Assembly: GCF_003391055.1 (NCBI RefSeq)
Contig: NZ_QUAJ01000024.1
Span: 1-48,229, forward strand
Reading direction: 5' to 3'
DNA from: Psychrilyobacter piezotolerans
GTDB lineage: Bacteria > Fusobacteriota > Fusobacteriia > Fusobacteriales > Fusobacteriaceae
DNA length: 48,229 bases
The notes under the pieces were generated by a model. It ran no database searches and was not told the DNA's origin. It saw only the letters and a list, made by a program, of their open reading frames with translations. This document shows positions 1 through 48,229 of the stretch, piece by piece (positions within the stretch are counted from its first letter, which is position 1; each line of letters opens with the position of its first letter). A program made the translations under genes and the position numbers.

Positions 1-30
1 ATCCTGAGCCAGGATCAAACTCTACATTCA
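1..30 (-). rRNA. rrs: 16S rRNA, 5' end only (leftward operon)
   Basis: The reverse complement of the first bases carries the universal 16S start (AGAGTTTGATCCTGGCTCAG). Only about 30 nt of the gene are in the window; the rest continues off the left edge. The mature 5' end is placed by analogy with E. coli numbering. Confidence 0.95.
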
Positions 31-198
31 AATTTATATCCTAACTTCATAAATGAAGTTTAGCTATCTATTAAAAGATAATTATTTTTATAGTGGTTCA
101 TTCCACTGTACACCTTAATCGATTGTTTGAAACAAGTTTCAAACGACAATTGAGTTTTTAATTTACACTTTCTTTCTCTATTTAATTGCTAATGTCCT
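1..198. repeat. Left arm of a 198-bp terminal inverted repeat (rRNA leader)
   Basis: Read on the minus strand, this stretch is identical to 48032-48229 on the plus strand. It covers the 16S start and the promoter-distal part of the pre-rRNA leader. The leader contains small hairpins, including a perfect 9-bp inverted repeat GTTTGAAAC-TT-GTTTCAAAC. The identity reflects two copies of one rRNA operon type, not a transposon end. Confidence 0.9.
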
Positions 199-238
199 GT
201 TGTCTGCTTCAAAGATACTTCTCTGATGCACAAGAAGA

Positions 239-267
239 AGTATACCGCGTTTACAACTTTTCGTCAA
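239..267 (-). promoter_or_regulatory. rRNA operon promoter (leftward)
   Basis: On the minus strand, TTGACG, a 17-nt spacer and TATACT, preceded by an A/T-tract upstream region that looks like an UP element. The same -35/-10 block occurs at the other end of the window. A copy-specific leader segment (199-230) separates it from the shared leader. Between here and the terminator at 425 I see no gene. Confidence 0.9.
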
Positions 268-424
268 GGATTTTTTTGTTTTTTTATTGTATGTTTTTAT
301 TTCTACGAACTTCATCGCCTCGGCACCCGACTTCAAACCCAATAAAATTAAACCCAGTATGAGTATCAACCCATTATAATAATATTTTTATATTTAATGA
401 AGGTATTCCTAAAACAAGCTAATT

Positions 425-453
425 AAAAGGAGAGCAGGGACCGCTCTCCTTTT
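425..453 (-). terminator. Intrinsic terminator after the sulfatase-family gene
   Basis: An 11-bp perfect stem (AAAAGGAGAGC paired with GCTCTCCTTTT, 7-nt loop) ends in a short U run on the minus strand, about 20 nt past the stop codon at 473. Confidence 0.85.
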
Positions 454-472
454 GATTAGTTAGTTAAATTTA

Positions 473-2449
473 TTAATTCTCTTTTCCAAAAGTTCCTTCT
501 TTTTCTTGTTCTATCGATAACTCCAAAAATGTTCTGGCTTTTTCTCTATAATTTGCCAAGTCTATATTTTCAACTTTTTTATTATCTTCCTTCCTTACAA
601 GTTTATCTTTTTTCCCGATTATATCTTCTATATAGATATAATTTTTATCTATAACCCCTATATATTGAGTATCAACTACATAGGCAAACTCTTCTTCATT
701 ATCTTTTAAAAATAAATTTTTTCCCCATGTAGCATGCTCATACTTTCCTCCTAAGATATGCATCAGAGTCGGCAGCAGGTCTATTTGAGAACCTAAAGTA
801 TCTATTGCCTGTGGTTTAACCAAGTTTTTATTTGGACTCCATATTAAAAGTGGATTCGTAAATTTTTTCCAATCTATCTCTATAGGTATACTTCTATTAG
901 CTCCATGATCAGCTACAAACACGAATATCGTATTTTGAGCCCATTTTTTATCTTTCACCGAATCTGTAAATTTACCTATTGTATAATCGGCAAAAGCTGT
1001 ACCATTATATTTATTATACATTCTGGGATATTCTTTTTTGCTGTGAGTCTGGAATTCTTTAGGTACATCATATGGCGAGTGATTGCTCAAAGTGAACGCT
1101 TCTGCAAAGAAGGGCTCCTTAATCTCCCCCATGTCTTTGGTCATCCGTGCAAACATTTTATCATCTGGAACTCCCCAGGCTATCGTTCTGTCTTTTTTAG
1201 GAAAATCATCCATATCAAATATCGTATCTATACCGTTTCTTACTAAGAAAGCCTTCATATTATCAAATTCAATATCTCCCCCATAATAGAAATGAGTGGT
1301 GTATCCACGATTTTTTAATATATCGGGGATAGAGTAAAAAGTTCTCCTCCCTGCTATAGATTTTTTTATCAAGGCTTGTCCATAACTGGATGGGTATCCG
1401 GTTATTGCACTAACTACACCTCTATTGGATCTCTTTCCTGTAGAGTATACATTTTTAAATATTATCCCTTCTTTGGCAAGCCTGTTATAGTTAGGTGTCA
1501 GGTCAGGTTCATATCCCAAAGCACCCACATTTGATCCCATAAAACTCTCCATAAGAATCAATACTACATTAGGCTTTATTACAGGTCTCCCTGTATCCGT
1601 TGTCCTTCTCAATATATTTTTTCCAGGAAGGTAGGTATCCTGCGGCTGAGTCACGTAGTTTCTGATATTACTTTTCAACTCTTCAGGAGTAAACTTATTT
1701 TTTATTGAATTGGCATCGCTGGATTTCATGTTTCTGTTCACATCCACCGACTGGAATAATGCAAATACTCCATTAAGTGCTGTTTGGTTGGCAAAATAAT
1801 TCTGAGAAAATTCAGCCCTCCCCCACGTAAGGGTAGCCCCGGTTATCCCGCCTCTGGCACTTATCACAAAAATCGGTACAGCCACAATAATAATCATTGA
1901 GGATTTTATTATCTCTAAAATATTAAATTTCGGATTTCTATCCATCACCTTACTAAAATTGATTATTGAACAGGTAGTGTAAGTTATAACCGTCAATATA
2001 AGCCATAGAATGATTCTTATAACAGGATATTCCACCCAAAACGTCGTCCATATTTCACCCATATGGCCTGTATATCCAAAAACTGTGATATCAGCATGAT
2101 GGGTAAATGTGTTGTAATACCAGATATCCAATATCATTATGGTAAAAAAAACAAACCCCATTGTAAAACAATATATATAGTTTAAATACCTGCCAATTAT
2201 TTCCAATCTTATTATCGATAAAACTTTATACACCATATAAAAAATTAATGACCCCAAAATAATATAAGAACTTAGGGCACTGTCAAATATCAATCCGTAT
2301 CTAAAGCTGCCTATATAATCTATAAAATCTCCTCTGTCTTTTAGAGGAATGTTAACATATATAAATAATAATTTGTTTATAGTTATCAAAGATAATAGCA
2401 AAAAATATTGATAAACTATATACTCGGTCAACCTATTTTTTTTCTCCAT
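473..2449 (-). CDS. LTA synthase/MdoB-type sulfatase-family envelope transferase
   Basis: Membrane-anchored alkaline-phosphatase/sulfatase-superfamily enzyme of the LtaS/phosphoglycerol-transferase type, which typically moves glycerol-phosphate or phosphoethanolamine head groups onto surface glycans. About five membrane helices fill residues 10-200, followed by an extracytoplasmic catalytic domain. Visible metal/active-site pieces are E301 in LILMESFMG, GKRSNRG around S341, NHSPY with H457, and ADHG with D514-H515. The residue at the usual Thr nucleophile position is Ser here. Length (658 aa) is normal for the family. The start follows a good Shine-Dalgarno (AGGGGAGA). It lies 24 nt behind holB as last gene of the leftward block, before a terminator. 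The exact substrate cannot be told. Confidence 0.85.
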   Translation of the reverse strand: MEKKNRLTEYIVYQYFLLLSLITINKLLFIYVNIPLKDRGDFIDYIGSFRYGLIFDSALSSYIILGSLIFYMVYKVLSIIRLEIIGRYLNYIYCFTMGFVFFTIMILDIWYYNTFTHHADITVFGYTGHMGEIWTTFWVEYPVIRIILWLILTVITYTTCSIINFSKVMDRNPKFNILEIIKSSMIIIVAVPIFVISARGGITGATLTWGRAEFSQNYFANQTALNGVFALFQSVDVNRNMKSSDANSIKNKFTPEELKSNIRNYVTQPQDTYLPGKNILRRTTDTGRPVIKPNVVLILMESFMGSNVGALGYEPDLTPNYNRLAKEGIIFKNVYSTGKRSNRGVVSAITGYPSSYGQALIKKSIAGRRTFYSIPDILKNRGYTTHFYYGGDIEFDNMKAFLVRNGIDTIFDMDDFPKKDRTIAWGVPDDKMFARMTKDMGEIKEPFFAEAFTLSNHSPYDVPKEFQTHSKKEYPRMYNKYNGTAFADYTIGKFTDSVKDKKWAQNTIFVFVADHGANRSIPIEIDWKKFTNPLLIWSPNKNLVKPQAIDTLGSQIDLLPTLMHILGGKYEHATWGKNLFLKDNEEEFAYVVDTQYIGVIDKNYIYIEDIIGKKDKLVRKEDNKKVENIDLANYREKARTFLELSIEQEKEGTFGKEN

Positions 2450-2473
2450 TGTATATCTCTCCCCTTTTTTAAC

Positions 2474-3424
2474 CTAAAAATTCAGAAAAAATAAAGTTAA
2501 TGCTGCCTGGGTATTAACGTTATGCCTCAGCCCTTGTTTTAATTCTATCAATTTTTCTGTATATTTAGGAGTTTTTAACCTTACGATGAATATATGCATC
2601 AATTCTTCGATTACTTTTCTCTCATGAGACTTATTTTCCACCAGTTTATCATCCTGTAAAATGAATAACAGATCAAAAACTATAGAAAGTTTTTCTGATC
2701 TTTTTATCCTCTCTGCATTATATATATAGTCATCTATCCCCTTTAATAGATCGATCTTATATTTTAATTTTTTTTCTGCAAGATATAGATTCAGATATTC
2801 ACCTAGGTTGGAGTAAGACCTGATCTCATTGAGATCAAACCTTTCCTCCTTCCATTCCAATATCTCACCCATATTTCCCATAAAAAAATTATATACTTTT
2901 TCTGTGATCCCCAGATCCTCAGCAGAGGGTTTATCGACCTTTACCACAATAGATCTGGATAAGATGGTCGGTAAAATATTTAAAGTATTGGATACAAGGA
3001 TGAAAAACGTCCCCTTAGGAGGTTCTTCCATTATTTTTAGGAGAGCATTTGCAGAATATTTATTCATACTCTCAATATCCTTTATAATAAACACTTTTTT
3101 TCTTCCTTCATAACTGGAACTGGAGGCCTTATATATGGTGTTTTTTATCTTATCTATTCCGACCTTGCTCTCTCCCTGCAGGAGGCCTACGATCTCTAAG
3201 TCAGCATAGTTTCCGTGCTTTATCTTTTTACACACTTCACAGACACCGCAATAATCATTTTCTAATTCCGGGCAATTCATAGCCATGGTAAATGCTGTTG
3301 CCAACCCCAACAGGTCTATCCCTTTATCCCCATAGAAAAGGTAGGTTCCTGCTTCCTTATTTTGTCTCAATTCATTTTTTAGAAACAGCTTAACTTCATC
3401 TCCAAAAATCAAAGTATCAAACAT
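2474..3424 (-). CDS. holB: DNA polymerase III delta' subunit-like clamp-loader protein
   Basis: AAA+ clamp-loader family protein expected to act as delta' in loading the sliding clamp. The N-terminal nucleotide fold has a degenerate Walker A region (GDKGIDL at about 32-38, no GKT), as is normal for delta'. A four-Cys zinc module (C51, C59, C62, C65) follows. The segment KVFIIKDIESMNKYSANALL (about 110-129) matches the sensor/Walker B region, and SRS (156-158) replaces the arginine-finger SRC motif. It starts directly at the mreB stop (coordinates share 3424), which suggests translational coupling. The zinc module and missing P-loop favour delta' over DnaX. Confidence 0.88.
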   Translation of the reverse strand: MFDTLIFGDEVKLFLKNELRQNKEAGTYLFYGDKGIDLLGLATAFTMAMNCPELENDYCGVCEVCKKIKHGNYADLEIVGLLQGESKVGIDKIKNTIYKASSSSYEGRKKVFIIKDIESMNKYSANALLKIMEEPPKGTFFILVSNTLNILPTILSRSIVVKVDKPSAEDLGITEKVYNFFMGNMGEILEWKEERFDLNEIRSYSNLGEYLNLYLAEKKLKYKIDLLKGIDDYIYNAERIKRSEKLSIVFDLLFILQDDKLVENKSHERKVIEELMHIFIVRLKTPKYTEKLIELKQGLRHNVNTQAALTLFFLNF

Positions 3425-4647
3425 TATCTTTCAGCCTTTTCTATTTTTCTAAGAACGTCCAATTTATCAAGGGCTAATCCAGCACCCAGTACCACTGATT
3501 CTAGGGCATTTTCAGCTAAAACCACATTTAAAAGGGTATTTTTAGCCAGTAATTCCGGGAAGTTTCTAATCATTGATCCCCCGCCTGCCATAACTATCCC
3601 CTTGTCTACTATATCAGCTGATAATTCCGGTGGTGTTTTTTCTAAAACCTGCTTAACACTGGTTACTATAGCATCCAGGGAATCTTTTATGGCATCCAGT
3701 ACTTCACTAGAACTTATCTCCAACGGCTTCGGTAATCCAGTCATAAGGTCTCTTCCTTTAATTATCATTGTTTCGTCTTCTTCTAAAGGAATTGCCGTAC
3801 CTATCTTGATCTTGATCTCTTCGGCAGTTTTTTCCCCAATCAACAGATTGTGTCTTCTCTTTATATATTTAATAATATCTTCATCAAAATTATTTCCCGC
3901 AATCCTGATAGATTTACTTACAATAGTTCCACCCAGGGAAATTACAGCTATATCTGTAGATCCTCCGCCAATATCCACTATCATATTTCCCTCAGGTGCC
4001 GAGATATCTATCCCCGCTCCCAATGCCGCTGCTCTGGCCTCCTCTATTAAGTAAGCTCTCTTCGCTCCTGCTGAAATTGCAGCTTCTAATACCGCTCTTT
4101 TTTCTACCCCGGTTACTTCGATAGGGACACAGATCATTACCTCCGGCAAGATCATGTTAAACTTTCCGAAGACTTTTTTTATAAAATACTTTATCATTGC
4201 TTCTGTAATATCGTAATCCGCTATAACACCCTCACGGAGTGGTCTTACAGCCATTATATGATCAGGTGTTTTCCCCAGCATATCCTTTGCTTCTTTCCCT
4301 ACTGCCAAGACTTTTTTTGTTTCCCTGTCTACAGCTACTACAGATGGTTCATTCAAAACAATTTTTTCTTTTTGTTTGTCATATACCAATGTATTGGCTG
4401 TTCCAAGATCTATCCCTATACTTTTTTGAAATTTAAAGCCTGGAAAACTAATATTAAATTTAAATTTACTTTTTTTCTTCATCTTCTTTTTCTCATCTCC
4501 TTTTTTAATATCATTTTCTTCTGCCTGTATAGGGGCTCTTTGAGCTTCCCCCTCTTTTTTTTCTTCTATCTCAGTTTCTTTAGGCTTTATCCGGTTTTTC
4601 TGCACCATTATTTTTTTATTTCTCATCATTTTTCTTTTCAAATACAT
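3424..4647 (-). CDS. mreB: Rod-shape actin-like protein MreB, N-terminally extended
   Basis: Actin-fold ATPase that organises lateral wall synthesis under the inner membrane. Motifs: phosphate-1 GIDLGTANT (about residue 78), phosphate-2 DIGGGSTDIAV and adenosine motif VMAGGGSMIRNFPELL. A normal MreB would start near MKKKSKFKFN (ATG at 4482), giving about 352 aa. The open frame continues upstream another 55 codons, rich in Lys/Glu and without a stop, and overlaps mrnC by 32 nt. No start in the extension has a strong ribosome site; the 4482 start has GGAG 14 nt away. I keep the long form but the true start (4647, 4629 or 4482) is unsettled. Confidence 0.9.
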   Translation of the reverse strand: MYLKRKMMRNKKIMVQKNRIKPKETEIEEKKEGEAQRAPIQAEENDIKKGDEKKKMKKKSKFKFNISFPGFKFQKSIGIDLGTANTLVYDKQKEKIVLNEPSVVAVDRETKKVLAVGKEAKDMLGKTPDHIMAVRPLREGVIADYDITEAMIKYFIKKVFGKFNMILPEVMICVPIEVTGVEKRAVLEAAISAGAKRAYLIEEARAAALGAGIDISAPEGNMIVDIGGGSTDIAVISLGGTIVSKSIRIAGNNFDEDIIKYIKRRHNLLIGEKTAEEIKIKIGTAIPLEEDETMIIKGRDLMTGLPKPLEISSSEVLDAIKDSLDAIVTSVKQVLEKTPPELSADIVDKGIVMAGGGSMIRNFPELLAKNTLLNVVLAENALESVVLGAGLALDKLDVLRKIEKAER

Positions 4648-5008
4648 AATTTTCTATAATTTCCTCTATTATGTCTTCCCTCTTATTTATATAACACATG
4701 GCAATCAAGGCCTCAAATGCTGTTGCATTTTTATATTCCTTCATAGTACACGATTTTGGAAAAGTTGAAATTTTGGAATTTCTGGCTCTTTTGGCACAAG
4801 CTCTGTATTCATCTTCCAGCTCATCTACCACACTTAAATATATCTTACTCTGTGCCACAGCACTCACATGAGCCTTGACCAATTTATTCAAATCCTTTAC
4901 CTTAAGATTTCTTGCTATAAATTTTTCCCGAAGCCTCAACTCCCAGACGGCATCTCCCAAATATGCCAGCGCCAATCCGTTTAATTCTTTTACCCTTATA
5001 TTTTCCAT
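4616..5008 (-). CDS. mrnC: Mini-ribonuclease III
   Basis: RNase III-like nuclease lacking the double-stranded RNA-binding domain; in Bacillus it matures 23S rRNA ends. The 130-aa length is typical. The signature LAYLGDAVWELRLRE places catalytic D19, and the second acidic site is E99 in AFEALIA. It overlaps the end of cysS by 13 nt and the start of the mreB frame by up to 32 nt, so the cysS-mrnC-mreB-holB run is almost certainly one transcript. The cysS-mrnC adjacency is the same as in Bacillus, supporting the assignment. Confidence 0.92.
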   Translation of the reverse strand: MENIRVKELNGLALAYLGDAVWELRLREKFIARNLKVKDLNKLVKAHVSAVAQSKIYLSVVDELEDEYRACAKRARNSKISTFPKSCTMKEYKNATAFEALIAMCYINKREDIIEEIIENYVFEKKNDEK

Positions 5009-6489
5009 GTAGTTTTTTCCCTTCCGTCCTTTATTTTTACACCAATTTCAGCCATCTTATCCCTGATTTCATCGGATAATGCAAAGTTCCTGTCTTTTTT
5101 AGCAGCTTTTCTCTTCTCTATTAAAAATTCTATCAATTCCACAGTTAAGTTTCCTGCACTGTCTCCTAATGAATTTTCTATCCCTACTTCTTTTAGAAGT
5201 TCAATCAATTCTGCAGTGAGGTCTTTGATCTGTTTTTCCGCCACGATTTCCACTCCCAATACATCTACCAGGGTAGTCTTTAAGAAATCAAAAACATTTT
5301 TCAGCACTGCTTTTCCGTCATCACTTAGTTTTTGTTCCATAAATTTATTGGCTTCTTTTATAAGCTCAAATAATACCCCTATAGCTTGTGCGGTATTAAA
5401 ATCCTCATCCATAGCTTCTACAAACCTCTGTTCAGAACTCTCCAGCACAGCCTTTAATTCTAGCCCGTCACTGCCTTCAGCTGAAGTTTCAGTATCCAGT
5501 TTTTCCAGCATAGCCAGCATACTATTTTCAATCCTGTTTATGGCACTCTTAGCCATATCTAGTTCTTTATCGGAAAAATCAACAGGTTTTCTATAGTGAG
5601 ACGAAAGCATGAAGAACCTCACTACCTTCCCCTCATACTCCTCCAATATTTCACGGAGAAGGAAGAAATTCCCCTTAGATTTAGACATTTTTTCCCCTTT
5701 GATATTGATATAACCGTTGTGGATCCAGTATCTGGCATAGTCTCCGCCATAAGAACACTTTGATTGGGCTATCTCATTTTCATGATGGGGGAATATAAGA
5801 TCCTGCCCCCCCCCATGAATATCAAATGATGCCCCTAAATATTTTTCACTCATAGCACTGCACTCAATGTGCCATCCCGGTCTACCCTTACCCCAAGGCG
5901 ATCCCCAAGAAAGCTCCCCTTCTTTTGCTGCTTTCCAGAGGGCAAAATCCACAGATGATTTTTTTATATCGGTAATTTCTACCCTGGCTCCAGCTTTTAA
6001 ATCTTCAATCTTTTGCCCTGATAACTCACCATAATTTTCTTTATACTTTTCCACGTCAAAGTATACATCCCCATTAGATTCATAGGCATACCCTTTACTC
6101 TCCAAGATTTTGATAGATTTTATCATCTCTTTGATATGGTCGGTAGCCTTAGGTCTTATCATACCCTCTTCTTTTAAGTTGACTTTTTTTGTATCTTCCA
6201 GATAAGCAGCGATATATTTGTCAGCTATATCCTTCACCGTTACCCCTTCAGCATTGGCTCTTTCTATCATCTTATCATCTACATCGGTAAAGTTTTGTAC
6301 GTATGTAACTTTATAATCTCTATATTCAAAGTATCTTCTTACTGTATCGAAGAAGATGGCAGGTCTTGCATTTCCTATATGGATATAGTTGTATACTGTC
6401 GGCCCGCAAACATACATCTTCACCTTACCAGGTTCTATAGGAACAAATTCTTCTAATTTTTTAGTAAGTGTATTGTGTATCTTAATCAT
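4996..6489 (-). CDS. cysS: Cysteinyl-tRNA synthetase
   Basis: Class I aminoacyl-tRNA synthetase that charges tRNA-Cys. From the chosen start (497 aa) it shows C28 and HIGN (37-40) at the ATP site, zinc-ligand segments HIECSAMS and HHENE, and the KMSKS loop (about 265). A longer frame opens at 6534, but the ATG at 6489 begins the conserved MIKIHNT, sits 7-8 nt behind GGAGGGGG, and overlaps the upstream stop codon by 8 nt, a typical coupled start. Confidence 0.97.
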   Translation of the reverse strand: MIKIHNTLTKKLEEFVPIEPGKVKMYVCGPTVYNYIHIGNARPAIFFDTVRRYFEYRDYKVTYVQNFTDVDDKMIERANAEGVTVKDIADKYIAAYLEDTKKVNLKEEGMIRPKATDHIKEMIKSIKILESKGYAYESNGDVYFDVEKYKENYGELSGQKIEDLKAGARVEITDIKKSSVDFALWKAAKEGELSWGSPWGKGRPGWHIECSAMSEKYLGASFDIHGGGQDLIFPHHENEIAQSKCSYGGDYARYWIHNGYINIKGEKMSKSKGNFFLLREILEEYEGKVVRFFMLSSHYRKPVDFSDKELDMAKSAINRIENSMLAMLEKLDTETSAEGSDGLELKAVLESSEQRFVEAMDEDFNTAQAIGVLFELIKEANKFMEQKLSDDGKAVLKNVFDFLKTTLVDVLGVEIVAEKQIKDLTAELIELLKEVGIENSLGDSAGNLTVELIEFLIEKRKAAKKDRNFALSDEIRDKMAEIGVKIKDGREKTTWKI

Positions 6490-7750
6490 TTTTTTCCCCC
6501 TCCATCCTATTATATATCTCAAGCAGCTCTTCATCCGTTATGGCTGCTCTTATGTTTATCTTATTTTTTTCTATTTTTCCTCCCATATCCATATATATAT
6601 CTTTTAGTACCGGATTGTATAACCCTAAATTTAAAGATATATTTATAAATTCATCCTCTTTGGGAGTTGTTGACCCTTCCGACATGATTCCGTTATAGTA
6701 GATAACATTATCTTTTATCTCTATGGTCGTCCCATTGCCTAAGATATATTTATCTCCATCTTTTTTCGCAAAGATCTCTATAAGTTTCTTAAAATCTTTT
6801 GTCTCTTTTACAGGTAGGATCATTTGATTTTTCACATAGTCATAGACAATTTCTCCATCCACTTTATCCATATACTCTTCAAAATCTTTTCCTGTAAACA
6901 TCTTTACCATGGATAACATTGAGTTTATTTCCGGGTTTATATTACCCCTGATAAATGTAGTCAGACCTTTAAAATCCGTATTAGTAATATAGATCTTGTC
7001 TTTGCCCATATAGTTATGAAATTTTCTATCTTTTTGTTCTATCCCATTGAGATATTTTGAAAATTCCAAATCACCATATAGATAACTATTTATAGAGAGT
7101 TCATTCTTTTCATAATCTACGTTTATCTTTACGGCATCCATACCCTGAGCTAATCCTTCCAGGTCTATTACAGCTTCTCCTAAAGTATCACCTTTCATCT
7201 TAGAAGATATGTTTTTGTTTATTTCTTTTTTTACAAGTAACCCCATATAATCAGATAGTTTCATCACATCATCCGATATAAAATAATACCCTTTATAATT
7301 GGTCATATAGATTTTTTTATCCACATCATAGTTTTCTTCCAGCTGTTTTTGGTAAACCTCTTTCAGGGAAAAATAGTTTTTTCCCAGATCATCGAAATAT
7401 TCCCCTTGTTTAAATTTAGCAGCAGGGTATCGCCATCCCAGGTTTATAGCTATTATTTCCTTATCTTCTTTTTGATTTTCAGCATTAGAATCATTGTAAT
7501 AGATAAGGTCTAATCCTTTTATGTGTTTCGTCCACTTTTTAGACTCTTCAAGATCCGTTTGTGTAGTTTTTTCATAGAGCTCATAGTAAGCATTTACTTT
7601 CTTACTGTTCAGATCTCCAATAGATATCACGGCCTTACTTTCCTTTACTACCAGCCTCTCGTGGGACAGTTGAAAAGTTAACAGATAAAAAACTATCAGT
7701 ATTACTAATAAAACTATTGCTCCTGTTATATTCTTTAAAATTTTATTCAT
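6482..7750 (-). CDS. Membrane-anchored protein of unknown function
   Basis: I do not recognise this 422-aa protein. It has one N-terminal hydrophobic segment (about residues 8-27) and then a long, mostly polar region predicted outside the cytoplasm. This holds many Lys/Asp/Tyr-rich beta-like stretches and no Cys pairs or enzyme motifs I can name. The anchor without a signal-cleavage site or lipobox suggests a tethered periplasmic protein. It overlaps cysS by 8 nt and so shares its transcript. Its position before housekeeping genes does not reveal a role. Confidence 0.75.
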   Translation of the reverse strand: MNKILKNITGAIVLLVILIVFYLLTFQLSHERLVVKESKAVISIGDLNSKKVNAYYELYEKTTQTDLEESKKWTKHIKGLDLIYYNDSNAENQKEDKEIIAINLGWRYPAAKFKQGEYFDDLGKNYFSLKEVYQKQLEENYDVDKKIYMTNYKGYYFISDDVMKLSDYMGLLVKKEINKNISSKMKGDTLGEAVIDLEGLAQGMDAVKINVDYEKNELSINSYLYGDLEFSKYLNGIEQKDRKFHNYMGKDKIYITNTDFKGLTTFIRGNINPEINSMLSMVKMFTGKDFEEYMDKVDGEIVYDYVKNQMILPVKETKDFKKLIEIFAKKDGDKYILGNGTTIEIKDNVIYYNGIMSEGSTTPKEDEFINISLNLGLYNPVLKDIYMDMGGKIEKNKINIRAAITDEELLEIYNRMEGEKND

Positions 7751-7798
7751 AATATAGCCCTCCCATGTGTTTTGAAAAACCCAATAACTTATAAGTAC

Positions 7799-7851
7799 GG
7801 CAATTCATGAATCGCCCCTTCCTCAATGAATAATTTCCCGTTGAAATTATT
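7799..7851. other. Two adjacent palindromes upstream of the unknown gene
   Basis: 7799-7816 is an 18-nt palindrome (GGCAATTCATGAATCGCC, one G-T mismatch). 7829-7851 is a 9-bp stem (AATAATTTC/GAAATTATT, 5-nt loop). They lie between the amidase gene stop and the start at 7750. Neither is followed by a clear U run, so they may be operator or processing sites rather than a terminator. Confidence 0.45.
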
Positions 7852-7856
7852 ATTGT

Positions 7857-8672
7857 TTATCCAATTATCTTCTTTAAACTTCTCATAACTAATTCTGGTT
7901 TTTCATCTCTCATGACAGGGTTATTTATCCTGGCTCTTCTCAAATCTCTCTTATCTAAATCCACCACTATCATTTCCTCTTCAAAGGTTTTAGCTTCACC
8001 TAAAATATCCCCATTGGGAGAATATACCCTGGATCCGCCAAAAAAGTTTACCCCATCTTCATACCCTACCCTGTGGGCAAAGATATAAAAACTTGTGAGT
8101 AATTTAGAATAAGTCTTCATCATCTCATCCCAAGTCTGGTTAGGAGATAATTTCGCCCCCTGAGCTCCCCTTGAGGGGCTGTTTACCAGGGTAAATACAT
8201 AGTCGGCTCCATCCATACTTAACACATAAGGGTTTGAAAGATGCCAGGCATCTTCACATATCAAGATACCGAACCTGCCGAATTTAGTATCAAATGCCTT
8301 TATTTCATTCCCGGATTTTAAATATCTTCCCTCATCAAAAAGACCATAGGTAGGCAGATAGACCTTTCTATGGGTATGCTGCAATTTTCCATCCTCTAAA
8401 TAGAAGGCAGAGTTATAGTAATAATAATCCCTGCTTTCCTCAACCCCACCAAATAAAATACTTATTTTTTTACTCAGCTCATAAAATTCTACCGGGATTC
8501 CTGCCACATCAAAGGTCAATTCCTCCAAAAGGTATCCAGTCAGAGACAGTTCTGGAAAAACTACCAGTTCCACTCCTTTTTTTATAGCACTTTCTATATA
8601 TGATATCATCTTTATCTTATTTTTTTCTACATTCCCAAGTGTTGGATTTATTTGTGCTACTGCTAATTTCAT
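7857..8672 (-). CDS. Nitrilase-superfamily carbon-nitrogen hydrolase
   Basis: Amidase of the nitrilase superfamily, nearest in style to the glutaminase-like branch linked to NAD synthetase. The Glu-Lys-Cys triad is visible: E41 in FPELSLTGY, K103 in HRKVYLPTYGLFDE, C139 in ILICEDAWH. At 271 aa it is a stand-alone hydrolase domain with no synthetase domain attached. It is cytoplasmic, with no signal. It lies alone between a terminator-like hairpin at 8756-8794 and the palindromes at 7799-7851. Substrate unknown; the protein may be an omega-amidase or a general amidase. Confidence 0.82.
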   Translation of the reverse strand: MKLAVAQINPTLGNVEKNKIKMISYIESAIKKGVELVVFPELSLTGYLLEELTFDVAGIPVEFYELSKKISILFGGVEESRDYYYYNSAFYLEDGKLQHTHRKVYLPTYGLFDEGRYLKSGNEIKAFDTKFGRFGILICEDAWHLSNPYVLSMDGADYVFTLVNSPSRGAQGAKLSPNQTWDEMMKTYSKLLTSFYIFAHRVGYEDGVNFFGGSRVYSPNGDILGEAKTFEEEMIVVDLDKRDLRRARINNPVMRDEKPELVMRSLKKIIG

Positions 8673-8755
8673 ACTCCACTCCTTTTATTTTCGCTGCTTT
8701 TCTTCCACACAGATTAAGTCTGATAACAGCTATGATTTTCACAGATTTAAAACTG

Positions 8756-8794
8756 CCGCCAATCTACATCATGCAGATTAGTATTCATTGGCGG
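8756..8794 (-). terminator. Hairpin terminator after ispD
   Basis: CCGCCAAT pairs with ATTGGCGG around an inner AATCT/AGATT stem. On the minus strand it is followed by CAGTTTTAAA. It lies 14 nt beyond the ispD stop. Confidence 0.65.
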
Positions 8795-8807
8795 TAAAAG
8801 ATTTTTG

Positions 8808-9518
8808 TTATCTCTTTATTTTTTCTTTAGAAAAAACAAGTAGATCTTCCGGTGTAGTTATCTTTATATTTTCATAACTTCCCGCCAGAACTCCTACACG
8901 TCCCCCCGCTTTTTCCACCAGGGAGGAATCGTCTGTCCCCAAAAACTTTTGTTTCCTGGCCGTTTTATAACTTCTGTGCAGAATTTCCCCTCTAAATACC
9001 TGAGGAGTCTGGGCCGCGAATAACTGGTCTCTTTTAGGAGTCTCTACTATCTCCCCTTTTGAATTTACTACCTTTATAGTATCTTTTATAGGTACTCCTA
9101 CAACTACCCCATCCAAATCAGTTTCCTTCATCAGTTTAGCATAAGACTCCTCTATATATCTATCCTCTATAAAGGGTCTTACCCCATCCTGAACTCCAAT
9201 TATACTTTCTTTTGGAATCTGCTTTAATGCATTATAGATCGAATCCTGCCTTTCCTTTCCGCCGCTGACCACGTCTATCACCTTGGTTATTTCAAAGGTT
9301 CTACACATCTTTTTCACTTCAGAGATATACTCTTTATTGGTAACAACTACAATTCCTGTCACCCTGTTATTTTTTTCAATCACTTCCAGAGTCTTTATAA
9401 ATATTGGTTTCCCCTCTACCTCTAAAAATTGCTTGGGGTAGTCGAGCTCCATCCTCTTCCCGACTCCTGCTGCTGCTACTATATAATAATAATCTATTTC
9501 AGCGTTACTACTGTGCAT
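8808..9518 (-). CDS. ispD: 2-C-methyl-D-erythritol 4-phosphate cytidylyltransferase
   Basis: Third step of the MEP isoprenoid pathway: joins CTP and methylerythritol phosphate. Family motifs are clear: AAAGVGKRM near residue 15, VSGGKERQDSIYNAL, DGVRPF, AAQTPQVF and GTDDSSLVE. The 236-aa length is normal. The start overlaps the end of mutS2 by 25 nt and follows GGTGG, so it is read with mutS2. The next pathway kinase, ispE, is also in this window (31485). Confidence 0.95.
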   Translation of the reverse strand: MHSSNAEIDYYYIVAAAGVGKRMELDYPKQFLEVEGKPIFIKTLEVIEKNNRVTGIVVVTNKEYISEVKKMCRTFEITKVIDVVSGGKERQDSIYNALKQIPKESIIGVQDGVRPFIEDRYIEESYAKLMKETDLDGVVVGVPIKDTIKVVNSKGEIVETPKRDQLFAAQTPQVFRGEILHRSYKTARKQKFLGTDDSSLVEKAGGRVGVLAGSYENIKITTPEDLLVFSKEKIKR

Positions 9519-11836
9519 CCCAATCCACCTTCATTCATATTTGCATCTCTAAAACTAGCTACATATCTGCATGTTTTAAGGTATTCCTGGATCCCCTTTC
9601 TCAGCTGCCCGGTTCCTTTTCCGTGAACTACCTGAATATCAGTATATCCGTTCAATGTAGCTCTATCCATATAGTTTTCCAATTCATTGATCGCCTCATC
9701 TACCATCTGGCCCCTCAGATCGATCTTGTAGGTAGTGCTGCTTCCTTTATGACTGTGGATCTTAGTGTATGTTTTTTTCTTCTCTTCCTTCATTATACCT
9801 ATATCTTCCAATGATACTACCATCTTTAGGATTCCTGCCTGTACCTGAGCCTGATCCTTGTTCATAAATAAACGCAGGATAATTGCATGCTGTTTTAAAC
9901 TCTTTACAAAGACCTTGTCTCCTACCCCATAAGATATCTTTCTGGCAACCTTTGGTTTCATCATTAATTTTCTCTTTTTTTCTTCTACCATGGAATTTCT
10001 AAGCATATTCAAACTTTTTTGAACATCCTTTACCTCATCTTTTTTGTTATCTTCCCTCTGAATTTTATCAACCAGAGCTTTGGCCTTGGCCTGCATATTC
10101 TTCATCATCTCTTCCGATTCTTTATATGCCTTTTCCAATATTTCTTCTTTTTCTTTTTCCAGTGTTCTTACTTTTTCAGCATAACTATCCTTTAGCTTTT
10201 CAGCTTCTAACTTTAATTTTTTTACCTCTTCATTGGATTTTTCCAATTCATCCGATTGTTCCTTTATGTTGGTTATCATTCCCTCTACTTTTTTATCCTC
10301 ATCACTGATATAACTTTTTGCTCTTTCAATTACTTCAGGGAGTATTCCCAGTCTTTTGGCAATGGTAAGAGCGTTACTTTCCCCTGGAATTCCCATGAGC
10401 AATCTATATGTAGGAGACAGTGTTTCAGAATCAAATTCCATAGATGCAGTTTCTATCCCATCCTCATTGTACCCATGAGCCTTTACCTCACTATAATGGG
10501 TAGATATCATAGATTTGCACTTTTTTTCCTTGAGATAGTCTATCACTGCCATGGCAAATGCCGATCCCTCTATGGGGTCTGTTCCTGAACCTAACTCATC
10601 TAACAATACTAAACTTGCCTTGGTTACTCCTATCAGGATAGTTTGAATATTTTTTAGATGTGCTGAAAAAGATGACAGGTTCTGTTCAATACTCTGTTCA
10701 TCACCTATGTCAGCATAGACACCACTAAAGTATCCAATATCTGTTTTATCACTGGCTGTAATTGGTATTCCGGATAATGTCATAACCGTCAGCAGTCCTG
10801 CTGTTTTTAAAGCTACTGTTTTACCTCCGGTATTCGGCCCGGTAATCAACAGACTGTTATAATTTTTTCCCAATTCAAAAGTTAAAGGTACAACTTCTCT
10901 GGGATTGATCAAGGGATGTCTTCCTTCTACGATGGAAATATATTCCCTCTGATTTAATCTGGGGATTATGCATTTATTCTCCAGCCCATAGCTGCACTTA
11001 GCATTTAAATAATCTAAATCTAAAAGAGCTTCTCCTACTTCCATTAACCCCACTAGATTATTTCTCAGATTATCGGTAAGTCTCAGAAGGATCTTTCTGA
11101 TCTCCTCTCTCTCCCTTACCTCTAATTCTCTCATCTTGTTATTCAACGAAACCACACTTATAGGCTCTATAAATACTGTCTGTCCGCTAGATGACCTGTC
11201 GTGCTCTATTCCCTTAATCTGCCCTTTAAAATCTGTTTTTACAGGTATTACACTTCTGCCGTCCCTTACTGTCACTATCTTTTCCTGGATAGCCTTGGCA
11301 TATGCAGGATTTGAAATAAGATCATCAAATTTTCTTTTGATATTATTTTGAATTAATTTTTTACTATATCTGATATCTCTCAGGTCAAGGGAGGCTGTAT
11401 CTTTTATCTCTTTCTGGTTGTCTATAACTGCCTCAATCAATTCCTCTATTCCTTTATATGTAGGTATATCCTTAAACCTCATATGCAGACCTCTGTATTT
11501 CCCCTCTAATTCCTGAAATTTAGTTTTTATCACTCTGAATACCCTTAAGTTTCTGGCAATATGATACAGATCCTCTACATCTAAATAAGTTCCTATCAGG
11601 CTGGTTTTCTTTAAATACATCACTATATTCTTTATCTCCGACAGTTCTATCCCGCCGTCATACTTCAGCATATCCATAAAGTCTTGTACATTTTCTAATT
11701 CTTTCTTTATACTATTTATATCTTTCATTGGGATAATCTCTAATATTTTCCCCTTAGTTTCATCCAAAATAGCATACTCACTTATGTTTTCTTTTACTTT
11801 ATCAAACTCCAATACGCTTAAACTGTGCTCATTCAT
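9494..11836 (-). CDS. mutS2: Endonuclease/ribosome-rescue ATPase MutS2
   Basis: MutS-family ATPase without the mismatch-recognition domain; homologues suppress recombination or split collided ribosomes. Core and clamp helices occupy residues 1-300. Walker A GPNTGGKT is near 330 and Walker B LVLLDELGSGTDP near 410. A charged coiled coil spans about 520-630, and a C-terminal Smr nuclease domain (KIDLRGQMVDEA, VHGKGTGQLR) spans about 705-780. The 780-aa length is typical. An extended -10 element at 11885-11893 lies about 50 nt upstream. It is first in the operon with ispD. Confidence 0.96.
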   Translation of the reverse strand: MNEHSLSVLEFDKVKENISEYAILDETKGKILEIIPMKDINSIKKELENVQDFMDMLKYDGGIELSEIKNIVMYLKKTSLIGTYLDVEDLYHIARNLRVFRVIKTKFQELEGKYRGLHMRFKDIPTYKGIEELIEAVIDNQKEIKDTASLDLRDIRYSKKLIQNNIKRKFDDLISNPAYAKAIQEKIVTVRDGRSVIPVKTDFKGQIKGIEHDRSSSGQTVFIEPISVVSLNNKMRELEVREREEIRKILLRLTDNLRNNLVGLMEVGEALLDLDYLNAKCSYGLENKCIIPRLNQREYISIVEGRHPLINPREVVPLTFELGKNYNSLLITGPNTGGKTVALKTAGLLTVMTLSGIPITASDKTDIGYFSGVYADIGDEQSIEQNLSSFSAHLKNIQTILIGVTKASLVLLDELGSGTDPIEGSAFAMAVIDYLKEKKCKSMISTHYSEVKAHGYNEDGIETASMEFDSETLSPTYRLLMGIPGESNALTIAKRLGILPEVIERAKSYISDEDKKVEGMITNIKEQSDELEKSNEEVKKLKLEAEKLKDSYAEKVRTLEKEKEEILEKAYKESEEMMKNMQAKAKALVDKIQREDNKKDEVKDVQKSLNMLRNSMVEEKKRKLMMKPKVARKISYGVGDKVFVKSLKQHAIILRLFMNKDQAQVQAGILKMVVSLEDIGIMKEEKKKTYTKIHSHKGSSTTYKIDLRGQMVDEAINELENYMDRATLNGYTDIQVVHGKGTGQLRKGIQEYLKTCRYVASFRDANMNEGGLGCTVVTLK

Positions 11837-11884
11837 TTTACGACCTCTTTATTATTCGACTTTTATCTATAATTTATACATTCT

Positions 11885-11893
11885 ATTATATCA
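11885..11893 (-). promoter_or_regulatory. Extended -10 promoter element for mutS2
   Basis: On the minus strand TGA-TATAAT forms a full extended -10. The -35 region is only an A/T tract, so this rests on the -10 alone. Confidence 0.55.
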
Positions 11894-11943
11894 TAAGAGT
11901 TTTTTTTTTTACAGGAAACTATATCTTTATTGTAGAAAAACCC

Positions 11944-11972
11944 TTGCTTTTTTACTTTCTTTATGCTAAAAT
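11944..11972 (+). promoter_or_regulatory. Promoter of rpmB
   Basis: TTGCTT, 17-nt spacer, TAAAAT, about 35 nt before the gene and followed by TAGGAGG as ribosome site. Confidence 0.6.
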
Positions 11973-12009
11973 TTAAGCCGATGTTTTAATAAATAGGAGG
12001 TGCAATATA

Positions 12010-12267
12010 ATGAAAAGATGTGAAATCACTGGTAAAGGAATTACTTTCGGACACAGTATCTCTCATGCTCATAACATGAACAAGAGAATATGGAAGCCAA
12101 ACTTACAAACAGTTAAAGTTGAAATCAACGGTCAATTAACTAAAGTAAAAGTTTGTGTTAAAATGTTAAGATCTTTAAAAGCTGCAGATTCAGTTGAAGT
12201 TGCTAGAATTTTAAAGAAAAATGCTGCTACTTTAAGCCCTAGAATCACTAAGGTTTTAAGCAAGTAA
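12010..12267 (+). CDS. rpmB: 50S ribosomal protein L28
   Basis: Small basic ribosomal protein of the large subunit. It begins MKRCEITGKGITFGHSIS, the hallmark L28 start, and contains SHAHNMNKRIWKPNLQ. The 85-aa length is a little longer than many L28 proteins because of its C-terminal helix. It follows a strong AGGAGG and is a single-gene unit between its own promoter and a strong terminator. It points rightward inside an otherwise leftward half of the window. Confidence 0.96.
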   Translation: MKRCEITGKGITFGHSISHAHNMNKRIWKPNLQTVKVEINGQLTKVKVCVKMLRSLKAADSVEVARILKKNAATLSPRITKVLSK

Positions 12268-12275
12268 TAGCAATA

Positions 12276-12310
12276 AAAAAAAGACAGCCATTAAGGATCT
12301 GTCTTTTTTT
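12276..12310 (+). terminator. Intrinsic terminator of rpmB
   Basis: Poly-A then GACAG pairing with CTGTC followed by seven T, just after the stop codon. The A and T runs make it usable on both strands. Confidence 0.9.
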
Positions 12311-12330
12311 ATTTCCCGTAAATAAATATT

Positions 12331-12359
12331 TTGTATATTTCCACCTATCTTGATAGAAT
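12331..12359 (+). promoter_or_regulatory. Promoter of the DUF2721 pair
   Basis: TTGTAT, 17-nt spacer, then TGA-TAGAAT (extended -10), 54 nt before the first gene of the pair. Confidence 0.6.
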
Positions 12360-12412
12360 AGATCATAACTTAACAATAGATGGATAATCAATAATAATAA
12401 GGAGGGTTTCCT

Positions 12413-12802
12413 ATGAACTATGTCATTCCGGCACTGTTATTTTCAGGAATTTCCATGTTTTTTAATGGGTATACCATTAGATATTTAAATTTATCCAGGT
12501 TAATCAGAGATTTTCATAGCCGCCCGGATAAAGATTGTAATCTCAAAGCCCAGATAGAAATTTTTAGATTACGGGTAAAATATATTAAGTGGATACAATT
12601 ATTTTCTGTATTTTCCCTGCTTTTAGCCACTTTGTCTGTATTCACTATTTTTTTTGAATATATTCAGACTGGATGGATTTTATTTGCATTTTCCATCATC
12701 AGTTTTTTAATATCTCTCATTATTTCTGCCCTGGAAATTAAAATTTCTACAACAGCTTTAAATATTTCCACAAAAAACGGAGGCGATCCAAGATGCAGTT
12801 AA
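12413..12802 (+). CDS. DUF2721 membrane protein, first of a tandem pair
   Basis: Small membrane protein of the DUF2721 type; no function is established that I know of. The 129 aa hold an N-terminal helix (about 5-20), a conserved basic region (LSRLIRDFHSR, then FRLRVKYIKWIQ) and two further membrane helices (about 60-80 and 88-108). It is a paralogue of the next gene, with the same layout. Strong AAGGAGGG ribosome site. Its last 10 nt overlap the start of the partner, so the two are likely made together, perhaps as a heteromer. Confidence 0.75.
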   Translation: MNYVIPALLFSGISMFFNGYTIRYLNLSRLIRDFHSRPDKDCNLKAQIEIFRLRVKYIKWIQLFSVFSLLLATLSVFTIFFEYIQTGWILFAFSIISFLISLIISALEIKISTTALNISTKNGGDPRCS

Positions 12803-13209
12803 CACTTACAACCCCGGCACTAATTTTTTCTACTATCTCACTTTTACTTTTGGCATATACCAGCAGATTTTTGGCCTTAGCTAACCTTATCAGGTCGCTG
12901 CACAGTCAGGCTTCTCAAGAGATAAATAGAGTTGATATCCTCATGCCCCAGATAGAAAATTTAAGATTGAGGGTAAAAATTATAAAAAATATGCAGTTAA
13001 TAGCAATTATTTCCCTGTTTTTCTGTGTTTTTTCCATGTTTTTAATATTTTTACAGCAGATGATCTTGGCAGAATTTGCCTTTGCGGTCAGTCTGATCTT
13101 ACTCATGATCTCACTGTCCCTTTCTGCTATAGAGATCAATATATCGGTAAAAGCACTGAATATAGAGTTGAGCCAGTGTGTAGGAGATCGGTGTAAATTA
13201 GTTAAATAA
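12793..13209 (+). CDS. DUF2721 membrane protein, second of a tandem pair
   Basis: 138-aa DUF2721 protein and the closer match to the family pattern: TTPALIFSTISLLLLAYTSR, then FLALANLIRSLHSQ, then an IENLRLRVKIIKNMQ motif and two C-terminal membrane helices (about 65-87, 92-112). Its start codon lies inside the preceding gene, with GGAGGC about 10 nt ahead. Function unknown. Duplication of the gene in tandem is the main feature of interest. Confidence 0.78.
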   Translation: MQLTLTTPALIFSTISLLLLAYTSRFLALANLIRSLHSQASQEINRVDILMPQIENLRLRVKIIKNMQLIAIISLFFCVFSMFLIFLQQMILAEFAFAVSLILLMISLSLSAIEINISVKALNIELSQCVGDRCKLVK

Positions 13210-13235
13210 AAAAAGTGGCAGAAATCTCTGCCCAC
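13208..13235 (-). terminator. Terminator facing leftward after the regulator/tiny-ORF region
   Basis: GTGGCAGA pairs with TCTGCC(C)AC with one bulged base. On the minus strand it is followed by seven U. It is some 410 nt beyond the regulator stop codon, implying a transcript that covers the otherwise gene-poor 13236-13645. Confidence 0.6.
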
Positions 13236-13452
13236 CCTGAAGGTTCAAAATTATTTACAACTGCCTATTTTTTTAAAATAGAAGTGCAATATCATAGTGA
13301 TTTTAGGATTAATTTATCTTCTTGTGCGACTAACGACAGGGGTTTAGGTATCTCTAAAAAAATATCACATATTATATTAAATACTGTAATTTATTTTTTT
13401 TCATTTATTAATAAGTTTTTTAATTTTTAATACCTCTAATTTTGTTTCTAAG

Positions 13453-13487
13453 AGTCTTCAGACTTTAATTATGTTAGACCCTAACAT
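13453..13487. other. Two perfect short inverted repeats in the gene-poor interval
   Basis: AGTCT-TC-AGACT (13453-13464) and ATGTTAG-ACC-CTAACAT (13471-13487) sit side by side in the 436-nt interval between the DUF2721 pair and the HTH-TPR gene. They may be operator or RNA-structure elements. Apart from a tiny ORF at 13518-13562 I see no gene in 13236-13645. Confidence 0.4.
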
Positions 13488-13517
13488 AAAATTGATTAGT
13501 TATCTCCTGATGTTTTT

Positions 13518-13562
13518 TTAATTTTTCATCATATATCCTCTGAAATATGAAAAAAAAGCCAT
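13518..13562 (-). CDS. Putative 14-residue peptide downstream of the HTH-TPR regulator
   Basis: A perfect AAAGGAGGT ribosome site precedes ATG by 6 nt; the frame reads MAFFSYFRGYMMKN and stops. An eight-base homopolymer lies at codons 2-5. Losing one base there would instead give a 29-aa frame. It is on the same strand as, and 83 nt downstream of, the regulator gene, and lies before the terminator at 13208-13235. Peptides placed like this are signals in RRNPP systems, but this one lacks a secretion signal and the call is tentative. Confidence 0.35.
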   Translation of the reverse strand: MAFFSYFRGYMMKN

Positions 13563-13645
13563 TGAATACCTCCTTTAAATTTATAATGGTATTTTTTGAA
13601 TAAGAAGATTAGCCTCATATTCTAAAGAATTATTTATATAAAATT

Positions 13646-14788
13646 TTAATATATGTGCAAAAAATCGTAACAAATCATTTTTTTCGGTATTTTACAAATT
13701 ATTTTTATTAATTCTTGCTGTTTTAATGGTTGATTCCCATAAAGTAAAGCAAGTTGTTTAATAGAATCTAAATATTTAATCGGGTTAAAGTGATAATGGT
13801 TAAGATCTATGGGAAATGAAATTTCCTTTTCAAATGCATCTATAGCTTTCGTTTTTTCTCCTAAATATAAATAAGTTAATCCTATATTCCGATAAGTTTG
13901 ATACAATATTTCACTTTTTAACTCTTTAAGTATATTTTCAAGTTTATTAATAGTAACCTTTATCAGCATTTCATTTTTCATTCTTTTAGCACAGGAAATG
14001 ATATTAGTATAACAAATTTCTAACTCATGATAATTTACCGGGTCACTTACACTTTTTTTAAAGTATTCAATGGCTTTTTCATATTCATCTAGATTTTGAT
14101 AACAAATTCCCAGATTATTGTAAGAACGGTAGTAGTCTTTTGTAATCTCCTGCATATTAATAACAATTTCAAAACACGAAATAGCCTTCTTCCATTTTTG
14201 AGTTTCAAAGAGGTTCACTCCGGTATTATAAACTAAGATAGCTTTTGTTTTATATGGAGCTGTATCTATCTTTTTTTTATATCTCAGGTATATATCATAG
14301 GTAAGTTCAATTTTTTCCAATCTGATAATCTCAATTAAGACGGAGTAGAAAAGAGCGGAGCAAGAAAAATTATTTAACAGATCATAATAGCCCTTTAAAG
14401 CTTCTTCTTCCCTGCCTGTCTTTTGCTTATGCTTGGCTATAATATATCGGTATTTACAGCTGTGAACTTCTTTGTCCCGTTCAAAATTCTCAATTTCTTC
14501 TTGTTTTTCCTTGGAATAAATACTTTTATTTATAAGGCTTTCATTGACTAATTGATCCAGTTCCTGTTGGGGAGTAATATATAAATCTTCTATGGTAATA
14601 ACCTTATCTATATTTTTTTCCTGAAAAATTTCATTAAAAGAATCAACCAATAAAGGGATATGTTTTTCTTTAAGAGCATTATGTCCTTTTTTTATTTTAG
14701 TAAGATAAGTAGCGCTAATCCCTTTACACCCTAGTTCTTTTAAAGTTATTTTGTGTATTTTAGCTATTTCAAATATTTTGTTTTCCAT
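13646..14788 (-). CDS. HTH-TPR transcriptional regulator (RRNPP-like)
   Basis: 380 aa. The N-terminal 55 residues look like a small helix-turn-helix (ITLKELGCKGISATYLTKIK). The remainder consists of TPR-type helical pairs, clearest at about 220-250 (YNNLGICYQNLDEYEKAIEYFKKS) and 305-330 (YRNIGLTYLYLGEKTKAIDAFEKE). This is the layout of peptide-sensing regulators such as Rgg, PlcR and NprR, though I cannot assign a subfamily. Strong AGGAGG ribosome site and a TATAAT at 14812-14817. It stands alone in a gene-poor, accessory-looking region beside candidate tiny ORFs. Confidence 0.75.
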   Translation of the reverse strand: MENKIFEIAKIHKITLKELGCKGISATYLTKIKKGHNALKEKHIPLLVDSFNEIFQEKNIDKVITIEDLYITPQQELDQLVNESLINKSIYSKEKQEEIENFERDKEVHSCKYRYIIAKHKQKTGREEEALKGYYDLLNNFSCSALFYSVLIEIIRLEKIELTYDIYLRYKKKIDTAPYKTKAILVYNTGVNLFETQKWKKAISCFEIVINMQEITKDYYRSYNNLGICYQNLDEYEKAIEYFKKSVSDPVNYHELEICYTNIISCAKRMKNEMLIKVTINKLENILKELKSEILYQTYRNIGLTYLYLGEKTKAIDAFEKEISFPIDLNHYHFNPIKYLDSIKQLALLYGNQPLKQQELIKIICKIPKKMICYDFLHIY

Positions 14789-14811
14789 ATGACCTCCTGA
14801 AATGTAATCAC

Positions 14812-14817
14812 ATTATA
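14812..14817 (-). promoter_or_regulatory. -10 element for the HTH-TPR gene
   Basis: TATAAT on the minus strand. It overlaps an AATGT-AATC-ACATT inverted repeat (starting at 14801) that could be an autoregulatory site. No good -35 is visible. Confidence 0.45.
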
Positions 14818-14864
14818 TAACTAATGTTCATTTTTTTCTACCGAAATTCAATTTATGGTAAAAA

Positions 14865-14933
14865 ATGAATAAAGGAACACTTAAAATTCAGTTTTTATGT
14901 TTTTTTATAAAAAATTTGGGAAATCAATTTTAA
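14865..14933 (+). CDS. Possible 22-residue hydrophobic peptide, divergent from the regulator
   Basis: An ATG frame of 22 codons with a Lys-containing start and a hydrophobic core (FLCFFI, residues 10-15). It lies between the regulator promoter and the terminator at 14972-15014. There is no convincing ribosome site, so it may be chance; it is listed because of its place next to an RRNPP-like regulator. Confidence 0.2.
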   Translation: MNKGTLKIQFLCFFIKNLGNQF

Positions 14934-14971
14934 TAATATAATATAGTAACACTCAGGAGAGAGTTAAGAAT

Positions 14972-15014
14972 AAATAAGAAAAAAGAGAGCTCATAGCTCT
15001 CTTTTTTCTTATTT
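14972..15014. terminator. Strong bidirectional terminator
   Basis: A perfect 20-bp stem with a 3-nt loop (core AAGAAAAAAGAGAGCT and its complement), with A and T runs on both sides. It can end the small leftward gene at 15058. It also implies a short rightward transcript starting after the regulator promoter region. Confidence 0.85.
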
Positions 15015-15057
15015 TTTGATTGTTTTACTATTTATATTATAAAAAAATTATCAAATG

Positions 15058-15255
15058 TCATTCTTCCAATGAATCCTCCAAAATATTGATCTCTCCTAAT
15101 TGTATTTTTTTCAATAACTTTTTCAGCAGCTCATTATATTCAATTATATTAAGGGAATCTATTTTAAGCTTATTACTGCTCATCTCAACCTCTACCAATG
15201 TCCTGATTAATTTTACCTCTGTCAGATCTACCTTTAAATTTGCTGTATATTCCAT
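15058..15255 (-). CDS. Small acidic protein of unknown function
   Basis: I do not recognise this 65-aa protein (MEYTANLKVDLTEVKLIR...). It is soluble and helical-looking, with a Leu/Lys-rich C-terminal half and an acidic tail (LEDSLEE). The frame is open from a GTG at 15264, but the ATG at 15255 has GAGG 8 nt upstream and is preferred. It is a single gene ended by the bidirectional terminator. Confidence 0.6.
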   Translation of the reverse strand: MEYTANLKVDLTEVKLIRTLVEVEMSSNKLKIDSLNIIEYNELLKKLLKKIQLGEINILEDSLEE

Positions 15256-15360
15256 ATTCATCACCTCAATTTAGTTTTCATAGGTAATATACATAAACTA
15301 ATAGGGTTTTCCTTTAGGAATTTATGAGTTAACCTAATATTAATATTAATATTGATAAGA

Positions 15361-15427
15361 TTTTTCAAATTCAATTAATTCAATATAATCTCTATAAATT
15401 ATACAGTAATATACAGTAGATCCTGCT
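15361..15427 (-). pseudogene. Degenerate repeat, copy 1 (C-terminal gene remnant)
   Basis: About 65 bp closely matching 18525-18587. On the minus strand both read through to a common C-terminal peptide, CIIYRDYIEL.EFEK, then a stop, with no intact gene upstream. The copies differ in their last residues and upstream parts. This looks like the tail of a decayed small protein gene or a dispersed element. The rest of 15265-15523 shows only the palindrome at 15473-15505. Confidence 0.5.
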
Positions 15428-15472
15428 GCTGCCTTTTTTATTGTGTCATAAATACCTTAAATCAACAATCTT

Positions 15473-15505
15473 CCCCCTTCTTCAAATATATTTGAAGAGT
15501 GGGGG
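15473..15505 (-). terminator. Long hairpin after the HdeD-like gene
   Basis: CCCCC/GGGGG closes an 18-bp perfect palindrome CTTCAAATATATTTGAAG (15480-15497). No strong U run follows, so termination is likely but not certain. Confidence 0.6.
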
Positions 15506-15523
15506 TACTATCTACGATATACA

Positions 15524-16057
15524 TTACTCCTTATACAGTTTATTCATCCCCATTGTTATAATAAATAGGTCAACCCCACTAAATATTATAAACCAAGCTA
15601 TGGCAAGAACTATTAGTTCAGTTGAAAACATAGGGATTCCTACAAATAACATTCCAAATAGTATACTTACAACTGCCGTCGACATATGAGGTGTCTTAAG
15701 TTCGTCTTTTTTACCAAATGAGTTAAAGATAATAAACAGACCTCTGATTAAAAGTAATATACCAATATAAACAATTAAATATACCTCTGAAAGAATCGGT
15801 GATATGAAAATTGAGAAGGAAAGAATAATCTCTATAATTCCTAAAAACAGACTCATCCCCCAATGATATGCTGGATTATTCAAATTTTTTATCCCATCTA
15901 TAAAATTAATAACCCCACTTAATAAAAAGAAGGCTCCTAAAATATAGATTAAATATACTGAAAATACCACTGGATAGATAACCCCTGATATCCCTGTAAT
16001 AATATAGAGAACCGCCAATAAATAGAGACTAATACCTGCCTTTGTTTCTTTGTTCAT
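15524..16057 (-). CDS. HdeD/DUF308 family membrane protein
   Basis: 177-aa membrane protein of the HdeD (DUF308) type with six hydrophobic helices in three repeated pairs and short loops (LYIITGISGVIYPVV; GVINFIDGI; LLLIRGLFIIF). In enterobacteria HdeD is linked to acid resistance, but the wider family is uncharacterised. Good AGGAGG ribosome site. It stands 83 nt after the MprF-like gene on the same strand, so it may share a transcript with it. Confidence 0.78.
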   Translation of the reverse strand: MNKETKAGISLYLLAVLYIITGISGVIYPVVFSVYLIYILGAFFLLSGVINFIDGIKNLNNPAYHWGMSLFLGIIEIILSFSIFISPILSEVYLIVYIGILLLIRGLFIIFNSFGKKDELKTPHMSTAVVSILFGMLFVGIPMFSTELIVLAIAWFIIFSGVDLFIITMGMNKLYKE

Positions 16058-16139
16058 AATAATCTACCTCCTAAATTAATTTTATAAAACTATACTATAT
16101 GGTGGGTCATACTTTATTAATTTATCAATCATTATAAAA

Positions 16140-17753
16140 TTATTTTTTAAAAACCTTTAGCACTCCTCCAGAAACAAGGGAAGTAATATCAAGGAGAAGT
16201 CGAAGGAGGTTAAAATTTCCGCTATAAGCTATATATTTAGAATTCCATTCTGGAAAAAACTTATTTTTAAATTTTTTAAGTCCTTCAAAGTTGTAGTAAG
16301 TATCGGAATTTTCATATATAAATCCAGCATATCTATTCCAAAAGTTAGCATACATGCTCGTTTCTATTCCTGATAATGGAGCCATCCCAAGAGAAAATTT
16401 TTCATATCCTTCTTCCTGAGCCCATAGGATTATTTGAATAAACAGGAACTCCATTGTACTTGCAGGAGCTTTATTTGAATATCTCATAAGATCTATAGAC
16501 ATCTCTTTTTTATCTTTTGTAGGTAAAAGATTGGAGAAAGCAATGATTTCATCGTTATAATACAGTACAGCAATTGGAAAATTTTTTAAATAATCTTCAT
16601 CAAAAAGTCCAAGGGAAAATTCCTTTTCCCTGGTTTTTTTAGTAGTTAACCATTCATCTGAAATATCTTTCAGCTCATTTAAGACAGGCTTCAAGTCATA
16701 AAAAATTTCAAATTTTAATCCCTCTTTAGACAGCTTACTGTTAACATATCTGAGTTTTTTGTTTTCAGAACCCTCAAGGGAGAAGGATGGGAGGTCAATT
16801 ACAGCTTCCTCGCCTATCTTAATAACTTTTAGACCTAGGTTAAGATAGTATTTTAAATAAGATTCATCGATCTCGTAGAATGCAATATTTTTATCATTCA
16901 CCCGGCCTAAGGTATTGAATTTATCCAATAAAATAGGTATATCCTCACAGCGGCAGATTGGATCTCCTAAAGAAATATAGTTGTTTTTAGTCGTTCCGTA
17001 CATAATGAAGCCATCTCTATTATCGGTGAGTAAAAACTTTTTATCACTTAAAAGTGAAAAATATCCACGACTTGAGTTGAAATGAGAGAGAATTTCTTTA
17101 ATCTCCTCTTTATCTATATCAGCTTCACAGCCATCAACTTCAAATGGTTTAAAAAATAATATCCCTAAGTAATACAGAATAACTAAACTACCTATAAGAA
17201 TACTGTGTAAAAATATAAAAACGCTATGATTGTGACTGAAATTCCACCAAAGAGAGCTGCTGTAGCGAACATCTGTATGGATACTTAAACCAATGATTGT
17301 TGAGATTAGTATAAGCACAAAAAAGTAGAGTAACCATATTTTAGAAACATTCATTTTAAGAAGAAATCCCTTTCTATAAAAATAATCTTTTGAAAGAAGG
17401 GAAAGGGACAGTACAAATATTAGGATAAAACACTCTAAGTAGTTGATCCCCTTTAGAAGAAGAAGGAGGATCGCTCCTACTAGGATGAAATTATTCAAGA
17501 ACCAGGCTCTTTTCATCTTTTTGAAAAGGCCGTATGACATAACAATAAGTAAAATAGAGGTTACATTTATAAGATATTTCGAAAGAAAAATTACTTCCTC
17601 TGGAAATATTTTAAATAAAAAGTTAAAAATAATCAGATTTTCAGGGTAGATTCCGCTTACCAATAGAAGAGAGCCGCTAAATAGAGTAAGGATACTCAAA
17701 ACAAATGGAACATTGAATAGTAATAGGTACTTGATCGCTTTTAAGGTTTTCAC
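16140..17753 (-). CDS. MprF-like DUF2156 lipid-modifying or related membrane protein
   Basis: 537 aa. About six membrane helices fill residues 8-205. The C-terminal cytoplasmic half resembles the DUF2156/GNAT-fold domain of MprF, which transfers an amino acid from tRNA to phosphatidylglycerol: YISLGDPICRCEDIPILLDKF, FYEIDESYLKYY, GLKVIKIGEEAVIDLPSFSLEG, SIDLMRYSNKAP...MEFLFIQ, EKFSLGMAPLSG. MprF is normally about 840 aa with 14 helices, so the flippase part looks shortened. It overlaps the TVP38 gene by ATGA, so the two are coupled. Lipid and amino-acid specificity cannot be read. Confidence 0.78.
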   Translation of the reverse strand: MKTLKAIKYLLLFNVPFVLSILTLFSGSLLLVSGIYPENLIIFNFLFKIFPEEVIFLSKYLINVTSILLIVMSYGLFKKMKRAWFLNNFILVGAILLLLLKGINYLECFILIFVLSLSLLSKDYFYRKGFLLKMNVSKIWLLYFFVLILISTIIGLSIHTDVRYSSSLWWNFSHNHSVFIFLHSILIGSLVILYYLGILFFKPFEVDGCEADIDKEEIKEILSHFNSSRGYFSLLSDKKFLLTDNRDGFIMYGTTKNNYISLGDPICRCEDIPILLDKFNTLGRVNDKNIAFYEIDESYLKYYLNLGLKVIKIGEEAVIDLPSFSLEGSENKKLRYVNSKLSKEGLKFEIFYDLKPVLNELKDISDEWLTTKKTREKEFSLGLFDEDYLKNFPIAVLYYNDEIIAFSNLLPTKDKKEMSIDLMRYSNKAPASTMEFLFIQIILWAQEEGYEKFSLGMAPLSGIETSMYANFWNRYAGFIYENSDTYYNFEGLKKFKNKFFPEWNSKYIAYSGNFNLLRLLLDITSLVSGGVLKVFKK

Positions 17754-18397
17754 AGATTTTCCTCCTTTTTAAAATTATTTGATTTTTCAGTGTACAAGTA
17801 ACTGATTCCTTTTATTAAACTTAAAAACAAGATGAGAAATAGCAATGAGTGTTCTATTTTTTTATTCTCGAAGATTTTGCTAAAACCAGTAGTATAGAAA
17901 AGATTCATAATATACGTGAAAATAGTAGAGATTATAAGGTATGGCGTAAATTTCACTTCAACGAGTCCATATATATAATTTTGTATTCCATATGAAAAAA
18001 CAGGAACACACCTTGTAATCAAAATTGTTTTCATAAAATTTCTATTCACACCTTTTTTTATAACATTAAAAAACTTTACTTTTTCTATTTTTTTTAAAAT
18101 TGAAGTGCTGATTTTAGATCTGGTTATACCAAAAGAAATAATCAGTCCCAGGGTACAGGCTATTGTGTTGTAAAATGCACCCATAAAACCACCAAAAATA
18201 AGAGCACTCATTATTGTAAGTGGAAGGACTGGAAGCATTAAAAGAAGGGTAAAAGTATAAATAAGTATAAAGATTACAGGAGCTAAACGTCCGCTCTTCT
18301 TAACAATATCCATGATGCTGTTTAAATCAAAATAAGTATGAGAAAAGTAGAGTATAAGAATAAATACTCCTAATAACAAATAATCAATTTTTTTCAT
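17750..18397 (-). CDS. TVP38/TMEM64 (DedA-superfamily) membrane protein
   Basis: 215-aa multi-span protein of the TVP38/TMEM64 family, a relative of DedA proteins now linked to lipid scrambling or transport. The core motif region runs from LLLMLPVLPLTIMSALIFGG to FYNTIACTLGLIISFGI (about 50-95), followed by the conserved basic loop and TRCVPVFSYGIQNYIYGL (about 128-145). Start after AGAAAGGAGAC. It overlaps the downstream MprF-like gene by 4 nt, hinting that a flippase-like partner is supplied in trans. Confidence 0.82.
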   Translation of the reverse strand: MKKIDYLLLGVFILILYFSHTYFDLNSIMDIVKKSGRLAPVIFILIYTFTLLLMLPVLPLTIMSALIFGGFMGAFYNTIACTLGLIISFGITRSKISTSILKKIEKVKFFNVIKKGVNRNFMKTILITRCVPVFSYGIQNYIYGLVEVKFTPYLIISTIFTYIMNLFYTTGFSKIFENKKIEHSLLFLILFLSLIKGISYLYTEKSNNFKKEENL

Positions 18398-18524
18398 ATT
18401 GTCTCCTTTCTACAAGAAATATTTAAAGATATTTTGCTCGACTTGTGTAATTTAAGATTATTTTAATATTCTACAGATTATATATACAAATTAATGAACT
18501 ATCCCTGCATCAATAATCACAAAA

Positions 18525-18587
18525 TTTTTCAAATTCCGTCAATTCAATATAATCTCTATAAATTATACAGCCATATATAGTGGCTCC
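18525..18587 (-). pseudogene. Degenerate repeat, copy 2 (C-terminal gene remnant)
   Basis: Second copy of the repeat at 15361-15427. On the minus strand a frame of about 40 codons (18508-18627) reads GTLYFKSGDPVPGATIYGC and continues to FEKFCDY before a stop, with no start codon or ribosome site. The pattern SGDPVP...IYGC recalls small zinc-ribbon proteins whose Cys have been lost, which is a guess. Together the two copies bracket the three membrane-protein genes. Confidence 0.5.
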
Positions 18588-18642
18588 TGGCACAGGATCT
18601 CCCGATTTAAAATAGAGTGTTCCTTTTTTTAATTAGTTAAAT

Positions 18643-18674
18643 AAAAAAAATCGAGGAATTCCCCGATTTTTTTT
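18643..18674 (-). terminator. Terminator of the heptosyltransferase gene
   Basis: Eight A, TCG(A)GGAATTCC(C)CGA, then eight T: a compact hairpin overlapping the stop codon, functional on both strands. Confidence 0.85.
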
Positions 18675-19653
18675 ATTTTTTCTCTATTTCTCCCATAAGG
18701 TCTTCAGCACTTATATTCTTCATACAGTTAAAATGATCCTTAGGACATTTTTTATCCCCGTGCAGAGAACATGGAGAACAGGGTTCATTTCCATAGATCA
18801 AAACTCCTAATTCATCGTACTCAAACATAGTTGGATCTGTAGGGCCGAATATTACATAGGATTTAGTCTTAACTCCACGCCCGATATGAAATGGTCCCGA
18901 GTCATTGGTCACCAAAAATTTTGCTCCTGCTAACAATGCCCCGCTCTCTTTCAGGCTTAGTCTGCCAGCCAGATTTATGCAGATATTTCCACTTATTTTA
19001 TTGATCTCCTCACACTCTTCCTTCTCTTTGGGGCTTCCTATGAGGATTATCTCTGTCTTATATTTTTCCTTTACCAATTGAGCCAGTTTACCAAATCCTT
19101 CTACAGTCCACTTTTTAGTGTTTTTAGAAGCTCCCGGTGCAAACACTACATAATTTTTATAGTTCTCTACTTTTTTTTCATCCTCACAGGTAAAATTAAA
19201 CTCCAGATCTTCCCCGGTGTACTCTATTCCCAAAACCTTGAAGGCATCAAAATAATTTTTTACTATGGTATTGTCAGCCCTATACTTAATCAATCCTAAT
19301 TTTACCAGGATAGTCTTATATAGCGATCTTTTTATATACCTGAAAGTTTTCTCTCCCAAAAAAAATGTGATTAATCTGGATCTTACCTTGGAGTGCAGAT
19401 CAAACACATAATCATAGTTATTTTCTTTCAACATCTTTGAAAATCGCCTTATATTTTTTATCCCGTCATCTGTATCTTTTTTAAAGGTTATCAGGTTATC
19501 TATATTGGGATTACCCTCTATGGCGTCTTTAAATTTATCCAAGACTATAAAGTCAATCTTTAAGTTTTTATTTTTTTCTTTTAATTTTTTCAGGATTGGG
19601 GTGGTCAAGATAACATCCCCTATTGAACTCAGTCTTATTATTAATATTCTCAT
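18673..19653 (-). CDS. GT9 glycosyltransferase (LPS heptosyltransferase family)
   Basis: Glycosyltransferase family 9 protein that adds ADP-heptose to the LPS inner core on the cytoplasmic face. Typical parts: MRILIIRLSSIGDVILTTPIL at the N-terminus, DYVFDLHSKVRSR near 90, VVFAPGASKNTKKWTVEGFG and FLVTNDSGPFHIGRG, with GPTDP behind it. A Cys-rich C-terminal stretch (EPCSPCSLHGDKKCP...FNC) is common in this family. I chose the ATG at 19653 with GGGGG ahead, not the in-frame TTG at 19665. It implies an outer membrane with LPS. Whether it is heptosyltransferase I, II or another GT9 enzyme is open. Confidence 0.88.
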   Translation of the reverse strand: MRILIIRLSSIGDVILTTPILKKLKEKNKNLKIDFIVLDKFKDAIEGNPNIDNLITFKKDTDDGIKNIRRFSKMLKENNYDYVFDLHSKVRSRLITFFLGEKTFRYIKRSLYKTILVKLGLIKYRADNTIVKNYFDAFKVLGIEYTGEDLEFNFTCEDEKKVENYKNYVVFAPGASKNTKKWTVEGFGKLAQLVKEKYKTEIILIGSPKEKEECEEINKISGNICINLAGRLSLKESGALLAGAKFLVTNDSGPFHIGRGVKTKSYVIFGPTDPTMFEYDELGVLIYGNEPCSPCSLHGDKKCPKDHFNCMKNISAEDLMGEIEKK

Positions 19654-19695
19654 TTTTTCCCCCAATCTATAATTACACTAGTTTTTTATCATTTT

Positions 19696-19704
19696 ATTAT
19701 ACCA
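19696..19704 (-). promoter_or_regulatory. Extended -10 promoter for the heptosyltransferase gene
   Basis: TGG-TATAAT on the minus strand, immediately after the terminator of the upstream transporter gene. Confidence 0.55.
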
Positions 19705-19721
19705 TAATTATTATTCAAAAT

Positions 19722-19751
19722 AAAAAAAACCTAGTCGGGTTTTCGACTAGG
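19722..19751 (-). terminator. Terminator of the NhaC-family transporter gene
   Basis: CCTAGTCG pairs perfectly with CGACTAGG (6-nt loop) and is followed on the minus strand by seven or more U. Confidence 0.92.
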
Positions 19752-19764
19752 TCTCCTAAATTTT

Positions 19765-21501
19765 CTATGCTAATTCCACTTCTTCTTTTACCACCGATAC
19801 TTCCTCTACAGACTTACCTGCAAACCTTACAGTAAGTATAGTAACCAGTACGGATATAGGTAAAACGATATAGATAGATATTCCCATCCCAACTGGCAGA
19901 TATCCAAATAATACTGTGATAGCTCCTACCACAAGTGCATATATAACTTGAGTTTTAACATGCTCTATATGATCACATTCAGCTCCCATGGATGAAAGAA
20001 TAGTTGTATCGGATATCGGTGAACAATGATCCCCGAAGATAGCTCCTGTAAGAACTGCTCCTATACTCATTACTATATATGATGATAATGTTTCTCCCGA
20101 TAACCCGGCCCCTCCACCGATGGCATTAGCTAACGGTATTGCCAGGGGCATCAATATTCCCATAGTTCCATATGATGTTCCTGTAGAAAAAGCAATTACA
20201 GATCCCAAGACAAATATTATAGATGGCAGAATTGATTTTGGTATACTTCCAGCCAGTGCATTTACCAGGTATACCGATGTTCCTAATTCCTTTATCAGAG
20301 AAGTCAGTGACCAGGCCAATAATAAGATAACTCCTGTGATCACCAATGATTTCATCCCGTGTACCCAGGTATCGACAGCCTCTGAAAACTTAAATATCTT
20401 CTTAGATATTCCCATAATGATAGCTACAATGGAAGCAAACAATGCTGCCTGGAATATTACCAATGATGCATCGGCATTTCCAAAGGTTTCCCTGATGGCA
20501 TAAAATGACAGTGGAGAATTATTTACAGTCTCCAGTACCGCTCCCTCTAAATAACCCTTTCCATTCAGATAGAAACCTACAAAAGAACCTACGATCAATA
20601 CCATGATAGGTATGATGGCGTTCCATATGTTCAATGCCACTCCCTCTTTGGGAGCTATCATCGCAGCTTCCTCAGGAGAAACTTTAGCTGCTGAACCGCT
20701 TGTTACCTGACCGGTTGTTCTGGCTCTCATTTCAGCTTTGGCCATGGGACCAAATTCTCTCAAGAAATATGCTGTAGAAGCCACAAATATCAGCATCAGT
20801 ATATTATAAAATCTATATGGAATTGTTTGTACAAAGATACTGTATGCATTTATATTATCCATTCCTATCAGTGAATATCCGTCTTTTATTACCGATATTT
20901 CATATCCTACCCAGGTAGAGATAAGGGCTATCCCTGCAATCGGAGCTGCAGTGGAATCTATTATAAATGCTAATTTTTCTCTGGATATTCTCATCTTATC
21001 CGTTATGGGTCTCATAATCGGTCCTACAATAAGTGCATTGGCATAGTCATCGAAGAAGATAAATAATCCCATAACCCAGGTGATCAATTGAGCTGATCTG
21101 GGAGTTTTTGCTCTTTTGGCCAAAGATTCTGCCACAGCTCTTGCTCCCCCCATTTTAGAGATCAATGCTACCAATCCCCCTATAGTTAAACACTGTAAGA
21201 TTATACCTGCATTCCATGAATCTGCCATGGACCCGATTACCCTGTTGGTTATATCGGAAAATCCTCCCAATAGACTAAATAAATAATTTTTCCCCTGAGT
21301 TATTCCCAGTAAAAACGATCCTGAATAGATTCCTATAAACAATGACAAAATTACATTCTTAGTGATAAAAGCTAAAGTTATAGCTACAATTGGTGGCAAC
21401 AGTGTCCACATCCCTAAATTTAACGCTGCCTCTGCCGAATCTGCTCCAAACCCCAAACTACTCATAACTCCTAACAACAATACAATTATTATACCTCTCA
21501 T
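19765..21501 (-). CDS. NhaC-superfamily transporter, probably lysine uptake (LysW-type)
   Basis: 578-aa NhaC-superfamily secondary transporter with about 12 membrane helices. Family pieces: WNAGIILQCLTIGGLVALI, FFDDYANALIVGPIMRP, STAAPIAGIALISTWVGYE, FSTGTSYGTMGILMPLAIPL and FGDHCSPISDTTILSSMGAECDH. A hydrophobic N-terminal segment ending SLGFGA looks like a cleavable or extra signal helix. Start follows AGGAGG. Sequence alone would say Na+/H+ antiporter. The lysine riboswitch and attenuator directly upstream make Na+- or H+-coupled lysine import more likely; related NhaC proteins under lysine riboswitches are known as LysW. Confidence 0.87.
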   Translation of the reverse strand: MRGIIIVLLLGVMSSLGFGADSAEAALNLGMWTLLPPIVAITLAFITKNVILSLFIGIYSGSFLLGITQGKNYLFSLLGGFSDITNRVIGSMADSWNAGIILQCLTIGGLVALISKMGGARAVAESLAKRAKTPRSAQLITWVMGLFIFFDDYANALIVGPIMRPITDKMRISREKLAFIIDSTAAPIAGIALISTWVGYEISVIKDGYSLIGMDNINAYSIFVQTIPYRFYNILMLIFVASTAYFLREFGPMAKAEMRARTTGQVTSGSAAKVSPEEAAMIAPKEGVALNIWNAIIPIMVLIVGSFVGFYLNGKGYLEGAVLETVNNSPLSFYAIRETFGNADASLVIFQAALFASIVAIIMGISKKIFKFSEAVDTWVHGMKSLVITGVILLLAWSLTSLIKELGTSVYLVNALAGSIPKSILPSIIFVLGSVIAFSTGTSYGTMGILMPLAIPLANAIGGGAGLSGETLSSYIVMSIGAVLTGAIFGDHCSPISDTTILSSMGAECDHIEHVKTQVIYALVVGAITVLFGYLPVGMGISIYIVLPISVLVTILTVRFAGKSVEEVSVVKEEVELA

Positions 21502-21545
21502 ATCTTTCCTCCTTGATGTTTTGAAGAAAGGAGATCTTTTAACTC

Positions 21546-21580
21546 AAAAAAAGAGTTATCGGATCTCTACCGATAACTCT
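21546..21580 (-). terminator. Riboswitch expression-platform terminator
   Basis: AGAGTTATCGG pairs perfectly with CCGATAACTCT (7-nt loop) and is followed by seven U on the minus strand, 45 nt before the transporter start. It is placed to be formed when lysine is bound. Confidence 0.9.
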
Positions 21581-21591
21581 AATTTATAAAC

Positions 21592-21797
21592 CTATAGTTA
21601 TGTATAATAGGCTCTATCTTAAAATCATTCGACAGCTCCCCATTATCATCTGATAATGACAGTCCTACAGATATTATCCATAGTCCCAACCTAAGATTTC
21701 GACAAATCTTAAATTTCGGCAAAACTTCCTTTCTTTTGGTCTCAAAGTCTATCCGACTCCTCCAAAATACTCCTAAGGTTTGCAACCTCTATCTTCA
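21592..21797 (-). promoter_or_regulatory. Lysine riboswitch (L box) aptamer
   Basis: The minus strand shows, in order, the L-box landmarks: AGAGGTTGC near the start, AGGAGT, the TTTTGCCGAAAT bulge, TTGGGACTATGG, AGGACTGTCATTATCAG and GGGGAGCTGTC. About 200 nt is the normal aptamer size. It lies between a consensus promoter and an intrinsic terminator in front of an NhaC-family gene, the classical OFF-switch layout. Assignment is by eye; exact helix limits were not modelled. Confidence 0.9.
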
Positions 21798-21821
21798 TTC
21801 ATATATTTTTATGTTCAGACT

Positions 21822-21850
21822 AGTATATCCATTTCAGCTATATTTGTCAA
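21822..21850 (-). promoter_or_regulatory. Promoter of the lysine-riboswitch transcript
   Basis: TTGACA, 17-nt spacer, TATACT on the minus strand: near-perfect sigma-70-type promoter starting 12 nt after the stop codon of the YeeE-like gene. Confidence 0.9.
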
Positions 21851-21861
21851 ACATATTTTAA

Positions 21862-23160
21862 TTATTTTATTTTTACTGCAACTCTGTTTCCTAAAATTCC
21901 TCCACCTACTAAAGCAGCAAAGAAAACCCATCCGGATAGTGAGAAGTTTGCAATTGGAGTATATAGTGCTCCTACATTACAACCGTTTGCAAGTCTAGTT
22001 CCTAATCCCATTAATATTCCACCCATAGCATATAAAGCTACCTGTTTAGGTGTAACTTTAATTTCACTTGTCACTACACTTTTAAATGTCCCGGCTAAAA
22101 GTAAGCAAATTACCGTTCCTACCATGATCCCTACATTTTGAACATTGATTGGATGGTTGAAAAATGGCATTGTGTATAATTTTACTGGGAAGTTAGTAAA
22201 GTTAGATAATGATTCAGGTGATACTCCGAATACCATTAAGAATCTTCCAAACCACCATCCGTAAGGCGTAGAAGCTCCCCATCCGGCTTTAGTTACACCC
22301 ATTAATAATGTGAATATAACTGCTATTACTGCAGCCCCTACTCCCATACTCCAAGGTTTAACAAATAATTTTACATATGTCTCTTCACTTAATAATTTGA
22401 ATTCTTTATTACTCTCATCCTTTTGAGTGACGATTTTAACCTGCTCTATTTCACTGGGTACCCCTGTAAAAGTTCCTGAGATTTTTCTAGATGATTCGTA
22501 TTTTTTAGATAAATAAACTACAATACCACATAGGAATGAAGTTAATAAAACTGCTCCTAAATATCCGTCTAATCCATCCCATTTGAATAAGTCCGGGAAA
22601 TAAACTCCGTTATATAACTTTGCTCCTGTTTCAGAGGTGAACCATGATTTTCTGATCCAATCCGTTGGAATACCGGCATCTTTTACCCAAGTTGCTGCTC
22701 TTTGGAAAGGAAACCCTAGGAAAACACCCATACCGAAAAAGATAAGAGTTATAAAACCTCTTGAAAATCCAGTAACAACATCTGTTAAAACTCCCGATGC
22801 ACAACAAACTGAAAATGTCATACCAAATCCAAACATGATTCCACCAAGGATTAACCCGGAGTTAACCTGGTTTACCCATAAATCATAAGATGAAGCATCT
22901 GCATTATAAAGAAATGCAGCGGATAAGATAGAAGTTCCCAAGAACATATAAGCCAGTATTCTCATTAATTTTGTCGAACCTGTGTTATATGCTCTGTTAA
23001 CAGATCCTGCAAACCCCATAAATGCCCTGGTTAGTGCATATCCAAATCCTATTCCCGCTAACAATCTGAAAAATAACATGGAGCTGCCTAACATTGTTTT
23101 ACCCATGATTAATGTTAAGATTATAACTATTAATCCTAATAAATTTTGTCCTTTTTTCAT
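21862..23160 (-). CDS. YeeE/YedE-family sulfur-compound transporter
   Basis: 432-aa membrane protein of the YeeE/YedE (TsuA, DUF395) family, which passes thiosulfate or other sulfur species through conserved cysteines. About 10 helices; two family signatures, FGFGMTFSVCCASGVLTDV (near 110-128) and GLGTRLANGCNVGALYTPI (near 393-411), carry the key Cys. The double Cys in the first is unusual. Start follows TAGGAGG. It lies 98 nt downstream of the CoA-disulfide reductase-rhodanese gene, which makes sulfane-sulfur trafficking the likely role. Confidence 0.88.
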   Translation of the reverse strand: MKKGQNLLGLIVIILTLIMGKTMLGSSMLFFRLLAGIGFGYALTRAFMGFAGSVNRAYNTGSTKLMRILAYMFLGTSILSAAFLYNADASSYDLWVNQVNSGLILGGIMFGFGMTFSVCCASGVLTDVVTGFSRGFITLIFFGMGVFLGFPFQRAATWVKDAGIPTDWIRKSWFTSETGAKLYNGVYFPDLFKWDGLDGYLGAVLLTSFLCGIVVYLSKKYESSRKISGTFTGVPSEIEQVKIVTQKDESNKEFKLLSEETYVKLFVKPWSMGVGAAVIAVIFTLLMGVTKAGWGASTPYGWWFGRFLMVFGVSPESLSNFTNFPVKLYTMPFFNHPINVQNVGIMVGTVICLLLAGTFKSVVTSEIKVTPKQVALYAMGGILMGLGTRLANGCNVGALYTPIANFSLSGWVFFAALVGGGILGNRVAVKIK

Positions 23161-23229
23161 TTTTAAACCTCCTAAAATACTAATTAAATTTTGTATATTT
23201 TTTCACGTTATATATTATAAAATTCAGGA

Positions 23230-23244
23230 GGAGGTTTTGCCTCC
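23230..23244 (-). other. Small GC hairpin between the two sulfur genes
   Basis: GGAGG-TTTTG-CCTCC, a 5-bp stem just after the reductase stop codon. It may act as a weak terminator or an RNA-stability element between the two genes. Confidence 0.4.
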
Positions 23245-23258
23245 CCTTATTTTATTTA

Positions 23259-24983
23259 TTAGAACTTTGTATTTTCTAAAGTTGCACAACAACCAACACA
23301 ATCACCTATCATGATCTCTTCCCTGGTTTTGTCGTTATAACAAGATACCTCTTCATACATCTTGATAAATTCATAACTTCCTGCAACGTTTTTTGCATCA
23401 TAACCATTTGCCTGAAGCATCAATGTCATGTTGTAACTTCTCTCACCTGTTCTGCAGTGAACGTATACCGGCCTTGTTTTATCCAATTCATCTAATCTAT
23501 CTCTCATAACACTCATAGGAATATTTACAGTTCCCTTTACATGTCCCGCTTCATATTCACAAACTTCTCTAACGTCAATAACCTGTTCCCCGGCCTTTAA
23601 TAAGTCATAGACCTCCATAAATGTTACCTGCTTAAATGCACCTTCGTTCAAATTTGAACCGATGTACCCAATCTTGTTGACTACATCTTTACCCGTTCCA
23701 AATGAAGGAGCATAAGTTAATTCCAAGTCAAATAGATCTTCTACTGTCATACCGGCTTTGATTGCAGTAGCAATTACGTCTGCTCTCTTATCCGGTGCTC
23801 CTGTTGCTGCAAATTGAGCTCCCAATACCTTCCCGGTTTTCTTTTCAAATAACAATTTAGAGAATACCAGGTGTGCTCCAGGCATGATTCCTACAATTCC
23901 TGGAGGTGCTGCATAAACTACTTCATAGTCGATTCCGGAATCTTTTAACATTTTTTCAGATAATCCTGTAGAAGCTATGTTCATATCGAATAACTTAACT
24001 ACTCCTGATCCGATATAACCATTGTTTTTTATCTCTCTGCCATTGATTCTGTCAGCTATTAATCTTCCCTGCTTGTTAGCAGGACCTGCCATTGCCAATG
24101 GGCATAAGTTTCCAGTTAACTGGTTTCTCACTAAGATTGCGTCTCCTGCTGCATAAACATCCTTGGCTGTTGTTTCATAGTTATCGTTAGTTACTATATA
24201 CCCTCTGTCTGTTAATTCTATTCCCGAATCTTTTAAGAATCCGGTAGATGGTCTTACTCCTATAGCTAAGATTACCCCATCAGTTTCTATCTCTCTTCCA
24301 GATTTTAATAATACTTTTTTAGTGTCGAATCCCTCTACAAGATCTTCCAATACTATTTCAATTCCGTGCTTAACCATTTGAGCCTGCCCGAAATAAGATA
24401 TCTCTCTATCTACGAAAGGTATTATTTGATCCGTTCCTTCTACTAAAGTAACTTCGATTCCTGTTTCTCTCAAGTTTTCAGCGGCTTCTAATCCTATGAA
24501 TCCTCCACCTACTACAGTGATATGCTTAGGGTTTTTAGCTTTTACAAACTTCATTATCTTGGAAACATCAGGTACTGTCTTTAGTACAAAGTTATCTATC
24601 TTATCCAATCCTGCAAATGGAGGTACGATGGCATCTGCTCCAGGAGATACTACCAATGCATCGTATTTTTCAGTGGTTATTTCCTTAGTTAAGGTATTTT
24701 CCACCTCAATTGTTTTAGCTTCTGTATTTACAGATATAACGTTGCTGTTTACCCTTGCATCTATCTTATACTGGCCTTTAAATTTTTCCGGCGTCATTAA
24801 TATCAATGTTTCCTCTTGTTCAACTAAACCAGAGATGTGGTACGGTAAACAACAGTTTGAAAATGATACTACCGGACCTCTTTCAAACATGATTATTTCT
24901 GCATTTTCATCTAATCTTCTGCTTCTTGCTGCTGCTGACGCTCCTCCTGCTACTCCACCTATTACTAGTATTCTTTTACTCAT
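23259..24983 (-). CDS. CoA-disulfide reductase with C-terminal rhodanese domain
   Basis: FAD/NAD(P)H-dependent reductase fused to a rhodanese, the CoADR-RHD type that reduces CoA-persulfide or polysulfide. N-terminal FAD motif VIGGVAGGASAAARSRR (7-23), active-site SFSNCCLPYHISG with C44 and C45 (family usually NCG), second dinucleotide site VVGGGFIGLEAAENL near 158-172. The rhodanese domain spans about 455-545 with C510 in VHCRTGERSY. An extra tail has C562, C565 and C566 (GDCVGCC). Strong AGGGAGG ribosome site. It heads the operon with the YeeE-like gene under a promoter facing the CstR-type regulator. Confidence 0.92.
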   Translation of the reverse strand: MSKRILVIGGVAGGASAAARSRRLDENAEIIMFERGPVVSFSNCCLPYHISGLVEQEETLILMTPEKFKGQYKIDARVNSNVISVNTEAKTIEVENTLTKEITTEKYDALVVSPGADAIVPPFAGLDKIDNFVLKTVPDVSKIMKFVKAKNPKHITVVGGGFIGLEAAENLRETGIEVTLVEGTDQIIPFVDREISYFGQAQMVKHGIEIVLEDLVEGFDTKKVLLKSGREIETDGVILAIGVRPSTGFLKDSGIELTDRGYIVTNDNYETTAKDVYAAGDAILVRNQLTGNLCPLAMAGPANKQGRLIADRINGREIKNNGYIGSGVVKLFDMNIASTGLSEKMLKDSGIDYEVVYAAPPGIVGIMPGAHLVFSKLLFEKKTGKVLGAQFAATGAPDKRADVIATAIKAGMTVEDLFDLELTYAPSFGTGKDVVNKIGYIGSNLNEGAFKQVTFMEVYDLLKAGEQVIDVREVCEYEAGHVKGTVNIPMSVMRDRLDELDKTRPVYVHCRTGERSYNMTLMLQANGYDAKNVAGSYEFIKMYEEVSCYNDKTREEIMIGDCVGCCATLENTKF

Positions 24984-25055
24984 TTTCTTCCTCCCTGGTT
25001 TCTATTGTATTTTTTTTCACATTTATATTTATTATTCTTTAATTTTCTAATCTGT

Positions 25056-25074
25056 TATACCCTGACCCAGTATA
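25056..25074. promoter_or_regulatory. Candidate persulfide-repressor operator
   Basis: TATAC-CCTGACCCA-GTATA, a 5-bp inverted repeat around a C-rich core, overlapping the -10 and start region of the reductase promoter. CsoR/CstR-family operators are often such C/G-centred AT-flanked repeats. The assignment is inference from position and symmetry. Confidence 0.4.
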
Positions 25075-25097
25075 TCAAATTAGAAAACATGAGTCAA
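25069..25097 (-). promoter_or_regulatory. Promoter of the CoADR-rhodanese/YeeE operon
   Basis: TTGACT, 17-nt spacer with TGA before TATACT on the minus strand. The rest of the 385-nt divergent interval (24984-25368) holds no other gene I can see. Confidence 0.8.
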
Positions 25098-25299
25098 CTT
25101 AAATTCCCATGTTTTTTGCAGTTTTTTTCTTGATTTAGTTCATTTTTATCTTTTTTAGTACTTTTACCCTTTCGAAAAACACCATGGACACCACCAATTG
25201 TTTTAATTTTATTCCTCTCTATTACCACAGTATTCCATAGAGAAAACACCATTTCTAGAATTTTTTAACAATCTCCGATCATCGTTAATTTCTATAAAA

Positions 25300-25328
25300 T
25301 TGACATAAAGTAATCATAAGGTTATAAT
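25300..25328 (+). promoter_or_regulatory. Promoter of the rhodanese-CstR gene
   Basis: TTGACA, 17-nt spacer, TATAAT: a full consensus promoter 41 nt before the start codon. Confidence 0.9.
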
Positions 25329-25368
25329 ATCTTTATTCTTAAAAATCTAATTTACGAGGTATTTATTC

Positions 25369-25983
25369 ATGGAAAATAAAACGATGACAACTACATATAA
25401 CTGTATCACCCCCCAAGAAGCAAAAAAAATGATGACAAAAGAAAGTGATCTTATCATCATCGATGTAAGGACTGAAAAAGAATTTCTATACGAAGGTCGG
25501 TTAGATGGTGCAATCTTAATAGATTTTGAAAAACCACGTATCTTCAAAAGGGAGATCAAAAAACTAAATAAAAAAACTAAATATCTTATCTACTGTGCCG
25601 TTGGACACATAAGTAAAGAGGCCTCCCTTGAGATGGCTGAATTGGGATTTGAAAATATCTACGAGATGAAAGGTGGTTTAAAATCCTGGCAGCAGGATCT
25701 CGATCTAATCTGCACCATTTCAAAGTTAAATGACGAGGAGATAATCGAAGCTAGAAAAAGCATTATCACCAGGTTAAATAAAATTGAGGGTCAGATAAAG
25801 GGAATGAAAAAAATGCTGCTGAACGGAGAATACTGTGGTGATATATTAAACCAATCCCTGGCTGTAAAATCAGCTCTCAACAGTACCAACCAGGAGATTA
25901 TGGAGATGTTTTCCAATGTCTGTATCACATCTGAGGAACATAAGAAGGATTTTTTCAAGTATTTAAAAAAATTAATGGGATAA
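25369..25983 (+). CDS. Rhodanese-CstR fusion: persulfide-sensing repressor
   Basis: 204 aa in two domains. Residues 12-110 are a rhodanese with C76 in YCAVGHISKEAS (CxxGxxS loop). Residues 125-204 are a CsoR/RcnR-family repressor: ITRLNKIEGQIKGMKKML, EYCGDIL with C156, and MFSNVCI with C185. The two Cys are 29 residues apart, as in CstR, and the His ligand of copper-sensing CsoR is absent, pointing to persulfide rather than metal sensing. In known systems rhodanese and CstR are separate proteins. Divergent from the CoADR-rhodanese/YeeE operon, its probable target. Start is the first ATG; the ribosome site is weak (ACGAGG). Confidence 0.87.
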   Translation: MENKTMTTTYNCITPQEAKKMMTKESDLIIIDVRTEKEFLYEGRLDGAILIDFEKPRIFKREIKKLNKKTKYLIYCAVGHISKEASLEMAELGFENIYEMKGGLKSWQQDLDLICTISKLNDEEIIEARKSIITRLNKIEGQIKGMKKMLLNGEYCGDILNQSLAVKSALNSTNQEIMEMFSNVCITSEEHKKDFFKYLKKLMG

Positions 25984-25984
25984 C

Positions 25985-26014
25985 AAAATAGGAGCCCCCA
26001 GGAGCTCCTATTTT
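25985..26014. terminator. Bidirectional terminator between convergent genes
   Basis: AAAATAGGAGC pairs with GCTCCTATTTT (8-nt loop), serving the rightward fusion gene and the leftward Spy-like gene. Confidence 0.85.
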
Positions 26015-26028
26015 CTATCTATTAAATT

Positions 26029-26484
26029 TTAGTTGTTTCTATATCCATTTCCGCCATTCATATGGTTACCATTATTCATATGTTTTCCACCTATAGACCC
26101 GCAATTACCTTTCATCCCCTTGTGCCCCATAGAAATTCCATATTTATCCTCTACATTACTTCTAAATTTCATACCCTCTAATCTTTGCTTAGCTTTCATA
26201 TCCGATATCTGCTTATTTACTCTTTCTACACTTTTCCAGTTTACCTTATCTTCTGCTAATAATTTTTCTAATTCCAATTGCTTAGATCTTATATCTAAGC
26301 TCTTTTTGTAGTTAGCTTCCCTTCTGTCCTGCATCATCTCAGTTAATTCCGTCTGCTGCTTTTCAGATAAGTTATTCATAATTTGAGTATGATAAAATCC
26401 TCTTTGACCGCTGTTATTAATATTTCCTGCTCCAAAAGATAGTGCCGATACCATCAATAAACCTATTATTATTTTCTTCTTCAT
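26029..26484 (-). CDS. Spy/CpxP-like periplasmic protein with Met/His/Gly/Asn-rich tail
   Basis: 151 aa from the preferred ATG at 26484 (AGGGAG ahead; the frame also opens at a GTG at 26493). A signal peptide (KKKIIIGLLMVSALSFGA) is followed by a helical domain. It contains LSEKQQTELTEMMQDRREA, resembling the LTxxQ pattern of Spy/CpxP chaperones, and a Lys/Glu-rich helix. The last 35 residues are rich in Met, His, Asn and Gly with one Cys, a possible metal-binding tail. Likely an exported stress chaperone or metal binder; exact role unknown. Confidence 0.72.
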   Translation of the reverse strand: MKKKIIIGLLMVSALSFGAGNINNSGQRGFYHTQIMNNLSEKQQTELTEMMQDRREANYKKSLDIRSKQLELEKLLAEDKVNWKSVERVNKQISDMKAKQRLEGMKFRSNVEDKYGISMGHKGMKGNCGSIGGKHMNNGNHMNGGNGYRNN

Positions 26485-26560
26485 TTTAATCACTCCCTGA
26501 TTTAGTTTTATTTTTCTTTACATAGATATAATAACCGGCCTTTGTGAAGTTAATGTGAAG

Positions 26561-26597
26561 AAATAAAAATAGACCACAGATAAATCTCTGTGGTCTA
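26561..26597 (-). terminator. Terminator of pgi
   Basis: Perfect 11-bp stem TAGACCACAGA/TCTGTGGTCTA (6-nt loop), followed by U-rich sequence on the minus strand. Confidence 0.88.
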
Positions 26598-26603
26598 AAA
26601 ATT

Positions 26604-27950
26604 CTATTTTAATCTTTTCTTAATTTCCTCTGTTTCTTTTTCAAATCCTGGCTTTTCCAATAACGCAAACATATTGCTCTTATAAGCTTCTACACCTGGC
26701 TGGTCAAAAGGATTTACACCTAAAAGATATCCGCTGATTGCACAAGCTTTTTCAAAGAAGTAATACATATATCCCAAGTGATAAGGGGTAGCTTCCGGTA
26801 AGTTGATAGTTAAGTTAGGCACGTTCCCGTCTCTATGAGCTAACCTGGTTCCCTCTGCTGCCATCTTATTTACATAATCCATAGTTTTTCCTGCTAAATA
26901 GTTCAGTCCGTCTAAGTTTAAGTCATCCTCTTCGATAACCATATCCAGTTCCGGAGTTTCTATATTGATAAGAGTTTCAAAAAGATGTCTCTTTCCATCC
27001 TGGATATATTGTCCCAAAGAATGTAAATCTGCAGTAAAATCTGCTGATGCAGGGTATAATCCCTTGTTATCTTTACCTTCAGACTCACCGTATAACTGCT
27101 TCCACCATTCTGCAATATAGTGTAATCTAGGTTCATAGTTTATCAATAACTCTATGTCTTTACCCTTTCTATGAAGGATATTTCTTACAGCAGCATATTT
27201 ATAACAGTCATTTTCAGCATATGGTTTCTTATAATCTGCCGCAGCATCTGCTGCTCCTGCCATAAGTGCATCTATATCTATTCCTGCTGCTGCTATAGGC
27301 AATAATCCTACTGCTGTTAATACAGAAAATCTTCCTCCTACATTGTCAGGGACTACGAATGTTTCATACCCCTCCCCTGTAGCTAATTTTTTTAATGCTC
27401 CTTTTGCAGCATCTGTTGTAGCATATATTCTGTCTTTAGCTCCATCTTTTCCATATTTCTCTATAAGTAATTTTTTTAACACTCTAAATGCTATTGCCGG
27501 TTCAGTAGTTGTACCTGATTTTGAGATTACATTTACCGAGAAATCTCTATCCCCGATCAATTCTATTAAATGCTTCAGGTAAGTTCCTGAAATATTTGTT
27601 CCTGCAAAATATATCTCTGGAGTATCTCTTTTTTCCACAGGCAATTCATTATAAAATGTATGTGTCAGGAATTCTATTGCAGATTTAGCTCCTAAATAAG
27701 ATCCCCCTATTCCAACTACAATTAAAACCTCTGATTGTTTTTTTATTCTTTCAGCAGCTTCCTTTATCCTTTTAAATTCAGCTTTATCGTAATCTTCTGG
27801 TAAGTTTACCCACCCTAAGAAATCATTTCCTGCTCCTGTACCTTCCATCAATGCTTTTTCAGCAATCTCAATATGAGTACTCATAAATTCTAATTCATGA
27901 CCACCAAAAAACTGATCATTATTAGACAAATCAAATGATAATTTTTTCAT
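26604..27950 (-). CDS. pgi: Glucose-6-phosphate isomerase
   Basis: Interconverts glucose-6-phosphate and fructose-6-phosphate in glycolysis. The 448-aa size is that of the short bacterial form. Sugar-isomerase signatures are clear: [18 protein letters not shown] near 78-95, [15 protein letters not shown] near 142-156, [16 protein letters not shown] near 203-218, [15 protein letters not shown] with the catalytic Glu, and a C-terminal [13 protein letters not shown] with the catalytic Lys. Start follows GAGGAGG. A single-gene unit with its own terminator. Confidence 0.96.
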
Positions 27951-27997
27951 CTTTTATCCTCCTCTAATTACTTAATTTTAAATAAACAAAATATCAA

Positions 27998-28426
27998 TTA
28001 TTTCATTTTTTCCAATTCCAACTTTAATTTTTCAATCTCAATCTCATTGTTTCTAATACTTTTTTTTAAGATCTCTATATTATCTTCATTGGCTTTTATC
28101 TTCTTTATATACAGCTCTGAATTGAAACCCATCTTATTCAATTCGTTGGAAAAATCATAGACCAGATGTTCTAATATCAACAGGTCTGACTGGCTGGCTT
28201 TAGTTTCATCTATCTTGTTCAGAGTTTTGGACAGATAGTAAACCAGATCATATTTATTGATATTTTTATCCCCGTCAAAACTTGTGGAATCTTTAGGCAG
28301 GATTCCGTTTATATATAGATTTTCAATTGCTCTGTATGCCCAATGTTCATTGGATATATCGCCATACATCTGTGAACTAAAAGTAATAGAGGTCACAGCT
28401 ATAAATATTATTAATATTTTCTTCAT
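27998..28426 (-). CDS. Exported SLH-domain coiled-coil protein
   Basis: 142 aa from the ATG at 28426, which has GGAGG ahead (the frame also opens at 28438). A signal peptide (KKILIIFIAVTSITFSSQ) is followed by one S-layer-homology-like module (YGDISNEHWAYRAIENLYINGIL...INKYDLVYYLSKTL, about 20-70). A heptad-rich coiled coil (about 100-142, ending EIEIEKLKLELEKMK) closes the protein. A signal-SLH-coiled-coil layout is used by diderms with SLH-anchored outer-membrane proteins to tether the envelope. Here no barrel follows, so it may be a stand-alone tether. Confidence 0.78.
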   Translation of the reverse strand: MKKILIIFIAVTSITFSSQMYGDISNEHWAYRAIENLYINGILPKDSTSFDGDKNINKYDLVYYLSKTLNKIDETKASQSDLLILEHLVYDFSNELNKMGFNSELYIKKIKANEDNIEILKKSIRNNEIEIEKLKLELEKMK

Positions 28427-28546
28427 TTTTTCCTCCATCTAATTAACTTTAGTCTGTACTTTGAGTATAGCATATGTTTTTTTAGTTCGCAATTCCATTC
28501 CAAGTGTAAAATAAAACTCAAAAGTTGCAAAACAAAACCAATCTAG

Positions 28547-28564
28547 CCCTTGACAAATCAAGGG
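28547..28564. other. Perfect 7-bp inverted repeat upstream of proB
   Basis: CCCTTGA-CAAA-TCAAGGG, about 60 nt before the proB promoter and without a U run. Possible operator or remnant; nothing else is visible in 28439-28626. Confidence 0.35.
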
Positions 28565-28626
28565 AAGAACCAGAAGTAATTAATATTAACTATTAATCAT
28601 ATGATAAAGTCCATATTTTTTACCTT

Positions 28627-28655
28627 TTAACGAATGCTCAAAACTATGATATACT
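28627..28655 (+). promoter_or_regulatory. Promoter of proBA
   Basis: TTAACG, 17-nt spacer ending TGA, TATACT, 34 nt before the proB start. Confidence 0.75.
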
Positions 28656-28689
28656 GTAAAGAAAATTACAATTTGGAAGGTGGGATTTT

Positions 28690-29811
28690 ATGACTCGAAA
28701 AGATTATTTAAAAGACACAAAACGATTGGTTGTAAAGGTAGGAACATCTACCCTTACATTTGAAAATGGATTATTAAATCTGTCTAGAATAGATAAATTA
28801 GTCCGTGAACTGGCTAACCTTCATAACAAAGGATATGAAGTTATATTAGTTACCTCGGGAGCTATTGGAGCCGGGATGGGGAGTTTGGGATTAAAAGAAA
28901 GACCTAAAACTCTGCCAGATAAACAAGCTGTTGCATCTGTGGGACAGGTTGCCCTTATCCACCTGTATCAGAAATTATTCTCTGAATATGGAAAACAGAT
29001 AGGACAGCTGCTTTTAACCAAGGGAGATATATCCAATCGTGGAAGATATTTAAATGCTAGAAATTCTTGTCTGAGGCTGATTTCCATGGGGATAATCCCG
29101 GTCATCAATGAAAATGATTCGGTAGCTGTAGATGAGATAAAGGTAGGAGATAATGATACTCTTTCAGCTTTTACATCTACCTTGATAGATGCCGATCTGT
29201 TACTTATCCTATCTGATATAGATGGTTTGTATACCGGTAACCCCAAGACTGATCCCAGTGCCACCCTTATTAATACAGTTAAAAAGATCGATGATCATAT
29301 CAAAACTATAGCTACCGGAGCTGGAAGTAAATTCGGAACCGGGGGTATGGCTACCAAAATAAGTGCAGGGGAGATAGTTACTTCTGCCGGAATCCCTATG
29401 ATCATCGCCAAAGGATTTGATCCATCTATTATAGGAGATATCATGGATGGTCAGGAGATCGGAACATTGTTTTTAGAGACTAAGGTAAAATTAAAGGCTC
29501 GTAAACACTGGATCACCTATGGAACCACTAAAACAGGAAAGATCATTATAGATAATGGAGCTATAACTGCCCTAAAAAACCATCACAGCCTTCTTTCCAT
29601 TGGAATTATAAAGTGTGAAGGAAATTTCCACAGGGGAGAAGTTGTCTCTATCTGTGACAGTAATCAAAATGAGATTGCTGTTGGAATCTCCAACTACAGT
29701 CAGGTAGAGGTAGACCTTATCAAAGGAAAAAATTCCTCTGATATCAGCCATATTTTAGGATATAAAGATTATGATGAGGTTATACATATGGATAACATGT
29801 TTATTTTTTAA
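28690..29811 (+). CDS. proB: Glutamate 5-kinase
   Basis: First step of proline synthesis: phosphorylates glutamate. The amino-acid-kinase domain (residues 8-255) shows VVKVGTSTLTF, VTSGAIGAGMGSLGL, INENDSVAVDEIKVGDNDTLSA, LSDIDGLYTGNPKTDP and GTGGMATKISAGEI. A C-terminal PUA domain (about 275-360) is present, giving the full-length 373-aa form, which is usually proline-inhibited. GGAAGG precedes the start. Followed by proA after 18 nt in a two-gene operon. Confidence 0.96.
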   Translation: MTRKDYLKDTKRLVVKVGTSTLTFENGLLNLSRIDKLVRELANLHNKGYEVILVTSGAIGAGMGSLGLKERPKTLPDKQAVASVGQVALIHLYQKLFSEYGKQIGQLLLTKGDISNRGRYLNARNSCLRLISMGIIPVINENDSVAVDEIKVGDNDTLSAFTSTLIDADLLLILSDIDGLYTGNPKTDPSATLINTVKKIDDHIKTIATGAGSKFGTGGMATKISAGEIVTSAGIPMIIAKGFDPSIIGDIMDGQEIGTLFLETKVKLKARKHWITYGTTKTGKIIIDNGAITALKNHHSLLSIGIIKCEGNFHRGEVVSICDSNQNEIAVGISNYSQVEVDLIKGKNSSDISHILGYKDYDEVIHMDNMFIF

Positions 29812-29829
29812 TAGAGGAGATATGAAATT

Positions 29830-31077
29830 ATGAAAAAATATATGAATAATATGGGTGTCTTAGCTAAAAAAGCTTCCAGAAAACTACTCCAAATGGATAC
29901 TACAACTAAAAATAATATATTGGAAGAGATGGCTGTGGAACTTCTGAACAATATGGAATTTATAAGGTCAGAAAATGAAAAAGATCTGATTAAAGGCAGA
30001 AAAAACGGACTTAGTCCTGCTTTTATCGACAGGTTGACTCTGACCGAGGAAAGAATTTACGGGATGGCCCAGGGAATCAGGACTATCATAGGTTTAGATG
30101 ATCCCATTGGTGAAATCTTGAGCGGATTCAGACATGAAAACGGCATGGAAATATCACAGATCCGTGTTCCTTTGGGAGTTATTGGGATGATCTTTGAATC
30201 CCGTCCAAATGTCACTGTAGATGCAGCTGTTCTCAGTTTAAAATCTGGAAACTCCATTATCTTAAGGGGAGGCTCAGATGCTCTTTGTTCAAATATAGCC
30301 TTAGCTAAAGTTATTATCCAGGCAGGTGAAAAATTCGGCCTGCCTCATGGTGCTATTCAATTAATTGAAAATACCGACAGAAGCTGTGTAAATGAATTGA
30401 TTACCATGAATGATTTTATCGATGTTATCATCCCCCGGGGCGGTAAGGGGTTGAAGCAGGCCATCCTTGCAGGAGCAAGTGTTCCTGTTATAGAAACAGG
30501 TGCAGGTCTGTGTCATACCTATGTTGATCATAATGCAGATTTGAATATGGCTATAGATATTATTATCAATGCCAAAGCTTCCAGACCAGGAGTATGCAAT
30601 GCCATGGAAACTCTCCTGGTTCATAGTGACAGTATCTCTAAACTCCTGCCCAGTTTAGGAGAAAAATTGGGCGATTTAGGAGTAGAGATTCGAGCCGATG
30701 AAAGATCTATAAAATATCTAGCTAACGCAATCCCTACAACTGACAGCGATTGGAATACAGAATATTTAGATCTTATTTTATCTATCAAAACTGTAGATTC
30801 CATAGATGAAGCCATAAAGCATATAGATACCTACTCTACAAAGCATTCAGAAGCAATTATCAGTGAAAACTATAAAAATACCCAGAAATTTTTGAGGGAA
30901 GTGGATTCTGCTGCAGTTTATATCAATGCTTCCACCAGATTTACCGATGGAGGAGCCTTTGGATTTGGAGGAGAGATCGGTATCAGTACTCAAAAACTCC
31001 ATGCAAGGGGACCTATGGGTATCAAAGAACTAACTTCTGTTAAATATATAATTAGAGGAGACGGACAGATTAGATAA
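29830..31077 (+). CDS. proA: Gamma-glutamyl phosphate reductase
   Basis: Second step of proline synthesis: NADPH-dependent reduction of glutamyl phosphate to the semialdehyde. Aldehyde-dehydrogenase-like fold with IRVPLGVIGMIFESRPNVTVDAA near 115-137, IILRGGSDALCSN, the catalytic-Cys motif ASRPGVCNAMETLLVH near 255-270, and a C-terminal FTDGGAFGFGGEIGISTQKLHARGPM. The 415-aa length is normal. The ribosome site (AGAGGAGA) lies in the short gap after proB. Confidence 0.97.
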   Translation: MKKYMNNMGVLAKKASRKLLQMDTTTKNNILEEMAVELLNNMEFIRSENEKDLIKGRKNGLSPAFIDRLTLTEERIYGMAQGIRTIIGLDDPIGEILSGFRHENGMEISQIRVPLGVIGMIFESRPNVTVDAAVLSLKSGNSIILRGGSDALCSNIALAKVIIQAGEKFGLPHGAIQLIENTDRSCVNELITMNDFIDVIIPRGGKGLKQAILAGASVPVIETGAGLCHTYVDHNADLNMAIDIIINAKASRPGVCNAMETLLVHSDSISKLLPSLGEKLGDLGVEIRADERSIKYLANAIPTTDSDWNTEYLDLILSIKTVDSIDEAIKHIDTYSTKHSEAIISENYKNTQKFLREVDSAAVYINASTRFTDGGAFGFGGEIGISTQKLHARGPMGIKELTSVKYIIRGDGQIR

Positions 31078-31100
31078 TTAAACTTCAATCCAATTGAAAT

Positions 31101-31134
31101 AAAAAAAATGCCGATAGATTTCGGCATTTTTTTT
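31101..31134. terminator. Bidirectional terminator between proA and spoVG
   Basis: Eight A, TGCCGA, 6-nt loop, TCGGCA and eight T: a symmetric terminator for the two convergent genes. Confidence 0.92.
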
Positions 31135-31143
31135 ATTTATTTT

Positions 31144-31458
31144 TTATATTTTTTCTAAATCCTCTACAGTTTTTGTTTCCTCTGTATCTTGTATCTCTTC
31201 CACAGTTTCATTGTATTTTTTTATAACGATCTCTGTTAAAATTCTTCTTAAATCCGGAGTAATAGGATGAGCTATATCCTTAAATTCGCCATTGGGCATC
31301 TTTCTAGATGGCATAGCCACAAACATTCCTTTTTGACCATCGATAACCTTTAATCCATGAATAACAAAGCTGCCATCCAATGTGATGTCTGCATAAGCCT
31401 TTAACTTTAATTCATTTTCATTTTTTACCGTTCTCAGTCTTACATCTGTAATATTCAT
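31144..31458 (-). CDS. spoVG: SpoVG-family RNA/DNA-binding regulator
   Basis: 104-aa SpoVG protein, a small nucleic-acid-binding regulator found in Firmicutes, spirochaetes and fusobacteria. The start MNITDVRLRTVKNENELKLKAYADITLDGSFVIHGLKVI and the core FVAMPSRKMPNGEFKDIAHPI are diagnostic. The frame is open from 31488, but the ATG at 31458 begins the conserved domain and has GGAG ahead. It lies 26 nt behind ispE, so both share a transcript, the same ispE-spoVG adjacency seen near purR in Bacillus. An acidic tail follows the core. Confidence 0.94.
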   Translation of the reverse strand: MNITDVRLRTVKNENELKLKAYADITLDGSFVIHGLKVIDGQKGMFVAMPSRKMPNGEFKDIAHPITPDLRRILTEIVIKKYNETVEEIQDTEETKTVEDLEKI

Positions 31459-31484
31459 TTTTAGTACTCTCCTTTTTAGTTTAT

Positions 31485-32354
31485 TCAAAGAAAACTACAT
31501 ATTTCAACTCTGCAGCCCTCCATTGTTGTTTTTATTTCGTCATAAATTTGATCTATATTATCTTTTCCTACAAAAGTATAATAACAACTACCACTACCAG
31601 ACATATGAAACTTCATATCCTGATTTTTTCCCAATTTTTCTAATTTTTTTCTGAACTCGATTATATTTTTATCCTCCAATAACAACCCCTGTTCCAAATG
31701 ATTTTCCAGATAATTCTCCAGGTCGTCTAAATTACCAGATTTCATCCCTTCTATAATCTTATCTATATCAGCATCTTTTTTGTCCTCTAATTTAGCATAA
31801 TTTTTATATGCTACTACAGTGCTTACACCAAAATCCGGCTTTATCAAAATTATTTTATCTTTTATATTATTTTCTATTACTCCTAAGTTTTCTCCTATTC
31901 CTTCTACCCTGCTGGGCTTATTTAAAAGAAAAAATGGGATATCTGCACCAACTTCCTTGGTTATTTCCACTGCCCTTTGAAAGTTTATGGGATTTCCATA
32001 ATATTTATTCAATGCATTAAAGAAAAATGCACCGTTGGAACTTCCTCCTCCAAGGCCAGCCTGAGACGGGATATTCTTTTTTAAATATACCTCTATCATC
32101 TGTTTTTCTAATCCTGTTTCCCTATAGAACTCCTTATAAACCTTAGATATTATATTATCTTTTCCTACAGGAACGTCTTTCATATTCGTCTCTATCTTTA
32201 AATTTCCTTTTATCTCTTTAAAATCTATGGATAAATTATCCGCTAGAGATATAGGAACCATAACCATGTCTAAAAGATGATATCCGTTTTCTGCTTTTCC
32301 AACTATATTCAATCCTAAGTTTATCTTAGCATTTGATTTTAACTCAACAATCAC
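31485..32354 (-). CDS. ispE: 4-diphosphocytidyl-2-C-methyl-D-erythritol kinase
   Basis: GHMP kinase of the MEP isoprenoid pathway, acting directly after IspD (8808-9518 in this window). Motifs: SNAKINLGLNIVGKAENGYHLL with K10, PSQAGLGGGSSNGAF (96-110), ADIPFFL, and C-terminal HMSGSGSCYYTF. The 289-aa length is normal. The start is the conserved MIVELKSNAKINL. An iteron-like 20-mer lies 13 nt upstream of the start (32367-32386). Confidence 0.96.
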   Translation of the reverse strand: MIVELKSNAKINLGLNIVGKAENGYHLLDMVMVPISLADNLSIDFKEIKGNLKIETNMKDVPVGKDNIISKVYKEFYRETGLEKQMIEVYLKKNIPSQAGLGGGSSNGAFFFNALNKYYGNPINFQRAVEITKEVGADIPFFLLNKPSRVEGIGENLGVIENNIKDKIILIKPDFGVSTVVAYKNYAKLEDKKDADIDKIIEGMKSGNLDDLENYLENHLEQGLLLEDKNIIEFRKKLEKLGKNQDMKFHMSGSGSCYYTFVGKDNIDQIYDEIKTTMEGCRVEICSFL

Positions 32355-32366
32355 TTGTACTCCTTT

Positions 32367-32386
32367 ATGTCTACACTCAATAATAA
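32367..32386 (+). repeat. Iteron-like repeat 1
   Basis: ATGTCTACACTCAATAATAA. Leftmost copy of the family, just upstream of ispE. Confidence 0.75.
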
Positions 32387-32483
32387 AGTGTTTTTTCCGT
32401 TATATTTTTATTAATTTACATTATGTTAAACCTTTTAATCTGTGACTAAGTATTTGTTTATTTTTTCAATTATCAATTTTTTA

Positions 32484-32750
32484 TTAATTTATCTCTATCT
32501 CTTTTACCTCTAATATTTTAAATAGCTCCTCAGCTTCATCTTTTTTGGTGTTTCCACTAGGCACTTCTAAAACTTCAACCTTCATATATTTACTAAAATA
32601 TTCCAACTCGATTATATCTCCTACACTTACTGTTGCTCCTGCTTTGGATATTTTTCCATTTAATTTTACCTTCTTGTTATCCAGTACTGTCTTTGCTACA
32701 GGTCTTCTTTTTATTATTCTTGAGACTTTAAAAAATTTATCTAAACGCAT
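32484..32750 (-). CDS. rqcP: S4-domain RNA-binding protein RqcP
   Basis: 88-aa S4-domain protein matching RqcP (YabO) of ribosome-associated quality control, which helps RqcH add alanine tails on stalled 60S-type complexes. The S4 domain covers nearly all of it: MRLDKFFKVSRIIKRRPVAK, LNGKISKAGATVSVGDIIEL. The C-terminus (KKDEAEELFKILE) also matches RqcP. Hsp15 is the alternative relative but is longer. AGGAGG ribosome site. It follows mazG by about 100 nt, the same mazG-yabO order as in Bacillus. Confidence 0.88.
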   Translation of the reverse strand: MRLDKFFKVSRIIKRRPVAKTVLDNKKVKLNGKISKAGATVSVGDIIELEYFSKYMKVEVLEVPSGNTKKDEAEELFKILEVKEIEIN

Positions 32751-32853
32751 TGTTCCTCCTAATTTTAATACCTTTGCTTTAAAAAAAAGGTACTATTCCA
32801 TAGTATTTTATACTATATTTTTTCTTCCTCTCCAAATTAAAAATTTTTTAGAG

Positions 32854-33606
32854 TTATTTATTTTTCGCTTCATCCCATAATCTATCCATCTCTTCCAATG
32901 TACTCTCTCCCAGATCACAGTTATCTTCTACATATCTAAATCTATCTTCAAATTTATTGTTGGTCTTCATCACTGCATCCACGATGTCTATATCTAATTT
33001 TCGAGCAATATTTACAAGGGTGAACACAACATCTCCTATCTCTTCCTTTAAATTTTCCCTGTCATTTTTTTCATATGCTGCCTTCATCTCACCTAATTCT
33101 TCCTCTAATTTATTTAATGCTCCTACCTCATCTTCCCAGTCAAACCCCACTTTAGCAGCTTTAACTTGGAGTTTATATGCCTTGGCTAAGGGTGGATAAA
33201 TTTTGGGAATCCCGTCTAAGACAGATTTTCTTCCCCTATGCTCTTTTTCCTTTTTCTTTATCTCCTCCCAGTTTCTCATGACATCCTTTGTTCCTTCTAC
33301 CTCTACATCTGCAAAAATATGCGGATGTCTTCTGATCAATTTTTCACTGACTTTTTTAGCCACATCATCGATTGTAAACTCCCCTTCCTCCTCCTTTATT
33401 AAAGATTGAAAGATAATATTTAGCAGGAGGTCTCCCAACTCCCCCTTTAACTCCTCTCCGCCTATATCCATAGCTTCCAGAGTTTCATAGGTTTCCTCCA
33501 ATAAATAAGGTTTCAAACTCTCTATGGTTTGTTCCCTGTCCCATGGGCATCCGTCGGGAGCCCTTAACTTTTTCATTATATCCACTAACTTGTAAAACTC
33601 ATTCAT
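32854..33606 (-). CDS. mazG: Nucleoside triphosphate pyrophosphohydrolase MazG
   Basis: House-cleaning NTP pyrophosphatase with tandem MazG domains. Domain 1 has LRAPDGCPWDREQT, LLEETYETLEAMD and ELGDLLLNIIFQS (15-75). Domain 2 has FDWEDEVGALNKLEEELGEMKAA and EIGDVVFTLVNIARKL (155-215). The repeated EExxE...ExxD pattern provides the Mg ligands. The 250-aa length is typical. GGAGG sits 7 nt ahead of the start. An iteron-like repeat lies 35 nt upstream. Confidence 0.95.
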   Translation of the reverse strand: MNEFYKLVDIMKKLRAPDGCPWDREQTIESLKPYLLEETYETLEAMDIGGEELKGELGDLLLNIIFQSLIKEEEGEFTIDDVAKKVSEKLIRRHPHIFADVEVEGTKDVMRNWEEIKKKEKEHRGRKSVLDGIPKIYPPLAKAYKLQVKAAKVGFDWEDEVGALNKLEEELGEMKAAYEKNDRENLKEEIGDVVFTLVNIARKLDIDIVDAVMKTNNKFEDRFRYVEDNCDLGESTLEEMDRLWDEAKNK

Positions 33607-33641
33607 CTCTTTCCTCCATGGGTGAAAAATATATATACAAT

Positions 33642-33661
33642 ATGTATATACTCAATAATAA
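33642..33661 (+). repeat. Iteron-like repeat 2
   Basis: ATGTATATACTCAATAATAA, in the gap upstream of mazG. Shares the AAGTAT tail with the copy at 38253. Confidence 0.75.
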
Positions 33662-33766
33662 AGTATTAATTTAATAAATTTACTTCTATTTTAATAGTAT
33701 TTTATTTATCTAAAAAATGCAATAAAATAGGCGGCTAAGCCACCTATTTTATTTTCTATATAATTT

Positions 33767-34627
33767 TTATTTTTTTATATACTCTTTTTTTAATTCCTCT
33801 ACCCAGGCTCTATATTCCTCAGCTCTTTTCTTATTTAATAATTCCTTCTCTAAAGATGGTTTTACATCTTCAAAACTCAGATATCCGGCCTCTTTTTTAT
33901 CTTCAATATATATTATATGATAACCAAATTGTGTTTCAACAACAGTTCCATATATTTTTTCCGGTACTCCTGTGAATGCTGCATCGGCAAATTCTTTTAC
34001 CATGGAAGTTTTGTCAAACCATCCAAGCTCACCGCCATTTTCAGATGTAGGTCCCTCTGAATATTTTTTTGCCATCTCACTAAAGTTTGCTGGTGTAACT
34101 TCTGTTAATATTTTTTCAGCTCTTTTTTCAGCGTCTTTTTTTTCAGCCTCAGTCATATCATCACTTACATTTATTAATATATGAGCAGCTTTTATCTGCT
34201 CCGGTGTCTTAAAATTTTCCTTATTTTTTTCATATTCAGCCTTTAATTCTGATTCTGTTAACTTTACACCCTCTACTATTTTCTTGTTAACCACATGACT
34301 TATCAACAGATCTTCCTTAATCCCCTCTAAATCTTTTTTATAAGATTCTGTGTTTTCAATTCCTGTTTTTACAGCTTCCTGTTTTAACATCTTTCTTACA
34401 CTTATCTCCTCTATCAGAGCTGCTCTACCCTTCTCAGATTTAGAGTACTCCTTATACTGGGCCGGCAGGGTATCTATTTTTTCCTGTAATTCTGATTCAG
34501 TTAAATTCTCATTCCCAATAACCATAATTACATTGGATTCATCTTTAGTTTTTACCCCTCCCTCTTTTTTATTACAAGCCGTCAATACCAATGAGGCTAT
34601 GATCAATATTATTGCCATTTTTTTCAT
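33767..34627 (-). CDS. PrsA/SurA-like peptidyl-prolyl isomerase lipoprotein
   Basis: Exported foldase. From the ATG at 34627 (AGGGGG ahead; frame open to 34657) there is a lipoprotein signal with lipobox LVLTAC. A SurA-N-like helical region follows (about 30-140), then one parvulin PPIase domain (about 145-240: IKAAHILINVSD, FSEMAKKYSEGPTSENGGELGWF, GTVVETQFGYHIIYIED). A Lys/Glu-rich C-terminus completes it. The start overlaps the end of mfd, so it is read behind mfd. Likely assists folding of envelope proteins; PrsA versus a PpiD/SurA type cannot be settled. Confidence 0.88.
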   Translation of the reverse strand: MKKMAIILIIASLVLTACNKKEGGVKTKDESNVIMVIGNENLTESELQEKIDTLPAQYKEYSKSEKGRAALIEEISVRKMLKQEAVKTGIENTESYKKDLEGIKEDLLISHVVNKKIVEGVKLTESELKAEYEKNKENFKTPEQIKAAHILINVSDDMTEAEKKDAEKRAEKILTEVTPANFSEMAKKYSEGPTSENGGELGWFDKTSMVKEFADAAFTGVPEKIYGTVVETQFGYHIIYIEDKKEAGYLSFEDVKPSLEKELLNKKRAEEYRAWVEELKKEYIKK

Positions 34628-34640
34628 TTTTTTCCCCCTT

Positions 34641-37601
34641 TTATTTATAATCTTCAAAGAATTCTCTTATACTGTCTATCTCAATAGCGCCCTCTTTTTG
34701 AAGGTATCTTATTTTTTTAGACAGGATTAATTCTTGGATTTTTTCAATATTTATTTTGTTTTCTATAAATTTTATCCTGTATGATCCATCCTCTAGTCTT
34801 ATACTTTGAATATGATTTTTCTGAGCTGTAATCTTTATAGCCAGATATTCAAACAGGTCTTCTACAACTTTTGGTAATCGTCCAAATCTATCCTTTATCT
34901 CCTCTTTTATTTCCTCTAATTCAGTGATTGTATCTATGGTAACTAATCTTCTATATACCACTATTTTTTCTGTTTCCTCTATATATTCACTAGGTATGTA
35001 TCCGTGAATACCTATATCCAGATCGATATCCTCTGCTATAGTTTCTTTACCCTTTATCTTTTTTATCTCTTCGTCTAACATCTTAAGATACATGTCATAA
35101 CCGAATATTTTTAATGCTCCGTGTTGTTTCTCTCCTAAAATTTCCCCTGCTCCCCTTATCTTCATATCCTCCAAAGACAGCTGGAATCCTGCTCCCAGAT
35201 CTTTTATCTCTTTTATTGATTCTCTTTTTTGTTTTCCTTTCTCGGTTCCACCCTTTAAAGAATCCACCAGCAGGTAACAATAAGCTCGTTTGCTGCTTCT
35301 GCCTACCCTTCCACGAAGCTGGTATACCTGGGATAATCCCAATTTATCAAAATTTTCTATGAGGATAGTGTTGGCATTTTCTATATCTATACCATTTTCT
35401 ATGATGGTAGTTGTGAGAAGTACATCTATCTCCCCGTTTTCAAAGGCATTTATCTTATACTTTATCTCGCTTGAAGGCATCTGACCGTGGATATAGTCTA
35501 TCACAACATATTCAGGAATTATCTCTTTTAATTCCTTCAACTTTACCTTCATTCCCTTAACTGAATTATACAGGTAAAAAACCTGTCCCTCTCTGGCGAC
35601 CTCTTTCATTATGGCATTTTTTATATCTGCTTTATTTTTTTCTATAATATAAGTTTCTACCGGTATTCTATTGGTTGGAGGAGTCTGAATGATAGATATA
35701 TCCCTTATTCCCAAAAGAGCTAAATTCAATGTTCTGGGAATTGGGGTTGCTGTTAATGTAAGCATATCCACATTGATTCTCATGGTTTTTAAATGTTCCT
35801 TTGCCTTCACCCCAAATTTTTGCTCCTCATCTATTATGACTAACCCCAGATCTTTAAATTTTATATCTTTAGATAACAGTCTGTGGGTTCCTATGATAAG
35901 GTCTATTACACCATCCTTTATTTTTTTTACTACCTCGGTCTGTTCTTTTGGAGTTTTCAGTCTGGACAGCAGTTCCAGTTCCAGCGGGAAATTCTGAAAT
36001 CTTTCTTTAAATCTTTCAAAATGCTGGGTAGCCAAAACTGTGGTAGGAGCCAGGATAACAACCTGTTTTCCATCCATAACAGCTTTAAATGCCGCTCTCA
36101 TAGCTACCTCAGTTTTTCCATATCCAACATCCCCGCAGACTATCCTATCCATGACAGTGGATGATTCCATATCCTCTTTTACATCCAATATGGCCTTCAG
36201 CTGATCCTTAGTCTCATTATATGGAAACCCTTCTTCAAATTCCTCCTGCCAAATAGTATCTTTAGTGAATGAATAACCTGTATTCATAGCTCTTTTAGCC
36301 TGTATTTCCAGAAGTTCTATGGCAAATTTTTCTATTTCTTTTTTTATTTTTTCCTGCCTTTTTCTAAATCCCCTTCTACCCAGCCTGAATATATCAGGTA
36401 CTACTCCCGGTTCAGAGATATACCGCTCTATTTTATTTAGACTAGCTATGGGTACAAAAAGTTTATCTTCATCAGCATATTTTATCTTTAAATAGTCTGC
36501 ACCATTTATATCTTCTACTCCCAGATAAATTCCCACGCCATAAGTTTCATGAATTATATAATCATTTGGCAGTATCTGATCTATCTTTTTAAATTTTATT
36601 CCATCAGCTCTTTTCTCACTTCTCTTTACCCTTATCCCCTTTAATTCCCTGTCTGTCAGGATAAGCTCATTTTTATATTTAAATCCTTCGTAGTGGGGAT
36701 TTCTCTGAATTTTTATAGATGTACCGCCAAATATTTCGGTATACCGTCTTTTTTCCTCGGTCAGAATTGTTATATTTTTCTTTCGGGATAATTTTTTTAT
36801 ATAATCATAATTTTTATAATTTTCTATCTCCTCATCTTTAAACCTTTCCAGCTCTATCTTTTCCGATATTTTCTTGATCTTGGAGTATTCCAGCCGGATC
36901 TCTTCCTCTTCCTGTCTTTTATCTAAAATATATTCCTCTACCTTATAATCCAAGATCTCTTCATTCTCTAAATAGATCTTTCTTTTATCATTCTTTAACT
37001 TATCCAGCAGGTCTAAAAAAGTATAATTCTCATCTTTATTTTTGTTTATATACATTTGAATTTTATTTATTTTCTCCATTGATCTCTGGGTTTCTGCATC
37101 GAATATACGAATCTCCTCCAAGAAATCATCAAAGAACTCCAAACGGATGGGATGTTTCCCATCAAAAGAAAATATGTCTAAAATATCCCCCCTGAGACTA
37201 TACTCCCCCCTTTTTTCAACCAGATAATTTTTTTGAAATCCACTTTTTTCCAGCTTCTCTATTATCTTCTTTAATCTATATTCTTTTCCCACACAAAATT
37301 CTAATAGTTCAGAATTTATAAAATATTTTTTAAAGATACTCTCAATAGATATCAATATCTTTGAATTATCTAACTTTAATTTTTCCAGCAACTCAAAGGT
37401 TATACAGTCAAACTCCTCCTCTGTATAATTATAATTTTCTATCTTTAAAACATCTATATCTTCCTTTAATGTGAAATAGTAATCGATTATGTTTTTATTG
37501 GAAGAAGATATATATATTACCTGATCCTTTTCTGATTCTAAAAAATAGGGAACTCCTCCCCTATATAGCTTCCCATTATTAATTGTTGATTTAAACTTCA
37601 T
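34641..37601 (-). CDS. mfd: Transcription-repair coupling factor
   Basis: Superfamily-2 translocase that removes stalled RNA polymerase and recruits UvrA. From the preferred start it is 986 aa. UvrB-like N-terminal domains come first (SGFQKNYLVEKRGEYSLRGDILDIF), then the RNA-polymerase-interaction CarD-like region (DYIIHETYGVGIYLGVE). The helicase motor has GDVGYGKTEVAMRAAF, LTATPIPRTLNLAL and QLRGRVGRSSKRAYCYL, with the Walker B motif as DEEQ. ATG at 37601 has AAAGGGG ahead. An in-frame ATG at 37691, the last unit of a tandem octamer array, would add 30 residues. An iteron copy sits just before the preferred ribosome site. Confidence 0.95.
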   Translation of the reverse strand: MKFKSTINNGKLYRGGVPYFLESEKDQVIYISSSNKNIIDYYFTLKEDIDVLKIENYNYTEEEFDCITFELLEKLKLDNSKILISIESIFKKYFINSELLEFCVGKEYRLKKIIEKLEKSGFQKNYLVEKRGEYSLRGDILDIFSFDGKHPIRLEFFDDFLEEIRIFDAETQRSMEKINKIQMYINKNKDENYTFLDLLDKLKNDKRKIYLENEEILDYKVEEYILDKRQEEEEIRLEYSKIKKISEKIELERFKDEEIENYKNYDYIKKLSRKKNITILTEEKRRYTEIFGGTSIKIQRNPHYEGFKYKNELILTDRELKGIRVKRSEKRADGIKFKKIDQILPNDYIIHETYGVGIYLGVEDINGADYLKIKYADEDKLFVPIASLNKIERYISEPGVVPDIFRLGRRGFRKRQEKIKKEIEKFAIELLEIQAKRAMNTGYSFTKDTIWQEEFEEGFPYNETKDQLKAILDVKEDMESSTVMDRIVCGDVGYGKTEVAMRAAFKAVMDGKQVVILAPTTVLATQHFERFKERFQNFPLELELLSRLKTPKEQTEVVKKIKDGVIDLIIGTHRLLSKDIKFKDLGLVIIDEEQKFGVKAKEHLKTMRINVDMLTLTATPIPRTLNLALLGIRDISIIQTPPTNRIPVETYIIEKNKADIKNAIMKEVAREGQVFYLYNSVKGMKVKLKELKEIIPEYVVIDYIHGQMPSSEIKYKINAFENGEIDVLLTTTIIENGIDIENANTILIENFDKLGLSQVYQLRGRVGRSSKRAYCYLLVDSLKGGTEKGKQKRESIKEIKDLGAGFQLSLEDMKIRGAGEILGEKQHGALKIFGYDMYLKMLDEEIKKIKGKETIAEDIDLDIGIHGYIPSEYIEETEKIVVYRRLVTIDTITELEEIKEEIKDRFGRLPKVVEDLFEYLAIKITAQKNHIQSIRLEDGSYRIKFIENKINIEKIQELILSKKIRYLQKEGAIEIDSIREFFEDYK

Positions 37602-37611
37602 AAATACCCCT

Positions 37612-37631
37612 TTATTTTTGTTAGTATACAT
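37612..37631 (-). repeat. Iteron-like repeat 3 (minus orientation)
   Basis: ATGTATACTAACAAAAATAA on the minus strand, directly abutting the mfd ribosome site; bound protein here would block mfd translation or transcription. Confidence 0.7.
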
Positions 37632-37682
37632 TTTAACATCATCTTTCTCAACGGTCTGCTCTATAGTATATATTTTTTTATC

Positions 37683-37759
37683 TCTATTCATCTATTCATC
37701 TATTCATCTATTCATCTATTCATCTATTCATCTATTCATCTATTCATCTATTCATCTAT
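37683..37759. repeat. Tandem octamer array, nine copies of TCTATTCA
   Basis: Nine perfect head-to-tail copies plus a partial tenth. On the minus strand each unit carries ATG-AAT-AGA-TGA, a three-codon ORF whose stop overlaps the next ATG. The last ATG (37691) is in frame with mfd. Lies at the edge of the iteron region. Confidence 0.97.
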
Positions 37760-37854
37760 AAAGATTCTATCATAGTCTTAAATGAAAAACATAATAAACT
37801 TTTTTTGAATTTAATTGTAAGTTTAAAAAAATATAATCTACCATTATATCATTT

Positions 37855-37874
37855 ATGTCTACAATCAATAATAA
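37855..37874 (+). repeat. Iteron-like repeat 4
   Basis: ATGTCTACAATCAATAATAA in AT-rich non-coding DNA between mfd and rep. The 37760-38252 stretch holds no gene I can support. Confidence 0.8.
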
Positions 37875-37907
37875 TAAAAATTAAAATAAAAAGAAAAAAA
37901 TTAACCT

Positions 37908-37927
37908 TTATTTTTGTTTATGTACAT
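37908..37927 (-). repeat. Iteron-like repeat 5 (minus orientation)
   Basis: ATGTACATAAACAAAAATAA on the minus strand. Belongs to the CAAAAATAA sub-type. Confidence 0.75.
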
Positions 37928-37955
37928 ATTCAACCTTTATATTTCTAAATTCGTT

Positions 37956-37975
37956 ATGTACACACACAATAATAA
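37956..37975 (+). repeat. Iteron-like repeat 6
   Basis: ATGTACACACACAATAATAA, identical to the copy at 40504. Confidence 0.85.
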
Positions 37976-38143
37976 ACAAAATATCTAGATATTACTTTCA
38001 TTTTTTATAGCTGTTAAAAATAGTTAGTTGTTGATGTTTCGCGCTTACTAAGCCCATAATAATATTAAGATCTAATTTTTATTTTCTTTAAAATTCTATT
38101 TAAAATAAAGTATTTTGATAATTTTAAAGAAAAATTTATAGCT

Positions 38144-38168
38144 GTTTGCCCGCCGGAGGCGGGCAAAC
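38144..38168. other. GC-rich perfect hairpin in the origin-like region
   Basis: GTTTGCCCGCC pairs fully with GGCGGGCAAAC (11 bp, 3-nt loop) in otherwise very AT-rich DNA. There is no U run on either strand, so it is a poor terminator candidate. It may be a structural element of the origin. Confidence 0.6.
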
Positions 38169-38173
38169 TCTAC

Positions 38174-38209
38174 GGTTTTTAATGCGTATACCATCACAAA
38201 ATTTCAGTT
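38174..38209 (+). repeat. 36-bp repeat, copy A
   Basis: Starts GGTTTTTAATGCGTATACC; matches 46365-46400 at about 31 of 36 positions. Both copies lie a short way upstream of an iteron-like 20-mer. Confidence 0.7.
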
Positions 38210-38252
38210 AGCTGGTAATTTTAAAATATTAGCCTTAAAAGAATATCTGTAT

Positions 38253-38272
38253 ATGTATACACTCAATAATAA
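38253..38272 (+). repeat. Iteron-like repeat 7
   Basis: ATGTATACACTCAATAATAA followed by AGTAT, immediately beyond the rep terminator. Confidence 0.8.
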
Positions 38273-38285
38273 AGTATGGATGAAT

Positions 38286-38311
38286 AAAAAAGATCACCGA
38301 AGTGATCTTTT
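38286..38311 (-). terminator. Terminator of rep
   Basis: AAAAGATCAC-TTCG-GTGATCTTTT on the minus strand: a stem closed by a UUCG tetraloop, then U-rich sequence, 12 nt past the stop codon. Confidence 0.9.
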
Positions 38312-38322
38312 AGTTTAGCTTC

Positions 38323-40194
38323 TTATTTTCCGTCTTTTAAGGCTATTCCTATATATTTTTTTAATGTTATAAAGTATACTCTTTTAGATACCTTTCTTAA
38401 ATTATATAGAAATTCTTTTGGTATATCTTCATATTGTGAACATAATTCCAGCGCTTTTTCCTCTATTATTAACTTTTCAAACTCATCTAACCCATGATAA
38501 TCCTGCATAATATCATTTTTAGGCAGATCTTCGATAACATCTTTTATACTTGTTATTTCTGGATTCTTCAAGTGTTTTCTTGCTTTCTTTAACTGCTTTT
38601 TACTCTTTAAAGGTTTTTCTCTAGTTACCTGGTTAAACAAGGTTAGATTGTTTTTATTGGATTTTCTAGCATTTCTATCCATCTTTCTTAAATTTCGGAG
38701 TATCCCGTTTATATATTGAACTAAGGTCGATTTTATTTCCGAGTTAAGACGTTTATATAAAAGGTTTAATATATCAATCGCTACCTCTTCTCCATCTTCC
38801 CTTATTATCTTTTTAAATTTATTATCCACTCTTTTATTCCAAGCTCTCGAAACAAATATATTTCTTTTACACTTAATTATCCTGCTTTGGAGTTCCTCCG
38901 AAAAGTCTTTTAACCTTTCTTTTACATCTTCAGATAAGTTAATTTCGTTAGTTTTATTTTTATCTGCCTTTCCAGTAACTATCTCAGCATCCATTATCTC
39001 ATTATCATCTCTTATTTCTATCTCTTTTATCTTGTCCTTTATTATTTCTTTGGTAATAAATGACTTTTCTTTCTTAGCTTTCTTAGCTGCATTTACTGCG
39101 TCCCATTTCCCTTTGTATTCCACTTGTTTCTCTTGTCCATTTAAATAACTGGATATATGACAAGTTCCATCTTTATCCTGGTTAAATCTATAGTTTATAT
39201 AATAACTATCCTCTTCGGCAATAAATTCCGAGTTAAAATAATCCATATATCCCAATTCTTCTAAGAGTGAAAAAGCTTTCTCAATTCTTTTCAATACCTG
39301 CTTTACCCTGCTTAATACATAGATCCTTTTCTCACCAGTTTTATTAACTCTTTCTGTTTCCTGTTCCATTTTTAATGGAATTATAGCTGCTAAAGTCCTG
39401 ATATTTATAGAATCCTCCTGCTTGGAATACCTAATTTTACTTATATACTTATAGATCCTTGCAGCAATGGGGTCTTTTTCCATTATTTCTATAAGGGCTT
39501 TAGAATTATATTTTATATATCTTTTATCTTTAATTTTATTTCTGATGTTTTTATTCAAAGTTACTTTATAATATACCTTTGTTCCCACTTTAAGTTTTTG
39601 ATAGGTAAGCAGTTTAAATTCCTCATCTTCAAATTGATAATTTCCTAACTTACTATGGTTAGATACTTCAAACTGATATTCAGTACTCTTCAAATTTTTA
39701 AGTGCCTGTGCTACCTTGGTATAATAATTTCTATTCATCTTATTTCCTAAAAAATTAACTATAAAGTCTGAAATTTCAAATTTTATATACTCATCTGTAT
39801 CATTGGTCTCCTTTTTTAACTCATAGAGAGATATAAGATATGTATAAATTTTTTCTTCAAAAATAGATGGTTGGTATATTTTATCCTCTGAATTTTTTGC
39901 AACTAATGTACAAAACATAGTCACTCCCAAATCTTCAAAAGAATATTTAAAATTTATTTTTTTATTTTGTTTTTGAGGAGTAAAAAAAGGAAAAACTATC
40001 ATTTCTATTGGTATATTTATGATATTTTCTTTTAAATCTAGAAAATTTCCAGTTTCTTTGATCACAACTTCTCTAACTTCTATTTCAGGAAGTTGGCTCA
40101 TTTTTATATCAACTTTAGTCAAGTCAGTTAATAATGATCCAGTTTTATTTAAATTAAATTCATCTATTAAACCCATATTTACTTCCTTTGACAT
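38323..40194 (-). CDS. Plasmid-type replication initiator (RepA/RPA-like) at the dnaA position
   Basis: 623 aa from the ATG at 40194, which follows GGAGGAG (frame open to 40221). Residues about 60-190 match the pattern of plasmid initiator protein A: IVFPFFTPQKQNKK, a YQPSIFEEKIYTYLIS segment, then NYYTKVAQALKNLKSTEY, a winged-helix arrangement. A second wing-like region follows (DPIAARIYKYISKIRY...VLKRIEKAFSLLEELGYMDYF, about 245-325). The C-terminal half is long, basic and helical. There is no Walker A or other DnaA motif. It sits beside rpmH, where dnaA usually lies, and is surrounded by iteron-like repeats, so it probably starts replication here. Best-fit family by eye only. Confidence 0.8.
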   Translation of the reverse strand: MSKEVNMGLIDEFNLNKTGSLLTDLTKVDIKMSQLPEIEVREVVIKETGNFLDLKENIINIPIEMIVFPFFTPQKQNKKINFKYSFEDLGVTMFCTLVAKNSEDKIYQPSIFEEKIYTYLISLYELKKETNDTDEYIKFEISDFIVNFLGNKMNRNYYTKVAQALKNLKSTEYQFEVSNHSKLGNYQFEDEEFKLLTYQKLKVGTKVYYKVTLNKNIRNKIKDKRYIKYNSKALIEIMEKDPIAARIYKYISKIRYSKQEDSINIRTLAAIIPLKMEQETERVNKTGEKRIYVLSRVKQVLKRIEKAFSLLEELGYMDYFNSEFIAEEDSYYINYRFNQDKDGTCHISSYLNGQEKQVEYKGKWDAVNAAKKAKKEKSFITKEIIKDKIKEIEIRDDNEIMDAEIVTGKADKNKTNEINLSEDVKERLKDFSEELQSRIIKCKRNIFVSRAWNKRVDNKFKKIIREDGEEVAIDILNLLYKRLNSEIKSTLVQYINGILRNLRKMDRNARKSNKNNLTLFNQVTREKPLKSKKQLKKARKHLKNPEITSIKDVIEDLPKNDIMQDYHGLDEFEKLIIEEKALELCSQYEDIPKEFLYNLRKVSKRVYFITLKKYIGIALKDGK

Positions 40195-40213
40195 AACTCC
40201 TCCATTAATTTTT

Positions 40214-40233
40214 TTGTCCATTCACAATAATAA
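40214..40233 (+). repeat. Iteron-like repeat 8 (diverged), at the rep leader
   Basis: TTGTCCATTCACAATAATAA: the right half is perfect, the left half diverged. Lies between the rep promoter and its ribosome site. Confidence 0.55.
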
Positions 40234-40247
40234 TCCTAGTGTCATAC

Positions 40248-40276
40248 ATAGTATCATCAAAACTAAATAAATTCAA
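40248..40276 (-). promoter_or_regulatory. Promoter of rep
   Basis: TTGAAT, 17-nt spacer ending TGA, TACTAT on the minus strand. Iteron-like copies lie directly upstream (40280-40299) and downstream (40214-40233). Confidence 0.7.
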
Positions 40277-40279
40277 ACT

Positions 40280-40299
40280 TTATTTTTGAAGGTGTACAT
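40280..40299 (-). repeat. Iteron-like repeat 9 (minus orientation), abutting rep -35
   Basis: ATGTACACCTTCAAAAATAA on the minus strand, 3 nt upstream of the rep -35 box. Confidence 0.75.
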
Positions 40300-40410
40300 A
40301 TCATTTGTTGTATTTAATAAGCATTTCACCCATCTTAACTGTTTCTTTTTCAACTAAATAACAATCATAAATAATAACTTTTCAACACTTTAATAAAATA
40401 ATAATAAATT

Positions 40411-40430
40411 ATGTATACTAACATTAATAA
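40411..40430 (+). repeat. Iteron-like repeat 10
   Basis: ATGTATACTAACATTAATAA, in the 40300-40873 non-coding interval, which otherwise holds only AT-rich sequence and the next three copies. Confidence 0.75.
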
Positions 40431-40503
40431 TTTAGAATCATCAATTTCCCTTAATAATATTAGGATTATAAAAATTAACCATTGAAAAACCTGGTTTTTA
40501 ACT

Positions 40504-40523
40504 ATGTACACACACAATAATAA
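40504..40523 (+). repeat. Iteron-like repeat 11
   Basis: ATGTACACACACAATAATAA. Copies 11-13 are spaced 104-105 nt apart, about ten helical turns, and share one orientation. Confidence 0.88.
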
Positions 40524-40608
40524 TTATATTATACTGAATTTATTGAATTTATTGAGCTTTAAACTACCTCTGTACACCTAATCCCTTTAAAAGTAATGAA
40601 TTTTGATT

Positions 40609-40628
40609 ATGTACACATACAATAATAA
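40609..40628 (+). repeat. Iteron-like repeat 12
   Basis: ATGTACACATACAATAATAA, 105 nt after copy 11. Confidence 0.88.
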
Positions 40629-40712
40629 CATTCACCTTTAACAAACCTTGTATTTATTGGGGTTAATTTATCACTAAAGATAAAAAGCCTTGTATTTAAA
40701 GGTTTTCAGCAT

Positions 40713-40732
40713 ATGTACACCCACAATAATAA
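40713..40732 (+). repeat. Iteron-like repeat 13
   Basis: ATGTACACCCACAATAATAA, 104 nt after copy 12. The AT-rich stretch between it and the rpmH promoter could be the unwinding region. Confidence 0.88.
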
Positions 40733-40873
40733 TAATTAAATGCTTATTTCTTTTCTAGCCCTTATAAAATATAGAATTTCCTTATAACAAATATTGACTT
40801 TACTTTTACTACATCTTACAAAAAACAAATACTCTTTTTGGTTACTTTTATAAAAAACTTATTTAAAATTATC

Positions 40874-40902
40874 TTGACAAAATATAACTTATATATTAGA
40901 AT
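40874..40902 (+). promoter_or_regulatory. Promoter of rpmH operon
   Basis: TTGACA, 17-nt spacer, TAGAAT, 55 nt before rpmH. Confidence 0.85.
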
Positions 40903-40957
40903 TATAAACTGAAATGACAATATTTTTTTTAAACGTAACAGGAGGTGTAAATCAAAG

Positions 40958-41095
40958 ATGAGTAAAAGAACTTTTCAACCAAATAAAAGAAAAAGAAAAA
41001 AGGAACACGGGTTCAGAAAAAGAATGAAAACTAAAGCAGGAAGATCTGTTTTAAAGAGAAGAAGAGCTAAAGGTAGAACGAAATTGTCAGCATAA
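40958..41095 (+). CDS. rpmH: 50S ribosomal protein L34
   Basis: 45-aa, extremely basic L34 protein: [20 protein letters not shown], then [20 protein letters not shown]. The start is unmistakable and follows AGGAGGTG. It heads the conserved rpmH-rnpA-yidD-yidC-jag-mnmE block; in most bacteria the gene upstream of it is dnaA. Confidence 0.97.
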
Positions 41096-41123
41096 AACCC
41101 GGTGTTCATATCACCGGGTTTTT
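41095..41123 (+). terminator. Attenuating terminator after rpmH
   Basis: AAACCCGGTG pairs with CACCGGGTTT and is followed by T. It lies between rpmH and rnpA and probably lowers rnpA expression relative to the ribosomal protein. Confidence 0.82.
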
Positions 41124-41145
41124 AAAAATATTTTAAGGAGATTTT

Positions 41146-41484
41146 ATGTTGAAGTTAAAAACAAAATCTGAATTCTTAAAAGTATATAACCAAGGAGAAA
41201 AACACTTTGGTTATTTTCAGTTAATCTATTTTAAAAAAAATAACTTAAATGAAAATAGATTAGGAGTAGTAGCTAGTAAAAAAACTGGCAATGCTGTTTG
41301 TCGGAATAAATTAAAAAGACTTTTTAGAGAAAATTTTAGGAAACAAGATGAAAATTTAAAACAAGGATACGACATAGTATTTATCGCTAAAAAAAATGCA
41401 GGAGAACAATTTAAGACTCTAAGTTTATCTATGATTGAAAAAGACAGTGTAAAAATATTTAAAAGAGCTAAAATGTTTCTATGA
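41146..41484 (+). CDS. rnpA: Ribonuclease P protein component
   Basis: 112-aa basic protein subunit of RNase P, which trims tRNA 5' ends together with its RNA. N-terminal [19 protein letters not shown] and the RNR motif [29 protein letters not shown] are clear. AAGGAG precedes the start. Its last 4 nt (ATGA) overlap yidD. Confidence 0.95.
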
Positions 41485-41690
41485 AATATATTTTAATATT
41501 TTTTGTGAAATTATATCAATGGTTTATATCACCAGTCTTAAAAAAAAATTGTAGGTTCCAACCTACCTGTTCTAGTTATATGATTTTAGCAATAAAAAAA
41601 CATGGAAGTATCAAAGGTGTATATCTAGGTCTAAAAAGATTATCAAAATGTCATCCTTTTTCTAAGGGTGGTTACGACCCAGTACCTTAA
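41481..41690 (+). CDS. yidD: Membrane protein insertion efficiency factor
   Basis: 69-aa YidD protein, which supports YidC-dependent insertion. One hydrophobic/amphipathic N-terminal segment ([17 protein letters not shown]), then the signature [19 protein letters not shown] and GGYDPVP with two Cys. Coupled to rnpA by ATGA and 19 nt ahead of yidC. Confidence 0.94.
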
Positions 41691-41709
41691 ATTATGAGGA
41701 GGAACAAAG

Positions 41710-42360
41710 TTGATCGGAGCTGCATATGGAGCACTTCAAGGGGTTTTAGAAAGTGCCATAGGAATGATGTATAATATTTTTGGAAATTATGGATTAGCTA
41801 TAATTGGTATAACAATTTTAATTAAATTAGTATTGTTACCACTTACGTTAAAACAGGACAAATCAATGGGTGCGATGAAAAAACTACAACCGGAGTTAGA
41901 AGCACTTAAAGAAAAATATAAAAACGATCCACAAACATTAAATCAGAAAACAATTGAACTATATAAAATACATAAAGTAAACCCAGCAAGTGGTTGTTTA
42001 CCTATATTGTTACAAATGCCAATATTATTTGCACTTTTCGGAGTTTTAAGAAAAACAGGAGCAGATGGAGGAGTTATAGCAGACGGATCTAAATTTCTTT
42101 GGTTAACTTTATCTCAACCAGATCCATTTTACTTATTACCATTATTAAATGGTGCTGTATCTTATTTCCAGCAAAAATTAATGAGTGCAAGTCAAGGATC
42201 TTCCAATCCGCAAATGAAAATGATGACTTATATGTTTCCAGTAATGATGATATTTATCTCATACAAGATGCCAGCAGGATTGCAATTGTATTGGTTCGTA
42301 TCAAGTTTGGCTGCAGTGGCACAACAATATTTTATTATGAGTAGAAGGGATGAGGCGTAA
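41710..42360 (+). CDS. yidC: YidC/Oxa1-family membrane insertase, short form
   Basis: 216-aa insertase core. Five helices are visible, starting NYGLAIIGITILIKLVLLPLTLKQDKSM, with the cytoplasmic hairpin (QPELEALKEKYKNDPQTLNQ) and PILLQMPILFALFGVLR. There is no large periplasmic domain, as in Firmicutes, and no lipobox or signal peptide at the start. The start codon is TTG at 41710, supported by GAGGAGG 7 nt upstream. It co-inserts membrane proteins with SecYEG. Confidence 0.92.
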   Translation: MIGAAYGALQGVLESAIGMMYNIFGNYGLAIIGITILIKLVLLPLTLKQDKSMGAMKKLQPELEALKEKYKNDPQTLNQKTIELYKIHKVNPASGCLPILLQMPILFALFGVLRKTGADGGVIADGSKFLWLTLSQPDPFYLLPLLNGAVSYFQQKLMSASQGSSNPQMKMMTYMFPVMMIFISYKMPAGLQLYWFVSSLAAVAQQYFIMSRRDEA

Positions 42361-42361
42361 A

Positions 42362-42997
42362 ATGAACTTAACTTATCAAATCAAAGCTAAATCAAAAGAT
42401 GAAGCTATAATTAAAGCTGTAAAAGACCATAATATTGATAAGAGCAAAATCGTAGAAATCATTGAGATCTCAAAAGCAACTTCATTTTTTGGTTTTTTTA
42501 AAAAAGATGGGGAATATCAGATTCAAATGGAAAAAACAGTCGATATAATAGAGACAAAAATAGAAGATATGGTAGTAGAAAGAGCCAATGAATTATTAGA
42601 TAATATGGGATTAGTTCTGAATGTAGAAGTTTTAGAAGCAAGAGATCACTATGTTTTAATTAATCTATCTGGTGAAGACAATGGAATAATTATAGGAAAA
42701 AAAGGTAAAACTTTAAATAGTTTCGAATACCTTTTGAATTCTCTATGCAAAAGTGTAAAAGTAGAAGTGGATGTAGAGGGATTTAAGGCTAAAAGAGCAG
42801 AAACTCTTAGAGATTTAGCTAGAAAAATGGCTGAAAAAGCGTTAAATACCGATAAAATCGTAAAATTAAATCCAATGCCGCCAAGGGAAAGAAAAATTAT
42901 TCACGAGATAGTGAATAAATACAAAGAACTTGATACTTTTAGTGAAGGTAGAGATCCTAAGAGATATATTGTAATTAAAAGAAAAAGAATGGGGTAA
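42362..42997 (+). CDS. jag: Jag/KhpB RNA-binding protein
   Basis: 211-aa three-part protein: N-terminal Jag domain ([34 protein letters not shown]), KH domain ([22 protein letters not shown], about 100-140) and C-terminal R3H domain ([13 protein letters not shown]...[16 protein letters not shown]). Jag/KhpB partners KhpA in RNA binding tied to cell elongation. The ATG at 42362 with GATGAGG ahead is preferred to the one at 42350. The start lies 2 nt after yidC. Confidence 0.92.
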
Positions 42998-43001
42998 AAC
43001 T

Positions 43002-44369
43002 ATGTTTGATACAATAGCAGCAATCTCTACTCCTAGAGGAGAAGGTGGAATAGGAATTGTTAGAATGTCCGGAGAAGACTCCATAAACATTCTTTCAAAA
43101 ATATTCAGACCAATATCTAAAAAAAAAGTAGAAGAATTAAAGAATTTTACTATTAATTATGGACATCTATATTCAGGTGTTAATTTAGTGGATGAAGTAA
43201 TGGTCAGCATAATGAAGGGTCCTAAAACTTATACTAAGGAAGATATAGTCGAGATAAACTGCCATGGTGGTTATCTTATGACTGAGAAAGTGTTGGAGTT
43301 AGTTTTATCTAATGGAGCCAGAATTGCTGAACAAGGTGAATTTACAAGAAGAGCTTTCATGAATGGAAGATTGGATCTTACCCAGGCAGAAGCTGTAATT
43401 GATTTGATCCATGGTAAGACAGAGAGAAGTTTATCTCTTTCGTTAGACCAATTAAGGGGAGACTTAAAAGATCAGATACTGCATTTAAAAAAATTACTTC
43501 TAGATGTAGTTGCTCATATAAATGTAGTTTTAGACTATCCTGAAGAGGGGATCGATGATCCATTACCTGAGGGGTTAGTAGGTAACTTGAAGGAAGTTTT
43601 GGAAACTTCAGATAGATTATCAGCTTCTTATAATCAGGGAAAGATGATTAAAGAGGGAGTTAAAACTGCAATAGTTGGAAAACCTAATGTAGGAAAATCT
43701 AGTTTATTGAACTCTTTGTTGAAAGAAGAAAGAGCCATAGTAACTCATATTCCAGGAACAACAAGGGATGTAATAGAAGAGATTATTAATATAAAAGGAA
43801 TACCACTTATCTTAGCTGATACAGCAGGAATAAGAAATACAGATGATTTTATTGAGAATATCGGAGTGGAAAAATCTGAGAAGTTATTAAATGACGCAGA
43901 TTTAATCTTATTCGTTGTAGATGGTTCTAGAGAACTCAGTGAAGAGGATCTTAGAGTACATAATAGTATTCATAGTGAAAAAGTTGTTGGAATATTAAAT
44001 AAGATAGATATAGAGCAGAAAATAGACCTGTCTAAATTAGATAAAGTCGGTAGATGGATCGAAATTTCAGCTAAAGAAAATATTGGTATAGCTAAAATGG
44101 AAGAAGAAATATATTCTTATATTGTATCAGGTAAAGTTGAAGATTCTTCTCAGACTTTAGTGATAACTAATATTAGACATAGATCTGCCTTGGTTAAAAC
44201 TAAGGAAGCTATAGAAAATATATTTGAAACAATAAATATGGGACTGCCGATGGATTTAATAGCTGTAGATCTAAAGGAAGCTTTGGATGCTCTATCGGAA
44301 GTAACTGGAGAGATCTCATCGGAAGATGTTTTAGATCATATATTTAGTAATTTCTGTGTAGGAAAATAA
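43002..44369 (+). CDS. mnmE: tRNA modification GTPase MnmE
   Basis: With MnmG it forms cmnm5U34 in tRNA wobble positions. N-terminal folate-binding domain ([23 protein letters not shown]), helical domain, inserted G domain with [27 protein letters not shown] and NKID, and the C-terminal catalytic FCVGK. The 455-aa size is normal. Start is 4 nt after jag. Its partner mnmG follows after a terminator. Confidence 0.97.
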
Positions 44370-44386
44370 GTTATAAAAAAAATATG

Positions 44387-44418
44387 AAATACTGCAGATA
44401 TTTCTGCAGTATTTTTTT
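44387..44418 (+). terminator. Terminator after mnmE
   Basis: AAATACTGCAG pairs with CTGCAGTATTT, followed by a T run. It separates mnmE from mnmG, which usually share one transcript in other bacteria. Confidence 0.88.
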
Positions 44419-44466
44419 CTTTTAATATTAATATCTGGCGTCTCGTGTGTAAAGATAAGAAAAAAT

Positions 44467-44486
44467 ATGTATATGAACAAAAATAA
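44467..44486 (+). repeat. Iteron-like repeat 14
   Basis: ATGTATATGAACAAAAATAA, 20 nt before the mnmG start. Confidence 0.7.
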
Positions 44487-44506
44487 ACTTAAAAAAAGGA
44501 GTACTT

Positions 44507-46357
44507 ATGAATTATGATGTAATCGTTGTAGGAGGAGGGCATGCTGGATGTGAAGCAGCACTAGCCTCAGCAAGATCAGGATTAAAAACAGCTCTGTTTA
44601 CAATATATTTAGATACTATAGCTATGATGTCGTGCAATCCTTCCATAGGTGGACCAGGAAAGAGTCATATAGTTGCAGAAATAGATATGTTGGGAGGAGA
44701 GATTGGAAAACATACCGATAAATATAACCTGCAATTAAAACACTTGAATACCAGTAAGGGACCTGCAGCCAGGATAACTCGTGGACAGGCTGATAAATAC
44801 TGGTATAGGGTAAAAATGAAAGAGATAATAGAAAATACTCCTAATTTAGATAGTATCCAAGGAACAATTGAGGACATTATTATTGAAGATGGACAAATAA
44901 AAGGAGTTATCTCCGGCCTGGGAATAGAATATAAAGCAACTTCTGTAATATTAGCTACTGGAACTTTCTTAAAAGGACGAATAGTTATTGGAGATGTAAA
45001 GTATCCAGCAGGGAGAATAGGTGAGATGTCTGCTGAAAAACTATCAGATGCACTGACTAAAAATGGAATAGTACTGGATAGGTATCAAACTGCTACTCCG
45101 CCAAGGGTGGATATGAGAACTGTAGATTTCAGTAAGATGAAGGAATTACACGGAGAAGATCATCCAAAATATTTTTCATTATTTACGAAAAAGGAAAAAA
45201 ATAATAATGCACCTACATGGCTGACATACACAACTCCTGAAACTGTAAAAGTAGCCCAGGATCTGCTGCAGTATTCACCAATAGTAAGTGGGATAATAGA
45301 AACTCACGGGCCGAGACACTGCCCGTCACTTGATAGAAAAGTATTGAACTTCCCTGAAAAAACAAATCATCAAATTTTCTTGGAATTAGAATCCAAAGAA
45401 ACTAATGAACTTTACGTAAACGGCCTGACAACAGCTATGCCTCCCTTTGCTCAAGAAAAGATGATGAGAACCATAGCAGGATTGGAAGATGCTAAAATAA
45501 TGAGGTATGGTTATGCTGTGGAATATGACTATGCACCTTCTTACCAGTTATACCCTAGTTTAGAGAGTAAAAAAATAAAAAATCTTTATTTTGCAGGACA
45601 GATAAATGGAACTTCTGGGTATGAAGAAGCAGCAGCTCAAGGATTTTTAGCAGGGGTAAATGCCAGTAGAAAAGTATTGGGGAAAGATCCTGTTGTAGTA
45701 GATCGAACCGAAGGTTACCTAGGGGTATTGGTCGATGATATAATCCATAAAAAAACTCCAGAACCATATAGAGTGTTGCCATCAAGAGCAGAGTACAGAC
45801 TGACTCTGAGGTTTGACAATGCATTTATGAGGCTCCTTGATAAAGCTAAAGAGATTGGTATTGTTTCTGAGGATAAAATTAAATTTTTAGAGGAAGCGAA
45901 AGAGATTGTAGAATACGAAGTTGAAAGGATAAACCAGATAAGTATATCTATGAAACAGGCAAATGAAGTTTTAGCAAGTGTAGATGCTAAGGATAGATTT
46001 GGTAAAGGGGTAAAATTATCTGAATTATTAAAACAAAAAGAAGTTACCTATGATTCTTTGGGGTTAATTATAGATATTAAGGAGCTGCCGACATTCGTTA
46101 AAAATCAAATTGAAACTATAATCAAATATAATGTATTTATCGAGAGAGAAAAAACACAAATAGAAAAATTTAGAAGACTAGAAAGTATGAAAATACCAGA
46201 AGGATTTAAATTTGAAACTATACCAGGATTATCTAATATAGCCAGAGATGGGTTAGAACAGATAAAGCCGCTGTCTATCGGAGAAGCTACAAGGATAAGC
46301 GGGGTAACAGGAAATGATATAGCAGTACTTATTACAAATTTGGAGAATATGAAATAA
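44507..46357 (+). CDS. mnmG: tRNA uridine modification enzyme MnmG (GidA)
   Basis: FAD-dependent partner of MnmE. 616 aa with the FAD motif VIVVGGGHAGCEAALASARSG (4-24), PSIGGPGKSHIVAEIDMLGG, YPAGRIGEMSAE, ETHGPRHCPSLDRKV, GLTTAMPPFAQEKMMR and INGTSGYEEAAAQG, then the C-terminal helical domain that binds MnmE and tRNA. AAAGGAG precedes the start. An iteron-like copy lies between this ribosome site and the mnmE terminator. Confidence 0.97.
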   Translation: MNYDVIVVGGGHAGCEAALASARSGLKTALFTIYLDTIAMMSCNPSIGGPGKSHIVAEIDMLGGEIGKHTDKYNLQLKHLNTSKGPAARITRGQADKYWYRVKMKEIIENTPNLDSIQGTIEDIIIEDGQIKGVISGLGIEYKATSVILATGTFLKGRIVIGDVKYPAGRIGEMSAEKLSDALTKNGIVLDRYQTATPPRVDMRTVDFSKMKELHGEDHPKYFSLFTKKEKNNNAPTWLTYTTPETVKVAQDLLQYSPIVSGIIETHGPRHCPSLDRKVLNFPEKTNHQIFLELESKETNELYVNGLTTAMPPFAQEKMMRTIAGLEDAKIMRYGYAVEYDYAPSYQLYPSLESKKIKNLYFAGQINGTSGYEEAAAQGFLAGVNASRKVLGKDPVVVDRTEGYLGVLVDDIIHKKTPEPYRVLPSRAEYRLTLRFDNAFMRLLDKAKEIGIVSEDKIKFLEEAKEIVEYEVERINQISISMKQANEVLASVDAKDRFGKGVKLSELLKQKEVTYDSLGLIIDIKELPTFVKNQIETIIKYNVFIEREKTQIEKFRRLESMKIPEGFKFETIPGLSNIARDGLEQIKPLSIGEATRISGVTGNDIAVLITNLENMK

Positions 46358-46364
46358 AATTTTA

Positions 46365-46400
46365 GGTTTTTAATGTGTGCACCATCGCAAAAGTTCAGTT
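46365..46400 (+). repeat. 36-bp repeat, copy B
   Basis: Starts GGTTTTTAATGTGTGCACC; second copy of the element at 38174-38209, here 11 nt ahead of an iteron-like 20-mer. Confidence 0.7.
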
Positions 46401-46410
46401 GTTAACAAAT

Positions 46411-46430
46411 ATGTATACAGACAAAAATAA
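46411..46430 (+). repeat. Iteron-like repeat 15
   Basis: ATGTATACAGACAAAAATAA. Rightmost copy found; lies between mnmG and the fluoride riboswitch. Confidence 0.72.
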
Positions 46431-46473
46431 AGATAAATTATATTTTTAATATTTACTAAAAAATATTGAATTA

Positions 46474-46482
46474 TGATATAAT
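46474..46482 (+). promoter_or_regulatory. Extended -10 promoter of the fluoride-riboswitch transcript
   Basis: TGA-TATAAT; the expected start lies at about 46489, exactly where the riboswitch begins. The -35 is weak. Confidence 0.65.
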
Positions 46483-46487
46483 TCATC

Positions 46488-46553
46488 TAGGAGATGAAGC
46501 TCTCCTTAGATTTAGGATCTAGAACTACTGAAAAAAGTTAATGGCTTCTACAT
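46488..46553 (+). promoter_or_regulatory. Fluoride riboswitch (crcB motif)
   Basis: AGGAGATGAAGCTCTCCT starts a compact ~65-nt aptamer ending TTAATGGCTTCTACA. The GGnGATG...CnCC hairpin and the closing AAUGGCUUCUAC, which can pair back to GAUGAAGC, match the fluoride motif. The 3' strand of the aptamer is also the 5' arm of the following terminator, so ligand binding should prevent termination (ON switch). Confidence 0.82.
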
Positions 46554-46588
46554 CGATACAATTTTTGTATTGGTGTAGAAGTTTTTTT
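46545..46588 (+). terminator. Expression-platform terminator of the fluoride riboswitch
   Basis: CTTCTACA...TGTAGAAG long stem followed by seven T, 25 nt before the gene start; its first arm overlaps the aptamer end. Confidence 0.9.
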
Positions 46589-46613
46589 ATTATATATTTT
46601 TAGGAGGAAAGTT

Positions 46614-47792
46614 ATGTTAAATATTTTAGTTTCATTTTTAATTTTATTTATAGGTGGAGTAATAGTTGGAAAATTAGTAGAAAAATTACATTTTCCTAAA
46701 TTAATAGGTATGATTGCATTTGGCTGTTTAGCCAATGTGTATTTAAAAATAATAGACCCCGTAGCTTTAGAATTTGGGGGAATTCTGAAAAACCTGGCTT
46801 TGGTCGTTGTATTACTGATAGCAGGTTTGGGGATTAGAAAAAAACAGATAAAAAAAGTTGGCAGAGCAGCAGTACTACTCAGCTTGATCCCTGTGTCGGT
46901 AGAAGGGTTGGCGGTTATGTTTTTATCTATAAAGGTCTTGGGGCTGCCAACGATACAAGCTGGGATATTGGGGTTTATAATAGCGGCAGTGAGCCCGGCG
47001 GTATTAGTTCCTGCCATGGTTGACCTGATAAAGAGAGGTTTAGGAGAAAAAAAAGCTATACCTCAAATGCTGCTTACAGGAGCCTCGGCAGACGATAGTG
47101 TGGCTATAGCTATGTTTACGTCTTTCATGGGAATGTATTTAGGTACCAGTGGCGGGATTTTAAAAAATTTAATTACTATCCCAATCTCTGCAGCAGTTGG
47201 CATAGTTATAGGAATTTTAGTAGCTGTAATGGCAGGGGAAATATCCAAAAAAATAAAATCTGAGATCTTTCAAACTATATTGGTAGGAGGGATGGCAGTA
47301 GGAATGAGGATAATTGAAACTACATATCATCTGAGGTACTTTAATTCTCTTTTAGGAATAATGGTTATAGGTTATGTAATAACTAACTATTATGAATGGC
47401 TGGGAAACAATATAATGGATGGATTGGGAAAGGCTTGGTCTGTTGGAGCAGTATTTTTATTTACATTGGTAGGAACTGCTATAGATCCTTCACTAGTAGG
47501 AAGTATATTTTATACAGGTAGTATGATAGTTTTTATTTCTCTTATAGTCAGATCAATGGGTGTTTTGATAGCTTTAATAGGTACAGATTTAAATCTGAAA
47601 GAAAGATTGTTCTGTGTGATAGCTTATCTGCCTAAAGCAACAGTTCAATCTGCTAAAGCCGGGATACCGCTTCAAATGGGAGTTGTAGGTGGAGAGTTGA
47701 TACAGGCCATGGCAATTTTGAGTGTGATTATAACAGCACCAATAGGAGCTATCGGAATAAGACTAAGTGCAGATAAATTATTGGAAAAATAA
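46614..47792 (+). CDS. Cation/proton-antiporter-family membrane protein under fluoride control
   Basis: 392-aa CPA-type transporter with about 12 helices. Family pieces: LFIGGVIVGKLVEKLHFPKLIGMIAFG, GLGIRKKQIKKVGRAAVLL, IAAVSPAVLVPAMVDL and TGASADDSVAIAMFTSF. The last carries the double Asp typical of electrogenic antiporters. TAGGAGG ribosome site. By family it would be a Na+(K+)/H+ antiporter. Its fluoride riboswitch suggests a role in fluoride tolerance, either fluoride/proton exchange or ion-balance repair. Antiporter genes are known among fluoride-riboswitch targets; the substrate here is inferred. Confidence 0.85.
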   Translation: MLNILVSFLILFIGGVIVGKLVEKLHFPKLIGMIAFGCLANVYLKIIDPVALEFGGILKNLALVVVLLIAGLGIRKKQIKKVGRAAVLLSLIPVSVEGLAVMFLSIKVLGLPTIQAGILGFIIAAVSPAVLVPAMVDLIKRGLGEKKAIPQMLLTGASADDSVAIAMFTSFMGMYLGTSGGILKNLITIPISAAVGIVIGILVAVMAGEISKKIKSEIFQTILVGGMAVGMRIIETTYHLRYFNSLLGIMVIGYVITNYYEWLGNNIMDGLGKAWSVGAVFLFTLVGTAIDPSLVGSIFYTGSMIVFISLIVRSMGVLIALIGTDLNLKERLFCVIAYLPKATVQSAKAGIPLQMGVVGGELIQAMAILSVIITAPIGAIGIRLSADKLLEK

Positions 47793-47952
47793 ATTCGTTA
47801 ATAAAAAAAATCTTATAAATTTTCTACATCGATAACACATTAGTTGTACCATCTATAAGCCAATAAAATCAAGCATAAGTGAGGTGTGGTCGGTTTTTTT
47901 TGAAAAAAATATAAAAAAACAAAAAAAACTTTATAAAAAAATAAAAAAATCC

Positions 47953-47981
47953 TTGACGAAAAGTTGTAAACGCGGTATACT
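47953..47981 (+). promoter_or_regulatory. rRNA operon promoter (rightward)
   Basis: TTGACG, 17-nt spacer, TATACT, preceded by long A tracts (about 47895-47950) as UP element. Same core as the left-end promoter. In 47793-47952 I see no gene and no clear terminator. Confidence 0.92.
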
Positions 47982-48031
47982 TCTTCTTGTCCGCGAGGGA
48001 AAGCGAAAGCATCTGGAGCGAGACGAACAAT

Positions 48032-48229
48032 AGGACATTAGCAATTAAATAGAGAAAGAAAGTGTAAATTAAAAACTCAATTGTCGTTTGAAACTTGTTT
48101 CAAACAATCGATTAAGGTGTACAGTGGAATGAACCACTATAAAAATAATTATCTTTTAATAGATAGCTAAACTTCATTTATGAAGTTAGGATATAAATTT
48201 GAATGTAGAGTTTGATCCTGGCTCAGGAT
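48032..48229. repeat. Right arm of the 198-bp terminal inverted repeat
   Basis: Identical, reversed, to 1-198; holds the shared pre-rRNA leader and the 16S start. Confidence 0.9.
48200..48229 (+). rRNA. rrs: 16S rRNA, 5' end only (rightward operon)
   Basis: AGAGTTTGATCCTGGCTCAG at 48207-48226 is the universal 16S start. The rest of the gene continues off the right edge. Confidence 0.95.

What the first reader, a model, noticed from the sequence alone, without database searches (positions are those of the whole stretch)
37612..40957. Plasmid-type Rep protein sits where dnaA/oriC belongs
Seen: the rpmH-rnpA-yidD-yidC-jag-mnmE-mnmG block is intact, but the gene before rpmH is a 623-aa protein without any P-loop, resembling plasmid initiator protein A. 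Iteron-like repeats, a tandem octamer array, a GC hairpin and AT-rich DNA surround it. Known: this block normally abuts dnaA and oriC. Inference: the chromosome may start replication from a captured plasmid replicon that has replaced or supplements DnaA. I cannot exclude that this is already known in related fusobacteria.
Basis: partly seen in the sequence, partly recalled or inferred. Interest (0 to 1): 0.92.

Follow-up and report, generated by a model that had tools for sequence, protein, structure and literature searches.

The report
Plasmid-type Rep replaces DnaA at oriC
A whole family of bacteria (Fusobacteriaceae, which includes Fusobacterium) appears to have lost DnaA, the supposedly universal protein that starts chromosome copying, and in its exact place carries a plasmid-type starter protein with its own conserved DNA binding sites, at the spot where base-composition skew says replication begins.

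Summary
ORF 38323-40194(-) is an iteron-plasmid-type initiator (Pfam RPA; no P-loop) between mfd and rpmH; the window's cumulative GC-skew minimum (40888) falls in the rep-rpmH gap.

No DnaA was found in any of 61 Fusobacteriaceae genomes (14 genera, several complete), by AAA+ or DNA-binding domain; 36 of 37 other Fusobacteriota have it. The chromosomal Rep is found in 57 of 61; in three of the four misses the contig ends at this spot. Rep occupies dnaA's ancestral slot: gyrB-dciA-recF-yaaA-[rep]-ori-rpmH-rnpA.

The gap carries 21-bp boxes, WATGTAYAYnnnCAATAATAW: 194 sites in 31 gaps (0.9 in shuffled sequence), nearly all in one orientation, typically ~105 bp apart, rare elsewhere and absent from dnaA-type outgroups. 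DnaA boxes are absent. GC skew flips at this gap in Psychrilyobacter, Ilyobacter, F. vincentii and another Fusobacterium-type genome. Rep and MnmE trees show no supported conflict.

Best reading: DnaA was replaced in situ by a captured Rep/iteron replicon in the family's ancestor. Initiation is inferred, not measured. No paper in the open library reports this; a 2007 genome paper apparently took this ORF for a low-identity DnaA.

The parts
38323..40194 (-). rep: 623-aa RPA-like replication initiator in the slot of dnaA
   Evidence: Pfam RPA aa 76-277 of the 632-aa ORF; chromosomal orthologue in 57/61 family genomes; dN/dS 0.02-0.06 within the genus; start at ATG 40194 with GGAGGAG upstream
40195..40957 (.). 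putative replication origin (rep-rpmH gap); cumulative GC-skew minimum at 40888, AT-skew minimum at 40350
   Evidence: same gap is the skew minimum in G055, G026, G042 and F. vincentii
40213..40233 (+). Rep box overlapping the rep leader (possible autoregulatory operator)
   Evidence: 3 mismatches to the own-genome consensus, score 21.1 with the family matrix
40280..40300 (-). Rep box, inverted
   Evidence: conserved in the genus alignment
40410..40430 (+). Rep box (iteron)
40503..40523 (+). Rep box (iteron), exact consensus
40608..40628 (+). Rep box (iteron), exact consensus, 105 bp from the previous one
40712..40732 (+). Rep box (iteron), exact consensus, 104 bp from the previous one
40745..40930 (.). 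AT-rich stretch strongly conserved in the genus, between the last iteron and rpmH: candidate unwinding element and rpmH promoter (inferred)
37854..37874 (+). Rep box downstream of rep
37908..37928 (-). Rep box downstream of rep
37955..37975 (+). Rep box downstream of rep, exact consensus
38252..38272 (+). Rep box downstream of rep
37612..37632 (-). Rep box near the start of mfd; counterpart in G055 at 148628
32366..32386 (+). outlying Rep box, intergenic; counterpart in G055 at 143387
33641..33661 (+). outlying Rep box, intergenic; counterpart in G055 at 144656
44466..44486 (+). outlying Rep box in the mnmE-mnmG gap; counterpart in G055 at 155195
46410..46430 (+). outlying Rep box after mnmG; counterpart in G055 at 157124
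40958..46357 (+). rpmH-rnpA-yidD-yidC-jag-mnmE-mnmG, the block that normally abuts dnaA/oriC

Best explanation
In the ancestor of Fusobacteriaceae a plasmid-type replicon (rep gene plus its iterons) replaced dnaA in situ and dnaA was lost. The Rep protein now initiates the main chromosome. SHOWN by sequence: DnaA is absent; Rep sits in dnaA's slot; conserved, oriented boxes with typical ~105-bp spacing fill the rep-rpmH gap; the GC-skew origin coincides with that gap; Rep is under strong purifying selection and was inherited vertically. INFERRED: Rep binds the 21-bp boxes through winged-helix domains; the regularly spaced boxes bring the Reps together so that the adjacent conserved AT-rich stretch opens; DnaB is loaded by Rep with the helper DciA (dciA is retained beside recF-gyrB); the box over the rep leader gives autoregulation; the further boxes within ~15 kb titrate or handcuff Rep to limit re-initiation. 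No ATP switch of the DnaA kind is available to this system.
For: No DnaA AAA+ domain (best family hit 3e-12, in short IstB/DnaC-sized ORFs, against 4e-45 or better outside the family) and no domain IV (0/61 against 36/37), with stop codons read through so that recent pseudogenes would show. Chromosomal Rep in 57/61 family genomes; in G040, G046 and G060 the contig ends 2.5, 1.5 and 0.7 kb from mnmE on the origin side, and the fourth, G052, also lacks a clear mnmE. Identical gene order with dnaA replaced by rep (outgroups L001, L003, L004 against L119, L120, L125, L126, L052, L153, L093/L094). Skew minimum in the rep-rpmH gap in four lineages, with the opposite flip about half a chromosome away in G055, Ilyobacter and F. 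vincentii. Boxes: 194 sites in 31 gaps against 0.9 in shuffles, 185/194 in one orientation; 5 sites in 1.04 Mb of control DNA; none in dnaA-type origins or at the chromid rep. Zero TTATNCACA in 31 kb of gaps. Rep and MnmE trees: 18/25 splits shared, no supported conflict. Weak two-winged-helix model whose best PDB matches are RctB and R6K pi.
Against: No direct measurement of initiation, Rep binding or rep essentiality. The Rep model is of low confidence (pLDDT 62 for aa 46-357; 43 for the whole protein), and the window protein is 0.4 bits below Pfam's cut-off. Most studied iteron replicons need host DnaA (general knowledge), so DnaA-free opening by this Rep is unusual. A box spacing of ~105 bp is unlike the ~22-bp tandem iterons of many plasmids. 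Box clusters extend ~15 kb each side of the origin, which also suits a segregation or regulatory role.
Confidence: 0.88

Rival explanations
1. A very diverged DnaA, or another AAA+ initiator encoded elsewhere, starts the chromosome at this locus, and Rep is an accessory factor.
For: Profile searches can miss extreme divergence; weak PF00308 hits exist in some family genomes. The gene order around the origin is of the dnaA type.
Against: The own genome has no hit at all. Weak hits elsewhere are patchy, multi-copy ORFs of mostly 150-300 aa, as expected of IstB/DnaC proteins, and none carries domain IV. DnaA boxes are absent from all 37 gaps, while another motif is conserved there. dnaA's own place is occupied by rep.
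Confidence: 0.04
2. Initiation is initiator-independent (as in some cyanobacteria), or rests on another unknown protein; Rep and its boxes are an origin-proximal segregation or regulation system analogous to ParB/parS.
For: Boxes cluster within ~15 kb of the origin, a parS-like distribution. No clear chromosomal ParB was found in the Fusobacteriaceae genomes listed, mostly hits on chromids or weak hits. Free-living dnaA-less cyanobacteria exist (PMC7198777).
Against: Rep belongs to an initiator family. Its relatives sit at the starts of plasmid and chromid records (Ilyobacter plasmids, Haliovirga plasmid), with other repeats upstream where sequence was read. GC skew is regular and two-sided, unlike many cyanobacteria. 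The box array is densest exactly in the rep-rpmH gap.
Confidence: 0.06
3. An ordinary integrated plasmid or an assembly artefact in this one draft genome.
For: The window is a single 48-kb contig of an 86-contig draft.
Against: Same arrangement across the genera of the family, including complete circular chromosomes, with vertical inheritance.
Confidence: 0.01

Closest known systems
Iteron-type plasmid/chromid initiators (R6K pi, F RepE, Vibrio RctB/ori2; Pfam RPA PF10134 and related)
   Same: Initiator gene next to ~21-bp repeated sites in an AT-rich region; no P-loop; domain model resembles RctB domains 2-3 and pi; relatives lie at the start of Ilyobacter plasmids and a Haliovirga plasmid
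   Different: Here it serves the main chromosome and is the only detectable initiator for it; it sits in dnaA's slot; boxes are ~105 bp apart rather than tandem; no DnaA box and no host DnaA; protein is 623 aa with a long C-terminal extension
Canonical DnaA-oriC (rpmH-dnaA-dnaN-recF-gyrB region)
   Same: Position, divergent orientation to rpmH, GC-skew minimum, neighbouring genes (rpmH, rnpA, yaaA, recF, dciA, gyrB)
   Different: No DnaA, no DnaA boxes; initiator without AAA+ domain; different box sequence
DnaA-independent cyanobacterial chromosomes, including plasmid-rescued S. elongatus delta-dnaA (PMC7198777)
   Same: dnaA absent or dispensable; in the laboratory mutants replication starts from an integrated plasmid origin
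   Different: Natural, family-wide and ancient; single defined origin with regular skew; dedicated Rep and conserved boxes rather than multiple or unknown origins
Putative dnaA reported in Fusobacterium nucleatum subsp. polymorphum (PMC1924603, 2007)
   Same: Same place: an ORF of 'low identity to DnaA' with recF and gyrB downstream
   Different: The ORF at this place in F. vincentii is RPA-type Rep with no DnaA domain; the 2007 label was probably a misnomer (inferred from position; that exact ORF was not read here)

Membership tests
DnaA / DnaA-type oriC | AAA+ domain (PF00308) with P-loop | tested here: not met
DnaA / DnaA-type oriC | DNA-binding domain IV (PF08299) | tested here: not met
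   0/61 Fusobacteriaceae, 36/37 other Fusobacteriota
DnaA / DnaA-type oriC | Cluster of DnaA boxes TTATNCACA at the origin | tested here: not met
   0 in 37 rep-rpmH gaps, 31 kb; window count for TTATCCACA as by chance
DnaA / DnaA-type oriC | Place next to rpmH and recF at the GC-skew minimum | tested here: met
   the place is kept although the initiator differs
Replication initiator protein A (Pfam RPA, PF10134) | Score above the family's curated cut-off | tested here: inconclusive
   window protein 26.6 against 27 bits; F. vincentii orthologue 31.5; 24 of 37 relatives match, best E 7e-9
Iteron-type initiator/replicon | Repeated ~20-bp sites next to the initiator gene, in one orientation | tested here: met
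   194 sites in 31 gaps against 0.9 in shuffles, 185 in one orientation
Iteron-type initiator/replicon | Two tandem winged-helix domains | tested here: inconclusive
   model pLDDT 62, pTM 0.60; best Foldseek matches RctB (prob 0.98) and R6K pi (0.91), but E 0.002-0.02 and TM-scores only ~0.3
Iteron-type initiator/replicon | Closely spaced tandem iterons (~2 helical turns) with a nearby DnaA box, as in many plasmids (common, not universal) | tested here: not met
   spacing mostly 102-107, also 92-95 and 115-117 bp; no DnaA box
Iteron-type initiator/replicon | Initiator binds the iterons and opens the origin | not testable with these tools
   needs binding, ChIP and unwinding assays
DnaA-independent chromosome (cyanobacterial kind) | No dnaA in a complete genome | tested here: met
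   single-contig genomes G016, G026-G028, G038, G039 and three-replicon G042
DnaA-independent chromosome (cyanobacterial kind) | Irregular GC skew or undefined/multiple origins | tested here: not met
   two-sided skew with a minimum at the rep-rpmH gap

The most novel reading that the evidence does not exclude
An entire family of free-living and host-associated bacteria replicates its main chromosome without DnaA, with a captured plasmid Rep as the sole initiator at the old oriC position, using a new origin layout (21-bp boxes ~105 bp, about ten helical turns, apart). It would be a natural, ancient and fixed case of what the laboratory calls integrative suppression.
Probability: 0.85. Interest if true: 0.95.

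Novelty: new variant of a known kind. Interest (0 to 1): 0.93.

Why it matters
DnaA is treated as the universal bacterial initiator and as a drug target, and genome tools and textbooks define oriC by it. The 2020 cyanobacterial study stated that free-living bacteria without dnaA had been unknown (PMC7198777). A whole family, including the human-associated Fusobacterium, running on a plasmid Rep would show that the DnaA-ATP switch is replaceable in nature. It would blur the line between chromosome and chromid, and would make it directly testable how once-per-cycle control is achieved without DnaA. It also means that 'dnaA' annotations and DnaA-box-based origin predictions in these genomes need correction.

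Tried and rejected
Octamer array as part of the origin: rejected, since it is absent in sister G055 and overlaps the 5' end of mfd. GC hairpin as an ori element: no support (0 similar copies in 400 kb of G055). Phage origin of Rep: no match in 50,697 phage records and none in viral contigs. Relatives in plasmids outside Fusobacteriota: none, so the donor is unknown. Full-length structure: model too poor for use; only the aa 46-357 domain model gave meaningful hits. Profile search of PDB sequences: only ETS and cullin winged-helix chance matches. Helical phasing of the spacings: the dominant spacings fit 10.5-bp multiples (84, 94, 105, 116), but a 70/152-bp class does not and the best fitted period was 12.1, so phasing is suggested only. 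One-origin test of the chromosomal Reps against plasmid Reps: they fall on two sides of one branch, but support is only 65/8. ParB as the box-binding protein: no clear chromosomal ParB found in most family genomes. Literature: ten searches found no report of DnaA loss in Fusobacteriaceae; subscription journals and preprints are not held.

Full report
What is in the window. The ORF 38323-40194(-) (623 aa from an ATG with the Shine-Dalgarno GGAGGAG; the mechanical ORF starts nine codons earlier at 40221) lies divergent to rpmH (40958), with mfd on its other side; rpmH-rnpA-yidD-yidC-jag-mnmE-mnmG follow intact. Pfam RPA (Replication initiator protein A) matches aa 76-277 with E 5e-6, 0.4 bits under the curated cut-off. 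24 of 37 aligned relatives match RPA, and the F. vincentii orthologue passes the cut-off. There is no P-loop. Between species of the genus dN/dS is 0.02-0.06, so the gene is strongly constrained.

DnaA is missing. Searches of the own genome (3.36 Mb, 99.8% complete) with PF00308 find nothing. Across 98 Fusobacteriota genomes, none of the 61 genomes of the own family (14 genera, including single-contig chromosomes) has a real DnaA. Their best PF00308 hit is 3e-12, in ORFs of about 150-300 aa such as IstB/DnaC, against 4e-45 or better in the other families. The DnaA-specific domain IV (PF08299) is found in 0 of 61 family members and in 36 of 37 others; the one exception, G086, is 82% complete. 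Stop codons are read through in these searches, so a recent pseudogene would have shown.

Rep is where DnaA was. The Rep search matches 59 of 61 family genomes. In two of those (G060, G052) the match is only a paralogue or a fragment, so the chromosomal orthologue is seen in 57 (in G056 as a 96% identical fragment at a contig end). In the drafts G040, G046 and G060 the contig ends 2.5, 1.5 and 0.7 kb from mnmE on the origin side, at this very spot; the draft G052 lacks a clear mnmE too. In outgroups with DnaA the order is gyrB-dciA-recF-yaaA-dnaA-[gap]-rpmH-rnpA (pieces of it in L001, L003, L004, L151). In Fusobacterium-type genomes, Ilyobacter and others it is gyrB-dciA-recF-yaaA-rep-[gap]-rpmH-rnpA-yidD-yidC-jag-mnmE-mnmG (L119, L120, L125, L126, L127, L130, L052, L153, L093/L094). 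In the own genus the recF operon has moved about 100 kb away and mfd is the neighbour. This is replacement in place, not an insertion somewhere else.

The gap is the skew origin. The window's cumulative GC-skew minimum is at 40888, inside the gap. In the genus mate G055 (2.33-Mb chromosome) the skew flips from minus to plus in the same gap (minimum 151625, rep 149067-150953) and back near 1.2-1.3 Mb, the opposite pole. In G026 (3.54 Mb) the minimum of the 40 kb around rep is 1361198, about 0.85 kb upstream of rep; a few segments of opposite sign are seen further away. In G042 (replicon sizes equal Ilyobacter polytropus) the local minimum is 1.6 kb upstream of rep, still between rep and rpmH, and the other flip lies between 1.0 and 1.2 Mb of 2.05 Mb. 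In F. vincentii SB055 the local minimum is 96072, between rpmH and rep at 96671. Genomes other than the window were sampled in 20-48-kb stretches, not read whole.

Conserved boxes. Four exact copies of TATGTACACNNACAATAATAA occur in the own genome, all in this window; with up to three mismatches 16 of 25 genome hits are in the window. A matrix started from these sites and refined on 31 rep-rpmH gaps of the family finds 194 sites, against 0.9 in shuffled gaps, 185 of them in one orientation, consensus WATGTAYAYnnnCAATAATAW. Because the matrix was refined on the same gaps, independent controls matter. In 1.04 Mb of control DNA from G055, G026 and G042 there are 5 sites; in dnaA-type outgroup origins and upstream of the own chromid rep there are none. 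The F. vincentii gap, not used for the matrix, holds five. Spacing is mostly 102-107 bp, with 92-95 and 115-117 next. Further boxes lie within about 15 kb on both sides and are conserved in position between the window and G055. TTATNCACA DnaA boxes are absent from all 37 gaps examined.

History. Rep and MnmE trees of 28 family members share 18 of 25 splits (0.2 by chance) and have no conflict among branches with at least 95% support, so the chromosomal rep has been inherited vertically, at least across the genera sampled. Relatives were found only in Fusobacteriota: on Ilyobacter plasmids (961 and 124 kb), on small plasmids, and on a 298-kb plasmid of Haliovirga abyssi, a related-family species whose chromosome still has dnaA next to recF. 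No phage record carries one. The donor is therefore best guessed to be a plasmid or chromid of this phylum (inference). The tree places chromosomal and plasmid Reps on two sides of one branch, but with weak support.

How it most likely works. A domain model of aa 46-357 (pLDDT 62, pTM 0.60, five sequences only) shows two winged-helix-like modules. Its best PDB matches are domains 2-3 of RctB, the initiator of Vibrio chromosome 2, and the R6K pi protein bound to its iteron (probabilities 0.98 and 0.91, E 0.002-0.02, TM-scores about 0.3). That is a lead, not proof. From the established biology of iteron initiators, Rep should bind the boxes, open the adjacent AT-rich stretch and recruit DnaB. 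dciA, the ancestral helicase operator, is retained, so DciA is the likely loading helper. The box over the rep leader suggests autoregulation, and outlying boxes suggest titration or handcuffing. All these steps are inferred. Own-genome contig C6 carries a second, 35% identical Rep with different repeats (ATAATCCTTTATTTATTATA) and a ParB, which fits a separate chromid replicon with its own initiator.

What is known. The open library holds no report of DnaA loss in this family (ten searches). The 2007 genome of F. nucleatum subsp. [quoted passage not shown] by position this is most likely rep. A 2020 study called free-living bacteria without dnaA previously unknown, and described cyanobacterial cases (PMC7198777). 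A review of secondary chromosomes describes iteron origins for plasmids and chromids, beside a main chromosome driven by the 'universal' DnaA (PMC6090056). Prior description in subscription journals or preprints cannot be excluded.

Verdict. It is not yet supported by any direct measurement of initiation.

Noticed in passing
37683-37760: Tandem octamer (TCTATTCA, about 10 copies) at the 5' end of the mfd ORF, upstream of its likely true start; absent in sister G055. Lineage-specific microsatellite, possibly affecting mfd expression.
   Followed up: partly
38148-38164: GC-rich palindrome GCCCGCCGGAGGCGGGC between rep and mfd in otherwise AT-rich DNA; no similar copy in 400 kb of G055.
   Followed up: partly
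32366, 33641, 44466, 44877, 46410 (and G055 143387-157124): Rep boxes scattered up to ~15 kb from the origin, mostly intergenic and conserved in position between species; a similar spread in Ilyobacter and Fusobacterium genomes. Role unexplained (titration, handcuffing, gene regulation or segregation).
   Followed up: partly
L133 (own contig C6), rep 9839-11569(-): Second RPA-like Rep (35% identical) with its own 20-22-bp repeats; the same contig carries the only ParB hit of the genome, as on the 1.15-Mb second replicon of G055. Probable chromid.
   Followed up: partly
NZ_CP084075.1 (L153, L157): A 2.1-Mb F. vincentii chromosome is filed as a plasmid ('plasmid pSB055A') in the plasmid collection.
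   Followed up: no
Fusobacteriaceae genomes: A clear chromosomal ParB appears to be missing in most Fusobacteriaceae examined (present in Haliovirga and several Leptotrichiaceae), so chromosome segregation may also be unusual.
   Followed up: no
G055 against G026/G042; own contig C11: In the own genus the recF-gyrB operon has separated from the origin by about 100 kb, and some Rep-box-like sites occur on its contig C11 (66-97 kb), as if carried along.
   Followed up: no
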